Assembly (NCBI GenBank): GCA_019240635.1
Contig: JAFAYA010000005.1
Coordinates: 1-64,000, forward strand
Direction: 5' to 3'
Source: Acidisphaera sp.
Lineage (GTDB): Bacteria > Pseudomonadota > Alphaproteobacteria > Acetobacterales > Acetobacteraceae
Length of the DNA stretch: 64,000 nt
The position numbers and the translations under genes are program-made. How positions within the stretch are numbered: the stretch's first letter is position 1; the number at the start of each line of letters is the position of its first letter. This document shows, one piece after another, positions 1-64,000 of this stretch. The notes under the pieces are model-generated. The model was given only the letters and a program-made list of their open reading frames with translations. It was not told the DNA's origin and did not search any database.

Positions 1-351
1 CAGGATCAGCAGGAACAGGGCCGGTACCCCGACGGCCAGCGCCTCCGCGCACCCCCGCCAGGCCGGTCCGCCGCCGGCCGCGAGCGCCGTCAGGCGCATG
101 TGCTGGCCGCGCAGCAGCGCCACGACGGCCCCGAGCATCGCCAGCCAGAGGAACAGGATCGAGGCCAGCTCATCGGTCCAGACCAGCGGGTGGCGGAACA
201 CGAAGCGCGAGAGCACGCCGGCGAACAGGATGCCGATCTCCGCCAAGACCAGCGCCGCACAGGCCGCCTCGACGGCGAGCTGCAATCCGCGTTCGATGCC
301 CGCCGCCGCACGCCCGGACGCACGAGCCGCCGGCCGCACCGTGCTGTCCAT
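1..351 (-). CDS. dctQ: TRAP transporter small permease (DctQ-like), C-terminus outside window
   Basis: Reverse-strand translation from CAT at 349-351: MDSTVRPAARASGRAAAGIERGLQLAVEAACAALVLAEIGILFAGVLSRFVFRHPLVWTDELASILFLWLAMLGAVVALLRGQHMRL..., a typical DctQ pattern; adjacent to dctP. Confidence 0.85.
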   Translation of the reverse strand, partial: MDSTVRPAARASGRAAAGIERGLQLAVEAACAALVLAEIGILFAGVLSRFVFRHPLVWTDELASILFLWLAMLGAVVALLRGQHMRLTALAAGGGPAWRGCAEALAVGVPALFLLIL

Positions 352-369
352 CGGCGCTCAGACGGTCTC

Positions 370-1377
370 TCAGGCGAGCGTGCCGACCACGCTCTCCAGC
401 GTGCCCCAGGCCTGCTCGCCGAATTTGCCCTTCCATTCCGCGTAAAAGCCGGCCTTGCGGAGCTTTTCGCGGAACGGCGCGGGGTCGGGCTGGTTGATCG
501 CCATGCCCTGGCCCTTCAGCGTGTCGGCCAGCGAGCCGTTCATGCCCGCCACGTCCTGCCGCTCCTCCAGCGCCGAGCGGTTGAACTCCTGCTGCACGAC
601 CGCCTGCACATCCGCTGGCAGCCGGTCGAAGGCGCGGCGGTTGGCCAGGAACCAGTAGCCGTCCCACATATGGTTGGTCATCGACAGATATTTCTGCACT
701 TCGTACAGCTTGGCCGTCTCGATGATGGCGAGCGGGTTCTCCTGCCCGTCCACCACGTGCGTCTGCAGCGCCGAATAGACCTCGCTGAAATTGATGGAGG
801 TGGGCCCGGCGCCGAGCGCCTGGAACAGCGAGGTCCAGAGTGCCGCGACCGGCACGCGGATCTTGAAGCCGGAAAAATCGTCGGGCGTGCGGATCGGATG
901 GCTGCTGGACGTGACCTGCCGGTAGCCGTTGTCCCAGACCTTTTCGAAGGCGACGAGGCCGCGCTTGTCGATCTCGCCGCGCACATAGGCGCCGACCGGC
1001 CCGTCCATCGCCTTCCAGACCTGGTCGTAGTCCTTGAAGGCGAAGCCCACGCCGTTGATGGCGGCCGGCGGCACGAGCGTCGAGAGGATCAGGCCGGAGA
1101 GGGTGAAGAACTCCAGCGCGCCGCTGCGCAGCTGGCTCAGCATGTCAGTGTCCGAGCCGAGCTGGTTGTTCGGAAACACCTGGATTTCCAGCTTCCCCCC
1201 GGTCGCCCCCTTGATGCGGTCGGCGGCCTGCTGGGCGCGCATGTTCAGCGGGTGGCTGACCGGCAGGTTGCTCGCATATTTGTAGGAAAACTCGGCGGCG
1301 CGGGCGCGGCGCAGCACGGTAACGGCGGGCAGGGCGGTGCCGGCTGCGAGCAGCGCGCGGCGGGACAGCGGGGCCAT
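370..1377 (-). CDS. dctP: TRAP transporter substrate-binding protein (DctP family)
   Basis: ORF 370..1482(-); start at MAPLSRRALLAAGTALPAVTVLRRARA (signal peptide), then EFSYKYASNLPVSHPLNMRAQQAADRIKGATGGKLEIQVFPNNQLGSDTDML. Confidence 0.93.
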   Translation of the reverse strand: MAPLSRRALLAAGTALPAVTVLRRARAAEFSYKYASNLPVSHPLNMRAQQAADRIKGATGGKLEIQVFPNNQLGSDTDMLSQLRSGALEFFTLSGLILSTLVPPAAINGVGFAFKDYDQVWKAMDGPVGAYVRGEIDKRGLVAFEKVWDNGYRQVTSSSHPIRTPDDFSGFKIRVPVAALWTSLFQALGAGPTSINFSEVYSALQTHVVDGQENPLAIIETAKLYEVQKYLSMTNHMWDGYWFLANRRAFDRLPADVQAVVQQEFNRSALEERQDVAGMNGSLADTLKGQGMAINQPDPAPFREKLRKAGFYAEWKGKFGEQAWGTLESVVGTLA

Positions 1378-1677
1378 GGCGGTTCCTCCTGGTCCGGAGC
1401 GTCGACCGCTGGCGCGGCGAGCTGGATTCACCCGGCAGGATGTGTCGCATCGGCGGCACGGATGCAAGCGGCGGCGGGCCAAGGCCAGTCCGCAGTCTGC
1501 TGCCGTTTGCGTCGTGTGTTACGGGTTACAGAAAGTTACACATTCGACTCGAATCGACACCGGAACAGGCGTATTATCGGTTCCCGACGCGGACCATCGG
1601 GCCTTGTTGCCGGACCGCGGTGCCCGCTGCGGCCGAGCCGAAGCAGGCCGACGCCGGACAACCCGAGGAGCACGATC

Positions 1678-3288
1678 GTGACAATCATCCGAAGCACCTG
1701 GACGCGAGCGACCGCGCCGGCCCTGACCGGCCTGCTGGATGCAGGAGACTGGTCGGGTTCGGCGACGATGGCGATCCCCAGCGGGACGCTGATGGCGCAG
1801 AACGATGCAAACAACCTGTATATCGGCCTCGATCTGACGGCCGAGACCGGCACCGCCAACCCGAACGACTATTTCGGGTTCGTCGTCGACATCAACGACA
1901 ACGGCGTCATCGACGCGAACCGGGACAAGCTGTTCGCCGACTGGCCGGGCACGCCGAACCGCCTTGGCATGTGGCTGATGGCGGGTCCGAATACCACCTA
2001 TCCGGCGTCGAACACCCAGGTCATTCCGTCGCAGCTGCGCCAGGGTTTCGGCCCGTCGATGAACGCGGCGGCCAATCACCGTCAGTGGCAGATCGCCTTC
2101 GCGCTGTCCGATCTCGGCCTCACGACCATCGATCCCACGGCGCCTGCGCCGGTCGTGAACTTCGGATTGCAGGTCGCGGCGCCGCCCGGGGGCCCCGTCC
2201 AGACGCCCCCCAACGCCCTGGCGAACTTCAGCGACCTGAACGAGATCATTCTTGCGACGGTGCCGAACGCCAACACCACCAATCTCGGGCCGGTGGTCGG
2301 CAGCGTCGGGCTGGTCGGCACCGGCATGATCGCCGCGGACGGCTACTGCACGATCCCGACGTCCCCGCCCTATTACTTCTATCCGCAGGAGGCGGCGTTC
2401 AGCGGCACGCTGAACCTGATCGGCAACGAGACGACGCTGATCGGCCTGTGGGGCGCGGGGGCGCGTAAATACACGGTGGCGCACCGCTACGGCGCCACGC
2501 TTGCCGCGGCGAACGCCGCCGCCTGGACGCCGATCCTGCAGAGCTGGGCAAATTACCAGATCGTCGGCACGACCGATGTCTGGCAGTCCTTCGGTCCCGA
2601 CGCGAGCGGCTTCTACCCGATGGTGGACCCGTCGCTTGCCTACACGATCCAGAACCTGATCTTTGAATGGACGACGTCCGCCGAGCCTGACGGGGTGCAC
2701 CAGTTCGAGTTCCAGTGTTTTACCGCGACGGGCGCGCCGGTGCCGACGCCCTCGCAGGTGCTGACCCTAAAACTCGACAACCAGCCGGCGACGGTCGATC
2801 TGATCAACGTGCTGCACGCAGGCGCGCCGGTATCACCGTGCGCGATCGTCAATCTGGCCTCGGCGACGGATGGCGTGCAGCTCGTCTATGAGGCGTTCGA
2901 TCCGGAGGGCGACCTTTGGAGCTTTGCGCTGACGGCCGAGTATGGCCACGGCCTGTCGGCGAGCATCTATTCGGACAGCTACACGGCGCATGAGAGTCCC
3001 GGCCACATCTGGCAGGGTGTCGCGAGCGACACGCGGCCGGTTCCCCCCGCGGTCTGGTTACCGCCGACCACGTGTGCCTATCTGTTCCAGATTTCCGCCT
3101 GGACCCGCACCACCGACGGCTACTCGTTCCCGGTGCTGGAAAGCACCGACTTCCAGACGGTGACGCTGATCAAGCCGGGCTTCACGTTGCGCCCACTCCC
3201 GGTGACGGGGCCGGAGCACGTCGCACCCGGCGGGTTCGAGACACCGACCGCGGCCCGCCAGCCGGTGAAGGCGTTGCCCGTTAAATAA
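1678..3288 (+). CDS. Uncharacterised protein, CBM9/DOMON-like N-terminal region with EF-hand-like DINDNGVIDANRD motif
   Basis: GTG start at 1678 in frame of ORF 100..3288: (M)TIIRSTWTRATAPALTGLLDAGDWSGSATMAIPSGTLMAQNDANNLYIGLDLT...DYFGFVVDINDNGVIDANRDKLF. The upstream part of the ORF is antisense to dctP and rejected. Confidence 0.7.
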   Translation: MTIIRSTWTRATAPALTGLLDAGDWSGSATMAIPSGTLMAQNDANNLYIGLDLTAETGTANPNDYFGFVVDINDNGVIDANRDKLFADWPGTPNRLGMWLMAGPNTTYPASNTQVIPSQLRQGFGPSMNAAANHRQWQIAFALSDLGLTTIDPTAPAPVVNFGLQVAAPPGGPVQTPPNALANFSDLNEIILATVPNANTTNLGPVVGSVGLVGTGMIAADGYCTIPTSPPYYFYPQEAAFSGTLNLIGNETTLIGLWGAGARKYTVAHRYGATLAAANAAAWTPILQSWANYQIVGTTDVWQSFGPDASGFYPMVDPSLAYTIQNLIFEWTTSAEPDGVHQFEFQCFTATGAPVPTPSQVLTLKLDNQPATVDLINVLHAGAPVSPCAIVNLASATDGVQLVYEAFDPEGDLWSFALTAEYGHGLSASIYSDSYTAHESPGHIWQGVASDTRPVPPAVWLPPTTCAYLFQISAWTRTTDGYSFPVLESTDFQTVTLIKPGFTLRPLPVTGPEHVAPGGFETPTAARQPVKALPVK

Positions 3289-3345
3289 TAATCTGGTTCT
3301 CCGTGCGTGTTGCACCCGCGCGAAAGCGCGGGTCCAATCCGGGCC

Positions 3346-3960
3346 ATGACGGCCGAACCGGGCCCAGTTGCGGTGTTGCTCGCCGGCGGCCTGGCCCGAC
3401 GGATCGGCGGTGGGGACAAGCCACTGCGCGTCCTGGCCGGGCGGACGTTGCTGGATCATGCGGTCGGGCGGATGCGGCCGCAGGTGCGGGCGATCGTCGT
3501 CAACGCGAATGGCGATCCGGAGCGGTTTGCGGCGTGGAGATTGCCGGTTGTCGCCGACCCGGTGCCGGAAAATCCGGGGCCGCTGGCGGGTGTGCTCGCG
3601 GGCATGATGTGGGTTCGGGAAAACGCGCCGGATTGCGCCGATGTGGTGTCGGTGCCGACGGACACGCCGTTCCTGCCGGGCGACCTGGTGGCGCGGCTCG
3701 AGGCAGCGCGGCGGCAGGGAAGCGTGCCGATCGCCTGCGCGGGCTCGGGGGGGCGGCGGCATCCGGTGGTGGCGCTGTGGCCGGTGCGGCTGGCCGATGA
3801 TCTGGCGGCGTCGCTCGCGGCGGGTCTGCGGAAAATCGAGGATTTTTCGGCGCGGCACGGCGTTGCCGTCGCGAATTTTTCCGATCAGCCGGACCCGTTC
3901 TTCAACGTCAATCGCCCGGAAGACCTGGCGCAAGCAGCGCGACTGCTGGCGGGGTGCTGA
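3346..3960 (+). CDS. mobA: Molybdenum cofactor guanylyltransferase
   Basis: MTAEPGPVAVLLAGGLARRIGGGDKPLRVLAGRTLLDHAVGRM...VSVPTDTPFLPGDL; nucleotidyltransferase GGxxxRxGGxDK motif; next to fdhD/moeA. Confidence 0.93.
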   Translation: MTAEPGPVAVLLAGGLARRIGGGDKPLRVLAGRTLLDHAVGRMRPQVRAIVVNANGDPERFAAWRLPVVADPVPENPGPLAGVLAGMMWVRENAPDCADVVSVPTDTPFLPGDLVARLEAARRQGSVPIACAGSGGRRHPVVALWPVRLADDLAASLAAGLRKIEDFSARHGVAVANFSDQPDPFFNVNRPEDLAQAARLLAGC

Positions 3961-3968
3961 GCAAGAAA

Positions 3969-4838
3969 TCAATCGTCGTCGCGCGCGGACTTGCGGGCGA
4001 TGTCCGGCACGTCCGCGGCATCGGCGTCGCTGTCGAAACGCAGGCGCTCGGGGGCGGACAGCACGATGAAGCGGCGGCCCTTGGCGCGGCCGATCAGCGT
4101 CAGCCCGGCCTGACGCGCCAGCTCCACACCCCAGGCGGTGAAGCCGGAGCGGCTGACCAGGATCGGTATGCGCATCTGCACGCATTTGATCACCATCTCC
4201 GAGGTCAGCCGGCCGGTCGTGTAGAACAATTTCTGGTCGGGCAACACGCCGTTGAGGTGCATCCAGCCGGCGATCTTGTCGATCGCGTTGTGCCGGCCGA
4301 CATCCTCCATGTACACCAATGGGCGGTCCTGTTCGCACAGCACGCAGCCGTGGATCGCACCGGCGGTCAGATACAGGCTCGGCCGCGTGTTGATTTTTTT
4401 CGCGAGCGCGTAGAGCCACGACGCCCGGATCTCAGCCTCGGGGTCCAGCACCACGTCCGAAAACCGCTCGAGCATGTCGCCGAACGCGGTGCCCTGGGCG
4501 CAGCCGGAGGTCAGCGTCTTCTTCTTCAGCTTGGTCTCGAAGTCCGTCTGCCGTTCGGTGCGCACCACCACCACGTCGATCTCCGGATCGACGTCGATGC
4601 GGGTGATCGCGTCCTCGGCGCGCAGCATGTTCTGGTTCAGCAGGTAGCCGACCGCGAGGCAGTCCGGCCGGTCGCCGATCGTCATCATCGTGACGATCTC
4701 TTGCCCATTGAGGAACAGGGTCAGCGGGCGCTCGACGGGGACGCGGGTGCGGATCGGCGCCCCGGTGTGGTCGATGCCCTCCACGTCGCGGGTCAGCGCG
4801 GGGTCGTCGGGGTCGGGGGCGATCAGAAATTCAGCCAT
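3969..4838 (-). CDS. fdhD: Formate dehydrogenase accessory sulfurtransferase FdhD
   Basis: ...LTSGCAQGTAFGDM... and CVLCEQDRPLVYMEDVGRHNAIDKIAGW; FdhD family hallmarks. Confidence 0.93.
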   Translation of the reverse strand: MAEFLIAPDPDDPALTRDVEGIDHTGAPIRTRVPVERPLTLFLNGQEIVTMMTIGDRPDCLAVGYLLNQNMLRAEDAITRIDVDPEIDVVVVRTERQTDFETKLKKKTLTSGCAQGTAFGDMLERFSDVVLDPEAEIRASWLYALAKKINTRPSLYLTAGAIHGCVLCEQDRPLVYMEDVGRHNAIDKIAGWMHLNGVLPDQKLFYTTGRLTSEMVIKCVQMRIPILVSRSGFTAWGVELARQAGLTLIGRAKGRRFIVLSAPERLRFDSDADAADVPDIARKSARDDD

Positions 4839-6084
4839 AGAGCAGGCGCAGCGGGATGCAGGCGAGCGGATCGCCGGGGGCGATCGACGTGACGCCCTCC
4901 GGCAGTTCGGCGAGCGCGTCGCTTCCGGTCAGCGAGGTGATGATGCCCGCACCCTCCTTTGGAAAATTCTTCGCCCGCAATGTGCCGTCGGCGTCATCCA
5001 GCAGCACGCGCAGAAATTCGCGGCGGTCGCGCTTCTTGCGCCAGGCGAAAGCGCTGGGGACGGGAAAACGCGGCAGCGCCACCGGGCGCGCGCCGGCCAG
5101 CGCGTCGAGCACCGGGCGGGCGATCGTGACAAAAGTCACCAGCGCGGCGACGGGATTGCCGGGCAGGCCGAGCAGCGGCGTATCGCCAACGCTGCCGAGG
5201 GCGACCGGGCGGCCCGGCTTGATGCCGACGCGCCAGAAGGCGAGCGTGCCGACCGCCTCGATGGCTGCCCGCACGTGGTCCTCCTCTCCCGAGGAAACGC
5301 CGCCGCTGGTCAGCACGAGATCATGCGCCGGTGCGGCTTTCGCGAGTGCCGCGCGCACCACGGCCGCGTCGTCGGCCAGGATCTTTCCGTCGGTCACGTC
5401 GACATCCAGGCGGGCGAGCAGTGCTGCGAGCATCGCCCGGTTGGCGTCGTAGATGCGGCCGGGATGCAGGGTTTCGCCGGGCTCCTGCACCTCGTCGCCG
5501 GTTGAGAACAGCGCAACGCGCAGCCGGCGGCGCACGGCGATCTCTTGATGGCCGAGGGCGGCGAGGAGCGCGAGGTCGGCGGCGGTCAGGCGCCGGCCGT
5601 GCGGCAGGGCGCGCTCCCCGGCGGCGATGTCTTCGCCGGCCAGGCGGCGGTTGGCGCCGCGGCGAAGGCCGGGGGGCACCGTGACCTCGGTCTCGGTCGC
5701 GACGCAGTCCTCCTGCATCATCACCGTGTCGGCGCCGGGCGGCATGACCGCGCCGGTGAAGACGCGGGCGGCCGTGCCGCGCGGGACCGGCTCCGCGAGC
5801 GGGTGGCCGGCGGCGGCGCGGCCGGCGAGCTTCAGGACCGTCGGGCGGTCCGGCGCGAGGTCGTCGTGGTGGAGTGCGTAGCCGTCGACGGCGGAGTTGG
5901 CTTGCGGCGGAATGCAGAGCCCGGCGGTGATCTCGCCGGCCAGCACGCGTCCGAGGGCTGCCGCGAGGGGCACCCGCTCGGGCGCGGCGCGGCAAGAAAA
6001 GCACTCGGCGATGCGCGCCTGCGCTTCGGCCAACGGCAGCAGGCGACCGGCGAAGGCGAAGCAGTCGTCGCTGAGCTGCGCCAA
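4831..6084 (-). CDS. moeA: Molybdopterin molybdenumtransferase MoeA
   Basis: AVDGYALHHDD, RVFTGAVMPPGADTVMMQED, GDEVQEPGETLHPGRIYDANRAML, TSGGVSSGEEDHV, GLPGNPVAALVTF motifs; overlaps fdhD start. Confidence 0.95.
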   Translation of the reverse strand: MAQLSDDCFAFAGRLLPLAEAQARIAECFSCRAAPERVPLAAALGRVLAGEITAGLCIPPQANSAVDGYALHHDDLAPDRPTVLKLAGRAAAGHPLAEPVPRGTAARVFTGAVMPPGADTVMMQEDCVATETEVTVPPGLRRGANRRLAGEDIAAGERALPHGRRLTAADLALLAALGHQEIAVRRRLRVALFSTGDEVQEPGETLHPGRIYDANRAMLAALLARLDVDVTDGKILADDAAVVRAALAKAAPAHDLVLTSGGVSSGEEDHVRAAIEAVGTLAFWRVGIKPGRPVALGSVGDTPLLGLPGNPVAALVTFVTIARPVLDALAGARPVALPRFPVPSAFAWRKKRDRREFLRVLLDDADGTLRAKNFPKEGAGIITSLTGSDALAELPEGVTSIAPGDPLACIPLRLLYG

Positions 6085-6093
6085 TCCCCGGAC

Positions 6094-6414
6094 CTACGTA
6101 TGCTGCTTGAAGTCGGCGACCAGTTCGGCCAGCACGCCACGCGCCTTTGCAACGCGGTCCCAGCGCACGCTGGGCAGCGGGTATTCGCTGCCGACGACGA
6201 CGCTGATGACGCCGTTCAGGCGGTCCAGGCAGTGTTGCAGCGCGTCGGTGTCGCCGGCTCGCCGACGGCGGATCAGCGCGTCGCGCAGCACGCAGAGCGA
6301 TTCCACGGCGACGGCAAAATCGTGCATGCCCTTTTCCGGCTGATGGGCCAAGGCGTCGTCGAGCTTTTGCAGCGCGACGTCGCCGGGGTGGAGGTCGATT
6401 CCGGTTTCGCTCAT
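6094..6414 (-). CDS. Hypothetical protein in formate dehydrogenase operon (~106 aa)
   Basis: ORF MSETGIDLHPGDVALQKLDDALAHQPEKGMHDFAVAVESLCVLRD...; tightly packed between moeA and the NrfD gene, overlapping the latter by 4 nt. Confidence 0.75.
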   Translation of the reverse strand: MSETGIDLHPGDVALQKLDDALAHQPEKGMHDFAVAVESLCVLRDALIRRRRAGDTDALQHCLDRLNGVISVVVGSEYPLPSVRWDRVAKARGVLAELVADFKQHT

Positions 6415-7463
6415 GGGCTGCGTCCGGGCTGGGTCATGGCGAGATAGGATTCCGGCCGGCGGGCGGATTCATTGCCGGCGTACATGATGGTCAGGCGCAG
6501 GATGGCGCTGCCGGCGATGGCGGCGAGGGCGCCGGCCCAGGCGAGCCGTTCCGAGCGGCGGCCGGACAGCCGATTGAGGACGTAAAGCCCCAGCGGTGCG
6601 GCGGTGCCGAGCAGTTCCGCGCCGCCGCCGTACGCGGCGCGATAGCGCGGCATGTGCAGCGCGTCGTCCACGCCCTTTTCGCGAAATGTCGTGTTGGCGT
6701 TGCGCGCAATCAGCGCTTCGGTGAGGGTGGCGAGCGCGAAAAAATCTTCGAGCCGCTCGGCCGCCGCGTATCGGCGGCGGCGACGCGCGCCGAGCGAGAG
6801 CGCTGCCGAGGCGGCGGCCATGGCGGCGGCGCCGAAGCGGGCGGCGAGCAGGCGCGGCGCGGCGGCCCAGAGCGGCGTGCTCGTCGCGGCCAGCAGAGCG
6901 GCGGTGTAGACGCTCATGCCGGCGCCGGCGATGGCCGCGGGGATTTGCATCAGGCGTGCGGCCTTGCGGAAAAACCGCGTGCGAGGTCGCCAGCCGGCGT
7001 CGTCGGCCGCGTGCGCCGCGGCGGTGACTGTGGCGAAGCCGCCGAACGCCGTCAGGATCCAGCTGCCGATCGACATCGGCGAGGTCGCGCGAAAGATGCG
7101 CAGCATGTTGAACCAGCGGCTCGGCGTGTGCAGGCCGGCGATGAGCAGCGGTGGGCCGGCGATGGTGCCGGCCAGCGCGAGGTAGCGGCCCTGGCGGACC
7201 GTGTCCGCGTATTCGGGATCGCCGTCGAGATCGGCGAGGGTGGCGATGATTTCCGCCGCACCGGCCAGGCCGCCGACAAAAATGTAGGTGGCGATCTTCC
7301 AGTCGAAGGGGCTCGGCTTGACGGTGTTGCGGCCATAGTATGTGGGGCCGTCGTAGACGCGGCGGAACTGCGCGCTATCGCCGGTGCGGCCGTACGGGCT
7401 GCGCGGCTTTTCGCTGCGGTCGAGCGGGCCGGAAACGGCATCGATCTTGCCGGGATAGCTCAT
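6411..7463 (-). CDS. nrfD: NrfD/PsrC-type polysulfide reductase membrane subunit of formate dehydrogenase
   Basis: MSYPGKIDAVSGPLDRSEKPRSPYGRTGDSAQFRRVYDGPTYYGRNTVKPSPFDWKIATYIFVGGLAGAAEIIATLADL..., multiple TM helices. Confidence 0.9.
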   Translation of the reverse strand: MSYPGKIDAVSGPLDRSEKPRSPYGRTGDSAQFRRVYDGPTYYGRNTVKPSPFDWKIATYIFVGGLAGAAEIIATLADLDGDPEYADTVRQGRYLALAGTIAGPPLLIAGLHTPSRWFNMLRIFRATSPMSIGSWILTAFGGFATVTAAAHAADDAGWRPRTRFFRKAARLMQIPAAIAGAGMSVYTAALLAATSTPLWAAAPRLLAARFGAAAMAAASAALSLGARRRRRYAAAERLEDFFALATLTEALIARNANTTFREKGVDDALHMPRYRAAYGGGAELLGTAAPLGLYVLNRLSGRRSERLAWAGALAAIAGSAILRLTIMYAGNESARRPESYLAMTQPGRSP

Positions 7464-7510
7464 GTCAGCGAACGGTCATGTTGGCGCTCACGGCAGTTCG
7501 TCGGGCAGCC

Positions 7511-8410
7511 TCACGCCCGCCCTCGCAGCAGAACCATCGCCGCCGCCGCGAGCCCTGCAACCGTCGCGAGCCCGGAGAGCAGGCTCGGCGCCGTGCGCCT
7601 GGAGGCGCGCGTCGGTGCCGGCGGCAGGTTGTACACCTCCGGGCGCTGCGTCAGCAGGAAAAACGCATTGAGGTGCCCGAGATCGCCCGTCGCACCCGGC
7701 GTTCCCGGCGCGCCGTAGAGATAGGCCGAACTCACGCCGCGCGCGTGCAGTTCCTCGACCCGGCGGTGAGCGCTTTCCTGCAGGTCGCCGATTTCGCCGA
7801 ACTGGATGGAGTCCGTAGGGCACGCCTTCGCGCAGGCCGGCTCCAGCCCGCCCTTCAGCCGGTCGTAGCAAAGCGTGCATTTATGCGCCTTGCCGTCCAC
7901 CGCCGAGAGATCGACCACGCCGAACGGACAGGCCGGCACGCAGTAGCCGCAGCCGTTGCAGATGTCCTGCTGCACGACGACGGTGTCAAACTCCGTGCGG
8001 AATAGCGCGCCGGTGGGGCAGGCCTCCAGGCACGGCGCGTTGTGGCAGTGCTTGCACACGTCGCTCATCATCAGCCAGTTGGACTGATAGGGCGCCATCT
8101 CCGTCGCCCGCGCGTCGCCGCTGCCGATCATCTCGATGAACGACACGTGCCGCCATGTACTGGCGGAGAGCGCGCCGGTGTTGTCGTAGCTGTCGCCGGT
8201 CAGCGCCATGTTGTCGGCTGGCAGCGCGTTCCACTGCTTGCAGGCGCTCTCGCATGCCTTGCAGCCGATGCAGCGCGTGGTGTCGGTGAAGAAGCCGTAG
8301 GACCGACCGGGAACGATGCGCGTGCCGGCGGTGATCTCGGACTCGTCGGGGATCGGGCCCAAAAACTCGGATTGCGGGAAGTCGCGCGCTCGGGGATGGA
8401 TCGCCATCAC
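7511..8410 (-). CDS. Formate dehydrogenase iron-sulfur (beta) subunit with C-terminal TM helix
   Basis: Four 4Fe-4S motifs: CIGCKACESACK, CKHCHNAPCLEACP, CNGCGYCVPACP, CTLCYDRLKGGLEPACAKACP; C-terminal hydrophobic helix SLLSGLATVAGLAAAAMVLL. Confidence 0.94.
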   Translation of the reverse strand: MMAIHPRARDFPQSEFLGPIPDESEITAGTRIVPGRSYGFFTDTTRCIGCKACESACKQWNALPADNMALTGDSYDNTGALSASTWRHVSFIEMIGSGDARATEMAPYQSNWLMMSDVCKHCHNAPCLEACPTGALFRTEFDTVVVQQDICNGCGYCVPACPFGVVDLSAVDGKAHKCTLCYDRLKGGLEPACAKACPTDSIQFGEIGDLQESAHRRVEELHARGVSSAYLYGAPGTPGATGDLGHLNAFFLLTQRPEVYNLPPAPTRASRRTAPSLLSGLATVAGLAAAAMVLLRGRA

Positions 8411-11400
8411 TCGTCCCCCGGCTGAACGCGGCCCTTGCGCAATGCGCAGGTAAACGCCTTGTTTTCGTGCATGGAGCTGTTGGGGTCGGCGACAACCGCG
8501 GTCAGCGCGTTCGCGACATCACCGACGGCAAAACCCTGCCAGCCGAAATGGTAGGGCATGCCGATCTGATAGACGCGCTTGCCGTCGATCTCGAACGGGC
8601 GCAGGCGGTCGGTGACCAGCGCCTTGCTTTCCACTTCGCCGCGCAACGTGGAGACGACGATCCAATCGGTGTTGCCGATGTCGAGTTCGGCCGCAAGCTC
8701 GGTCGGGATTTCGCAGAACTGCTCGGGCTGCAACTCCGCCAGAATCGGCACGCCGCGCGTAGAGCCGCCGCCGGACTGGTGCTCGGTGACGCGGTACGTG
8801 GTCATCACGTGCGGGAAGCGGGGATCGCCGATCTCGTGATACCGATTATCCGGCCGCAACCATTTTTTGACGACCGGATTGTCCTGCTGCGCATAGAGCG
8901 GGTTGTGCACGGGACTATCGACCGGCTCGTAGTGGGTCGGCAGCGGTCCGTCCTTCAGGCCGGACGGCGCGAACACCGCGGCCTTGCCGTCGGCGATCAT
9001 GATGAACGGCGAGCGGCCGTCCAGCGCCTCCATGCCCTTCGGCTTCTTCGTGTAGTCCGGCTGGTAGTCCGGCGGCGTGGTTTCGGAAAAATCCGGCACG
9101 TCGCGGCCGATCCATTTCCGCGCGCCCGCATCCCACCAGACCAGCTTCTTGCGCTCCGACCACGGCTTGCCGTCCGGGTCGGCGGAGGCGCGGTTGCACA
9201 GGGTGCGGCGATTGGAGGGCCATGCGAAAGCCCAACCGAGATGCGTGCCGGGTCCGTCCGGCGCGTCCGGCACGCGCGAGCGCGAGGCGTTGTGGTCCTC
9301 GCTCGGATAGACGCCGCTATACGTCCAGACGCCGCAGGCGGTCGAGCCGTCGTCCTTCAGCGCCTTGTAGTCCGCCACCTGCTTGCGGTCGGCCACCGTC
9401 CAGCCGTTCATCTCCTTCAGGATGTCGTCGGCCGAGGGATCGTCGTATTCGCCCTCCAGGTGATAATCGAGCGTAATGGCCTGGATCGGTGCGTCGCGCG
9501 CCTGCGTGCTCTCGGCGTGCATCGCCTTCAGCCGACGCGCGAGGTGATAGACGAACCAGCTTTCGGATCGGCTGTCGCCCGGCGCCTCCACCACCTTGTC
9601 GTGCCACTGCACCAGGCGGTGCGTGTTGGTGTAGGTGCCCGGCTTTTCGCCGGCGAGCGAGGAGGGCAGCAGGAAAATCTCCGTGCCGATATCCTCGCTC
9701 CGCAGCTCGCCTTTCTGCACCAGCCTGCCGTTGCGCCAGAACGAGGCGGTGTCGCTCTCCATGAAGTCGCGCACGACCAGCCATTCGAGCTTGGCGAGGG
9801 CGCGCTGCACCATGTCGGCGTTGCTGCCGCCGATCACCGGGTTCTGGCCGAGCACGTACATGCCGCGGATCAGTCCGTCGCGCATGGCGACCGTCATCGG
9901 CAGCATGGAATGGTCGCCGACGATTTTCGGCACCCACTCGTAGCCGTACTGGTTGGCTTCGGTGGCCGCCTCGCCGTACCAGGCTTTTAGCAGGCTCACC
10001 ATGTATTTCGGCAGGTTGTGCCACCAGCCGGTGTCGGTCGTCTCGGCCTTCAGGTAGTCGGCGAGCGTCGCGTGCGGCATGTGCGCGTTCGGCTGCGGCA
10101 GGTAGCTCGGCAGCATGTCGTAGAGCGTGGGCACGTCGGTCGAGCCCTGGATCGTCGAATGGCCGCGGAGTGAGATGATGCCGCCGCCGGGGCGGCCGAC
10201 ATTGCCGAGCAGGCTCTGGATGATCGCGGCGGCGCGGATCATCTGCACGCCCGTGCTGTGGTGCGTCCAGCCGACCGCGTAGCAGACGACGCCGGTGCGC
10301 TCGCGGCCGGAATTCTTTGCCCAGGCTTCGCACACTTTTACGAACACGTCGCGCGGACAGCCGGTGACCCGCTCCACCATCTCCGGCGTGTAGCGGGCGT
10401 AGTGCCGCTTCATGATCTGATAGACGCAGTTCGGGTGCTGCAAGGTCAGGTCGCTCGGCGGGGGCGCCTCCGACAGGCGTTTGGCGTGCTCGCGTCGCTC
10501 GGGCGTGGTGCTCGGCAGGTGCTCGGAGAGCGAGGAGGGAATTTCCTCGCCTTCATACTGCCAGGTATCGACCTTGTAGCTGCGGGTCTTGTCGTTCCAT
10601 CCGGAGAACAGGCCGTCGGCCTCGGCGTCCTTGAAGCCTGCCTCGATGATGGTGGCGATATTCGTATAGTTCAGCGCGTAGTCGCGGAACCAGAGATCAT
10701 TTTCCAAGATGTAGCGGATCACGCCGCCGAGAAAGGCGATGTCGCTGCCGGCGCGCACTGGGGCGTAGATGTCGGCCATCGCCGAAGTGCGGGTGAAACG
10801 CGGATCGGCATGCACGATGGTCGCGCCGTGATCCTTCGCCTGCAGCACGTGGCGGAAGGCGATCGGGTGGTTCTCCGCCATGTTGGACCCCATGATCAGC
10901 ACAAAATCGCTGTTCGCGAGATCCCATTGCGGCAGGGTCGCCGCGCCGCGGCCGTATGTGGCACCCAGACTGGGGACCGAAGAAGAGTGTCAGATGCGCG
11001 CCTGGTTCTCTATCCAGACCATGCCCAGCGCGCCGCCGAACACCTTCTTGATGATGTAGTTCTCCTCGTTGTCCAGCGTGGCGCCGCCGAGCGAGGCGAT
11101 GCCGAGCGTGTGGTTGACCGTGGTGCCGTCCGGCAGCTTTTCGACAAACGTCTCGTCGCGGGTGCGCTTCGTGAGATAGGCGATGCGGTCCATCGCCCAG
11201 TCGAGGCTGCGCTCCTCCCAGTGATCGGAATGGGGCGCGCGGTATTTGACCTTGGTCTCGCGCAGCGGGCTGTTCAGCCATCCGGCCGTGGCGGACCCTT
11301 TCGGGCAGAGCGTGCCGGCGTTGACCGGGCTGCGCGGATCGCCTTCGACATGGATCACCTGGTTGCCGCGCGCGTACAGCAGCTGCGAGCAGCCGACGGC

Positions 11401-11583
11401 GCAGTATGGACAGATGACCGTGCCGACCTTGTCGGCCTGTTCGAGGCGCGGCCGCAGCGCCTCGGACTGCGTGCTGCGGGCCGCGTCCGACGCAGAACTC
11501 TGTCCGGCAAGCTGGCGCGGCAGCGACCAGTCGCGCAAGAAACCGCGCGCCCGCTTGCCGATCCCTGGCCTGATTTCCTTCAT
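8407..11583 (-). CDS. fdhA: Formate dehydrogenase catalytic (alpha) subunit, selenoprotein (in-frame TGA at 10990-10992 = Sec)
   Basis: ORFs 10990..11730(-) and 8407..10902(-) share a frame and are separated by one TGA. Joined: MKEIRPGIGKRARGF...GTVICPYCAVGCSQLLY...MVWIENQARI-U-HSSSVPSLGATYGRGAATLPQWDLANSDFVLIMGSNMAENHP..., matching the FdnG-type ARVUHS...GRGAMTN..IMGGN.AE.HP pattern. Confidence 0.93.
10948..10992 (-). promoter_or_regulatory. Bacterial SECIS element downstream of the Sec UGA
   Basis: mRNA: UGA CACUCUUCUUCGGUCCCCAGUCUGGGUGCCACAUACGGCCGC. Hairpin CCC-AGUCU-GGG (plus strand cccagactggg, 10964-10974), apical loop AGUCU 19-23 nt after the UGA. Confidence 0.85.
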
Positions 11584-11587
11584 CGCA

Positions 11588-11896
11588 TCACTCCCCCAGC
11601 GGCCGCGCGGATTCGAAGACATGGTGCACCCGGGCCAGCAGCACGCCCTTCGGGTCGTCGCACTCGACCTCGACATGGCGCTGCGCGCGCATCGCTCGCT
11701 GCAAATCAGCCCACCCCGCCGCGCAGCCATGCGCGAGTTGGCAGAGCAGGTGCACGCCGTCGTCGGCCAGCAGACCGAACCGGTCTTCCTGGATGACGGT
11801 GATCACTCCGCCGACGCGCCGGCGGCCTTGCCGCGCCACGCGCTCGTGATGCGTACGCTGTCGCAAGGTCGGCCTCCTCAAATCCCGGATGCGCAC
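11588..11896 (-). CDS. Small hypothetical protein upstream of formate dehydrogenase alpha subunit (~102 aa)
   Basis: GTG start at 11894-11896: (M)RIRDLRRPTLRQRTHHERVARQGRRRVGGVITVIQEDRFGLLADDGVHLLCQLAHGCAAGWADLQRAMRAQRHVEVECDDPKGVLLARVHHVFESARPLGE; 4 nt from fdhA start. Confidence 0.65.
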   Translation of the reverse strand: MRIRDLRRPTLRQRTHHERVARQGRRRVGGVITVIQEDRFGLLADDGVHLLCQLAHGCAAGWADLQRAMRAQRHVEVECDDPKGVLLARVHHVFESARPLGE

Positions 11897-11928
11897 CGGA
11901 ACGCCGGGGTGTGACAGCCGGTTGCGCG

Positions 11929-12117
11929 CTACGGATCGACGGTGGCGGCGCAGCTGTCGGTCGGCACGGCCGCCGGGTGGCCGACGAGCGGCACCGCCTT
12001 CAGCCCGGCGGAGGCGACCCGGCAGGGTGCCGCGAGCAGGCCGCATCCTGCCAGCGCGCCCGCCGCCGTGAGAAGCAGGAGCCAGAGACGGAGGTAACGG
12101 AACAGTGGTGGCGGCAT
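11929..12117 (-). CDS. Small lipoprotein (possibly DUF6726-like)
   Basis: MPPPLFRYLRLWLLLLTAAGALAGCGLLAAPCRVASAGLKAVPLVGHPAAVPTDSCAATVDP; signal peptide with LAGC lipobox. Family name from memory. Confidence 0.65.
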   Translation of the reverse strand: MPPPLFRYLRLWLLLLTAAGALAGCGLLAAPCRVASAGLKAVPLVGHPAAVPTDSCAATVDP

Positions 12118-12283
12118 CGAAAATAGATTAGCACAGCGGCGGGACGCGCGCGCCGGGGGTCGGCGCGGGCCAGCCCATGGCTGGGAGGGGGAGGACGGCT
12201 GGTCGCCGCTGGCCTGCGTCTTGCTTGGCCTTTGTCTGCGCGAGACGCTGCCGGACAACCCGCCGCCGTATCGATCCAGGAGG

Positions 12284-13537
12284 ATGAACTTGACACAGAT
12301 TACGCGACGTTCCGCTGGCCGGCTGATCGCCGGCGCCGCCGCCATCACCGCGATCGGCGCCCGCGTCTCGTCGGTGCACGCCGCGGACAAGGAAGTGACC
12401 GTCGGCATCAACCTGCCGTTCACCGGCGCCGACGCCGAGAGCGCGACGCGCATCAAGAACGGCGCCGTGCTCGCGATCGACGACGCGAACGCGAAGGGCG
12501 AAGTGAAGGGCTACAAGATCAACATCATGCTGCTGGATGACGGCACCGCCACCGCCGGCCAGTACGATCCGGCCCAGGCCGCGACCAACGCGCGCAAGAT
12601 GGCGTCGGACCGCAGCGTCGTCGCCGCTGTCGGCCCGCAGATGAGCGGCTCCGGCAAGGCTATGGCGCCGATCCTGAGCCAGGCCGACCTGGCCATCATC
12701 ACGCCGTCCTCCACCAATCCCGATATCACGGACCCGAAATTCGCCGCGCAGTACAAGCCGGGCGGCAAGGCGATCTACTTCCGCACGGTGACCACGGACG
12801 CCTACCAGGGCCCGAACATGGCGAACTACTTCGCCGAGACGCTGAAGGCGAAAGCGCTGTTCGTGCTGGACGACAGCGGCGCCTACGGCGTGGGCATCGC
12901 CGACGCGTTCCAGGCCCAGGCGCAGAAGAAGGGCATCAAGATCATCGGCCGCGACCGGCTCGACCCTAAGGCGGCCGACTACTCGACCGTTATGACGAAG
13001 ATCAAGTCGCTCAACCCCGACAGCCTCTACTACGGCGGCGTGATGCAGGCCGGCGTGAAGGTGGTCAAGCAGTCGTACGACATCCTGCCCAACATCATCA
13101 AGGCCGGCGGCGACGGCGTCTATGCACCGGAACTGCTGAGCGGCGCCGGCTTCCCGGCCGCCGAGGGCTGGTACGCCACCAACGCCTCGCCGCACATGAC
13201 CGAGGACGCCAGCGTCGAGAACTGGATGAAGCGCTATAACGACAAGTTCGGCATGTCCCCGGACGACTACGCGATCACGTCCTACGACGCCGCGCTGGTG
13301 ATCATCGACGCGATCAAGAAGGTGGCGGCCAGCGGCAAGCCGGTGACGCGCGAGGCGGTGCGCGACGCGATCCAGAACACCAGCCTGAACACGCTGCAAG
13401 GCCAGGTCAAGTTCGACGAGAACGGCGACCTGGTATCGAAGGTCGTCAGCATCTTCCAGGTTAAGCGCGACACGCGCTATCCGGCGGACGACATGGTGCA
13501 CAACTTCCGCTACATCGGGGTCGCGCCGCAGACCTGA
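12284..13537 (+). CDS. Branched-chain amino acid ABC transporter substrate-binding protein
   Basis: MNLTQITRRSAGRLIAGAAAITAIGARVSSVHAADKEVTVGINLPFTGADAESATRIKNGAVLAIDDAN...; Shine-Dalgarno AGGAGG upstream; followed by livH/M/G/F. Confidence 0.94.
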   Translation: MNLTQITRRSAGRLIAGAAAITAIGARVSSVHAADKEVTVGINLPFTGADAESATRIKNGAVLAIDDANAKGEVKGYKINIMLLDDGTATAGQYDPAQAATNARKMASDRSVVAAVGPQMSGSGKAMAPILSQADLAIITPSSTNPDITDPKFAAQYKPGGKAIYFRTVTTDAYQGPNMANYFAETLKAKALFVLDDSGAYGVGIADAFQAQAQKKGIKIIGRDRLDPKAADYSTVMTKIKSLNPDSLYYGGVMQAGVKVVKQSYDILPNIIKAGGDGVYAPELLSGAGFPAAEGWYATNASPHMTEDASVENWMKRYNDKFGMSPDDYAITSYDAALVIIDAIKKVAASGKPVTREAVRDAIQNTSLNTLQGQVKFDENGDLVSKVVSIFQVKRDTRYPADDMVHNFRYIGVAPQT

Positions 13538-13577
13538 TCGCCAGACCTGACGCGGCGGCACACCCGAAGAGCGACGT

Positions 13578-14507
13578 ATGAGCACTTTCGACCTGCTGCT
13601 GCAGCAGACCATCAACGGGCTGAGCCTCGGCGCCATGTACGCGTTACTGGCGCTGGGGTTCACCCTGGTCTACGGCATCCTGGAGCTGATCAACTTCTCG
13701 CACTTCAACGTCTTCATGGTCGGCAGCTTCGTCGCCCTGTGGACGCTCCAGGCACTCGGCATCTCCGGGCAGAGCGTGATCCTCACCGGGCTGCCGCTGG
13801 TCGGCGTTCTGCTGGCCGCCTTCGCCGTGACGATGGTGTTCTCCGGTCTGCTCGGTGTGGCGATCGAGCGGATTTCGTTGCGGCCGCTGCGCAACGTCAA
13901 GGGGCCGGCGGCGATGATCACCACGATCGGCGTCTCGTACATCCTGTTCAACATCATCCTGCTGACCGTGGGCGCGGATTCGAAGAACTTCCCCAATCCG
14001 CTGCCCACGGCGCGCTTCCAGATCGGCGGCGCCATCCTCGAGCTGCGGGAAATCCTGATCTGGGTCGTCTCGCTCGTGCTGATGCTCGGCCTCTACCTGT
14101 TCGTGCAGAAGAGCCGGCTCGGCAAGGCGATGCGCGCGACCGCGCAGGACCCGGAGGCCGCGCGCATGATGGGCGTGGAGGTCGATCGCGTCATCATCAC
14201 CGCGTTCTTCCTGGGCTCGGCGCTGGCCGGCGCGGGCGGGCTGATCTTCGGTCTGTACTACAACTTCACCAGCTTCATCATCGGCTTCACCGCCGGGCTG
14301 CGGGCGTTCACCGCGGCGGTGCTCGGCGGCATCGGCAACGTGCCGGGCGCTATGATCGGCGGTGTGCTGATCGGGCTGATCGAGACGATGGGCGGCCAGT
14401 TCATCGCCACCGCCTGGACCGACGTCATCATCTTCTCGATCCTGGTGCTGGTGCTGGTGTTCAAGCCCACCGGGCTGTTTGGCACGCTGACGCCGACCAA
14501 ATCCTGA
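13578..14507 (+). CDS. livH: Branched-chain amino acid ABC transporter permease LivH
   Basis: MSTFDLLLQQTINGLSLGAMYALLALGFTLVYGILELINFSHFNVFMVG... Confidence 0.94.
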   Translation: MSTFDLLLQQTINGLSLGAMYALLALGFTLVYGILELINFSHFNVFMVGSFVALWTLQALGISGQSVILTGLPLVGVLLAAFAVTMVFSGLLGVAIERISLRPLRNVKGPAAMITTIGVSYILFNIILLTVGADSKNFPNPLPTARFQIGGAILELREILIWVVSLVLMLGLYLFVQKSRLGKAMRATAQDPEAARMMGVEVDRVIITAFFLGSALAGAGGLIFGLYYNFTSFIIGFTAGLRAFTAAVLGGIGNVPGAMIGGVLIGLIETMGGQFIATAWTDVIIFSILVLVLVFKPTGLFGTLTPTKS

Positions 14508-14523
14508 GACGGAGGCGCTAGGC

Positions 14524-16548
14524 ATGGCCTCGGAGGCGACCACCACCACCGCTGCGGTGCCGCGCCGGCGCTCCTTCGCGCTGGCCGCAACCCCGCGGCG
14601 ACGGCAGATGATCCTGGTCGCGTTCATCGTCGCCGCGGCGCTGTTCCCGATCCTGCACAACAACGACGCAGACATCGACGCCGGGGCGAACGCGCTGGCC
14701 TACGCGACGCTCGCACTCGGGCTGAACATCGTCGTCGGCTTCGCCGGCCTGCTCGATCTCGGCTACGCCGCCTTCTTCGCGATCGGCGCCTATACCTACG
14801 GCATCCTCTCTTCCTTCCAGCTCGAGCCGGCCTGGACGCCGTTCTGGGAACCCTTCGCCTGGCTGGAGCTGGTGCAGCGCATGCCCCAGCCCGGCGGCGA
14901 TGTCGTGCACTTCACGCTGTCCTTCTGGCTCGCCTTGCCGCTCGCGGCGTCGATCGCCGCGTTCTTCGGCGTGCTGTTCGGCGCGCCCACGTTGCGCCTG
15001 AAGGGCGACTACCTGGCAATCGTGACGCTCGGCTTCGGCGAGATCGTGCCGATCATCGCGCGCAACTGGTCCTCGCTGACCAGCGGCGCGATGGGGCTGA
15101 ACGGCATCGCCGCGCCGCACCTGTTCGGCTTCAACTTCGGCATCGACGCCGAGCCGTATTTCTATGTCGCGCTGAGCATGGTGGTGCTGCTGATCTTCGT
15201 CAGCTTCCGGCTGCGCGATTCGCGCATCGGCCGGGCCTGGATGGCGATCCGCGAGGACGAGATCGCCGCCAGCGCCATGGGGGTCGATCTGGCGCGGCTG
15301 AAGCTGCTGGCGTTCGCGATCGGCGCCGCCTTCGCCGGCATGACCGGCACGTTCTATGTGGCGAAGCTGCAGACCGCGACGCCGGAGATGTTCGGCTTCC
15401 CGGTCTCGGTGATGATCCTGGTCATGGTCGTGCTGGGCGGCATGGGCAGCGTGCTCGGCGTCGTCGTCGGCGCCATCCTGCTCCAGCTCCTGCAGTCCTG
15501 GTTCCTCGAGGACCTCACCACCTGGCTGCACGCGCTGGGCCGCCTGGTCGGCAGCGACCTTCTGCAGCGGGTCGATCTCGTCGAATCGATCGAGCTGATC
15601 TTCGGCATCATCCTGGTCGTCATGATGCTGTTCCGGCGCCAGGGACTGATCCCGGCGACGCGCCGGCCGGCGGCGCTCAGCTTCGAGCAGCAGCACGCCG
15701 AAGTGCGGCGGGGCAGCGCCATCGGGCTGAAGGGTTTTTCTGGCGAGAAGACCGATGTTCCGGCGCTGGAGGTGCGCGGCGTGACGGTGCGCTTCGGCGG
15801 CCTGGTGGCGCTGCGCAGCATCGACCTGACGGTTCCGGCCGGCGGCGTGGTCGCGGTGATCGGGCCGAACGGGTCGGGCAAGTCCACGCTGTTCAACGTG
15901 ACCACCGGGCTGACGCGCGCGGAGGGCGGCTCGATCAAGCTGTTCGGCGAGGAGATACTCGGCCTGCCGCCGCATAAAGTGCTGGCGCGCGGGGCGGCGC
16001 GGACCTTCCAGAACATCCGGCTGTTTCCCAACCTGACGGTGCTGGACAACGTACTCGTGGGCCAGCACGCGCGGCTGCGCACCCAGGCGCTCGGCGCGGT
16101 GCTGCGCCTGCCGCGCACGCGCGCCGAGGAGCGGGCGGCGCGGGAGTGGGCGATGGAGGTCATCGGCATCTTCGGCAACCGGCTGACGCCGCGGGCGCTG
16201 CAGCAGGTCAGCAGCCTCTCCTACGCCAACCGGCGGCGGGTGGAGATCGCCCGCGCCATCGCCTCCCGCCCGCGCGTACTGTTGCTCGACGAGCCGACCG
16301 CCGGGATGAACCCCGCCGAGACGATCGAACTGGCCGAGCAGATCAAGCAGTTGCACACGCTCGGCCTGACCGTCGTGCTGATCGAGCACAAGCTCGACGT
16401 CGTCACCAGCCTGGCGCAGAACGTGGTGGTGCTCGACCACGGCGAGAAGCTGGCCGAGGGATTGCCGGAAGAAGTACGGCGCAACGAGGCGGTGCTGACC
16501 GCCTATCTCGGCCGCAACGCCGGCGCCGGGAGTGCAGCGCTTGTCTGA
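14524..16548 (+). CDS. Fused LivM permease / LivG ATP-binding protein
   Basis: N-terminal LivM (NALAYATLALGLNIVVGFAGLLDLGYAAFFAIGAYTYG) continuous with C-terminal ATPase (GPNGSGKSTLFNVTTGLTRAEGG, LLLDEPTAGMNP). Confidence 0.93.
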   Translation: MASEATTTTAAVPRRRSFALAATPRRRQMILVAFIVAAALFPILHNNDADIDAGANALAYATLALGLNIVVGFAGLLDLGYAAFFAIGAYTYGILSSFQLEPAWTPFWEPFAWLELVQRMPQPGGDVVHFTLSFWLALPLAASIAAFFGVLFGAPTLRLKGDYLAIVTLGFGEIVPIIARNWSSLTSGAMGLNGIAAPHLFGFNFGIDAEPYFYVALSMVVLLIFVSFRLRDSRIGRAWMAIREDEIAASAMGVDLARLKLLAFAIGAAFAGMTGTFYVAKLQTATPEMFGFPVSVMILVMVVLGGMGSVLGVVVGAILLQLLQSWFLEDLTTWLHALGRLVGSDLLQRVDLVESIELIFGIILVVMMLFRRQGLIPATRRPAALSFEQQHAEVRRGSAIGLKGFSGEKTDVPALEVRGVTVRFGGLVALRSIDLTVPAGGVVAVIGPNGSGKSTLFNVTTGLTRAEGGSIKLFGEEILGLPPHKVLARGAARTFQNIRLFPNLTVLDNVLVGQHARLRTQALGAVLRLPRTRAEERAAREWAMEVIGIFGNRLTPRALQQVSSLSYANRRRVEIARAIASRPRVLLLDEPTAGMNPAETIELAEQIKQLHTLGLTVVLIEHKLDVVTSLAQNVVVLDHGEKLAEGLPEEVRRNEAVLTAYLGRNAGAGSAALV

Positions 16549-17281
16549 GGCCGCCGACCTGCTGCTGGAGTTCAAGGACGTCGACACCTATTACGGCGAC
16601 CTGCACGTGCTGAAGCAGGTGAACTACACGATCGGCCGCGGCGAGATCGTCAGCCTGCTCGGCGGCAACGCCAGCGGCAAGTCGACGACGATGAAGACCA
16701 TCATGGGCGTGGTGCGCCCGGCGCGCGGCAGCGTGGTGTTCGACGGCAAGCCGATCGAGCGTCTGGCCACCGCCGAGCGGGTGCGGCGGGGGATTGCCCC
16801 GGTGCTGGAGGCGCGCCGGCTGTTTCCGCGCATGACGGTGTTCGAGAACCTGGAGATGGGCGCCTACACCCGCAAGCGCGGGCCCGAGTTCGAGCAGGAC
16901 ATCGAACGCGTCTACGCGCTGTTCCCGCGGGTGAAGGAGCGGCACGCGCAGATCGCCGGCACGCTGTCCGGCGGCGAGCAGCAGATGGTGGCGATCGGCC
17001 GCGCGCTGATGGCGCGGCCGCGGCTGATCTGCATGGACGAACCCTCGATGGGGCTGGCGCCGAACTTCGTCGAGCAGGTCTTTGCGACGATCCAGGAGAT
17101 CAACCGTCAGGGTACGACGATCTTCATGGTCGAGCAAAACGCCAACATGGCGCTGACGGTCGCGCATCGCGCCTACGTGCTGCAGACCGGCCAGGTCGTG
17201 CTGTCCGGCACCGCGGAGGCGCTGCGGAAAAACCCCTCGATCCGCGAGGCCTATCTCGGCGAGATGCAGGTGACGGTCTAG
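16532..17281 (+). CDS. livF: Branched-chain amino acid ABC transporter ATP-binding protein LivF
   Basis: GGNASGKSTTMKTIMGVVRPARG, LSGGEQQMVAIGRALMARPRLICMDEPSMGLAP. Confidence 0.94.
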   Translation: MQRLSEAADLLLEFKDVDTYYGDLHVLKQVNYTIGRGEIVSLLGGNASGKSTTMKTIMGVVRPARGSVVFDGKPIERLATAERVRRGIAPVLEARRLFPRMTVFENLEMGAYTRKRGPEFEQDIERVYALFPRVKERHAQIAGTLSGGEQQMVAIGRALMARPRLICMDEPSMGLAPNFVEQVFATIQEINRQGTTIFMVEQNANMALTVAHRAYVLQTGQVVLSGTAEALRKNPSIREAYLGEMQVTV

Positions 17282-17318
17282 CCGGCGCGGTCAGCACCGT
17301 TGTTGACCTGCATGCAAA

Positions 17319-18359
17319 TCATTCAGGCGGGCCGATCATCTGGCGCAGCCTGCGCAGTGGCCGCGTCAACCGCCAGGAACGCGAGGCCCGAAGGGCGGCG
17401 ATCGTGCCCTCGAGAGCCTGGACGCGTTCCTTCAGCGCCGCGATGTCGCGCTGGAGCAACGTGTTCTGTTGCTCGAGCACGCTGATGCTCTGCAGGTTCG
17501 GGTCCGCGGCGCAGATGGCCGCCGCCTCCGCCTCGCGCGACCGGCGCGCCCGGGCGGCGAAATCGGCCCGCGCCGCCGCCTTCTCGGCCGGCGTGGCGCC
17601 GGCATACCGTTCGAGCACCAGGGTCATCTCGTTGGTGTTGATCTCCGCCTCCCAGAAAGCGAGGCAGCGGAACGGCAGCAAGCCCAGTTCCGCCAGGTCG
17701 GCCAGCAACGCCAACAAGGAGGCGGCGGTGAACACCCAGCAATGGACATCGATGTACGTCCCCTCCCGCACCGCCTCCTTGCTTTTCCGCAAGGCGAAAG
17801 CGAGATCGCCGTACCGGCGCAGCGCACCGGGATCGGGCAGCCGCTGCCAGGCGGTGAGGAAGTCCAGATCGACGATATTGGCAGCATAATCGAAGATCTG
17901 CGCCGGCATCGGCCGCCGGTTCCGGCGCAGCCAGGCGTCGATCAGTTCGTTCAGCCGGGTCGGCTGGCGCAGATAGTCGAAGGTGTAGCGCCGGTCGGGG
18001 ATGGCGAGGATCAGGCGTCCGCCCGGCCGCAGGATTTCGGCGATCTCCTGCATCCAGCCGATCATGTCCGGCACGTGCTCGATGACCTGCGACGCGACGA
18101 CATAGTCGAACGGCGCCGCGCCCGCGAAGCAGTCGCGCAGCCGAAGCTCGCCCCAAACGGCATCGACCGGAACGATGCGGTCGACATCGATGTCCGGATC
18201 GGCCGCGTATTTCTCGCGCAGCGCCGCCGTGTCCAGGTGATCGACGTAGAGCACATCCGATTCGGTCTTGCTGACTACGGGCGCGGCGAGCGGCCCGATT
18301 TCGACTCCGCGACTACGCCTCAGGTCGAGGCCGGCGAAGAATTTCTCCCGCCGCGTCAC
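17319..18359 (-). CDS. SAM-dependent methyltransferase with C-terminal coiled coil
   Basis: GTG start 18357-18359: (M)TRREKFFAGLDLRRSRGVEIGPLAAPVVSKTESDVLYVDHLDTAALREKYAADPDIDVDRIVPVD...FDYVVASQVIEHVPDMIGWMQEIAEILRPGGRLILAIPDRRYTFDYLR; C-terminal LQRDIAALKERVQALEGTIAALRASRSWRLTRPLRRLR. Confidence 0.85.
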   Translation of the reverse strand: MTRREKFFAGLDLRRSRGVEIGPLAAPVVSKTESDVLYVDHLDTAALREKYAADPDIDVDRIVPVDAVWGELRLRDCFAGAAPFDYVVASQVIEHVPDMIGWMQEIAEILRPGGRLILAIPDRRYTFDYLRQPTRLNELIDAWLRRNRRPMPAQIFDYAANIVDLDFLTAWQRLPDPGALRRYGDLAFALRKSKEAVREGTYIDVHCWVFTAASLLALLADLAELGLLPFRCLAFWEAEINTNEMTLVLERYAGATPAEKAAARADFAARARRSREAEAAAICAADPNLQSISVLEQQNTLLQRDIAALKERVQALEGTIAALRASRSWRLTRPLRRLRQMIGPPE

Positions 18360-18366
18360 GCATCGC

Positions 18367-19440
18367 CTACCGGTTGGCGCCGGCGATTGCCTCGCACACC
18401 GCGCGCGTGACCTCGGCGGTGCTGGCGCGGCCGCCGAGATCGGGGGTGACGATCCCCGCCGCACAGACCTGCTCCACCGCCGCCATCAGCCGGCGCGCGG
18501 CGTCGCCCTCGCCGAGATGCTCGAGCATCATCGCCGCCGTCCAGAAGCTGGCGACGGGGTTGGCGATGCCCTTGCCCGTGATGTCGAAGGCCGAGCCGTG
18601 GATCGGCTCGAACATCGAGGGGAAGCGCCGCTCGGGATCGACATTGCCGGTCGGCGCGATGCCGAGCGAGCCGGCCAGCGCCGCCGCAAGGTCCGACAGG
18701 ATGTCGGCGTGCAGGTTGGTCGCCACCACCGTGTCGATGCTGGCGGGGCGGCGCACCATGCGCGTGGTCATCGCGTCCACCAGCTCGCGGTCCCAGGTCA
18801 CGGCGGGGAATTCGCGCGCCACCTCGGCGGCGATTTCGTCCCACATCACCATGCCGTGCCGCTGCGCATTGGACTTGGTCACAACGGTGAGGTGCCGTCG
18901 CGGCCGCGCCTGCGCCTGGCCGAAAGCGAAGCGCATGATGCGCGTCACCCCGGCACGGGTGAAGATCGCGACCTCGGTCGCCACCTCCTCGGGGTGGCCG
19001 CGATGCGCCCGCCCGCCATGGCCGGCGTACTCGCCCTCGGAGTTCTCGCGGATGATCAGCCAGTCGAGGTCGCCCGCCGCGATGCCGCGCAACGGGCTGG
19101 TGACGCCGGGCAGGATGCGGGTGGGGCGCACATTCGCGTACTGGTCGAATCCCTGGCAGATCGGCAGCCGCAGTCCCCACAGCGTCACGTGGTCCGGCAC
19201 GTCCGGCGCGCCAACCGCGCCGAAATAGATCGCATCCACCCCGCGGAGCCGCTCGAGCCCGTCCGCCGGCATCAGCGCACCATGCCGGCGGTAGTGCGCC
19301 GAGCCCCAGTCGTAGGGCTCGATCTCCAGCCGGAAGTCGCCGCAGCGTGCGGCGAGCGCGTCCAGCACTTCGAGCCCGGCGCTGATCACCTCGGGCCCGA
19401 TGCCGTCAGCCGGTATGGCGGCAATCCGATAGCTGCGCAT
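18367..19440 (-). CDS. Isocitrate/isopropylmalate dehydrogenase family, tartrate dehydrogenase-like
   Basis: MRSYRIAAIPADGIGPEVISAGLEVLDAL...WLIIRENSEGEYAGHGGRAHRG...NLHADILSDLAAALAGSLGIAPTGNVDPERRFPSMFEPIHGSAFDITGKGIANP. Confidence 0.9.
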   Translation of the reverse strand: MRSYRIAAIPADGIGPEVISAGLEVLDALAARCGDFRLEIEPYDWGSAHYRRHGALMPADGLERLRGVDAIYFGAVGAPDVPDHVTLWGLRLPICQGFDQYANVRPTRILPGVTSPLRGIAAGDLDWLIIRENSEGEYAGHGGRAHRGHPEEVATEVAIFTRAGVTRIMRFAFGQAQARPRRHLTVVTKSNAQRHGMVMWDEIAAEVAREFPAVTWDRELVDAMTTRMVRRPASIDTVVATNLHADILSDLAAALAGSLGIAPTGNVDPERRFPSMFEPIHGSAFDITGKGIANPVASFWTAAMMLEHLGEGDAARRLMAAVEQVCAAGIVTPDLGGRASTAEVTRAVCEAIAGANR

Positions 19441-19620
19441 GCGATGGCCCGTCCTGGACGCGTTCCGGAGACTGCGCGACCACCCCGCCCGCGTCCAGCC
19501 GCGCCGCCGCCGTCACGAGCCCGCGAGCGTCGCCCCGGTCATGCTGCAAGTGCGAAGAAAGCGCGCTATATTGGCCTCGGAGGCCGCGTCCAGCATCTCG
19601 CACGTGCGAAGGAGCTGACG

Positions 19621-19851
19621 ATGCTGCCAGCCATTCCCGAACTTCCACTGCGCGGCATGGCGCTTGCCGCCCGCTCGTTCCGCGAGCGTCGGTCCGTCAC
19701 GGTGTCCGCCTTTGGCCGACACTTGCCGCTGCGCGTTTGCAGCGGCGCGAGCCGCCTCATCGCCCGGTTCACCCAGACGCTCGGCGCGCCTTGGCTGCCG
19801 CTCTGCCCCGATCTGGCGCAAGAGATCGAGCGCGGACTGGGTCGCCGCTAG
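19621..19851 (+). CDS. Small hypothetical basic protein (76 aa)
   Basis: ATG at 19621: MLPAIPELPLRGMALAARSFRERRSVTVSAFGRHLPLRVCSGASRLIARFTQTLGAPWLPLCPDLAQEIERGLGRR; fills the gap between neighbouring genes; no family recognised. Confidence 0.4.
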   Translation: MLPAIPELPLRGMALAARSFRERRSVTVSAFGRHLPLRVCSGASRLIARFTQTLGAPWLPLCPDLAQEIERGLGRR

Positions 19852-19853
19852 CA

Positions 19854-19931
19854 GGCCAGGGGCTCCGCCCCTGGACCCCGCTGGGGCAATGCCCCAGGCC
19901 CCTTTTACTTCAGTGGGCAGAGCCCCTGGCC
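19854..19931. repeat. Nested inverted repeats / bidirectional terminator-like element
   Basis: GGCCAGGGGCT (19854-19864) with perfect inverted copy AGCCCCTGGCC (19921-19931); inner hairpins CCAGGGGC-tcc-GCCCCTGG and CTGGGGC-aat-GCCCCAG, the latter followed by TTTT; between convergent ORFs. Confidence 0.65.
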
Positions 19932-22045
19932 TTCACTTCCAGCCGCGGCGGCCCGGCCAGTACGGTGCCGACCGCCGCCGCGGTGATCCCCACCGCGCCC
20001 AGCGCGATCACGCAGGCTTCCGCCCTTTCCGCCGTGATCCCGGCCAGCAGCCCGCCCGAGGTCTGCGGGTCCGCCAGCAGCGCCGCCGCCACGTCCGGCA
20101 CGTCGGACGGCAGCAGGCGCCGGTTCTCGGGCGCCAAGGTGCTCGCTACGCCCCGCGCCGCAAGCTCCGCCGTGCCAGGCAGCAGCGGCACGGCCGAGAG
20201 CCACAGCCGCGCCGCCACCTGCGAGGCATCGAGCATCTCCAGCAGGTGCCCGCCGAGCCCGAACCCCGTGACATCCGTGCAGGCGCGTGCGCCGTGCGCG
20301 CGCAGCAGCCGGGCGGCGTCCGCATTGGTGCGGCGCATGGAGGCGATCGCCGCCTCCAGCCAGCGCGCCTTGACCAGGCCTTGCATGTGGCCGGCCAGCA
20401 CGATCCCGGTGCCGATCGGCTTGGTCAGGATCAGCACGTTGCCCGGACGGAGCCCCGCCTTGCGCCACTCCGTGCCCGGCGCGACGAGGCCGGTGACGGC
20501 AAAGCCCAGCGCCGCCTCCGCCGCCTCGGCGGAGTGCCCGCCCGCCAGCGTGCAGCCATCCGCCGCCAGCACACCGAGCGCCCCCTGCATCATCGCCGCC
20601 AGTTCCCGGCGCATCTTTTCGCGCGGCATCGCTGGCACCGCGGCGATCGCCAGCGCCGTCCAGGGCCGCGCTCCCATGGCGTGGAGGTCGGAGAGCGCGT
20701 GCGCCGCGGCGATCTCGCCGAACACGAAGGGGTCGTCGAGGAAGCCGCGGAAATGGTCGACACTCTGCACCACCGCCACGCCCGGTGGCGGCACGGCGAT
20801 CGCCGCGTCGTCGCGCGCCGCGAGCCCGACGATCTCCGGCCGCGGCGCCACCGCGAGCCCGCCGAGCACGCCGGCCAGCACGTCCGCGCCCACCTTGGCG
20901 CCGCACCCGCCGCAGCGCATCGGTGGCGCGCCGGGCGCCGGCCGCATCGGCCGCAGCCGGGCGTAGCGCTCCATCCAGCGCGCGTCGATCGCGCGCTTCC
21001 ACCGCATCACCGCGCGTCCCGAAAAACTCCAGCCGCCGCGCCAGGCCAATCCGCGCCCGTCGCCGAGGCCGAGGATGGCGAGTGCCCGGGCCTGCGGATG
21101 CCAGGGCCGCAGGCTCTGCCCGGCGGCGGCGCGGCGCAGATTGGCGGCGAGCGGCGCCCCCGCGCGCACCGCCCACACCCCGGCCTTCGGCCGCGCCGCG
21201 CCCCCGACCGCCGCGCAATCGCCGGCGGCGAAGACGAAGCGGTGGCTGACGCTGCGCAGCGTCGCGTCCACCCGCACGCAGCCCTGCGCGTCGCAGGCCA
21301 GGCCGGCGCGCGCCAGGAACCCCGGCGCCCGCACCCCCGTCGCCCACAGCGCCGCTTGCACCGCGATGGCGCGTCCATCCGCCAGGCGGAGCGTGCCGTC
21401 GGCGCAGTCCGCCGCCGCCCCGCGCACCACGATCACGCCCGCCGCCGCCAACGCGTCTCGTGCGACCGCACGGGCGCGCGCCGGCGCCTCCGGCAGTGGT
21501 GCCGGCTGCGGCAACACCAGCACGATCCGCGCGCGTCTGCCGAAGCGGCGCGCCAGCGCCAGCGCCAGTTCCGTCCCGCCCGCCCCGCCACCGATCACGG
21601 CCACCGGGTCCCCGCCCTGCAATCCCGCCTCGAGCGCCCGCAGCCGGGCCAGGAAGCGGCCGATCGGCTTGACCGGCATCCCCCCGCCCGGTGTCGCCGG
21701 CTCGCCGCCAACATCGAGCGAGAGCAGGTCGAACCCGACCTCCGGCCGCCCGGCCATCTGCACCGTGCGCACCGCGAGGTCGAGCGACACCGCCTCCGCC
21801 AGCAACAGCCGCGCGCCCGAGGCGGCGGCGAGCGGCGCGAGATCGACATGCGCCGCGTCAAAATCGTGCTCGCCGCGGATCAGCCCGGGCAACATGCCGG
21901 AATACGGCGTGTGCGCCTCCCGGGCGATCAGCGTCGTGCGCACCCCAGGCATCGGTCGCATCGCCAGCCGGCGCAGCACTTCCACATGCGCGTGCCCGGC
22001 GCCGAGCAGGACGAGGTCGGTCTCGATCGGCGGGCCCGGCTGCAT
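19910..22045 (-). CDS. selD: Bifunctional FAD-dependent pyridine nucleotide oxidoreductase / selenide, water dikinase (SelD)
   Basis: N-terminal ETDLVLLGAGHAHVEVLRRLAMRPMPGVRTTLIAREAHTPYSGMLPGLI...AVIGGGAGGTELALALARRF; C-terminal SelD MRCGGCGAKVGADVLAGVLG...DDAAIAVPPPGVAVVQSVDHFRGFLDDPFVFGEIAAAHALSDLHAMGARP...TDVTGFGLGGHLLEML...DPQTSGGLL. Confidence 0.93.
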   Translation of the reverse strand: MQPGPPIETDLVLLGAGHAHVEVLRRLAMRPMPGVRTTLIAREAHTPYSGMLPGLIRGEHDFDAAHVDLAPLAAASGARLLLAEAVSLDLAVRTVQMAGRPEVGFDLLSLDVGGEPATPGGGMPVKPIGRFLARLRALEAGLQGGDPVAVIGGGAGGTELALALARRFGRRARIVLVLPQPAPLPEAPARARAVARDALAAAGVIVVRGAAADCADGTLRLADGRAIAVQAALWATGVRAPGFLARAGLACDAQGCVRVDATLRSVSHRFVFAAGDCAAVGGAARPKAGVWAVRAGAPLAANLRRAAAGQSLRPWHPQARALAILGLGDGRGLAWRGGWSFSGRAVMRWKRAIDARWMERYARLRPMRPAPGAPPMRCGGCGAKVGADVLAGVLGGLAVAPRPEIVGLAARDDAAIAVPPPGVAVVQSVDHFRGFLDDPFVFGEIAAAHALSDLHAMGARPWTALAIAAVPAMPREKMRRELAAMMQGALGVLAADGCTLAGGHSAEAAEAALGFAVTGLVAPGTEWRKAGLRPGNVLILTKPIGTGIVLAGHMQGLVKARWLEAAIASMRRTNADAARLLRAHGARACTDVTGFGLGGHLLEMLDASQVAARLWLSAVPLLPGTAELAARGVASTLAPENRRLLPSDVPDVAAALLADPQTSGGLLAGITAERAEACVIALGAVGITAAAVGTVLAGPPRLEVKARGSAH

Positions 22046-22112
22046 GCCGGGGCACCCTAGCCCGCCCGTTGTTCCCCTTGAAGGAAGCCGGGCCGAGCGG
22101 CGACACTGGCGC

Positions 22113-22826
22113 ATGACCTGGTCCATCCTGGTGCGCGACCCGGCGAGCGGTGCGCTCGGCGCCGCGGTCGCCACCCGGTTCTTCGCGGTCGGCGCGCTCT
22201 GCATCCATGTCGAGGGCGGCGTGGCGGCACTTGCCACCCAGGCGCTGGTCAATCCGATGTTCGCCGTCCAGGGCATGCCGATGCTGCGCGCCGGCAAGCC
22301 GCCCGAGCAGACCGTCGCCACCCTGCTCGCCGGCGATGCCGGCCGCGCCCACCGCCAGCTTCACGTTCTCGACGCAAGCGGCCGCATCGCCCAGCACACC
22401 GGGGCGGCCTGCATCGCCTGGTGCGGCATGCTGCGCGGCCAGGACGTGTCGGTCGCCGGCAACATGCTGGCCGGTGAGGCGGTGCTCGCCCGCACCGTCG
22501 AGGCCTACGCGGCCGCCGCCGGCAGCCTGGCCGAGCGCCTGCTCGCGGCGATGGAGGCTGGCGAGGCGGCCGGCGGCGACAAGCGCGGCCGGCAGTCCGC
22601 GGCGCTGAAGATCGCCAGCCGCGACCCCTATCCGGATCTCGACATCCGCGTGGACGACCACGCCGCCCCGCTCGCCGAACTGCGCCGGCTGCACGACGTC
22701 GCGCAGCAGCGCTTTGCGGTGTTCCGCCGCTTCATGCCGGGCGCGGACAGCCCCGCCGGCGTGTTCGACCGCGCGGTGATCGAGCGCGCCGTCGCCGAGC
22801 ACGGCAAACCTCCGGGAGGATCGTGA
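22113..22826 (+). CDS. DUF1028 domain (Ntn-hydrolase-like) protein
   Basis: MTWSILVRDPASGALGAAVATRFFAVGALCIHVEGGVAALATQALVNPMFAVQGMPMLRAGKPPEQTVATLLAGDAGRAHRQLHVLDASGRIAQHTGAACIAW. Confidence 0.85.
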   Translation: MTWSILVRDPASGALGAAVATRFFAVGALCIHVEGGVAALATQALVNPMFAVQGMPMLRAGKPPEQTVATLLAGDAGRAHRQLHVLDASGRIAQHTGAACIAWCGMLRGQDVSVAGNMLAGEAVLARTVEAYAAAAGSLAERLLAAMEAGEAAGGDKRGRQSAALKIASRDPYPDLDIRVDDHAAPLAELRRLHDVAQQRFAVFRRFMPGADSPAGVFDRAVIERAVAEHGKPPGGS

Positions 22827-24340
22827 TGCGCCGCCTGCTGACCGCCGCCGCCTTCTGCCTGCTCGCCGGTTCCGCCGCCGCCCAGGGGACGCCATCGGGC
22901 ACCCTGCACATCGCGCTGCGCGAGGATGCCGACATGCTCGACCCGACGCTCGCGCGCACCTATGTCGGCCGCATCGTCTTCGCCGGGCTGTGCGACAAGC
23001 TGTTCGACATCGACCAGAAGCTGGCCATCGTGCCGCAGCTCGCGGCCGGCTACGAGTGGAGCGATCCGAAGACGCTGGTAGTCCATCTGCGTCCGAACGT
23101 GCAGTTCCAAGACGGCGAGGCGATGGACGCAACGGCGGTGAAGTACAGCATCGACCGGCATATGACGATGCAAGGCAGCTTCCGCCGGCCGGAGATCAGT
23201 ACGCTCGACCACGTCGAGATCGTCGATCCCCTGACTGTCCGGCTGGTGCTGAAGTCGCCGTCCTCGCCCTTCCTGTCCCAGCTCACCGACCGCGCCGGCA
23301 TGATCGTCGCCCCCAAGGCCGCTGAGACCGCGGGAAAGGATTTTGCGCTGCACCCGGTCTGCGCCGGACCCTTCAAGTTCGTCGAGCGCGTGCCGCAGGA
23401 CCGCATCGTGCTCGAGCGTTTTCCGGAATACTGGGACGCCGAAAACATCCATTTCGACCGCGTGATCTATCAGCCGATGGCTGACACCTCTGTCCGGCTC
23501 GCCAATTTGCAGGCTGGCAGCGTCGATCTCGTCGAGCAGATCGTGCCGAGCGATGTGGCAGCGGTGAAGCGCGATTCCCGTCTGAAGCTCGCGATCTCGA
23601 ATGCGCTCGGCTACTACGGCATCACCAACAATGTCGGAAACGGCGCGCGTGCCGAGACGCCGTTCGGCCGGGACAAGCGGGTGCGCCAGGCGTTCGAGCT
23701 GGCGATCGACCGGACGGCGCTGGTGCAGGTTGTCTACAACGGCATGTTCCTGCCGACACGCCAGGCGGTGCCGCCGGATTCGCCGTTCTATGTGCCGCAG
23801 GACCAGCCGCCGCCGCGCGACGTCGCCCGCGCGAAAGCCCTGCTGCAGCAAGCGGGCGCGACGCTGCCGGTTGCCGTCGATCTGCTGACGCCGAACAGCC
23901 CGGATGTCCGTCAGGCCGCGGAGGTCATCCAGTCGATGGCGGCCGAGGCGGGCTTTGACGTGCACATCAACACGATGGAGTTCGCCTCCTCGCTCGACAC
24001 CGCGCAGAACGGCAATTTTCAGGCCTACCTGCTCGCCTGGTCCGGCCGGGCAGACGCCGACGGCAACCTCTACAGTTTCCTCTATACCGGCCAGGCGCAG
24101 AACTACAGCCACTACTCCGACAAGACCGTCGATGCGCTGCTCGACCAGTCGCGCGCGGTCGCCGATGTCGGCCAGCGACGCGACCTCTACGCGAAGATGG
24201 ACGCGCAGGCCGATCAGGACCTGCCGATCATCTATCTGTGGACGCCAAAGAACATCGTCGGCATGACGGCGAAACTGCAGGGCTTCCGGCCGGTGCCGGA
24301 CGGCATGATCCGGCTGCAGGGGCTGGCGATGGCGAAGTAG
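22823..24340 (+). CDS. ABC transporter substrate-binding protein, family 5 (dipeptide/oligopeptide type)
   Basis: MRRLLTAAAFCLLAGSAAAQGTPSGTLHIALREDADMLDPTLARTYVGRIVFAGLCDKLFDID...; signal peptide; overlaps DUF1028 stop. Confidence 0.92.
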   Translation: MMRRLLTAAAFCLLAGSAAAQGTPSGTLHIALREDADMLDPTLARTYVGRIVFAGLCDKLFDIDQKLAIVPQLAAGYEWSDPKTLVVHLRPNVQFQDGEAMDATAVKYSIDRHMTMQGSFRRPEISTLDHVEIVDPLTVRLVLKSPSSPFLSQLTDRAGMIVAPKAAETAGKDFALHPVCAGPFKFVERVPQDRIVLERFPEYWDAENIHFDRVIYQPMADTSVRLANLQAGSVDLVEQIVPSDVAAVKRDSRLKLAISNALGYYGITNNVGNGARAETPFGRDKRVRQAFELAIDRTALVQVVYNGMFLPTRQAVPPDSPFYVPQDQPPPRDVARAKALLQQAGATLPVAVDLLTPNSPDVRQAAEVIQSMAAEAGFDVHINTMEFASSLDTAQNGNFQAYLLAWSGRADADGNLYSFLYTGQAQNYSHYSDKTVDALLDQSRAVADVGQRRDLYAKMDAQADQDLPIIYLWTPKNIVGMTAKLQGFRPVPDGMIRLQGLAMAK

Positions 24341-24356
24341 GGGGTGAGATAGCGCC

Positions 24357-25301
24357 GTGCGCGGATCGCTCGGCGGGCGCGTCGCCCAGATCGTGCCGAC
24401 CCTGCTGCTGGTCACCGTGCTGGTATTCCTGCTGCAGCACCTGATGCCCGGTGATCCCGCGAGCATCATGGCCGGCGAGGAGCAGGACCCGCAGCTGATC
24501 GCGCAAATCCGCGCCGAGCTCTGGCTCGACCGGCCGCTGCCGGTGCAGTACCTGCACTGGCTCGGCAACGTGCTGCGCGGCAATCTCGGCTATTCCTGGC
24601 GCATGCGCGAGCCGATCGCGCATCTGGTGGCGGAAAAGCTGCCGGTAACGTTGCAGCTCTCGGCGATGGCGTTCTGCATCGCCGTCGCGATCGGCGTGCC
24701 CACCGGCGTGATCGCCGCGGTGCGGCGCAACTCGGCCTGGGACTATCTGGCGACCGGTGTCGGCCTCGCGGGCCTCTCGACGCCGAATTTCTGGCTGGGG
24801 ATCATGCTGATCCTGCTGGTCTCGGTCGATCTCGGCTGGCTGCCGCCGTCGGGCTACGTGCCGCTGTCCGAGGACTGGCGACAGTCGCTGGCGACCACGA
24901 TCATGCCGGCGTTCGTGCTCGGCAACGCGATCGCGGCGGTGCTGATGCGCCACACCCGCAGCGCCATGCTGACCTCGCTCGACCAGGATTTTGTGCGCAC
25001 GGCGCGCGCCAAGGGCTTGAGCGAGGGACGGGTGATCCTGCGTCACGCGCTGCGCGCCGCGCTGGTGCCGGTGGTTACGCTGGGCGCGCTGGAACTCGGC
25101 ACGTTGCTCTCGGGTGCCGTGCTGACCGAGCAGGTGTTCAGCATTCCCGGCTTCGGCAAGCTGATCGTGGACGCCGTGTTCAACCGCGACTATCCGGTGG
25201 TGCAGGGCGTCGTGCTGGTCACCGCGACGCTCTACGTCTGCCTGAACCTGGCGGCCGACGTGCTCTACGTGCTGATCAATCCGCGGCTGCGCGGCGCGTG
25301 A
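24357..25301 (+). CDS. ABC transporter permease (DppB-like)
   Basis: GTG start; RGSLGGRVAQIVPTLLLVTVLVFLLQHLMPGDPASIMAGEEQDPQLIAQIRAELWLDRPLPVQYLHWLGNVLRGNLGYSW. Confidence 0.93.
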   Translation: MRGSLGGRVAQIVPTLLLVTVLVFLLQHLMPGDPASIMAGEEQDPQLIAQIRAELWLDRPLPVQYLHWLGNVLRGNLGYSWRMREPIAHLVAEKLPVTLQLSAMAFCIAVAIGVPTGVIAAVRRNSAWDYLATGVGLAGLSTPNFWLGIMLILLVSVDLGWLPPSGYVPLSEDWRQSLATTIMPAFVLGNAIAAVLMRHTRSAMLTSLDQDFVRTARAKGLSEGRVILRHALRAALVPVVTLGALELGTLLSGAVLTEQVFSIPGFGKLIVDAVFNRDYPVVQGVVLVTATLYVCLNLAADVLYVLINPRLRGA

Positions 25302-26185
25302 GCACGGCCCTTGCCGCGCCGACGCTCGCGCGCGCGCGCCGGAGCCCGGCGCAGGTGGCGCGGCGGCGTTTCCTGCAGCGCCCGTCGGCGGTCGGCGGCC
25401 TCGTCGTGGTGGTCGGCTTCGTCGCCGTCGCGGCACTCGCGCCGCTGGTCGCGCCCGACGATCCCTCGGCCACCAGCTGGTCGCTGATCCGCAAGGCGCC
25501 CTCGCTGCTGCACTGGATGGGCACCGACGAGAACGGCCGCGACGTGCTCTCCCGCGTCATCTGGGGCGCCCGCGCCAGCCTGCTCGCCGGCGTCGTTTCG
25601 GTGCTGATCGCCGGCGGCGTGGGCGTGCCGGCGGGCGTGCTGGCCGGGTTCGCCGGCGGGCGGACCGACGCCGTGCTCAGCCGCGTGGTCGACGCGATGC
25701 TGGCCTGCCCATTCCTGATCCTGGCGATCGCGCTGGCCGCCTTCCTCGGCCCGAGCCTGCAGAACGCGATGATCGCGATCGGCGTCACCGCCGCGCCGAT
25801 CTTCATGCGCGTCGCGCGGGCCGCCACGCTGGATGTCGCCGCCAGCGACTACGTGGAAGCGGCGCGGGCGGTGGGCAACCCGTCCTGGCGGGTGGCGCTG
25901 CGTCATGTCGTGCCGAACATCGCCCCGCCGGTGCTGGTGCACGCGACGCTGGCCATCGCGATGGCGATCATCGCCGAGGCGAGCCTGTCCTTCCTCGGCC
26001 TCGGCCAGCAGCCGCCGGCGCCGTCCTGGGGCTCGATGCTGAACGCGGCACAGCGCTTCCTGACCCAGGCGCCATGGCTCGCGGTGTTCCCAGGCGCCGC
26101 GATCTTCCTCGCCGTGCTCGCCTTCAACCTCGTGGGAGACGGGCTGCGCGACGCTCTCGACCCGCGCGACGGCGGACGATCCTAG
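25298..26185 (+). CDS. ABC transporter permease (DppC-like)
   Basis: WMGTDENGRDVLSRVIWGARASLLAGVVSV...EAARAVGNPSWRVALRHVVPNIAPPVLVHATLAIAMAIIAEASLSFLGLG...; terminal TAG lies in the CTAG of a flanking repeat. Confidence 0.93.
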   Translation: MSTALAAPTLARARRSPAQVARRRFLQRPSAVGGLVVVVGFVAVAALAPLVAPDDPSATSWSLIRKAPSLLHWMGTDENGRDVLSRVIWGARASLLAGVVSVLIAGGVGVPAGVLAGFAGGRTDAVLSRVVDAMLACPFLILAIALAAFLGPSLQNAMIAIGVTAAPIFMRVARAATLDVAASDYVEAARAVGNPSWRVALRHVVPNIAPPVLVHATLAIAMAIIAEASLSFLGLGQQPPAPSWGSMLNAAQRFLTQAPWLAVFPGAAIFLAVLAFNLVGDGLRDALDPRDGGRS

Positions 26186-26333
26186 TGGTGCGATCGATGC
26201 AGATGGCTCCCCGTATCGCGGGCCCGAACATCGGCCGGTGCGCCATCTGCATCGTGAATCGCACCACCAGAGAGTCTGCTGTGGGCCGATCCATGCCGCA
26301 GTCGGGAACCGACTGCGGCGATCGGACCACTAG
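26182..26333. repeat. ~152 bp paired-hairpin element with CTAG-bounded terminal inverted repeats (MITE or REP-doublet-like)
   Basis: Left end CTAGTGGTGCGATCG (26182-26196), right end CGATCGGACCACTAG (26319-26333), inverted with one mismatch. Hairpin 1 arms 26182-26207 and 26242-26270 (3 nt bulge); hairpin 2 26281-26330 with perfect 11 bp stem GCCGCAGTCGG-gaa-CCGACTGCGGC. Confidence 0.8.
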
Positions 26334-26509
26334 ACCGCTGACGACAGTCGGGGCGACTTGGGTCGAGGCGGCACTATCGCGGCCCTCCGCGTTTCGTTAA
26401 CCGGCCCGTCCGGATGTTTGGGCTCAGGACGTATGCGCCGGCGGCAGGCGTCGGGGATTGCCAGCGCATCAATCCCCCCGATACTGCGACGACCAGCCGA
26501 TTTCGGGGT

Positions 26510-27763
26510 ATGTCAGTGCAGAGACTCGCCGCCGCCGCGGTTCAGGCCGCCATTCGTCCGGCGCCGCAGAACACCGTCTTCGCCGTCCTGCTGGCCATCA
26601 GCTTCTGCCATCTGCTGAACGACATGATCCAGGCGCTGATCCCGGCGATCTATCCGATGCTGAAGGCGTCGTTCGGCCTCGATTTCGGCCAGATCGGGCT
26701 GATCACGCTGACCTTCCAGCTGACCGCCTCGTTCTTGCAGCCTGCCGTGGGTTTCTACACCGACCGCAAGCCGCAGCCCTTCTCGCTGGCGGTCGGAATG
26801 GGCGGCACGCTGGTCGGCCTGGCGCTGCTGTCGGTGGCGCCGCATTTCTCCGTCCTGCTGCTGGCCGCCGCACTGGTCGGACTGGGATCGGCGGTGTTCC
26901 ACCCGGAATCGGCCCGGGTGGCGCGCATGGCGTCGGGCGGACGCTACGGGCTTGCGCAATCGGTGTTCCAGGTCGGCGGCAATCTCGGCTCGTCGCTAGG
27001 TCCGCTGCTCGCTGCCTTCATCGTGCTGCCGTACGGCCAGCGCAGCGTTGCCTGGTTCTCCGTCGCCGCCTTGCTGGCCATCGGTGTGCTCAGCGGGGTC
27101 GGACGGTGGTACCGGCGGCAGGGAGCGCGGCCGCGCTCGAAGCTGCGCGGAGTGGGCGCCGATGCGCGCATGCTGTCGCGCCGCCGCGTCGCATTCTCGC
27201 TGGCGATCCTGTTCGCGCTGATCTTCTCGAAATATTTTTATCTGGCCAGCCTGAACAGCTACTACACCTTCTACCTGATCGACCAATTCCACGTCTCCGT
27301 GCGGAGCGCCCAGCTGCACCTGTTCCTGTTCCTCGGCGCGGTGGCGGCGGGGACGATCATCGGCGGCCCGGTCGGCGACCGGTTTGGCCGCAAATACGTG
27401 ATCTGGGGCTCGATCCTCGGCGTCTTTCCGTTCACCTTCGCGCTCCCCTACGCGAACCTGTTCTGGACCACCGTGCTGACCGTGCCGATCGGGCTGATCC
27501 TCGCCTCGGCGTTTTCAGCGATCCTGGTCTATGCGCAGGAGCTGGTGCCCGGAAAGGTCGGCACGATATCCGGCCTGTTCTTCGGGCTCGCGTTCGGCAT
27601 GGGCGGCGTCGGTGCGGCGGTGCTCGGGCAGCTCGCCGACCTGACGAGCATCGCCTTCGTCTATCGGGTCTGCGCGTTCCTGCCGCTGATCGGGCTGCTG
27701 ACCGGTTTCTTGCCCAACCTCGAGCGGCCGCGCGCGGCACTTCCCGCGGTGGCGAGAGCCTGA
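26510..27763 (+). CDS. MFS transporter, fosmidomycin-resistance (Fsr) family
   Basis: NTVFAVLLAISFCHLLNDMIQALIPAIYPMLKASFGLDFGQIGLITLTFQLTASFLQPAVGFYTDRKPQPFSLAVGMGGTLVGLALLSVAPHFSVLLLAAALVGLGSAVFHPESARVARMASGGRYGLAQSVFQVGGNLGSSLGPLLAA. Confidence 0.9.
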   Translation: MSVQRLAAAAVQAAIRPAPQNTVFAVLLAISFCHLLNDMIQALIPAIYPMLKASFGLDFGQIGLITLTFQLTASFLQPAVGFYTDRKPQPFSLAVGMGGTLVGLALLSVAPHFSVLLLAAALVGLGSAVFHPESARVARMASGGRYGLAQSVFQVGGNLGSSLGPLLAAFIVLPYGQRSVAWFSVAALLAIGVLSGVGRWYRRQGARPRSKLRGVGADARMLSRRRVAFSLAILFALIFSKYFYLASLNSYYTFYLIDQFHVSVRSAQLHLFLFLGAVAAGTIIGGPVGDRFGRKYVIWGSILGVFPFTFALPYANLFWTTVLTVPIGLILASAFSAILVYAQELVPGKVGTISGLFFGLAFGMGGVGAAVLGQLADLTSIAFVYRVCAFLPLIGLLTGFLPNLERPRAALPAVARA

Positions 27764-27769
27764 GCGCCG

Positions 27770-28705
27770 CTACTCCGCCGTTGCCGCCTTGTGGGCCGCC
27801 AGCCCCATCAGGCGCCGGTCGCGCCAGGCGGTGCGATCGGCGTGCCGGTCGCGCGGCAGGTCGGCGCGCCGCGCCGCCTCGATCCGGGCCACCAGCTCGG
27901 GCGTGAACCCGCACGGCTGCATCTCCCCCTGCACCTGATCGTACAATGCGCCGTAGCGCGCGCAGTAGTCGGCAACCCCGCCCGGCGCATTCAGGTCGAT
28001 CGTCTCGAACGGGCCCATGAACGCCCAGCGCAGGCCGAGCCCGTGCTTGACCGTGGCGTCGAGATCCTCCGGCGAGACGACGCCGTCGCGCACCAGCCGG
28101 AACGCTTCCGCCACCAGCGCGATCTGCAGGCGGTTCAGCACGAAGCCCGGCACCTCCCGGTTCACCGTCGCCGGCACCTGGTCGGCCTGCTGCATCAGCG
28201 TGCGCGTGCGCTGCACGATCACCGGATCGGTCCACGGCGAGGGGCACAGCTCCACCACCGGAACCAGGTACGGCGGGTTGACGGGATGGGCCACCAGGCA
28301 GCGATGCCGCCCGGCCAGCTTTTCGGTGAAGGCGCTGGCGGGAATGCCGCTGGTGGAGCTGGCGAGCGCCGCGTCGGCCGGTGCCAGCCTGTCGAGTTCG
28401 GCGAACAGCGCCGCCTTGTCGTCCCGGCGCTCCGGCCCGTTCTCCTGCACGTGCACGGCCTCCCGGACCGCCTCGGCCAGGCTGGCGGCCGGCGTGATCC
28501 GCGCCTGCACCTGCTCCGGCGCATCCGCGAGCAGGCCGGCCTGGCGCAGCTCCGGCAGCCGTTCGGCGATGAAGCCCAGTGCGGCGCGCGCGGCCGCCGG
28601 CGCGGGGTCCCAGAGCTTCACCGAAAAGCCCGCGCGGGCAAACACGATCGCCCAGGAGCGGCCGATCAGTCCGGTGCCGATCACGCCGATGTCCGCCATC
28701 GCCAT
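27770..28705 (-). CDS. 3-hydroxyacyl-CoA dehydrogenase family (gulonate/carnitine dehydrogenase-like)
   Basis: MAMADIGVIGTGLIGRSWAIVFARAGFSVKLWDPAPAAARAALGFIAERLPELRQAGLL...VQENGPERRDDKAALFAELDRLAPADAALASSTSGIPAS. Confidence 0.88.
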   Translation of the reverse strand: MAMADIGVIGTGLIGRSWAIVFARAGFSVKLWDPAPAAARAALGFIAERLPELRQAGLLADAPEQVQARITPAASLAEAVREAVHVQENGPERRDDKAALFAELDRLAPADAALASSTSGIPASAFTEKLAGRHRCLVAHPVNPPYLVPVVELCPSPWTDPVIVQRTRTLMQQADQVPATVNREVPGFVLNRLQIALVAEAFRLVRDGVVSPEDLDATVKHGLGLRWAFMGPFETIDLNAPGGVADYCARYGALYDQVQGEMQPCGFTPELVARIEAARRADLPRDRHADRTAWRDRRLMGLAAHKAATAE

Positions 28706-28805
28706 CTCCCGCGAAAGCGGCGATCACATCACCGGCGCGGCGGGCCGGCAACTTGCCACCCTGGCGTCGGCGCGCGACGCTGCCGCGCGCAGACGGGAGA
28801 ACGTC

Positions 28806-29789
28806 ATGACCGGGGTCGCGGTACTCGACGACTGGCAGGGCATCGCCCGGCAGAGCGGCGACTGGTCGGCGCTGCAGGCCAAGGCCGACGTGGTATTCTT
28901 TCCGCGCGCCTTCGCCGGCGTCGAGGAGGCAGCCGCGGCGCTCGCCGGCTTCGAGGTGCTGATCGCGATGCGCGAGCGCACGGCGTTTTCGAGCGACCTG
29001 CTCCGCCGGTTGCCGCGGCTGCGCCTGATCGCGCTGACCGGCGGGCGGGCGATGACTCTCGACCTGCCGACAGCGACGGAACGGGGCGTGCTCGTGTCCC
29101 ACACCGGCGGCGAACTCTCGGGTCCGGCCACCGCCGAGATCGCGCTCGGGCTGCTGCTGGCGGTCGCGCGGCGGATACCGGCGGGCGACCAGGCGCTGCG
29201 CGCCGGCCGCTTCCAGGAGGGTGTGGAGGCCGGCACCGCGCTCGCCGGAAAAACGCTGGGGCTGATCGGCCTTGGCCGGATCGGCGGGCGCATGGCGCGC
29301 TTCGCCCACGCGCTCGACATGAAGGTGCTGGCGTGGAGTCCGCATCTGACGCAGGAGCGCGCCGAGGCGGCCGGCGCCGGTCTCGCCGACAAGGACACGC
29401 TGCTGGCGAGCGCGGACGCGGTCAGCCTGCACATCGTGCTCTCGGACCGCACGCGCGGCCTGCTCGGCGCGGCCGAGCTTTCCAGGATGAAGCCCGGCGC
29501 GATCCTCATCAATACGTCACGGGGTCCTCTGGTCGATGAGGTGGCGCTGCTCGCCGCACTCCAGCAAAACCGCATCCGCGCCGGCCTCGACGTGTACGAC
29601 CAAGAGCCGCTGCCCAAAGATCATCCGCTGCGCAGCGCGCCGAACACCGTGCTGACGCCGCATCTCGGCTACGGCACGCAGGAAGTGTTCCGGCAGTTCT
29701 ACGCCGAGAGCATTGAGAACGTGCTGGCCTGGTTCGCCGGCGCGCCGATCCGGATGCTGAACCCGGACGCGTATTCCGCGCGCGCTTGA
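28806..29789 (+). CDS. D-2-hydroxyacid dehydrogenase family protein
   Basis: ALAGKTLGLIGLGRIGGRMARFAHALDMKVLAWSPHLT...MKPGAILINTSRGPLVDEVALLAALQQNRIRAGLDVYDQEPLPKDHPL. Confidence 0.92.
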   Translation: MTGVAVLDDWQGIARQSGDWSALQAKADVVFFPRAFAGVEEAAAALAGFEVLIAMRERTAFSSDLLRRLPRLRLIALTGGRAMTLDLPTATERGVLVSHTGGELSGPATAEIALGLLLAVARRIPAGDQALRAGRFQEGVEAGTALAGKTLGLIGLGRIGGRMARFAHALDMKVLAWSPHLTQERAEAAGAGLADKDTLLASADAVSLHIVLSDRTRGLLGAAELSRMKPGAILINTSRGPLVDEVALLAALQQNRIRAGLDVYDQEPLPKDHPLRSAPNTVLTPHLGYGTQEVFRQFYAESIENVLAWFAGAPIRMLNPDAYSARA

Positions 29790-29842
29790 CCGGCCGGCCG
29801 CTCCGGTATCCGATCGGCGGCAACCAGCAGGAGGAACGCACG

Positions 29843-30904
29843 ATGCGCGCATGGGCCGTCGTCGAGAACGGGGCACCGCTGCAGGAGATCGAACTGCCGA
29901 CCCCCGAACCCACCGGCACGCAGGTTTTGCTGGAGACGACGCATTGCGGCGTCTGCCACTCCGATCTGCATATCTGGGAGGGATTCTACGACATCGGCGG
30001 CGGCAGAAAAATGTCGCTGAAGGATCGCGGCGTCGTGCTGCCGCTCGCGATGGGCCACGAGATCGTCGGGCGCGTGAAAAAGCTGGGGCCGGAGGCGCAC
30101 GGTGTCGCCGTCGGCGACCTGCGCATCGTCTATCCCTGGGTCGGCTGCGGACAGTGCGAGCCGTGCCGGTCCGACGAGGACAACATGTGCCTCCAGCCGC
30201 GCAGCCTCGGCGTCTACCAGAACGGCGGCTACGGCACGCACGTGCTGGCGCCGCACCCCCGCCACCTCGTCGATCCCGGCAACGTCGATCCGGCGGTCGC
30301 CGCCACCTATGCCTGCTCGGGCATCACGGTCTATTCGGCGATCCGCAAGGTGATGCCGCTGCCGCCGGACGAGGCGGTGGTGGTGGTGGGCGCCGGCGGG
30401 CTCGGGATGAACGCGATCGCCGTGCTCAAGGCGATGCAGCACCGCAACATCATCGTCGTCGATGTCAGCGCCGAAAAGCGCGACGCGGCGACGCGCGCCG
30501 GCGCCGCGAAGACCATCGACGGCAACGGCGAGGACGTCGCGAAACGCATCATGCAGGCCTGCGGCGGGCCGGTGCTGGCGGTGATCGACCTGGTGAACGG
30601 CACCGCCACCGCGCGCTTCGCCTTCGATGCGCTGCGCAAGGGCGGGCGCCTCGTGCAGGTCGGGCTGTTCGGCGGCGAACTCAGCCTGCCGCTGCCGCTG
30701 ATGGCGATTCGCGCGCTCACCGTCCAGGGCAGCTACGTCGGCACGCTGAAGGATCTGCGCGCGCTGGTCACGCTGGCGCAGCAGGGCGCCGTGCAGCCGC
30801 TTCCGGTCGCGACCGTGCCGCAGCGCGAGGCGAATGACGCGCTGATGCGCCTGCGCGACGGGAAGGTGACGGGGCGTTTGGTGCTGCGGTCGGAGGCCGC
30901 CTGA
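29843..30904 (+). CDS. Zinc-dependent alcohol dehydrogenase
   Basis: TTHCGVCHSDLHIWEGFYDIGGGRK...LPLAMGHEIVGRV...YPWVGCGQCEPCRSDEDNMCLQPRSLGVYQNGGYGTHVL. Confidence 0.93.
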   Translation: MRAWAVVENGAPLQEIELPTPEPTGTQVLLETTHCGVCHSDLHIWEGFYDIGGGRKMSLKDRGVVLPLAMGHEIVGRVKKLGPEAHGVAVGDLRIVYPWVGCGQCEPCRSDEDNMCLQPRSLGVYQNGGYGTHVLAPHPRHLVDPGNVDPAVAATYACSGITVYSAIRKVMPLPPDEAVVVVGAGGLGMNAIAVLKAMQHRNIIVVDVSAEKRDAATRAGAAKTIDGNGEDVAKRIMQACGGPVLAVIDLVNGTATARFAFDALRKGGRLVQVGLFGGELSLPLPLMAIRALTVQGSYVGTLKDLRALVTLAQQGAVQPLPVATVPQREANDALMRLRDGKVTGRLVLRSEAA

Positions 30905-30907
30905 GCA

Positions 30908-31177
30908 TCAGGACGCAGCGGCCGGCGCGTCCAGATTGGCGAGCGAGCGGCGCATCAGCGGCAGCACGTAGGAGAGCCGGCGCCGATTGGCGCTGGTGAA
31001 CAGGCGTGCCGCCAGCGCTGGCCGCTGGACCAGCCCCCACCAGGCCTCGCGCGACAGGCCGAGCACGCCGAGCCGCTCGCTGTCCGGCATCGCCAGCCGG
31101 TCCGCCACGCGCAGGAACTCCTGGAACTCCGCGACGAGACGCTCCTCGGAAGCGGGCACGCGGCTGCCGTCATCCAT
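30908..31177 (-). CDS. Small helical protein, weakly MbcA/ParS-antitoxin-like
   Basis: MDDGSRVPASEERLVAEFQEFLRVADRLAMPDSERLGVLGLSREAWWGLVQRPALAARLFTSANRRRLSYVLPLMRRSLANLDAPAAAS; family assignment weak. Confidence 0.5.
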   Translation of the reverse strand: MDDGSRVPASEERLVAEFQEFLRVADRLAMPDSERLGVLGLSREAWWGLVQRPALAARLFTSANRRRLSYVLPLMRRSLANLDAPAAAS

Positions 31178-31396
31178 GCGATGCGGTCTCCGGACTGGGC
31201 GGAATGCATAGCAATACCCGCGATCCGGCCTCGGCCGACAAGCACGAATGCTTTACGTTGCGCTGCGCAACGCCGGATGCCCGCGCTTTTCGCGCACCGG
31301 GTCTCATCCTCGGGGCGCAACGATCCGCGACCGCAGAAAAGGAGACGATTGCTTCACGTGCAAGATGCGCCGTCACCCCGCCCGATCGCCGCCCCG

Positions 31397-32635
31397 ATGG
31401 GCGACGCCACCCGCGCGGCCGCGTTCGACCTGCTTGCCGCGGTGCTGGATCGCCATCATCCGCTCGACTCGGCGCTCGATTCGCTGCCGCCGATCGAGCC
31501 GCGCGACCGCGCCGCGGGGCATCGGCTGGCCGCCGCGGTGCTGCGCCGGCTCGGCAGCCTGGACGCCGTGCTCGAGCCGTTCCTGCGCCGCGCCCCGCCC
31601 GCGCCGGTGCGCCACGTGCTGCGCATCGGCGCCGCCGGCTTGCTGCTGCTCGGCACGCCGCCGCACGCCGCGGTCGCCACCGCGGTCGCGCTGGCCCGGG
31701 CGCGCGGCCTCGCCGCCTTCGCCGGACTCGTGAACGCCGTGCTGCGCCGCGTCGGCGAATCCGGAGCGGCCATCCTCGGGGAGCTGGACGGCCCGCGGCT
31801 CGACACGCCCGCCTGGCTCTGGTCCGCCTGGGGCAGCGACGCCCGCGTGATCGCCGAGGCGCACCAGCAGGAGGCGCCGCTCGACCTCACCCTCGCCCCC
31901 GGAGCCGCGCCGCCGTCGGGCGCGGAGCCGCTGCCCACCGGCTCCGTCCGTTGTCCGCCGGGCACGCGCGTGACTGACCTGCCGGGCTTCGCCGAGGGCG
32001 CGTTCTGGGTGCAGGACGCCGCGGCGGCGCTGCCGGCGCGTCTGCTCGCTCCGCTGCCCGGCGAGCGCATCGCCGATCTCTGCGCCGCCCCCGGCGGCAA
32101 GACCGCCCAACTCGCCGCCGCCGGCGCCATGGTCACCGCCGTCGAGCGCGATGCCGCGCGGCTCTCCCGGCTGCGCGAGACGCTGCGCCGCCTGCGCCTG
32201 GAGGCCGCGGTCGTCCAGGCGGATGCAGCCGCCTGGACGCCGGCCGAGCGGTTCGACGCCGTGCTGCTCGACGCGGCCTGCAGCAGCACCGGCACGATCC
32301 GCCGCCATCCCGACGTCGCCCGCCTCAAGCGGCCGCGCGACGTCGCCGCGCTCGCGGCGCAGCAGGACCGCCTGCTCGATGCGGCCGCCGCTCTGCTGCG
32401 CCCGGGCGGCCGGCTGCTCTACGCGGTCTGCTCGCTGCAGCCCGAGGAGGGCCCCGCCCGGGTCGCCGCCGCGCTGCAACGCCTGCCGTTGCGCGCCGAT
32501 CCATTCCGCCCGGACGAACTCGCGGCATTCCCGGAGTCGCGGACGGCGGACGGTTTCCTGCGCACCCATCCCGGCCTCTGGGCCGCGCGCGGCGGCGTCG
32601 ACGGGTTCTTTGCCGCGCGCTTGCGCCCCGCCTGA
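31397..32635 (+). CDS. rsmB: 16S rRNA (cytosine-C5) methyltransferase RsmB-like
   Basis: N-terminal NusB-like region; [92 protein letters not shown]. Confidence 0.92.
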
Positions 32636-32705
32636 TCGGCGGTCCGATCGCGGCTCGTGCAAGGCCGACGCTTCCGCCTCAAGCGATCACGCTCTAGAAG
32701 CGGGC

Positions 32706-33380
32706 ATGCTTCAGCCCCGCCGACCGCCCGTGATCGTGGCGCCGAGCCTGCTCGCGGCGGATTTCTCCCGCCTCGCCGAGGAGGCAAAGGCGGTGGAGGC
32801 GGCGGGCGCGGACTGGCTGCATCTCGACGTCATGGACGGGCACTTCGTGCCGAACATCAGCTTCGGCCCGCTCGTGCTGCGGGCGCTGCGCCGGCACGTG
32901 CGCCTGCCGTTCGATGTGCATCTGATGATCGCGCCGGCCGACCCCTTCCTCGATGATTTCGCCGCCGCCGGCGCCGACCACATCACCGTTCACGTGGAGG
33001 CCGGGCCGCATCTGCACCGCTCGCTCCAGCGCATCCGCGGCCTCGGCAAGGCGGCCGGCGTGGCACTCAATCCCGCGACACCCGTCGAGTCGGTCGCGTA
33101 CGTGCTCGACGCGATCGATCTGGTGAACGTGATGACGGTCAATCCGGGCTTCGGCGGCCAAAAATTCCTCGCCGGCCAGTTGCCGAAGATCGCCGCCCTG
33201 CGGCGCATGATCGACGCGGCCGGGCGGCGCATCGCCCTCGAAGTGGACGGCGGGATCGATCCCGCAAGCGCCCGCGCCGCGGTCGAGGCGGGGGCCGACA
33301 CGCTGGTCGCCGGCACGGCGATCTACGCTGCCGCAGACTATGCCGGCGCCATCGCCGCACTGCGCCCGGCCGCCGGGTGA
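32706..33380 (+). CDS. rpe: Ribulose-phosphate 3-epimerase
   Basis: [54 protein letters not shown]...[13 protein letters not shown]...LEVDGGID. Confidence 0.96.
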
Positions 33381-34978
33381 GTGCGATGGATCCGCGCCGC
33401 TGGCTGCGCGACGCCCGCCGCGCCATCGCCCGCATGCCGAGCCTGCGCATGGGCCGCGTGCCGGACGCGCCGGCGCTGCCGGTGCGCGATCCCTGGCCGG
33501 GCGATCCGGCGCGCGGCGCCCGCCTGCTCAAGGGCGAGATCGAGGTCGCGGGCTCGGCCCAGCGGCTGCGGCCGGGCGGCTGGGGCGATACCTCGGGCAC
33601 GACGGCTCTGCGCGCCGCGGCGCACGGCTTCGTCTGGCTGCGCGATCTGCGCGCGCTCGGCACCGACGCGGCACGGCTGCGCGCCCGCGCGCTGGTCGCC
33701 GACTGGATCGCCGCCCCCCAGCTCGAGACGCTGGCTCGCCGGCCGGACGTGGCCGGCGCGCGCATCGCCGCCTGGCTCGGCCACTACGATTTCTTCGCCG
33801 CCAGCGCCGACGACCTGTTCCGCCAGCGCATGATGGCGCGGCTGGTCGGCGACGCCAGGGCGCTCGCCGCGGCGCTGCCGGCCGAGGAGCTGGACGCCCG
33901 GGCACTGACCGCGCTGAAGGGCCTGATCGCGGCCGCGGTCGCCTTGCCCGAGCACGCCGCCTTCCTCACCCGCGCGCTGCGCTTCCTGCCGCAGGAGATC
34001 GGCCGCCAGGTGCTACCGGACGGCTGCCACGCCGAGCGCAGCCCGGGCGTCCACCTCGCCGCCTTGCAGGACCTGACGGAGATTCGTGCACTGCTGCAAG
34101 TCGCCCAGGCGCAGCCGCCCCCTTCCGTCGCCGGCGCCGTCGAGCGCATGGCACTGGCGCTGCGCAGCCTGCGGCACGGCGACGGCGGCCTCGCGCTGTT
34201 CAACGGCGCCAAGGAAGAGAGCCCGGCGCTCGTCGATCTCGTGCTGGCGCAGACCGGGCGGCCCGGGCGCGCGCCCTCGATGCTGACCGAGGGCGGCTTC
34301 AACCGCCTGCAGGCCGGGCGCAGCGTCGTCGTCATCGACTGCGGGCCGCCGGCGCCCCCCGGCCTCGATCGGCACGCCCACGCCGGCACGCTGTCCTTCG
34401 AGATGTCGGTTGGCCGCGACCGGCTGGTCGTCAACTGCGGCGGCGCGCCGGCCGCGCCCGCGGAGTGGCGCGACGCCGCCCGCGCCACCGCCGCCCATTC
34501 CACGTTGATCGTCGCCGATACCAGCTCCTCCGAGCTGCATCCCGACGGGCTCGGCCGGCGGCCGGAGAAGGTCGAGGTCCAGCGCCAGGAGGCGAACGGC
34601 GCGCACTGGCTGGAGGCGAGCCACGACGGCTGGAAGAAGGTGTTCGGCGCCATCCATCGCCGCCGCCTCTACATGGCCGAGAGCGGCGAGGACGTGCGCG
34701 GCGAGGACGCGGTGGAGGCGGAGACGCCGCAGCCCTACGCGGTGCGCTTCCACCTGCACCCCAACGTCAACGCGAGCCTGCAGCAGGACGGCGAGGCGGT
34801 GCTGCTGCGCCTGCCCGGCGGCGGCGGTTGGCGGCTGCGCGCCGAGGGTGCGCGCATGACGCTCGAGGAGAGCATCTATCTCGGCGGCGCCGAACCGCGA
34901 CGTTGCGAGCAGGTCGTGCTGACCGGCTACCCCGACGGGCCGCAGCAGGTGAAGTGGGCGATCACCAAGGTCGGCTGA
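33377..34978 (+). CDS. Heparinase II/III family protein
   Basis: [38 protein letters not shown]...[55 protein letters not shown]. Confidence 0.88.
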
Positions 34979-35014
34979 CGGCCACGCTCCCGGTTTGCCC
35001 CGCATGAAGCGCGC

Positions 35015-36118
35015 ATGAAAATCGTGCACGTCACCAACGTGGACTTCGCGTTGCGCCACTTCATCCTGCCGCTGATGCGCGGCGCGCGCGCGCGCGGCCA
35101 CGAGGTGATCGGCGTCTGCGCGGACGGGCCGCTGCTGGCCGCGGTGCGGGCGGAAGGGTTTCGGGTGCTGCCGGTGCCGCTCGCCAGGAGCCTGGCGCCG
35201 GCTGCGCTGTGGGGCGCATTCCGCGCGCTGCTCGCGCTGTTCCGCGCCGAGCGGCCGGACATGGTGCATGGCCACATGCCGATCATCGGCTTCCTGGCCC
35301 GTCTCGCCGCGCGCATCGCCGGAGTGCGACGCGTGGCCTATACCTGTCACGGCTACCTCTTCAACCAGCCCGGCCCCTGGTGGCGGCGAAAGCTCGGCCT
35401 GCTCGTCGAGTGGCTGGGCGGCCGGTTGACCGACGTCTACCTGACCGTCTCGGCCGAGGAGGCGGCGGACGCGAGGCGGCTCGGCATCGCCCGCGCGGCG
35501 GTTGCGGTGGGCAACGGCCGCGATCCCGCGCTGTTTCGCCCCGATCCCGCCGCCCGCGTCGCGCTGCGGGCGGCGATGCGGGTGCCCGAGGATCGCGTCG
35601 TGGTGGTCGTGGTCTCCCGCCTGGTGCGCCACAAGGGCCACCCCGAGCTGCTGGCGGCGATGCGCCTGGTGCCGGAGGCGGAGCTCTGGGTCGTCGGCGA
35701 GCGCCTGGCCTCCGACCACGGCACGGACGTCGAGGCGGCGTTCGCGGCGTCGGCGCTCGGCGACCGGCTGCGCCGGCTCGGCTATCGCGAGGACATCCCG
35801 GCGATCCTGGCGGCGTCCGACGTTTTCGTGCTGCCCAGCCACTTCGAGGGCCTGCCGATGTCGGTGATCGAGGCCATGCTGGTCGGACTGCCCGTGGTCG
35901 CGACGGCGATCCGCGGCCCGCGCGAGCAGGTGGTGGACGGCGTCACCGGCCTCTTGGTGCCGCCGCGCGAGGTGGCAGCGCTGGCCGCGGCGCTGGCGCG
36001 GCTCGCCGCCGATCCGGCGCTGCGCCGCTCGATGGGCCAGGCCGGCCGCGCCCGCGCGCTGGCGCTCTACGACGAGGCGCAGGTGATCGGGCGCACGCTG
36101 GACGTGCTCGGCCTGTAG
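35015..36118 (+). CDS. Glycosyltransferase family 4
   Basis: MKIVHVTNVDFALRHFILPLMRGARARGHEVIGVCADGPLLAAV...VVSRLVRHKGHPELLAAMRLVPEAELWVVG...VFVLPSHFEGLPMSVIEAMLVGLPVVATAIRGPREQVVDGVTGLLVPPRE. Confidence 0.93.
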   Translation: MKIVHVTNVDFALRHFILPLMRGARARGHEVIGVCADGPLLAAVRAEGFRVLPVPLARSLAPAALWGAFRALLALFRAERPDMVHGHMPIIGFLARLAARIAGVRRVAYTCHGYLFNQPGPWWRRKLGLLVEWLGGRLTDVYLTVSAEEAADARRLGIARAAVAVGNGRDPALFRPDPAARVALRAAMRVPEDRVVVVVVSRLVRHKGHPELLAAMRLVPEAELWVVGERLASDHGTDVEAAFAASALGDRLRRLGYREDIPAILAASDVFVLPSHFEGLPMSVIEAMLVGLPVVATAIRGPREQVVDGVTGLLVPPREVAALAAALARLAADPALRRSMGQAGRARALALYDEAQVIGRTLDVLGL

Positions 36119-36185
36119 CCACTCGCGGATTGCCCGGCACCGCCGCCCCGGCTAATCCGGCCCGCGAGCATTCGTCCGGAGTGCC

Positions 36186-37760
<1,575 letters not shown>

Positions 37761-37778
37761 GAGCCGGCGGGGCGCGGC

Positions 37779-38639
37779 TCAGCGCGCCGCGAGCGAACAG
37801 GCGCGGACCCGCGCCGGCGCGCTGAGATAGCCACCGAGCATCCCCGCCACCTGGCAGGCGCTTGGCCGCCGGTGCAGGCGTGCCGCCGGCTGGCGATTCA
37901 GGTTGATCAGCAGCACGCCGCCGCCGGCCAGCGCCAGGCGCAAGGTGCCGCGGCGGATCGCCCGCAGGTAGAGCGGCTCCGGTCCGCCGATGCCGCTGAC
38001 GATACCCGCCCCCACCGCCGCGACCCGGTCGCGATACGCCGCCGCGAGTTCCGGCGTGTGGGAGTGGTAGAGGCCGACCGCCACGTTCCAGTCCCCGCCC
38101 GCGTCGCCGGCTTGCAACTGGCGCAGGTAGCGCGCGGCATACTCGGCGTTGACCTCGGGATCGAACGCCTCCTCGAGCGTGTGGAACGCCCCGGGATGCA
38201 TCTGCAGATCGACCTGCATGCAGCCGACATCCATGAAGGTCACGCCGCGCGCCAGCGCCTGGCGCGCCCAGACCACCGCGGCGGCCTTGCTGTCGAAGAA
38301 GTAGCCCTGGCCGTCCGCGTCGATGGTCCACGGCCAGGCCCGCACGTCGCCCATGGCGGTGATCGGCCGGCCGCTCTCGACCTTCGCGATGGTGCCGAGC
38401 AGGCCGGGCGGCAGGCCGTGCCGCTGCTCCGCAGCCTGCACCGCTTCGGTGCAGAGCGCGCTCTGCACCACCGCCCAGGTCTGTGGCGGCACCTGCGGCG
38501 GCTTTGGCGCGGCTGCCTGGCCCGGGTTCGGCGCCGCGTCCTCCGGCGACGCCGAGGCGCGCGCGGCCGGGCCCGCCAGCAGCAGCAGCGATGCCGCGAG
38601 CAACGCAAGTCCGGTACGCCGCGGGCGGGCTCGCCGCAT
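37779..38639 (-). CDS. Transglycosylase SLT domain protein (periplasmic)
   Basis: Signal peptide; [96 protein letters not shown]. Confidence 0.87.
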
Positions 38640-38779
38640 CTGCCGTCAGCTCTCCGTGAAAGCCGGGCAACCTATGGGGCCGGGGGCGCGGAGGCAACCC
38701 CGGGCGCCCCCGCTGCGGCGCACCCGCGCTGATCGGCCGCCGGCTTGATCCCCGCCGCCCGCGCCGGCATTTTGCCGCG

Positions 38780-39736
38780 ATGCGCAACTTCTCCGATCTG
38801 TCGGAACGCGAAATCCTCGCCCTCGCCATCAGCAGCGAGGAGGAGGACGGCCGCATCTACGCCGACTTCGCCGAGGGCCTGCGCGACGACTACCCCGCCA
38901 GCGCCCGCGTCTTCACCGAGATGGCGGCGGAGGAAGGCGAGCACCGCCGCCGGCTCATCGAGCTCTATCAGCAGAAATTCGGCGAGCACATCCTGCTGAT
39001 CCGCCGCCACGACGTGAGCGGCTTCGTCGCCCGCCGGCCGGTCTGGCAGTTCCGCCCGCTCGGCCTCGACGTGGTGCGCCGCCAGGCCCAGCTGATGGAG
39101 CTGGAGACCGGCCGCTTCTACCGCCGCGCCGCCCAGCGCACCTCCGACGCCTCGATCCGCATGCTGCTCGGCGACCTGGCGGACGCCGAGGTGCAGCACG
39201 GCAACCTGGCGGACCGGCTAGTCGAGGAGAACCTGCCCCAGAAGGTGCGCGACGAGGAGGACGAGGCCTCCCGCCGCATGTTCCTGTTGCGCGTGATCCA
39301 GCCGGGCTTGGCGGGGCTGATGGACGGCTCGGTCTCCACGCTCGCGCCGGTGTTCGCCGCCGCCTTCGCGACCGGCCGCTCCTGGGAGGCCTTCGTCGTC
39401 GGGCTGGCCGCCTCGATCGGCGCCGGCATCTCGATGGGCTTCGCCGAGGCGCTGTCGGACAACGGCAGCCTCACCGGCCGCGGCGCGCCGTTGGCGCGCG
39501 GCGGTATCTGCGGCCTGATGACGGCGCTCGGCGGCATCGGCCACACCCTGCCGTTCCTGATCGCCGATTTCTGGACCGCCATCACGGTGGCGGTCGCCGT
39601 GGTGATCGTCGAACTGGCGGTGATCAGCTGGATCCGCTGGCGCTTCATGGACACGCCGCCCGTCTCTGCCGCCTTCCAGGTGGCATTCGGCGGTGCCCTG
39701 GTGTTCGCCACGGGTATCCTGATCGGCAGCAGTTGA
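38780..39736 (+). CDS. mbfA: Membrane-bound ferritin MbfA-like (ferritin-like domain + VIT1 membrane domain)
   Basis: [76 protein letters not shown]...[24 protein letters not shown]. Confidence 0.9.
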
Positions 39737-39893
39737 GCCGGGCGCCGCACGCCGTGTGACCGGGGTCACGCCGGCGGCGCGCCGAAGCGAGCTTCCGATT
39801 GCCCGCGCCGGCTCCTAAGCTATCGTGACGCACGACGAAGGGGGGCAGGATGGGCGACCGGCTGGACCGCGTGCGCGCGCCGCTGAACGACCG

Positions 39894-41429
39894 ATGCAGC
39901 TGACCTTGACCGTGCTGCGCTGCCCGGACGCCGTGCCGCCGCAGACGCGGCAGGTGAGCGGCGGCGAGTTCTCGCTCGGCCGCGGCCCGGAGAACGACTG
40001 GGTGCTGCCCGACCCCGACCGTCACCTCTCCAAGCGGCACTGCATGCTGGCTTTCCGCTCCGGCGCCTGGCAGGTCGCCGACCTCAGCACCAATGGGACC
40101 TTTCTGAACCGGGAGGCCGAGCCGCTCGGCCAGGGGGCGCCGCGCATCGTGCACGACGGCGACCGGCTGCGGCTCGGCGCCTACGAGATCGAGCTGCGCC
40201 TGGCCGAGCAGGCCGGCATGGGCACCGGTGGCGCCGCGCGCCGGCCAGGCAGCGACCCCCGGACTGACGATCCGTTCGGCGACGATCCGTTCCGCGCCCC
40301 CGCGGCCAACCCGTTCCACGAGGACCCGCTGCTCGCCGGGTCCGACCCGTTCGGCGGGGCGACGCCGGACCCATTCGGCGCGCCGCACGCCGCGGGCGTC
40401 AACCTGCCGCCGGATTTCGACCCGCTGGCGCCCGAGCCGGAGTCCGCCTTCACCGGCCCGACGCAGCCCGACCACACGCCCTCGGTCGGCGACGCCTTCC
40501 GCCCGCCGCCGCAGGCGCCCTCGCTGCTGCCCGACGACTGGGATCTCGATCTCACGCCGGCCGCCCCCGCCGCGCGCGCGCCGCGCACGGCCCCCTCGCC
40601 GACACCGCTGCCGCAGGCTCCCGTGCCCGCCGCGCCGTCACCGGCCCCGCTCCCCACCCTCGCCCCCCAGGCGGAGCAGCCGGTCCGGCCGCCGCCCCGG
40701 CCTGCCCCAGTCGCCCCGCCGGTCGCGTCCCCGGTCGCACCTCCAGTCGCGCCGCCCGCCTTGCCTCCGGTCGCGCCGCCCGTTTCACCTCCGGTCGCCG
40801 CGCCCCCGGGCGCGCCCCCGGTCGCGCCGGCGGGGGAGGGCGGACTGATGGCCGCCTTCCTGCACGGCGCCGGGCTGGCCGACGCAGCGCCCGCCGATCC
40901 GCGCGCCACGATGCAGGCACTCGGCGCCGCCTTCCGCGCGCTCGTCGCCGGGCTGCGCCAGGCGCTGATCGCGCGCGCCGCCATCAAGGGCGAGTTCCGC
41001 ATCGAGCAGACGATGATCCGCAGCCGCGGCAACAACCCGCTGAAATTCTCCGCCGACGACGACGACGCGCTCTCCGCCCTGCTCGGCGTCGGCCGCCGCA
41101 CCGACATGGCGCCCGCCGCCGCCGTCGCCGACGCGCTGCGCGACATGCGCCTGCACGAGCTCGCCGCGATGGCCGCCATGCAGAGCGCCGTGCGCTCGCT
41201 GCTCGCGCGCTTCGACCCCGCGCAGATCCGTGCTGCGACCGAGCAGGGCGGCGGCCTGGCCGTGGTGCCGGCACAACGCAAGGCGCGTGCCTGGGACGCG
41301 TTCGAGAAGCTGCACGGCACCACCACCCAGGCGCTGGCCGACGATTTCGACAGCGTGTTCGGCAAGGCTTTTGCGCGCGCCTACGAGCAGGCGCTACGCG
41401 AGGCGAGTGAACGGGAGCCCCGCGCATGA
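39894..41429 (+). CDS. tagH: Type VI secretion FHA domain protein (TagH/ImpI)
   Basis: N-terminal FHA ([47 protein letters not shown]); Pro-rich linker; C-terminal ImpI-like region ([31 protein letters not shown]). Confidence 0.93.
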
Positions 41430-41881
41430 AGCGACGACAGGTCCTGCTGCTCGGCGCGCTGGCGGCGGCGCGCTGCGCGCCGCCGCCGCCGCCGCCGCCG
41501 CCGGTGCTCACGCTGACCATCAATGCCGGGCCGGACATCAACCCCGACGCCGCCGGCCATCCGGCGTCCGTGGCGGTGCGCATGTTCAACCTCAACGCCA
41601 CGGCAAAATTCGAGCGCGCCGACGTGTTCGCGCTCACCGACCGCGAGCGCGACACGCTCGGCGACGACGACGCGGGATCGGAGGAGTTCGTGCTCAGCCC
41701 CGGCGAGAATCGCACCATCACGCGCGAGCTGAAGAAGGGCGTGCAGTTCATCGGCATCGCCGTGCTGTTCCGCGATATCGACCATGCGACCTGGCGCGCC
41801 ATCGCCCCGGTCGCCGCCAACGGGCCGAGCAAGCTCACGCTCAAGCTGGCGAAGATCACGGCTTCGCTCGCGCCGAGCTGA
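41426..41881 (+). CDS. tssJ: Type VI secretion lipoprotein TssJ
   Basis: [70 protein letters not shown]; lipobox-like Cys; between tagH and tssK. Confidence 0.92.
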
Positions 41882-41933
41882 GGAAAATGCTACGCTCGCG
41901 AATCATCGCGCGCAGGGGACGGCGCACACCGGG

Positions 41934-43262
41934 ATGACCTGGTCGAACAGGGTCGTGTGGCAGGAAGGCATGTTCCTGCGCGCCCAGCATTTCCAGCAGC
42001 AGGACCGCTACCTGGACTCGCTGGTGCGCGCCCGCGTCACCGGCCTGCGCCCGCACCCCTGGGGCATGACGGAGATGGCGGTCGATCGCGACCTGCTCAG
42101 CACCGGCCGCTTCGCGCTGAGCAACGCCGCCGGCGTGTTCGAGGACGGCACGCCCTTCGCCATCCCCGGCGAGACCGACCATCCCGCGCCCCTCGAGTTG
42201 CCGGACACCGCGCGCAACGTGCTCGTCTATCTCGCCGCGCCGGTGCGCCAGCCCGGTGCGGTGGAGATCGCCGGCGCCGACGGCACCGAGGGCCGCTACG
42301 CGCTGCACGGGTTTGAGGCGTACGACACGCATTCCGCCTCGCCGCAGCCGGCGGAGCTGCAGATCGGCCGGCTGCGCCTGCGCTACATGCTGGAGAGCGA
42401 AGACCGCGCCGGCTATCTCTGCATCGGCCTGGCCCGCATCAACGAGGTTGCCGCCGACCGCCGCGTCACGCTCGACGACCGCTGGATCGCCCCGGCGCTG
42501 GTCTGCTCGGCGACCCCGCCGCTCGCCGGCCTGCTCACCGAGCTCTCCGGCATGCTGAACCAGCGCGGCGAGGCGCTGGCCGCCCGGCTGACCGCGCCCG
42601 GCGCGCGCGGCGTCGCCGAGGTGGCGGACTTCCTGCTGCTGCAATCGGTGAACCGCTGGCAGAAGCTGCTGAGCCACTGGGCCGACGCCGGCAACGTGCA
42701 TCCGGTCGATCTCTACGCGACGCTCGTGCAGATGGCCGGCGAGTTCGCGACCTTCACCGAAACCACGCGCCGGCCGAACGCCTATCCGGCCTACCGGCAC
42801 GAGGACCTGCAGCGCAGCTATGCCCCGGTCGTCGCCGATCTGCGCCGCTCGCTCTCCGCGGTGATCGAGGCGACTGCGGTCGCGATCCCTCTGCAGGAGC
42901 GCCGGCACGGCGTGCGCGTCGGGCCGATCGTCGACCGCAACATCCTGCGCGCCGCCAGCTTCGTGCTGAGCGTGCAGGCGGACGTGCCGACCGAAACCTT
43001 GCGCCGCCTGTTCCCGAGCCAGGTCAAGATCGGCGCCGTCGAGCAGATCCGTGAGCTGGTCAACGTAGCCCTGCCGGGCATCGCCGTGCGGCCGCTGCCC
43101 GTCGCGCCGCGGCAGATCCCGTTCTACGCCGGCGCCACCTACTTCGAGCTCGATCGCAACAGCCCGCACTGGCAGCAGATGCAGTCCTCCGGCGGCTTCG
43201 CGATCCACGTCTCCGGCGACTTCCCGAACCTCAATCTCGAGCTTTGGGCGATCCGCGGCTGA
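41934..43262 (+). CDS. tssK: Type VI secretion baseplate subunit TssK
   Basis: MTWSNRVVWQEGMFLRAQHFQQQDRYLDSLVRARVTGLRPHPWGMTEMAVDRDLLSTGRFAL...FYAGATYFELDRNSPHWQQMQSSGGFAIHVSGDFPNLNLELWAIRG. Confidence 0.96.
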   Translation: MTWSNRVVWQEGMFLRAQHFQQQDRYLDSLVRARVTGLRPHPWGMTEMAVDRDLLSTGRFALSNAAGVFEDGTPFAIPGETDHPAPLELPDTARNVLVYLAAPVRQPGAVEIAGADGTEGRYALHGFEAYDTHSASPQPAELQIGRLRLRYMLESEDRAGYLCIGLARINEVAADRRVTLDDRWIAPALVCSATPPLAGLLTELSGMLNQRGEALAARLTAPGARGVAEVADFLLLQSVNRWQKLLSHWADAGNVHPVDLYATLVQMAGEFATFTETTRRPNAYPAYRHEDLQRSYAPVVADLRRSLSAVIEATAVAIPLQERRHGVRVGPIVDRNILRAASFVLSVQADVPTETLRRLFPSQVKIGAVEQIRELVNVALPGIAVRPLPVAPRQIPFYAGATYFELDRNSPHWQQMQSSGGFAIHVSGDFPNLNLELWAIRG

Positions 43263-43279
43263 GAGGGAAGGCTGCCGAC

Positions 43280-44644
43280 ATGAGCGACAACCCGTTCTCG
43301 GAACCGGACGACAGCGACCGCACGATCATCCGCCCGGCGCCGGGCGGCCGCCGCGCCGCCGCGCCGGAGTCGGCGGCCGCCCCGCCGTCGGCGCAGCGAA
43401 GCGCGCGCGCCGAGCCGGTCGAGGCCGCGTCGGTCGTCGGCGAGGCCGTGGCGATCCCCGCCGCCGGCCTCTCGTCGCTGGTCGCCGCGGCGCAGCCGCT
43501 GCTGCAGCTGCTGGCACGCCTGCGCAACACCGTCAGCCCGCCCGACCCCGGCGACCTGCGCGAGCGCGCGGTGCGCGAGATGCGCGGCTTCGAGGCCCGC
43601 GCCCGCGACGCGGAAATCCCGATGGAGCAGCTGCGCCCGGCGCACTACGCGCTCTGCGCCAGCCTCGACGACGCCGTGCTGAACACGCCGTGGGGCAGCA
43701 CCGGAACCTGGGACGCGCGCTCGCTGGTGTCCACCTTCCACCAGGAGGTCCGCAGCGGCGAGCGCTTCTTCGACCTGCTCGCCCAGGTCAGGCAGAACCC
43801 CGGAAAATTCCTGCCGGTGCTCGAGCTGATGTATCTCTGCCTGTCGCTCGGCTTCCAGGGCCGCTACCGCCTGTCGCCGCGCGGCCCCGGCGAGCTCGAG
43901 AAGCTGCGCGAGGAAACCTACGCGCTGCTGGTGCGCAATCGGCCGGCCGCGGAGCCGGAGCTGTCGCCGCACTGGCAGGGTGTCGCGGCACCCTACCGTC
44001 CAGCGCGGTTCATCGTGCCGATGTGGGTCGCCTGGAGTGCCGCGGCGGCCGGCATCGCCGGCCTGTTCATCTGGTTCTCGATCGGCCTGAACGCCCGCTC
44101 CGACCAGCTGTTCGAGCGCATGGCGCACGCCCCACCCGACCACATGCCGCAGATCGCCCGCGGCCCGGTGCAGCCGCCGGCCCCGCCGCCGCCATCCGAC
44201 GAGCCGACGCTCGTGGACAAGCTGCGCACCTTCCTCAAGCCGGAGATCGACCAGGGCCTCGTCGCCGTGCTCGGCACGCCGACCATGCCGATCGTGCGCA
44301 TCCGCAACCGCGGCATGTTCCCCTCCGGCACCGCCAGCCTGCAGCAGGGTTTCTTGCCGCTGCTGCGCCGTATCGGGGAGGCGCTGAAGCAGGAGCAGGG
44401 GCACGTGACGGTGTATGGCTACACCGACAACCAGCCGATCCGCACGGTGCGCTTCCCGTCGAATTTTCAGCTCTCCGCCGCACGTGCCGAGGCGGCCGCG
44501 GCGATCATCGCGCAGGCGATGGGCGATACCTCGCGCATTTCCGCGGAGGGGCGGGCCGACGCCGACCCGATCGCCTCCAACGCGACGCCGGAAGGACGCG
44601 AGGAGAACCGGCGCATCGAAGTCGTGCTGAACCGGCAGGGATAG
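43280..44644 (+). CDS. tssL: Type VI secretion protein TssL with C-terminal OmpA peptidoglycan-binding domain
   Basis: DotU region HYALCASLDDAVLNTPWGSTGTWDARSLVSTFHQEVRSGERFFDLLAQ; OmpA region VTVYGYTDNQPIRTVRFPSNFQLSAARAEAAAAIIAQAM...GREENRRIEVVL. Confidence 0.95.
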   Translation: MSDNPFSEPDDSDRTIIRPAPGGRRAAAPESAAAPPSAQRSARAEPVEAASVVGEAVAIPAAGLSSLVAAAQPLLQLLARLRNTVSPPDPGDLRERAVREMRGFEARARDAEIPMEQLRPAHYALCASLDDAVLNTPWGSTGTWDARSLVSTFHQEVRSGERFFDLLAQVRQNPGKFLPVLELMYLCLSLGFQGRYRLSPRGPGELEKLREETYALLVRNRPAAEPELSPHWQGVAAPYRPARFIVPMWVAWSAAAAGIAGLFIWFSIGLNARSDQLFERMAHAPPDHMPQIARGPVQPPAPPPPSDEPTLVDKLRTFLKPEIDQGLVAVLGTPTMPIVRIRNRGMFPSGTASLQQGFLPLLRRIGEALKQEQGHVTVYGYTDNQPIRTVRFPSNFQLSAARAEAAAAIIAQAMGDTSRISAEGRADADPIASNATPEGREENRRIEVVLNRQG

Positions 44645-44650
44645 CAGGTC

Positions 44651-47600
44651 ATGGGATCCGTGCTTCGCTTCCTCGGCTCGCGCTGGTTCCTCAGCTTCAT
44701 CGGCATCGCCCTGCTGGCGGCGCTGGTCTGGTTCCTCGGGCCGCTGCTGGCGTTCCTGGAAAGCTGGATCGTGCGGCTCGTCATCATCCTGGTGATGCTG
44801 CTGCTCTGGTTCGGCATCAACCTGCTGATGGACCGACGGCGCAAGAAGCAGGAAAGCGCGCTCACGGAGGGTGTAGCCGCCGCGGCGCCCGATCCGACGG
44901 CGGTCGCCTCGGCCGAGGAAACCGCCGCGCTGCGCGAGCGCATGACGAACGCGCTCGGAGCCCTGAAAAAGGCACGCGGCACCCGCGGCTATCTGTACGA
45001 GCAGCCCTGGTACGTCATCATCGGGCCGCCCGGCGCAGGCAAGACCACGGCATTGCTGAACGCCGGCCTGCGGTTTCCGCTGGCGGCGGAGATGGGGCAG
45101 GGCGCGGTCGCCGGCGTGGGCGGCACGCGCCTTTGCGACTGGTGGTTCACCGAGGACGCGGTGCTGATCGACACCGCCGGCCGCTACACCACGCAGGATT
45201 CCGACGCCGCGGTCGATCGCGCGGGGTGGAGCGGCTTCCTCGATCTGCTGAAGCGCACGCGCGAGCGCCAGCCACTCAACGGCGTCATCGTCGCGATCGC
45301 GCTGACCGATATCGGCGCCGCCCCGGCCGACGAGCGGCTGGCCCATGCGCGCGCCATCCGCCGGCGCATCAAGGAGATCACCGAGCGGCTGGCGGTGCGC
45401 GTTCCGGTCTACGCGCTGTTCACCAAGGCCGACCTGCTCGCCGGCTTCACCGAGTTTTTTGACGATCTCGACCGGGAGAAGCGCTCCCAGGTCTGGGGCG
45501 TCACCTTCCCGCTCGAAAAAAAGGAGGCGGGTCCGGTCGCTGCGTTCGCGGCCGAATTCCGTGCCCTCGTCGAGCGGCTGAACGCGCGCCTCTATGACCG
45601 TCTCCAGGCCGAGCGCAGCCCCGATCGCCGCGCGCTGCTCGCCGGCTTCCCCGCCCAGGTGGCGAGCCTCGAGCAGCCGATCGCCGAGTTCCTCCAGGAG
45701 GCGTTTGCTGGCTCGCGGCTCGATCCCGCGCCGTTCCTGCGCGGCGTCTACATGGCCTCCGGCACGCAGGAGGGCACGCCGATCGACCGGCTGACGGGCG
45801 CGCTGTCGCGCGCCTTCGGCCTCGACCAGCGGCGCGCGCCGAGCCTGCGGCCGGAGCAGGGGCGCAGCTATTTCCTGGCGCGGCTGCTGAAACAAGTGAT
45901 CTTCGGCGAGGCGATGCTGGTCTCGCGCAACCCCGCGGCGGCGCGGCGAATGACGTTCGCGCGCGCCGGCGGCTACGCGCTCGCCGCGCTGGCATTCCTG
46001 CTCTGCGGCGGCGCGCTCTGGCAGCTGCACGCCGCCAACAGCGCCGAGGTCACCGACAGCGAGAAGGCGTTTGCGCAGTACGCGCAGATGGCGCAAGCGC
46101 TGCCGCTCGACCCCGTCAAGGAAGCCGACCTGCCGCGCTACGTGCCGCTGCTCGACGCGGCGCGCGCCCTGCCGCACGGCTACGCCGCGGGGCCGGGCGC
46201 GCTGTCCTGGGTCGGCTTCGGCCTGTCGCAGACCGCCAAGCTCGGCACCGGCGCGCGCGCGGTGTATCGCAACGCGCTGCAATACGTGTTGCTGCCGCGG
46301 CTGATCTGGCGGCTCGAAAGCGAGATGCGCGGCTCGCTGGACCGGCCGGACTTCCTCTACGAGGCGACGCGCATCTACCTGATGCTCGGCAGCCAGGGCC
46401 CGCTCGACAAGGGGTTGGTGCGGAGCTGGATGCACTACGACTGGGAGGCGTCCTATCCCGGCGCGACCGCCGCACCGGCCCGCGAGTCGCTGGCGCGTCA
46501 CCTGGACGCGCTGCTCGAGCAGCCGCTGCCGCAGATCACGCTCGACGGCGCGCTGGTGGCGGCCGCGCGCGCCACGTTCAGCCGGCTGAGCCTCGCGCAG
46601 CGCGTCTATTCCCGCATCAAGCCTTCGACCGCCGCGCAGGCGATGCCGCCCTGGCGCCCCGCGGACGCGCTCGGCCCGGCGGGGGCGCGGGTGTTCATCC
46701 GCGCCTCGGGCAAGCCGCTGACCGACGGCATTCCCGGTTTCTTCACCGTCGAGGGGTTCCATCGGGTGCTGCTGCCGGCACTCGGTACGGTGGGCCGTGA
46801 GGTCGCCGGCGAGAGCTGGGTGCTCGGCAGCCGTGCCGAGGTCGCTCCGAACAGCCCGCAGCTGCGCGATATGGAGCAGGGCGTGGTCGGGCTGTACACC
46901 GCTGATTATGCGAAACAGTGGGACGCCATGTTGGCGGATCTCGATCCGGTGCCGCTGCGCAACCTCCAGCAGGGGTCGCAGGACCTCTACATTCTGTCCT
47001 CGCCGCAATCGCCGATGCGCGACCTGCTCACCTCGATCGCCCGCCAGCTCACCTTGTCCAAGCCGCCGCCGCCCTTGCCGGGTGCCGCGGGCGCGGCGGG
47101 GCAGGCCGGCCAGGCGGCGGCGCAGCAGGCGGCGACCAGCGCGACGACGCAGTTGGCCGGCCTGTTCACCACGCCCAACAACGGCCCGCCGCCTCCACCG
47201 CCCGGCTCGGTGATCGACGAGCGCTACAAGGCGCTGCGCGACTTCGTGGGCTCCGGGCCGGGCGCGCCGATCGATCAGGTGCTGAAGCTGATGAACGATC
47301 TCCAGCAGCAACTCGCGCAGCTTGCCGCAGCCCCGGCCGGCGGTGCGGCCGCGCCCGCGGCGGCCGTGGGCAACGACCCCGCCATGCTGCTGCGCGCCGA
47401 GACCTCGCGCGATCCGCAGCCGGTTTCCCGCTGGCTGCAGGCGATGCTGGTCAGCGGCACGGCGCTGCGCGCCGGCGGTGCGCGGGCGCAAGTCGCGGCC
47501 GCCTTCAACGGCGGCGGTGGCGGCGGCGGAGCCGGCGGCGGGGGTGGCGGCGGGGGAGGGGGAGGCGGCCCGGCCAATCTCTGCCGCGCGGCGGTGACCG

Positions 47601-48250
47601 GGCGCTATCCGTTCGTCGCGGGGTCGCCCAACGACATTCCGCTCGACGATTTTGCGCGGCTGTTCGCGCCGGGTGGACTGCTCGACGGGTTCTTCAACAC
47701 GCAGCTCCGGCCCTATGTCGACATGTCGGGACGCGCATGGCGGCCGCAGGCCGTCGACGGCATACCGGCGCCGGTCGCGGCCGGCGACCTCGCCCAATTC
47801 CAGCGCGCCGGAGCGATCCGCGACCTGTTCTTCGGGGCCGGCGGCAACACGCCGACGGTGCGTTTCGACATCACGCCGGTCAGCCTCGATCCCGGCGCGA
47901 AACAGGTGACGCTCGAACTGGGCGGTGTCACCGTGACCTACGCGAACGGGCCGCAGCGCTCGACGCAGATCGTCTGGCCGGGGCCGAACGGAATGGAGAA
48001 TGCCCGCTTGGTGTTCGATCCGCCGCCGTCAGGCGGGACCGGGGCCGTGCAGGCCTCCGGCCCCTGGGCGCTGTTCCGGCTGTTCAGCCAGGGCAATCTC
48101 CAGCAGGCGGGATCGGCCGACCGCTACACGCTCGCCTTCCAGCTCGGCGAGCGGCAGGCCACCTTCGAAATCCGCGCGGGGTCGGTGCTGAACCCGTTCT
48201 CGCCCGGGACCTTGCGGGACTTCCGGTGCCCGGCGCTGGCCTCCCAGTAG
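44651..48250 (+). CDS. tssM: Type VI secretion membrane subunit TssM (IcmF)
   Basis: YEQPWYVIIGPPGAGKTTALLNAGLRFPLAAEMGQGAVAGVGGTRLCDWWFTEDAVLIDTAGRYTTQDSDAAVDRAGWSGFLDLLKRTRERQPLNGVIVAIALTDI; ends in IcmF C-terminal domain. Confidence 0.96.
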   Translation: MGSVLRFLGSRWFLSFIGIALLAALVWFLGPLLAFLESWIVRLVIILVMLLLWFGINLLMDRRRKKQESALTEGVAAAAPDPTAVASAEETAALRERMTNALGALKKARGTRGYLYEQPWYVIIGPPGAGKTTALLNAGLRFPLAAEMGQGAVAGVGGTRLCDWWFTEDAVLIDTAGRYTTQDSDAAVDRAGWSGFLDLLKRTRERQPLNGVIVAIALTDIGAAPADERLAHARAIRRRIKEITERLAVRVPVYALFTKADLLAGFTEFFDDLDREKRSQVWGVTFPLEKKEAGPVAAFAAEFRALVERLNARLYDRLQAERSPDRRALLAGFPAQVASLEQPIAEFLQEAFAGSRLDPAPFLRGVYMASGTQEGTPIDRLTGALSRAFGLDQRRAPSLRPEQGRSYFLARLLKQVIFGEAMLVSRNPAAARRMTFARAGGYALAALAFLLCGGALWQLHAANSAEVTDSEKAFAQYAQMAQALPLDPVKEADLPRYVPLLDAARALPHGYAAGPGALSWVGFGLSQTAKLGTGARAVYRNALQYVLLPRLIWRLESEMRGSLDRPDFLYEATRIYLMLGSQGPLDKGLVRSWMHYDWEASYPGATAAPARESLARHLDALLEQPLPQITLDGALVAAARATFSRLSLAQRVYSRIKPSTAAQAMPPWRPADALGPAGARVFIRASGKPLTDGIPGFFTVEGFHRVLLPALGTVGREVAGESWVLGSRAEVAPNSPQLRDMEQGVVGLYTADYAKQWDAMLADLDPVPLRNLQQGSQDLYILSSPQSPMRDLLTSIARQLTLSKPPPPLPGAAGAAGQAGQAAAQQAATSATTQLAGLFTTPNNGPPPPPPGSVIDERYKALRDFVGSGPGAPIDQVLKLMNDLQQQLAQLAAAPAGGAAAPAAAVGNDPAMLLRAETSRDPQPVSRWLQAMLVSGTALRAGGARAQVAAAFNGGGGGGGAGGGGGGGGGGGGPANLCRAAVTGRYPFVAGSPNDIPLDDFARLFAPGGLLDGFFNTQLRPYVDMSGRAWRPQAVDGIPAPVAAGDLAQFQRAGAIRDLFFGAGGNTPTVRFDITPVSLDPGAKQVTLELGGVTVTYANGPQRSTQIVWPGPNGMENARLVFDPPPSGGTGAVQASGPWALFRLFSQGNLQQAGSADRYTLAFQLGERQATFEIRAGSVLNPFSPGTLRDFRCPALASQ
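47510..47569 (+). repeat. Glycine-codon tract in tssM (7 Gly-Ala-12 Gly)
   Basis: [39 protein letters not shown]. Confidence 0.9.
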
Positions 48251-48846
48251 CCGGCGCCGAGGTGCTGGACGGCGCGGCGTGCGGCTTCTTCGGCAAGATC
48301 CCCGCGCGCGGCGACTTCGTGCGCGCCGGCCTGCCGCGCAGCTTCGTCGAACCCTGGGATGCCTGGCTGCAAGCGGTCCTCGCCGGCAGTCGCGCGCTGC
48401 TCGGCGCGGGTTGGCTGCCGGCTTGGCTGGAGGCGCCGATCTGGCGCTTCGCGCTGGCTCCCGGCATCGCCGGCCCCGATAGCGTGCTCGGCCTGTGGGT
48501 CCCGAGCGTCGATCGCGCCGGGCGGCATTTTCCGCTCACCCTGGCATGCGTGGCCCCCGGCGGCACGGCCGCGGCCCTGCAGGAGTCCGGCGGTGCTTGG
48601 CTGGACGCGGTCGAGCGGATCGGGCTCGCGGCACTCGAGCAGGACACCCCGCCCGAAACGATCGCCGAACAGCTGCGCGCCGCCGCCCCCGCCTGCGCGC
48701 TGCACGCAGCGCCGGAGCAGGCGGCGACGCGATGGTGGACCGAGGGTGGCCCGTTCGTCGTGTCGCGGCGCATGGCATTGCCGGGCCTGCCGGACGCGCC
48801 CGGCTTTGCCGCGATGCTGTCGGACGCGGCGGAGCCGCGCGCATGA
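48226..48846 (+). CDS. tagF: Type VI secretion-associated protein TagF (ImpM)
   Basis: GAACGFFGKIPARGDFVRAGLPRSFVEPWDAWLQAVLAGSRALLG...APIWRFALAPGIAGPDSVLGLWVPSVDRAGRHFPLTL; GTG start inferred, overlapping tssM. Confidence 0.9.
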   Translation: MPGAGLPVAGAEVLDGAACGFFGKIPARGDFVRAGLPRSFVEPWDAWLQAVLAGSRALLGAGWLPAWLEAPIWRFALAPGIAGPDSVLGLWVPSVDRAGRHFPLTLACVAPGGTAAALQESGGAWLDAVERIGLAALEQDTPPETIAEQLRAAAPACALHAAPEQAATRWWTEGGPFVVSRRMALPGLPDAPGFAAMLSDAAEPRA

Positions 48847-49592
48847 CCCAGGACGCCGCGAACAGCGCGACCGGCGGCCGCTTCCGCTCGGCGGGCGCGA
48901 CGCACGCCGGCGCGGTGCGCAGCTACAACCAGGACCACTACGTGAACCGGCCGGATCTCGGCCTGTGGGCGGTCGCCGACGGCGCCGGCGGCCACCAGGA
49001 CGGCCACGTCGCCGCCGGCATGATCGCCGAGGCGCTGGAGGCCATCCCGCCCGGCCTCGGTGCGGGCGAGATGCTCGCCCAGGTCCGCCACCGCATGACC
49101 GAGACGCACGACAGGCTGCGGGCCGAGGCGGCGCAGCGCGCCGGCCAGGCGACCATCGCCTCCACCGTCGTCGTGCTGCTGGCCTGCGATGCGCATTTCG
49201 CCTGCCTCTGGGCCGGCGATTCCCGCGCCTACCTGCTGCGCGCCGGTCGGTTCACGCAGGTCACGCGCGACCACAGCCTGGTGCAGGAGCTGGTCGAGGC
49301 CGGCGCCATCACCGCCGAGCAGGCGGAGCGTCACCCGCACGCCAACGTCATCACCCGCGCGATCGGCGCGGATGTCGAGCTGGAGCTGGACAAGGTGACC
49401 GACCGGCTGCTGCCGGGCGACCGTTTCCTGCTGTGCAGCGACGGCGTCAGCAAGACGCTGCCCGAGGCGGAGCTGGCGGCCGTCCTGGCCGACCTATCGG
49501 ACGAGCCGCGTCCGGACCGGCTGATCGCCGCGGCGCTGGCGCGGGAGGCAACCGACAACGTGACGACGGTGGCGGTCGAAGTGACGCGCTGA
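48843..49592 (+). CDS. pppA: PP2C-family serine/threonine phosphatase (PppA-like, T6SS-associated)
   Basis: GATHAGAVRSYNQDHYVNRPDLGLWAVADGAGGHQDGHVAAGMI...LWAGDSRAYLLRAGRFTQVTRDHSLVQELVEAG...LLCSDGVSKTLPE...ATDNVTTVAVEV. Confidence 0.93.
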   Translation: MTQDAANSATGGRFRSAGATHAGAVRSYNQDHYVNRPDLGLWAVADGAGGHQDGHVAAGMIAEALEAIPPGLGAGEMLAQVRHRMTETHDRLRAEAAQRAGQATIASTVVVLLACDAHFACLWAGDSRAYLLRAGRFTQVTRDHSLVQELVEAGAITAEQAERHPHANVITRAIGADVELELDKVTDRLLPGDRFLLCSDGVSKTLPEAELAAVLADLSDEPRPDRLIAAALAREATDNVTTVAVEVTR

Positions 49593-49628
49593 AGCAATGC
49601 CGCTAATCGCGGCGTCGGCGCTGGCGCG

Positions 49629-50339
49629 CTACCACGCGATCTCCTGGTTCCGGTAGTCCACGAACACGTGCCCGCCGGTGCGCCGGCGCTTCTCCAGCGT
49701 CTCCGCGATGCCGCGCGTGCTGGTCGCCACATCGAGCGGCGCGCCGCTGCCCCCCATGTCCGTGCGCACCCAGCCGGGATGCACGCTGAGGATGGTGCGG
49801 CCGGCGCCACGGCGCGCGGCGAAGCTGCGCGTCAGCGTATTCAGCGCGGCCTTGCTGGCGCGATATAGCTCCCAGCCGCCGGCGGTGTTGCCGGCGACGC
49901 TGCCGAGGCCGGAGGTCATGAAGCCGATCGTGCCGTCCGGCGCGACGCGCTCGATCAGCCGGTCGGCGAGCCGGACCGGGCTGATCGCATTCGTCGTGAG
50001 CACGCGGTCGATATCGGCCTGGGCCACCTCACTGATCGGCAGGTCGCGCGCCGCGGAGATGCCGGCGTTGACGAACAGCAGATCGAATTTTTCCGCAGCC
50101 AGCCGTTCCGCCAGAGAATCGACCTGGCCGACATCGTTCATGTCCAGCGTCTCGACGCGCAGCCTGTCCTGGAACTCCCGGCGCAGTGCGTCGAGCGCGT
50201 CGGAGGGCGTGCGCACGGTCGCGAGGACGCGCCAGCCGCGCCGCAGATGCTCATGCACGAGGCCGAGGCCGAGGCCGCGCGAGGCGCCGATGATCAGCGC
50301 ACTGCCCGGCGTCGCGCCGTCGCCGTGCGTTCCGCTCAT
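49629..50339 (-). CDS. SDR family oxidoreductase
   Basis: ALIIGASRGLGLGLVHEHLRRGWRVLATVRTPSDALDALRREF...LLFVNAGISAARDLPISEVAQADIDRVLTTNAISPVRLADRLI. Confidence 0.9.
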   Translation of the reverse strand: MSGTHGDGATPGSALIIGASRGLGLGLVHEHLRRGWRVLATVRTPSDALDALRREFQDRLRVETLDMNDVGQVDSLAERLAAEKFDLLFVNAGISAARDLPISEVAQADIDRVLTTNAISPVRLADRLIERVAPDGTIGFMTSGLGSVAGNTAGGWELYRASKAALNTLTRSFAARRGAGRTILSVHPGWVRTDMGGSGAPLDVATSTRGIAETLEKRRRTGGHVFVDYRNQEIAW

Positions 50340-50403
50340 TGTCGATCTCCCGGAATTTGCTGATCCAGATAGGTCGGGCGGAGCCGGGCGCAACCCGGGC
50401 GGA

Positions 50404-51597
50404 TCAGGCCGTCTCCTCCCGCGCGATCTCGGCGAACACCTCCTCCGTGTGCTCGCCGAGACGCGGCGCCGGCCGGCGGAAGCCGCCGGGCGTGCCGTCG
50501 AGGCGCGGCACGACGTTCGGCATCGCCACCTCGCCCATGCCCTCGTCCGGCAGGCGCACGAACGCTTCCCGGCCGATGACATAGGGATGATCCACCAGCT
50601 CGGCGATCGAGCAGACCGGGCCCACCGTCACCGCAGCCGCCGCGAACAGGGCGAGGTTCTCGGCCTGCGTGCGTTGCGCGATGAACGCGCCAATGATGCC
50701 GTCGAGTTCGTCGCGATGCGCCACGCGGTCGGTGTTGGTGCGGAAGCGCGGATCGTCGGCCAGCGCCGCCCCGCCGATCGTGCGCAGGATGCGCTCGGCC
50801 ATCGACTGCATGGAGCCGGACATCGCGACGTAGCGGCCGTCCTCGCAGGCATAGACGTTGCGCGGTGCCGACTGGGTGGACTGGTTGCCGGTGCGGATCT
50901 CGGCCTGGCCGGTCAATGAGAAATTCGCGGCCGCCGCGCCGAGCACGGAGACCATCGGCTCGAACAGCGAGAGGTCGATCACCTGGCCGCGCCCGCCGTT
51001 CGTCTCGATCTGGCGCAGCGCGACCATCGTGGCGTACGCGCCGTAGAGGCCGGCGATCATGTCGGCGAGAGCGAGCGGGGGCACCGCGGGCGGCTTGTCC
51101 GGAAAGCCGTTGAGATGTGCAAAGCCGGACATCGCCTCCACCAGCGTGCCGAAGCCCGGACGGTCGCGATACGGTCCGGTCTGTCCCCAGCCGGAGACGC
51201 GCAGCACGATCAGCGCGGGATTGACGGCGTGCAGCGCGTCCGCGCCGAAGCCCCAGCGCTCGAGCGTGCCGGGAACAAAATTCTCGACGAGCACCTGGCT
51301 GCGCACCAGCAGATGGCGAAATCGAGCGCGCCCCTCCTCCGCCTTGATGTCCAGTGCGACGCTGCGCTTGTTGCGGCCATACACCTTCCAGTGCGTGTCC
51401 TGGCCTTTGGTGCGCCAGTTGCGCAGGTCGTCGCCACGGCCGGGCTGCTCGATCTTTATGACGTCGGCACCGAAATCGGCGAGCAGCATGGTCGCCATGT
51501 TGCCGGCGACGAGGCGCGACAGGTCGAGCACGCGCACGCCATGCAGCGGGCCGTGCCTTTCCGGCTCGAAGTCGCGCCTCGGCAGAGCGGCCGTCAT
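50404..51597 (-). CDS. CaiB/BaiF family CoA-transferase
   Basis: GVRVLDLSRLVAGNMATMLLADFGADVIKIEQPGRGDDLRNWRTKGQDTHWKVYGRNKRSVALDIKAEEGRARFRHLLVRSQVLVENFVPGTLERWG. Confidence 0.92.
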   Translation of the reverse strand: MTAALPRRDFEPERHGPLHGVRVLDLSRLVAGNMATMLLADFGADVIKIEQPGRGDDLRNWRTKGQDTHWKVYGRNKRSVALDIKAEEGRARFRHLLVRSQVLVENFVPGTLERWGFGADALHAVNPALIVLRVSGWGQTGPYRDRPGFGTLVEAMSGFAHLNGFPDKPPAVPPLALADMIAGLYGAYATMVALRQIETNGGRGQVIDLSLFEPMVSVLGAAAANFSLTGQAEIRTGNQSTQSAPRNVYACEDGRYVAMSGSMQSMAERILRTIGGAALADDPRFRTNTDRVAHRDELDGIIGAFIAQRTQAENLALFAAAAVTVGPVCSIAELVDHPYVIGREAFVRLPDEGMGEVAMPNVVPRLDGTPGGFRRPAPRLGEHTEEVFAEIAREETA

Positions 51598-52499
51598 CGC
51601 GCGGCGCGCCGGCGGATCGCGGCGTCGCGCTCCAGCACCGCGCGCGCCTGGTCGACGACCGGCAGGTCGAGCATGCGGCCTTCGTGCTGCACGGCGCCGC
51701 TGCCCTCGCGCAACCCTGCTTCGAAGGCGGCGACGATGCCCTGCGCGTTCGCGATCTCCTCGGCGGTCGGAGAAAATTCCTCGTTCAGCACCGTCACCTG
51801 GTTGGGATGGATGCAGGAGGCGCCCGCGAAACCGAGCCGCCGGGCGCGGCGCACCACCGCGCGGAACGCCTCGATGTCGGAAAAATCGGCGATCGAGCCG
51901 ACATAGCCGAACGGCAGCACGCCCGCGGCGCGCGCGGCGATCGCCGCCAGCATTTTCGGCACGAACAGGCTGTCCGCGTCCGGCACCATGCCCATCGCGC
52001 TGGAAAGATCCTCGCTGCCGACGGTAATGCCGATGACGCGCGGATGCGCCGCGGCGATCTCGTTGATGCGGGTGAGCCCCTCCGGCGTCTCGATCAGCAG
52101 CAGCAGGCCGGTGTGGCCGGCCGCCAGGCCGCGCTCGCGTTCCAGTTCGTCCAGCACTTCGGCGGCCGCGTGGACGTGCGCGGCGTTCGGCACTTTCGGC
52201 AGCAGCAGCGCCGTGACATCCGGGCCGACGCAGGCCTCCATGTCGGCGAGCGCCATGCGCCAGGGCCGGTTGATGCGCACCAGCACGTCGGGCCCGCCTG
52301 CCGCGACGATGCGCGCGGCCTCGGCAACGCGGCCGCGCGCTTCCGCCTTGCGCGCCGGCGGGATGCTGTCCTCGAGGTCGAGCAGGATGCCGTCCGCGCC
52401 GCGCTTGGCCGCGCCGGCGACGAAGCGGTCGTTGATGGCCGGGACGAACAGCAGCGACCGCCAGAGCGGCCGGCGGGATGTGGCGGGCGTGGTGTTCAT
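51594..52499 (-). CDS. HpcH/HpaI aldolase / CitE-like CoA ester lyase
   Basis: RSLLFVPAINDRFVAGAAKRGADGILLDLEDSIPPARKAEARGRVAEAARIVAAGGPDVLVRINRPW...GITVGSEDLSSAMGMVPDADSLFVPKML...CIHPNQV. Confidence 0.92.
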   Translation of the reverse strand: MNTTPATSRRPLWRSLLFVPAINDRFVAGAAKRGADGILLDLEDSIPPARKAEARGRVAEAARIVAAGGPDVLVRINRPWRMALADMEACVGPDVTALLLPKVPNAAHVHAAAEVLDELERERGLAAGHTGLLLLIETPEGLTRINEIAAAHPRVIGITVGSEDLSSAMGMVPDADSLFVPKMLAAIAARAAGVLPFGYVGSIADFSDIEAFRAVVRRARRLGFAGASCIHPNQVTVLNEEFSPTAEEIANAQGIVAAFEAGLREGSGAVQHEGRMLDLPVVDQARAVLERDAAIRRRAAR

Positions 52500-52643
52500 G
52501 GTGTGGCACTCACGGCGGTGGAGTGTGGTCCTGTTCGGGCGCTGCGTTCAAGGCCCGCGCCTGCGGCGGGGTCGAGCGCATCGCGTTGCTGCCCGCGGCG
52601 ATGGCTGTATGCTGGCCTTCGGGAGTGAACCAGGGACGGCAGA

Positions 52644-53897
52644 ATGGGAGCGGACAAAAGCTGCCTCGCAGGTGTGCGGGTGCTCGACCTCTCGCAGTTC
52701 GAGGCCGGACCCTCCTGCACGGAGGCGCTGGCCTGGCTCGGCGCGGAGGTCGTGAAGGTCGAGAACCCGCGCGGCGGCGACCAGGGGCGGGGGATCAGCC
52801 TCGGCAACATCGAAGGCACGGATTCCCACTACTTCCTGATGCTGAACGCCAACAAGAAGTCGCTGGCGGTCAACCTGAAGGCGGCCGAGGGCGTCGCGCT
52901 GGTGAAGCGGCTTGCGCAATCCGCCGACGTCTTCGTCGAGAATTTCGCGCCGGGTGCGATCGAGCGCCTCGGCCTCGACTACCCGTCCATCCGTGCGGTC
53001 AATCCCGGCATCGTCTATGCGCAGGTGAAAGGGTTCGGCGAAGGCAGCCCGTACGCCGGCAATCTCGCCTTCGACATGATCGCCCAGGCCTGCGGCGGCG
53101 TGATGAGCGTCACCGGCATGCCGGACGGGCCGCCGGTCAAGCCCGGCCCGACCTTCGGCGACACCGGCACCGGCATGCTGCTCGCCATCAGCATTCTGGG
53201 CGCGCTCTACCGCCGCCGCGAAACCGGCGAGGGCCAGCTTCTTCAGGTCGCGATGCAGGACGCGATGCTGCACTACATGCGCATCGCCTTCGCCACCCAG
53301 GCCAAGAACGGCTACACGCCGGCGCGGCGCGCCGGTGCCGCGAGCGTCTCCGGCCAGAACGCGCCCTGCGGCATCTATCCGTGCCGGCCCGGCGGGCCGA
53401 ACGACTACGTCTACATTTATACGAGCCGCGGCAACCCCGAGCACTGGCGCCGCCTGCTCGCGGTGATCGGGCGCGAGGATCTCGTGGACGATCCGCGCTT
53501 TGCCACCGGGCTCGCGCGCTCGCAGCACGCGGCGGAGCTCGACGCGATCATCGGCGAGTGGACGCGCGGGCGCGACAAGCATGAGGCGATGCGCGTGATC
53601 GGCGCCGCCGGCGTGCCGGCCGGCGCGGTGCTGGACACGCTGGAGCTGCACGACGACCCGAGCTTCGAGCAGCGGCGGATCATGCAGGTGATGCGCCACC
53701 CGGTGGCGGGTGGCGTGAAGATGCCGGCCTGGCCGGTGCGCCACGACGGCGCGCCGCCGCAGGTGCAACCCGCGCCGCTGCTCGGCGAGCACACCGCCGA
53801 CGTGCTCGCCCGCTGGCTCGACCTGCCGCCCCCGGAGTTCGGCGCGCTTGAAGCGTCCGGCGTGGTCGGCACGAAGCAGCATGCGCGCACGCGCTGA
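52644..53897 (+). CDS. CaiB/BaiF (formyl-CoA transferase-like) CoA-transferase
   Basis: LAGVRVLDLSQFEAGPSCTEALAWLGAEVVKVENPRGGDQGRG...SHYFLMLNANKKSLAVNLKAAEGVALVKRLAQSADVFVENFAPGAIERLGLDY...GDTGTGMLLAISILGALYRRRETGEGQLLQVAMQDAM. Confidence 0.92.
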   Translation: MGADKSCLAGVRVLDLSQFEAGPSCTEALAWLGAEVVKVENPRGGDQGRGISLGNIEGTDSHYFLMLNANKKSLAVNLKAAEGVALVKRLAQSADVFVENFAPGAIERLGLDYPSIRAVNPGIVYAQVKGFGEGSPYAGNLAFDMIAQACGGVMSVTGMPDGPPVKPGPTFGDTGTGMLLAISILGALYRRRETGEGQLLQVAMQDAMLHYMRIAFATQAKNGYTPARRAGAASVSGQNAPCGIYPCRPGGPNDYVYIYTSRGNPEHWRRLLAVIGREDLVDDPRFATGLARSQHAAELDAIIGEWTRGRDKHEAMRVIGAAGVPAGAVLDTLELHDDPSFEQRRIMQVMRHPVAGGVKMPAWPVRHDGAPPQVQPAPLLGEHTADVLARWLDLPPPEFGALEASGVVGTKQHARTR

Positions 53898-53909
53898 ACG
53901 GAGGGGCAC

Positions 53910-55562
53910 ATGGCGGAGCTGACGGGCTCGGAAATTCTGGCGCGCTGCCTCAGGAAGGAGGGGGTGGACACCTTCTTCTTCATCATGGGCGGGCCGATGC
54001 TGCTGGCGGAAGCCTCCTGCATCAAGGAGGGCCTTCGGCCGATCGACGTGCGCCACGAGCAGGCCGCGGTGTTCATGGCGCAGGCCTATAGCCGGCTGCT
54101 GCAAAAGCCCTCGGTGTGCATGGCGGCGAGCGGCCCCGGCGTGACCAACCTGATCACCGGCTGCGCCAACGCACTGATCGACTGCGCGCCGGTGGTGTCG
54201 TTCGGCGGATCGAGCCCGATCGGCCAGTTCGGCCGCCAGGTGTTCCAGGAGATCGACCAGCTCGCGATGATGCGGGGCTGCACGAAGTGGGCGGATCGCG
54301 TCTACAACCTCAAGCGCATCCCCGAGCAGGTGAACACCGCCTTCCAGAAGGCGATGAGCGGCAAGCCGGGCCCGACCTATCTCGATTTTCCCGGCGACAT
54401 CCTCTACGCGAAAATCCCCGAGGAAGACGTGAAGTGGGAGCTGGCCGGCCGGCCGCTGCTGCGCGCCCGGCCGATGGGCGATCCCGAGCGCATCGACGCG
54501 CTCGTTGCCGCGCTGGAGCGGGCGCAACGGCCGGTGATCGTTTCGGGCAGCGGCGTGATCTGGTCGCGCGCGTGGGATGATCTGCGCCGCCTCGTGGAGA
54601 CCGCCGGCATCCCGTTCTACACCACGCCGCAGGGCCGCGGCGTGCTGCCCGATGACCATTTTCTCTCCTTTCTGACGATGCGCAGCGCGGCATTCCGCGA
54701 GGCTGATCTGATCCTCGTTGTCGGGACGCGGATGAACTACATCATCAGCCACGCCGCGCCGCCGCGCTTCGCCGCCGACGCGGTGATCGCGCGCATCGAC
54801 ATCGACGCCGACGAAATCGCCACGGCCGCCCGCCGCGTCGACGTCGGCATCGTCGGCGATTGCCGCATGGTGCTGGAGCAAATTCTTGGCGCGATCGACG
54901 GCAAGGATCTCTCCGCGCGTTACGCGGACTGGCGGCGCAAGCTGCAGCACGGCGAGGCGGCAAAGCGCGAAGCTCCCGGCGCCAACCTCTGGTCGGAAGA
55001 CGGCGACATCCACCCGCTGCGTCTCTGCGAAGAGATCAAGAATTTCATGCAGCGCGACGCCATCCTCGTGGTGGACGGCCAGGAAATCCTCAACTACGGC
55101 CGCCAGTCGATGCCGACCTACGCGCCCGGCCACCGGCTCAATTCCGGCCCGTTCGGCACGATGGGCGTCGGCCTGCCGTTCGGTCTCGGCGCAAAAGTCG
55201 CGAAGCCGGACAAGCAGGTCATCGTGGTGCACGGCGACGGCAGCTTTGGCCTGAACGCGATGGAACTGGACACCGCGGTGCGCCACAAGATACCGGTGCT
55301 GGTGGTGATCAGCCTGAACGGCGGCTGGACGGCCGACGCGAAGGGCGAAAAGCCCGGCCGTGCGCTCGGCTACACCCGCTACGACAAGATGGCCGAGGCG
55401 CTCGGCTGCCACGGCGAATACGTAACGCAACCCGAAGAAATCCGCCCGGCGCTGGAGCGTGCGCAGAAGCAGGTGGACGAGGGAAGGGTCGCGCTGGTCA
55501 ACGTACGCACGGATTTCCGGGCGCGGGCGGGGACTTTGGCGTTCTCCGATTATTCGACGTAG
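53910..55562 (+). CDS. ThDP-dependent enzyme, oxalyl-CoA decarboxylase / 2-hydroxyacyl-CoA lyase-like
   Basis: RHEQAAVFMAQAYSRLLQKPSVCMAASGPGVTNLITGCANALIDCAPVVSFGGSS...ADLILVVGTRMNYIISHAAPPRFAADAVIARIDIDADEI...VHGDGSFGLNAMELDTAVRHKIPVLVVISLNGGWTAD. Confidence 0.88.
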   Translation: MAELTGSEILARCLRKEGVDTFFFIMGGPMLLAEASCIKEGLRPIDVRHEQAAVFMAQAYSRLLQKPSVCMAASGPGVTNLITGCANALIDCAPVVSFGGSSPIGQFGRQVFQEIDQLAMMRGCTKWADRVYNLKRIPEQVNTAFQKAMSGKPGPTYLDFPGDILYAKIPEEDVKWELAGRPLLRARPMGDPERIDALVAALERAQRPVIVSGSGVIWSRAWDDLRRLVETAGIPFYTTPQGRGVLPDDHFLSFLTMRSAAFREADLILVVGTRMNYIISHAAPPRFAADAVIARIDIDADEIATAARRVDVGIVGDCRMVLEQILGAIDGKDLSARYADWRRKLQHGEAAKREAPGANLWSEDGDIHPLRLCEEIKNFMQRDAILVVDGQEILNYGRQSMPTYAPGHRLNSGPFGTMGVGLPFGLGAKVAKPDKQVIVVHGDGSFGLNAMELDTAVRHKIPVLVVISLNGGWTADAKGEKPGRALGYTRYDKMAEALGCHGEYVTQPEEIRPALERAQKQVDEGRVALVNVRTDFRARAGTLAFSDYST

Positions 55563-55695
55563 CAGGCGATGCGAACGAGCCGAGCGGCTTTGCCGGCGTA
55601 ACACGCGCGGGCGCCACCGCCCGGGCGAGGCGGTCAAACGCTGCGACCCCGACAACACCCCAGGACCGTCATTCCACGTCAGAAGGGAATATCAC

Positions 55696-57009
55696 ATGAG
55701 TTGCTGCAGGCATCCTGGACCACTGCGCCGGCGCGCCGTACTGTCGGGGCTTGCCACGCTGCCCGTTGCCGCAGCGGCGCCGCGCGCCAGCCGCGCTGCC
55801 GAGCCGACGCGCATCAAGTTGATCGCCTGGAATTACCAGGTCGAAACCGTCCAAGGCTTCGTCAGCGAGTTCGAAGCCGCCAACCCCGGCGTCAAGGTCG
55901 ATGTCGAGTTCATCCCCTCCGCCCAATACGTGGCGAAGGTCGTGCTCGAGGAGAAGGCCCAGACGCCGTTCGACGTGCTCTATGTCTTCGACAACGTCCT
56001 CTCGCAATGGGCCAGTTGGCTGCAGCCCCTCGACCAGCTACCCGGCGCCCAGCAACTTCAATCGGAGATGCTGCCGCTCGCCCGGCAATCGATGATCTAC
56101 GACGGAAAACTCTACGGTCTTCCGTACTACACCGCCTATTTCGGGATCATCTTCAACCAAAAGATGGCCGACGCGGCCGGCCTCAAGCAGCCGCCGCAAA
56201 CCTACGCCGAGTGGCTCGACCAGGCGCGTGCGGTCAAACAGAAAGGGCTGAGCAAGTCGCCACTGGTCTGGCCGGTGAAATACACCGGCTGGGGCGGGAT
56301 CTGGGTCATCAATACGATGGTCGCTTCCCGCGGCGGAAAGCTGCTGGACCCGAACCTCGAGGTTACCAGGGAAGGCATCGCATCGCTCACATGGTGGGCC
56401 GATACCTACAAGGAGGGGCTTTCCAACCCGGACGACCTTTCTCTCGACCCCAACGATTCAGCGCGGGCCTTCATGAGCGGCGACTATCTGAGCATCCTCA
56501 CCACCAATTTCTTCGCCGGCCCGCAATGGGCGAACAGCCAGAAAAGCTCGAAAACCGCCGGCACCGCTGCGCTCGTTTCCGTACCCGAAGGGCACACCAC
56601 GGTCGGCTTCGCCCGAATGTACTCGATGAACGGCGGCAGCACCCACAAGCCTGAAGCCTGGCGGCTACTGCAATTCCTCGGCGGCAAGGACACGCACGGT
56701 CGGTTCGTGACCCCGGAGCATTGGGTCGAGCAGGGCACGCTCACCTGGGGCTACAAGGGCATCGAAGCGATCCCCGCCGTCGCCGCCTCGCTCCGCTCAT
56801 GGGGCGCCGACCCGGCGAACGTCGCCGCCAACCTCGCCGCCGCGGTGCCGATGGACCAGGTCGTCCCGTTTCAGGCGGTCTGGTACGCCGAGTGGGAGCA
56901 GTATGCGAACGGCGTGCTGCAGGACGTGCTGGGAGGCCGGCAGACCCCCGAACAGGGCGCCAGCCTCTGGTCCGGGCGGGCGAAGGCTCTGGCCGCACGC
57001 TACCGATAG
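55696..57009 (+). CDS. ABC transporter extracellular solute (sugar)-binding protein
   Basis: Signal peptide; TRIKLIAWNYQVETVQGFVSEFEAANPGVKVDVEFIPSAQYVAKVVLEEKAQTPFDVLYVFDNVLSQWASWLQPLDQL. Confidence 0.92.
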   Translation: MSCCRHPGPLRRRAVLSGLATLPVAAAAPRASRAAEPTRIKLIAWNYQVETVQGFVSEFEAANPGVKVDVEFIPSAQYVAKVVLEEKAQTPFDVLYVFDNVLSQWASWLQPLDQLPGAQQLQSEMLPLARQSMIYDGKLYGLPYYTAYFGIIFNQKMADAAGLKQPPQTYAEWLDQARAVKQKGLSKSPLVWPVKYTGWGGIWVINTMVASRGGKLLDPNLEVTREGIASLTWWADTYKEGLSNPDDLSLDPNDSARAFMSGDYLSILTTNFFAGPQWANSQKSSKTAGTAALVSVPEGHTTVGFARMYSMNGGSTHKPEAWRLLQFLGGKDTHGRFVTPEHWVEQGTLTWGYKGIEAIPAVAASLRSWGADPANVAANLAAAVPMDQVVPFQAVWYAEWEQYANGVLQDVLGGRQTPEQGASLWSGRAKALAARYR

Positions 57010-57016
57010 CAACGAA

Positions 57017-57955
57017 GTGCCGACCCTCTCCGACGCGCAGCGTCTTTCCCGCGCCTGGCGAAGGAAAAATCCGGGGCGACTCAAAAAGCCGGATCCGCTC
57101 CTTTGGACGCTGAACGCTCCCGCCGTGCTGCTTGTGCTCTGCTTCAGCGTGCTTCCGCTCGCCTACGTCGTCTATCTCAGCCTTCTCGACACGCCGCCCG
57201 GAGCGCTCGCGGCCGATTTTGCCGGACCTTCCAATTACCGGTTCGCGCTCGCCGATCCATCCGTCATCCGCGCGATCTGGAACACGCTCTACTTCTCGGC
57301 CGCCTCGGTCGGCATCTCGACCCCGATCGGTCTGGCCATCGCGCTTCTGCTCGACAGCGGCATCGCCGGCGCCGGCTGGCTCGTCTTCGCCGTCGTCCTC
57401 GCCTGGGCCGTCCCGGACATCGTGAACGCGATGATGTGGCAGTGGATCTACAACCCGACCTACGGCGCGCTGGATGGGTTGCTGTTCACCGTCGGCTTGC
57501 TGCGGACGTACACGGCCTGGCTGAGCACGCCCGTCTCGGCGATGAACGCGCTGATCTTCGCGTATTCCTGGAAGCTCGTGCCCTTCGCCGTGATCATTCT
57601 CTATCCCGCCCTCCGCTCCGTCCCGCACGAACTGCACGAATCCGCCGCCACCGACGGGGCCGGCGCCTGGGCCCGGCTCCGCCATGTCACTCTGCCGCTC
57701 ATCGCGCCGTCGCTCGCCGTCGCCGTGCTTTTCGGCGTCGTCTGGTCGATGCGCGCCTTCGACATCATCTATATCCTTACCGCCGGCGGGCCGGGGGAGA
57801 GCACGCTGGTGCTGAGCTACTTCGTGTTCGCCCAGGCCTTCCAGTTCGGCGATCTCGGGGCCGCCTCCGCCGTCGCCTGCATTCTCGCGGCCACCACCTT
57901 CATTCTCACCTCTCTCTACATTCGTGCGCTGCCGAGCGAGAAAGATGCGGCATGA
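57017..57955 (+). CDS. Carbohydrate ABC transporter permease (UgpA/MalF-like)
   Basis: LNAPAVLLVLCFSVLPLAYVVYLSLLDTPPGALAADFAGPSNYRFALADPSVIRAIWNTLYFSAASVGISTPIGLAIALLLDS...ESAATDGAGAWARLRHVTLPLIAPSL. Confidence 0.93.
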   Translation: MPTLSDAQRLSRAWRRKNPGRLKKPDPLLWTLNAPAVLLVLCFSVLPLAYVVYLSLLDTPPGALAADFAGPSNYRFALADPSVIRAIWNTLYFSAASVGISTPIGLAIALLLDSGIAGAGWLVFAVVLAWAVPDIVNAMMWQWIYNPTYGALDGLLFTVGLLRTYTAWLSTPVSAMNALIFAYSWKLVPFAVIILYPALRSVPHELHESAATDGAGAWARLRHVTLPLIAPSLAVAVLFGVVWSMRAFDIIYILTAGGPGESTLVLSYFVFAQAFQFGDLGAASAVACILAATTFILTSLYIRALPSEKDAA

Positions 57956-58851
57956 ACGCGGCCCGCGCGCGCCGGCGCTCCATTTTGGCGAAATCCGTTG
58001 CACTCTATTTGTGCTTCGCTGTTGCGCTCTTCTACCTGCTCGCCCCGCCCGCCTGGATGGTCGTATCGAGCTTCTCCCCCGACGCCGAGCTCTATGCCCG
58101 GCCGCCCCACTGGATACCCGACCGTCCGACGCTTCGGCACTACGCCACGCTGCTCCAGCTTCCCGGCGCGGACGCCGTCACCATCAGCCGGAATCCGTGG
58201 CTTCACACCTTTGCTCGGTCGTTCTTCAACAGCGCCGTGATCGCCAGCGCGAGCGCGCTCCTTTGCGTGGGATTCGGCTCCATCACCGCCTACAGCCTCT
58301 CGCGTTTCCCGCGCCCGCGCACTCGGCGCCGGCTTCTGCTGGCCCTCCTCGCATCGCGGATGGTGCCCGTCGTCTCGGTCATCATCCCGATCTATGTTTC
58401 CATCCAGAAGGCCGGGCTGATCGACACGCTGCCCGGGCTGATCCTGGTCGACAGCGGCCTCCTCATTCCGTTCGTGATCTGGATCCTCGAAGGCTACTTC
58501 CGTTCGTTCCCCACCGAGCTCGAGGAATCGGCGGCGCTGGACGGCTGCTCACCGCTCGGGATTTTTGGCCGCATCGTGCTGCCTCTGTCCCGCAACGGCC
58601 TTTTCGCCGCTGCAACCTTCGTCTTCATTTCCGTCTGGTCGGACTTCATCGTCGGCCTTTCGCTCACGAGCTCGCCGTCTGCCGAGCCGATCTCCGTGGC
58701 ACTCGCCCAGGCCCTGAACCCGATCAGCGAGCCGAGCTGGGGGCTCCTCAACAGCGCCGGTCTGCTGGCCGCGCTGGTGCCGGCAATACTGGCATTCCTG
58801 CTCCGGGGAATGGTCATGCGCGGCATGCTGTCGGGCGCGGTGAAGGGATAG
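57952..58851 (+). CDS. Carbohydrate ABC transporter permease (UgpE/MalG-like)
   Basis: YLCFAVALFYLLAPPAWMVVSSFSPDAELYARPPHWIPDRPTLRHYATLL...FPTELEESAALDGCSPLGIFGRIVLPLSRNGLFAAATFVFISVWSDFI. Confidence 0.93.
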   Translation: MNAARARRRSILAKSVALYLCFAVALFYLLAPPAWMVVSSFSPDAELYARPPHWIPDRPTLRHYATLLQLPGADAVTISRNPWLHTFARSFFNSAVIASASALLCVGFGSITAYSLSRFPRPRTRRRLLLALLASRMVPVVSVIIPIYVSIQKAGLIDTLPGLILVDSGLLIPFVIWILEGYFRSFPTELEESAALDGCSPLGIFGRIVLPLSRNGLFAAATFVFISVWSDFIVGLSLTSSPSAEPISVALAQALNPISEPSWGLLNSAGLLAALVPAILAFLLRGMVMRGMLSGAVKG

Positions 58852-58867
58852 CAACAAGGATCCCCGC

Positions 58868-59536
58868 ATGTCCCTGGAACTGGTGACGCTCAACACCGCC
58901 GACGGCATCGAGCTCGATGGTGCCTGGTATCCCGCGCCCGGCACGATCCCGTCGCACGCCGCTCGCGTCCTCGTCGTGCACGGCCTCACCTGGAACTTCT
59001 ATCGCGGCCCGTCCCGCTGGCTCCCTCCCTTGCTCGCCGCCGCCGGGCATCCATGCCTGGCGCTCAACATGCGCGACCACGACCTCAACGAGGTCAAGGA
59101 CTTTGACCTTTCCCACAACGACCTCGCGGCCGGGATCGCCTTCCTCGAAAGCCGTGGGCGCGGCGAGGTCGTGCTGCTCGGTCACGGCTATGCCTGCAAC
59201 AAGCTCGTCTGCTACCCGGCCCTTTCCGGCGACCACCGCCCATGCCGCCGCGTGCTCACCACGCTCGGCGCGATCAAGGCCTACAAGCCGGAGATCTGGG
59301 CGAAGGTGCTCGCCGCCGCCGCCGAAATCCGCGGCGCGACCCTCGTGGTTCAGGGTGCCGTCGATCCGCTCATTGAAGGCCGAAACCGCGCCGACGAGCT
59401 TGTCCGCGCCGCCCGCGGCTCAAGGCTCGAAACCGTCCTGCTCGAAGGCGGCGACCATTATTTCAACGGGCGGCACGACGCCCTGGCCGGCTGCGTCCTC
59501 GACTGGCTCGGTCGCACGGAGCGGGGGACGGAATGA
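58868..59536 (+). CDS. Alpha/beta hydrolase
   Basis: ARVLVVHGLTWNFYRGPSRWLPPLLAAAGHPCLALNMRDHDLNEVKDFDLSHNDLAAGIAFLESRGRGEVVLLGHGYACNKLVCYPAL...LVVQGAVDPLIEG. Confidence 0.82.
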   Translation: MSLELVTLNTADGIELDGAWYPAPGTIPSHAARVLVVHGLTWNFYRGPSRWLPPLLAAAGHPCLALNMRDHDLNEVKDFDLSHNDLAAGIAFLESRGRGEVVLLGHGYACNKLVCYPALSGDHRPCRRVLTTLGAIKAYKPEIWAKVLAAAAEIRGATLVVQGAVDPLIEGRNRADELVRAARGSRLETVLLEGGDHYFNGRHDALAGCVLDWLGRTERGTE

Positions 59537-60291
59537 CACTCGCGGGCAAGGCGGCACTCGTCACGGGTGCCAGCAGCGGAATCGGCGCGGCGATCGCCGT
59601 CGCTCTCGGCCGCGCCGGCGCGTCCGTCGGCGTAAACTACTTCGGCAACCAAGCGGGCGCCGAGGCGGTCGTGCGTCAGATCGAGGCATCCGGCCAGAAG
59701 GCGACCGCCCTGCAAGCCGATGTCCGCCAACGCGCGGACGTCGAACGCCTGTTCGCCGAACACATCAGGGCTTTCGGCCGCGTCGACATCCTCGTCAACA
59801 ACGCGGGCGACATGGTGCGGCGAATGCCAACCGTCGAGACGCCGGAATCGGTGTGGCGCGACGCGATCGATCTGAACCTCTCGAGCGCCTTCTTCTGCTG
59901 TCAGCAGGCTATCGGCCCGATGACGCGCGAAAAGTGGGGACGCATCATCAACATCTCCTCGGTGGGCGCCAGGACCGGCGGCGGTGCGGGCTCCATTCCC
60001 TATCACGCCGCCAAGGCCGCGCTGATCACCTTGAGCAAGGGCCTGGCCAAGGAACTGGCGGCGAGCGGCATCACCGTGAACACGGTCGCGCCCGGGATCA
60101 TCGAGACACCGTTTCACGACCGCCATACTGCGAGCGAGACCAGGGCCGAATGGATACGGACGCTCATCCCCCTGCAACGCGCCGGTCAGGCGAGCGAGGT
60201 CGCCGCCGCGGTTGTCTTTCTCGCCTCGCCCGAGGCGGCCTACATCACCGGCGCTACGCTCGACGTGAACGGCGGCATGGCGATGTATTGA
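59533..60291 (+). CDS. SDR family oxidoreductase (FabG-like)
   Basis: MTLAGKAALVTGASSGIGAAIAVALGRAGASVGVNYFGNQAGAEAVVRQIEASGQKATALQADVRQ...DILVNNAGDMVRR...YHAAKAALITLSKGLAKELAASGITVNTVAPGIIETPF...YITGATLDVNGGMAMY. Confidence 0.95.
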   Translation: MTLAGKAALVTGASSGIGAAIAVALGRAGASVGVNYFGNQAGAEAVVRQIEASGQKATALQADVRQRADVERLFAEHIRAFGRVDILVNNAGDMVRRMPTVETPESVWRDAIDLNLSSAFFCCQQAIGPMTREKWGRIINISSVGARTGGGAGSIPYHAAKAALITLSKGLAKELAASGITVNTVAPGIIETPFHDRHTASETRAEWIRTLIPLQRAGQASEVAAAVVFLASPEAAYITGATLDVNGGMAMY

Positions 60292-60370
60292 GCGTCGGGG
60301 ACGCACGCGCCGACGTCGTGCGGCGAGACGATGGATCGGCGGACAGCCCGGCCCCTGATCCGCCTGACCG

Positions 60371-61564
60371 TCAGGACGCGCTGTCGGGCGGCACCGTCAG
60401 GCAGGCGGTGCGGGCCTGCGACAGTCGGTTGCAGCCTTCCGCCGCCGCGTCGGCCGACAGCCCGACCAGCCGTGCCCGATACAGCACCATGCCGTCGGGG
60501 CGGGTGGTCGCGCCGATCTGCACCTGTGCGGAACCGAGCGCGCCGCCGGCCAGCGAGCGGGCGCCCTCGGCTGCCGCCCGCGCCTGGCCGGGATCGGCGA
60601 AGGCGCCGACCTGCACGCCCCAGCGGGACATGTCCTGCGGCGTCGTCACCACTGGCGCGCTGAGTGCCACCAGCCGGAAACGCGGAACCGGCGGGGCGGC
60701 CACCGGCACCACGGGCGGCGCGATCGACCCGGCGGCAGGGGGCGGGATCGCGGCCGCGTCGATCGAGCCATCGTCGGCGAGTTCGGCGCGCACCGGCGCG
60801 CCAGCCACGTCGGGTGCGGCCGGGGGCAGGGTGGCCGCCTCGGCGGGCGCGATCAGGCTGGACATGATCGGGTTGGACGCGATCGTCCGGCTGAACACGA
60901 CCGGGCTCGACACGGCCGGGCTGGGCGCGACCGCGGCGACGGCGACCTCGGGCGGCGCGGCCGGCCCGCCGGCGTAGACGGCGAGCGGCCCGCTCGACGG
61001 CACGCCTTCGCCCAGGCGCGGCGCCACCGAGGCCAGGTAGTTGACGGTCTCGTTGGGCAGCGTGCCGGCGCCGGACAGGTAGTCGTCCAGGCGCTGCGGC
61101 CCGGCGTTGTAGGCCGCCAGAAAGCCCGGCGAGCCGTAGCGGTCGTACATCTCGCGGATGTAGGCGGTGCCGGCAAGGATGTTGTCGTGCGGGTCGTAGG
61201 GGTCGGAGCCCAGGCCGTAGCGGTCGCGCAGCATCGCATAGGTGTCGGGCATCACCTGCATCAGGCCCATCGCCCCGGCCGAGGAGGTCGTGGGCTGGCC
61301 ACCCAGAAACTCCTGGCCGCCGGACTCCTGGCGCATGACTTCGCGCACCCAGGTCTCCGGCACGGAGAAACGGGCGGCGGCCTCGTGGACATATGGGCCC
61401 CAGGGATCCTCGGCCGGCCCCGGTTCGGCATAGTTCCCCGCGCGGGCGTATCCCCCACCTGACCGGCTGCCGGAGTGCCCGGCGCAGCCGGCCAGTGCGG
61501 CGCAGGCAAGCAGCCCGAGCGCACACAGCGCACGGCGGCGCGGGTCGTGGGCCAGGGAAGGCAT
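60371..61564 (-). CDS. Lytic transglycosylase lipoprotein with C-terminal SPOR-like domain
   Basis: Lipobox LLACAALAGC; FSVPETWVREVMRQESGGQEFLGGQPTTSSAGAMGLMQVMPDTYAMLRDRYGLGSDPYDPHDNILAGTAYIREMYDRYGSPGFLAAYNAGP; C-terminal WGVQVGAFADPGQARAAAEGARSL. Confidence 0.92.
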   Translation of the reverse strand: MPSLAHDPRRRALCALGLLACAALAGCAGHSGSRSGGGYARAGNYAEPGPAEDPWGPYVHEAAARFSVPETWVREVMRQESGGQEFLGGQPTTSSAGAMGLMQVMPDTYAMLRDRYGLGSDPYDPHDNILAGTAYIREMYDRYGSPGFLAAYNAGPQRLDDYLSGAGTLPNETVNYLASVAPRLGEGVPSSGPLAVYAGGPAAPPEVAVAAVAPSPAVSSPVVFSRTIASNPIMSSLIAPAEAATLPPAAPDVAGAPVRAELADDGSIDAAAIPPPAAGSIAPPVVPVAAPPVPRFRLVALSAPVVTTPQDMSRWGVQVGAFADPGQARAAAEGARSLAGGALGSAQVQIGATTRPDGMVLYRARLVGLSADAAAEGCNRLSQARTACLTVPPDSAS

Positions 61565-61727
61565 CGGCGGTGCTGTGCTTGCGAAACAGGCGTAGCGGAC
61601 CGCACGATCTTCGCCTTCGCACTTCGGGTGCGCAACAAGCTCTGGCCGGCAAGCGCCTGAGGCGGCATGAATCCTGCCGGACTGTGGCGGGAACGCCTCG
61701 CCCGGTCGTCCGCAGGGAAAGGCCGCG

Positions 61728-62537
61728 ATGCTCGCAAACCTTCTGTTCTGGCGCCGTCCGCGCGTCGTCGTCGTGGAGCTGCACGGCCTGCTGGCCCGCC
61801 GGGAGGGGGCGCTGAACCTGAAGTCGGTCGGGCCGGCCGTCGAGCGGGCGTTTCGGGCGGCCGCCGCGCATGGCGGACACGTCGTGCTGGACATCGACTG
61901 CCGGGGCGGCTCGGCCGTGCAGTCCGAGCTGATCGCCGCCCTGATCCGGCGGCACGCGGCCAAATCATCGGCGAGCGTGCACGCGGTGATCCAGGAGGTC
62001 GGCGCGTCCGGCGGCTACTGGCTGGCCTGCGCCGCCGACGAAATCCGCGCCAATGCGATGAGCATCGTCGGTTCGATCGGCGTGATCGGCGGCGGGTTCG
62101 GGGTGACCGAGCTGCTGGCCCGCGCCGGCATCGAGCGCCGGCTCTACACCGCCGGGGAGAACAAGGCGCGGCTCGACCCGTTCAGCCCGGAGCGGCCGCA
62201 GGACGTGGCGTTCGTCAGGCAGCTGCTCGCCGACATCCACGAACGCTTCAAGGCCTACGTGCGGTCGCGGCGCGGCGCGCGGCTGAAGGGGACGGACGCC
62301 GAAATGTTCGACGGCAGCTTCTTCCTCGGCGATCGGGCGCTGGCGCTCGGGCTGATCGACGGCTTTTCCGACATCGACCGCCTGGTGCACGAATTGGGTG
62401 GCGATCGGGCGGTGGCGCGCGTGTTCCGGCCGCGACGCGCGCGCGGGCTGCTGTCGCGGTTGCCGCGGCTGGCGGGCGCCGAACTCGCCGAGGCGGCACT
62501 CGATGCGATCGAGGCGCGCGCGCTGCCCCGGCTGTAA
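61728..62537 (+). CDS. S49 family peptidase (SppA/SohB-like)
   Basis: VVLDIDCRGGSAVQSELIAALIRR...VIQEVGASGGYWLACAADEIRANAMSIVGSIGVIGGGFGVTELLARAGIERRLYTAGENKARLDPF. Confidence 0.93.
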   Translation: MLANLLFWRRPRVVVVELHGLLARREGALNLKSVGPAVERAFRAAAAHGGHVVLDIDCRGGSAVQSELIAALIRRHAAKSSASVHAVIQEVGASGGYWLACAADEIRANAMSIVGSIGVIGGGFGVTELLARAGIERRLYTAGENKARLDPFSPERPQDVAFVRQLLADIHERFKAYVRSRRGARLKGTDAEMFDGSFFLGDRALALGLIDGFSDIDRLVHELGGDRAVARVFRPRRARGLLSRLPRLAGAELAEAALDAIEARALPRL

Positions 62538-62540
62538 GCC

Positions 62541-62996
62541 CTACCGCAAGTCGGTCGGCACCGCGCTGACGCTGTTGTAGGGCGAGCCGTTGATCAGCCG
62601 CGTGCTGACCACCGTATAGACCAGCACGCGCTTCTCCGGGTCGAGCATGCGGTGGATCTGGAACGTCTTGAAGAACAGCGAGGCGGAGGCGAAGCCGACC
62701 ACCTCCTCTTTCGGCAGGTTGGCCGGGATGGTCACCGGCCCGACGGCGCGGCAGGCGATGGAAAACCGGCTCGGGTCCTCCGCCAGGCCGATGCCGCCCT
62801 TGATGCCGCCGGTCTCCGCGCGCGAGAGATAGCAGGACACGTTCTGCACGCGTGGGTCGTCGTAGCGCTCGACGACGATCTTGTCGTCCGGGCCGAGCCA
62901 CCGGAAATTCGTGTTGATCGCGCCGATGCGCGTCTGCGCCGATGCGGCGGCGGTGAAGGCGAGCAGAAGAGCGGCGGCGAGATGGGCGCGGACCAT
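62541..62996 (-). CDS. creA: CreA family protein
   Basis: Signal peptide; RIGAINTNFRWLGPDDKIVVERYDDPRVQNVSCYLSRAETGGIKGGIGLAEDPSRFSIACRAVGPVTIPANLPKEEVVGFASASLFFKTFQIHRMLDPEKRVLVYTVVSTRLINGSPYNSVSAVP. Confidence 0.94.
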   Translation of the reverse strand: MVRAHLAAALLLAFTAAASAQTRIGAINTNFRWLGPDDKIVVERYDDPRVQNVSCYLSRAETGGIKGGIGLAEDPSRFSIACRAVGPVTIPANLPKEEVVGFASASLFFKTFQIHRMLDPEKRVLVYTVVSTRLINGSPYNSVSAVPTDLR

Positions 62997-63133
62997 GCGG
63001 CAACTCCTGTGCGGTCAGGTGCAGTAGGTCACGCCGGGCCGATCCGTGCTAGATCATCCGTCCGATGTCGCGGGAGGGACTCACGCATGATCCTGCATCG
63101 CTGCGAAACGACGGTGTTTCGGGGACCGGCGGC

Positions 63134-63772
63134 ATGAGTACGACCGTCGCGGCGGCGCTCGTCGACGCCCTCCTCCCCGCGCGCACCGGCGAGGCCTGGG
63201 TGGTGAAGCGGGGGCAGCGCATCCGCATCATCGACGTCGAGGGCCAGGCGATCTGCGACTTCGTCTGCTTCAACGCCGACAACCTGCGCGAGCGCTTCAG
63301 CCAGGCGCGCACCAAGGCCGACCAGGGCCGGTTCGCCATCACCGCCGGCAACCGGCTGTACAGCCGCGACAACAACGCGATGCTGACCATCGTCGAGGAC
63401 AGCTACGGCGACCACGATCTGCAGTGGGGCATGTGCAGCGCCTGGGTGTTCGGCAATCTCCGCCGCAACTATCACGGCATGAAAAGCTCCGTCGCCGTCG
63501 GCGGTCCGCTCGGCCTGCCGGAATTCGGCTGCTACGAGGTCCTGCAGGAGGCGCTGCGCCCCTGGGCGATCGCGCCGGAGGACATCCCCGATCCCTTCAA
63601 CATTTTCCAGACGATGGAACTCGATCCCGAGCGCAAGGCGCTGGCCATCGTCACGGGCCGCAGCCGTCCGGGCGACCATCTGGACATGCGCGCGGAGATG
63701 GACGTTCTCTGCGCGGTCAGCGCCTGCCCCTTCGCCGGCCGCCCGCTGCGCGTGCAGGTGTTCGAGGCATAA
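63134..63772 (+). CDS. DUF1989 / urea carboxylase-associated family protein
   Basis: GEAWVVKRGQRIRIIDVEGQAICDFVCFNADNLRERFSQARTKADQGRFAITAGNRLYSRDNNAMLTIVEDSYGDHDLQWGMCSAWVFG...YHGMKSSVAVGG...PDPFNIFQ. Confidence 0.9.
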   Translation: MSTTVAAALVDALLPARTGEAWVVKRGQRIRIIDVEGQAICDFVCFNADNLRERFSQARTKADQGRFAITAGNRLYSRDNNAMLTIVEDSYGDHDLQWGMCSAWVFGNLRRNYHGMKSSVAVGGPLGLPEFGCYEVLQEALRPWAIAPEDIPDPFNIFQTMELDPERKALAIVTGRSRPGDHLDMRAEMDVLCAVSACPFAGRPLRVQVFEA

Positions 63773-63868
63773 CGTCCAGCGGACCGGCAGGCCACGGGCC
63801 CCCACCCGGCTCACGTTGCGAGCCGACCTCCCGGCCAAGCGGGAGAGCTGAAAGCGGCGCCGCTGAGT

Positions 63869-64000
63869 TCAGTCCTCGGTCCGCCGCACCAGAATCTCGC
63901 GCTTGCCGACGTGGTTGGCGGAGGTGACGATCCCTTCCTTCTCCATCTGCTCGATCAGCTTGGCCGCGCGGTTGTAGCCGATCTGCAGGTGGCGCTGGAT
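63869..64000 (-). CDS. ftsK: DNA translocase FtsK, C-terminal gamma domain (partial)
   Basis: Reverse complement translates to [43 protein letters not shown], typical FtsK gamma winged helix; ORF continues beyond the window. Confidence 0.93.

Follow-up and report, generated by a model that had tools for sequence, protein, structure and literature searches.

A formate dehydrogenase alpha-subunit gene of an Acidisphaera-like Acetobacteraceae bacterium, divided by an in-frame UGA, probably encodes a selenoprotein of an NrfD-linked complex

In the E. coli FdnGHI and Desulfovibrio FdhAB formate dehydrogenases (FDHs), the catalytic subunit is exported through the Tat pathway. Few bacterial selenoproteins are as widespread as the FDH alpha subunit, FdhA (PMC1794560, PMC9312934): PMC1794560 lists it in 67 of 75 organisms that use selenocysteine (Sec), and names fdhA as the sole selenoprotein gene adjoining selA-selB-selC in Alphaproteobacteria, Betaproteobacteria and Pseudomonadales. 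Fusions carrying SelD have also been described (PMC9312934). Here we analyze an fdhA locus of Acidisphaera sp. within a window of 64,000 nucleotides, the whole stretch of DNA under study (contig JAFAYA010000005.1), whose features are collected in Table 1. We estimate a probability of about 95% that this fdhA is an intact selenoprotein gene, with the UGA at 10992-10990 read as Sec198 and the full-length alpha subunit feeding a beta subunit and an NrfD-family membrane subunit.

Table 1. Features of the FDH locus, with coordinates in the window
Feature	Position	Strand	Basis or remark
fdhD, FDH sulfurtransferase/maturation factor	3969..4838	-	PF02634, 250 bits
moeA, molybdopterin molybdotransferase	4831..6084	-	NF007960, 406 bits, cut-off of 440 not reached; TIGR00177 domain above cut-off
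Conserved 106-aa operon protein	6094..6414	-	Homologues likewise follow nrfD in many relatives
NrfD-family membrane subunit	6411..7463	-	PF03916, 76.3 bits
Fe-S beta subunit, single hydrophobic helix at the C-terminus	7511..8410	-	Fer4_11; hydrophobicity
fdhA, FDH alpha subunit, predicted Sec198	8407..11583	-	1058 residues
SECIS element, Rfam SECIS_3 (RF01989)	10937..10995	-	38.3 bits, E 1.3e-5, gathering score of 63 not reached
SECIS apical hairpin	about 10960-10978	-	
In-frame UGA, predicted Sec198 codon	10990..10992	-	TGA 48 / TGC 8 among 56 homologues
Oxidoreductase-SelD fusion	19910..22321	-	TIGR03169 and TIGR00476 above cut-off

The mechanical list of open reading frames contains two minus-strand frames here, 10990..11730 and 8407..10902, separated by TGA 10992-10990. 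As the preliminary description of this DNA had stated, the two halves share one frame: from ATG 11583 to the stop at 8409-8407 this TGA is the sole interruption, and translation with TGA as U yields a single protein of 1058 residues with U198, in which the residues given earlier for either side of the TGA are correct. ATG 11583, the start chosen in that description as well, lines up with the N-termini of homologues and is for this reason most likely the true start, rather than the mechanical ORF start at 11730. Alignment to FDH families, which had been proposed as a check, placed the joined product above the cut-off in both profile searches: it scored 1428 bits with NF041513, whose cut-off is 1400, and 981 bits with TIGR01553, whose cut-off is 814. 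Solved selenocysteine formate dehydrogenases match FdhA across nearly the full length, and in the D. gigas enzyme 1h0h the position of the TGA corresponds to modified residue X. The mechanical list, with a second frame beginning at GTG 10902, would suit a true pseudogene, or two genes of which the downstream one starts from its own GTG. We give this reading almost no credence: a start at 10902 removes the Mo-ligand region, residues 187-240 across the TGA are conserved like the rest of the protein, and relatives at 39-87% identity retain one frame with a single TGA.

The metal-ligand column was covered by 56 homologous loci from Alphaproteobacteria, Betaproteobacteria, Chloroflexi bins, Desulfovibrio, Spirochaetes, Coriobacteriia and one Peptococcaceae bin, with the fdhA locus of a same-genus genome counted once. 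At this column 48 homologues have TGA, the same-genus fdhA included, 8 have TGC, and none has any other codon. The TGA therefore does lie where it had been placed, at the Sec/Cys position of the Mo ligand, and the proposed refutation, homologues with neither Cys nor Sec at this column, found no instance among the 56. Because the family scores are accompanied by TGA or TGC in 56/56 homologues, the joined frame is not attributable to chance.

A search with all Rfam families returned a SECIS_3 match that sits exactly at the fdhA TGA. With the U of the UGA numbered 1, the window's hairpin carries a C18/U30 mismatch, and its fold alone was no better than that of shuffled sequences; since single-hairpin folding was uninformative, we relied on covariation. 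In 41 distinct Sec sequences, 96.1% of the cells of the 5-bp upper stem were paired, compared to 81.2% after shuffling, and 22 two-sided changes were counted, compared to 5.6 in shuffles; when the partners were slid against each other as a control, the pairing collapsed. U17 and U24 do not vary among the 44 distinct Sec sequences, of which 42 also have G23. U17 and G23 have been described as SelB contacts, and U17, G23 and U24 as positions that may not vary (PMC8659212). The serine codon that supplies A22, G23 and U24 is AGT in all 31 Sec rows having Ser there, and AGT accounts for 5 of the 128 Ser codons of the FDH operon. U24 is lost in 6 of the 8 Cys homologues, which retain a mean of 3.9 of the 5 stem pairs compared to 4.8 in Sec sequences. 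In the proposed mechanism, SelB with its Sec-tRNA(Sec) would bind the hairpin that lies immediately 3' of UGA 10992-10990. Residue 198 of FdhA would thereby become selenocysteine, with its selenium as a ligand to Mo or W in the bis-pyranopterin cofactor.

These data also bear on the idea that the TGA is a sequencing or assembly error for TGC and the enzyme a Cys variant. Homologues with TGC at the Sec/Cys column do exist, some in the same clade, but TGA occurs independently in the same-genus genome as well as at 46 other loci, where the SECIS bases follow it, and the Cys homologues have partly lost such bases. We reject both a sequencing error and a pseudogene because unrelated genomes share the TGA together with the SECIS, and consider the former, like the latter, extremely improbable. 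Six members of the clade (L074, L090, L091, L092, L093 and L112) have TGC with partly decayed SECIS bases, which suggests several Sec-to-Cys switches, or the reverse, within one clade.

Part of the machinery for Sec insertion was found in the assembly. An intact selB open frame lies on contig C26 (TIGR00475, 372 bits; cut-off 242), and a SelD domain forms the C-terminal part of a pyridine-nucleotide oxidoreductase fusion located 8 kb from the FDH operon. The SelD domain scores 292-295 bits against TIGR00476 (cut-off 125) and keeps the catalytic Cys and Lys (GCGAK, compared to GCGCK and GCAAK in solved structures); the fusion scores 465.6 bits against the 'fusion_not_SelD' model TIGR04369, under its cut-off of 700. 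Translation of the fusion probably begins within the frame, at about residue 95. In Azospirillum, Skermanella, Caenispirillum and Lutibaculum, homologous oxidoreductase-SelD fusions adjoin the FDH operon; Azospirillum, like several others, has the fusion together with selA and selB within 6 kb of this operon.

The preliminary description had called for selA, selB and selC to be found in the rest of the genome, and this search succeeded in part: selB was recovered, and neither selA nor selC (tRNA-Sec) was found in the assembled contigs, which are 72% complete. A weak match to selA on contig C70, at 29.9 bits across 55 positions and under the cut-off of 267.9, was discounted and is probably a paralogous PLP enzyme. 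Matches to RF01852 in the same genome were likewise rejected as tRNA-Sec: the best, at 49.6 bits just above the gathering score, is a tRNA-Ser, ARAGORN assigned the matches to tRNA-Ser, tRNA-Leu, tRNA-Gly and others, and the real tRNA-Sec of relatives score 67-83 bits. In the same-genus genome, selA and tRNA-Sec (73.2 bits) are adjacent on contig C92 and are followed by an OmpA-family gene, the far end of which makes up the last 145 bases of contig C94 in the window's assembly (30251-30395 of 30395). Since C94 ends inside the OmpA-family gene, selC-selA would be expected beyond the point at which this contig breaks off; both genes are thus most likely missing because of an assembly gap, and would then lie in the unassembled part.

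The absence of selA and tRNA-Sec from the 72%-complete assembly could alternatively mean that the Sec machinery has been partly lost, making the UGA a true stop and fdhA a relic. We regard such a loss as very improbable, given that the assembly is incomplete to this extent and that C94 ends 145 bases into the OmpA-family gene, the one next after selA-selC in the same-genus genome. Furthermore, the open frames of selB and of the SelD domain are intact, the 831 codons past the UGA are still open and conserved, and the SECIS is kept. Reading of the UGA as Sec, as first put forward in the preliminary description, is supported at the level of sequence by the Sec/Cys column, the SECIS, and the presence of selB and selD.

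The operon, with all genes on the minus strand, runs in the order fdhA, beta, NrfD, 106-aa protein, MoeA and FdhD. The beta-subunit ATG (8407) overlaps the fdhA stop by 1 base, and the beta subunit reaches 179 bits against TIGR01582, below the cut-off of 334.7. The order alpha-beta-NrfD recurs among relatives, often with the 106-aa protein, and in the same-genus genome moeA and fdhD likewise follow in the FDH operon; the fdhD of this operon is the only copy found in the assembly. The 106-aa protein had no family match in Pfam or NCBIfam and is possibly an accessory protein of the FDH complex. Upstream of fdhA, a small open frame at 11588-12046 on the minus strand is without a family match; homologous stretches (about 30-57% identity) lie upstream of fdhA in many relatives, and the frame possibly encodes a conserved small operon protein. 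The full-length alpha subunit is predicted to oxidize formate and to pass electrons through the Fe-S beta subunit to the NrfD-type membrane subunit and on to quinone, while MoeA and FdhD of the same operon would serve in cofactor insertion and sulfuration.

The membrane topology appears to depart from that of FdnGHI. The N-terminus of FdhA has no twin-arginine signal and no hydrophobic stretch. Clade members at 54-70% identity are also without a Tat signal and mostly have an N-terminal FLRDWSLPRQ-like motif, whereas relatives at 36-43% identity mostly have twin-arginine signals. Measured against FdnGHI, the alpha subunit lacks the Tat signal, and the protein encoded after beta is of the NrfD family PF03916, not the cytochrome b FdnI. 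The label 'FdnG-type' given earlier thus holds for the homologous catalytic subunit and its active site and fails for the topology. Because the clade as a whole is without a Tat signal, we infer that the enzyme probably faces the cytoplasm and delivers electrons to quinone via NrfD. A full-text literature search on NrfD-linked selenoprotein FDHs returned nothing specific. This Tat-less FDH also occurs, at 54-67% identity, in five Chloroflexi bins (L085, L089, L097, L113 and L116), suggesting either lateral transfer or misbinning.

The SECIS of the Tat-less clade has a feature of its own. In its 25 Sec members, U17 lies opposite a purine, as U.G in 19 and as U-A in 6, and a continuous outer helix can be closed in 23 of the 25; the bulged U17 of the E. 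coli type fits 16 of 23 more distant Sec relatives. A tentative and rather doubtful extension is that the NrfD-anchored clade, comprising Alphaproteobacteria, some Betaproteobacteria and the Chloroflexi bins, is a group of cytoplasm-facing, quinone-coupled selenoprotein FDHs in which U17 faces a purine instead of forming the E. coli-type bulge, so that SelB would recognize a slightly different hairpin geometry. Coding constraint may be the whole reason for this pairing, since position 31 also opens an Ala/Thr codon and the Cys members of the clade have G there too.

The analysis restores one fdhA gene that naive ORF calling would divide in two, and adds a predicted selenoprotein to those of the Acetobacteraceae, in an Acidisphaera-like lineage. 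The broader implication is limited: in this clade, selenium-dependent oxidation of formate seems to be linked with an NrfD-type complex that has no Tat signal, and the orientation of this complex in the membrane is testable. Among known systems, the NF041513 FDHs of Azospirillum, Skermanella and Noviherbaspirillum are about 66-70% identical and have the same full-length catalytic subunit; like the enzyme described here, they mostly have TGA in the same place, no Tat signal, the beta-NrfD order and the 106-aa protein, and several have selA, selB and the SelD fusion nearby. Unlike in those loci, selB here is on another contig and moeA-fdhD follows directly, neither being an important difference. 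E. coli FdnGHI and Desulfovibrio FdhAB have a homologous catalytic subunit whose Sec occupies the same column; FdnI, however, is a cytochrome b, whereas the membrane subunit here is NrfD and the alpha subunit is without a Tat signal. With the selA-selB-selC-fdhA systems (PMC1794560) the locus shares fdhA as the predicted selenoprotein, and linkage to Sec genes is seen in its relatives as well, but this assembly has only the selD fusion near fdhA, and the selA-selC contig of the same-genus genome is without selB or fdhA. Taken together, fdhA here is a well-supported but ordinary case of UGA recoding, as in many known bacterial formate dehydrogenases.
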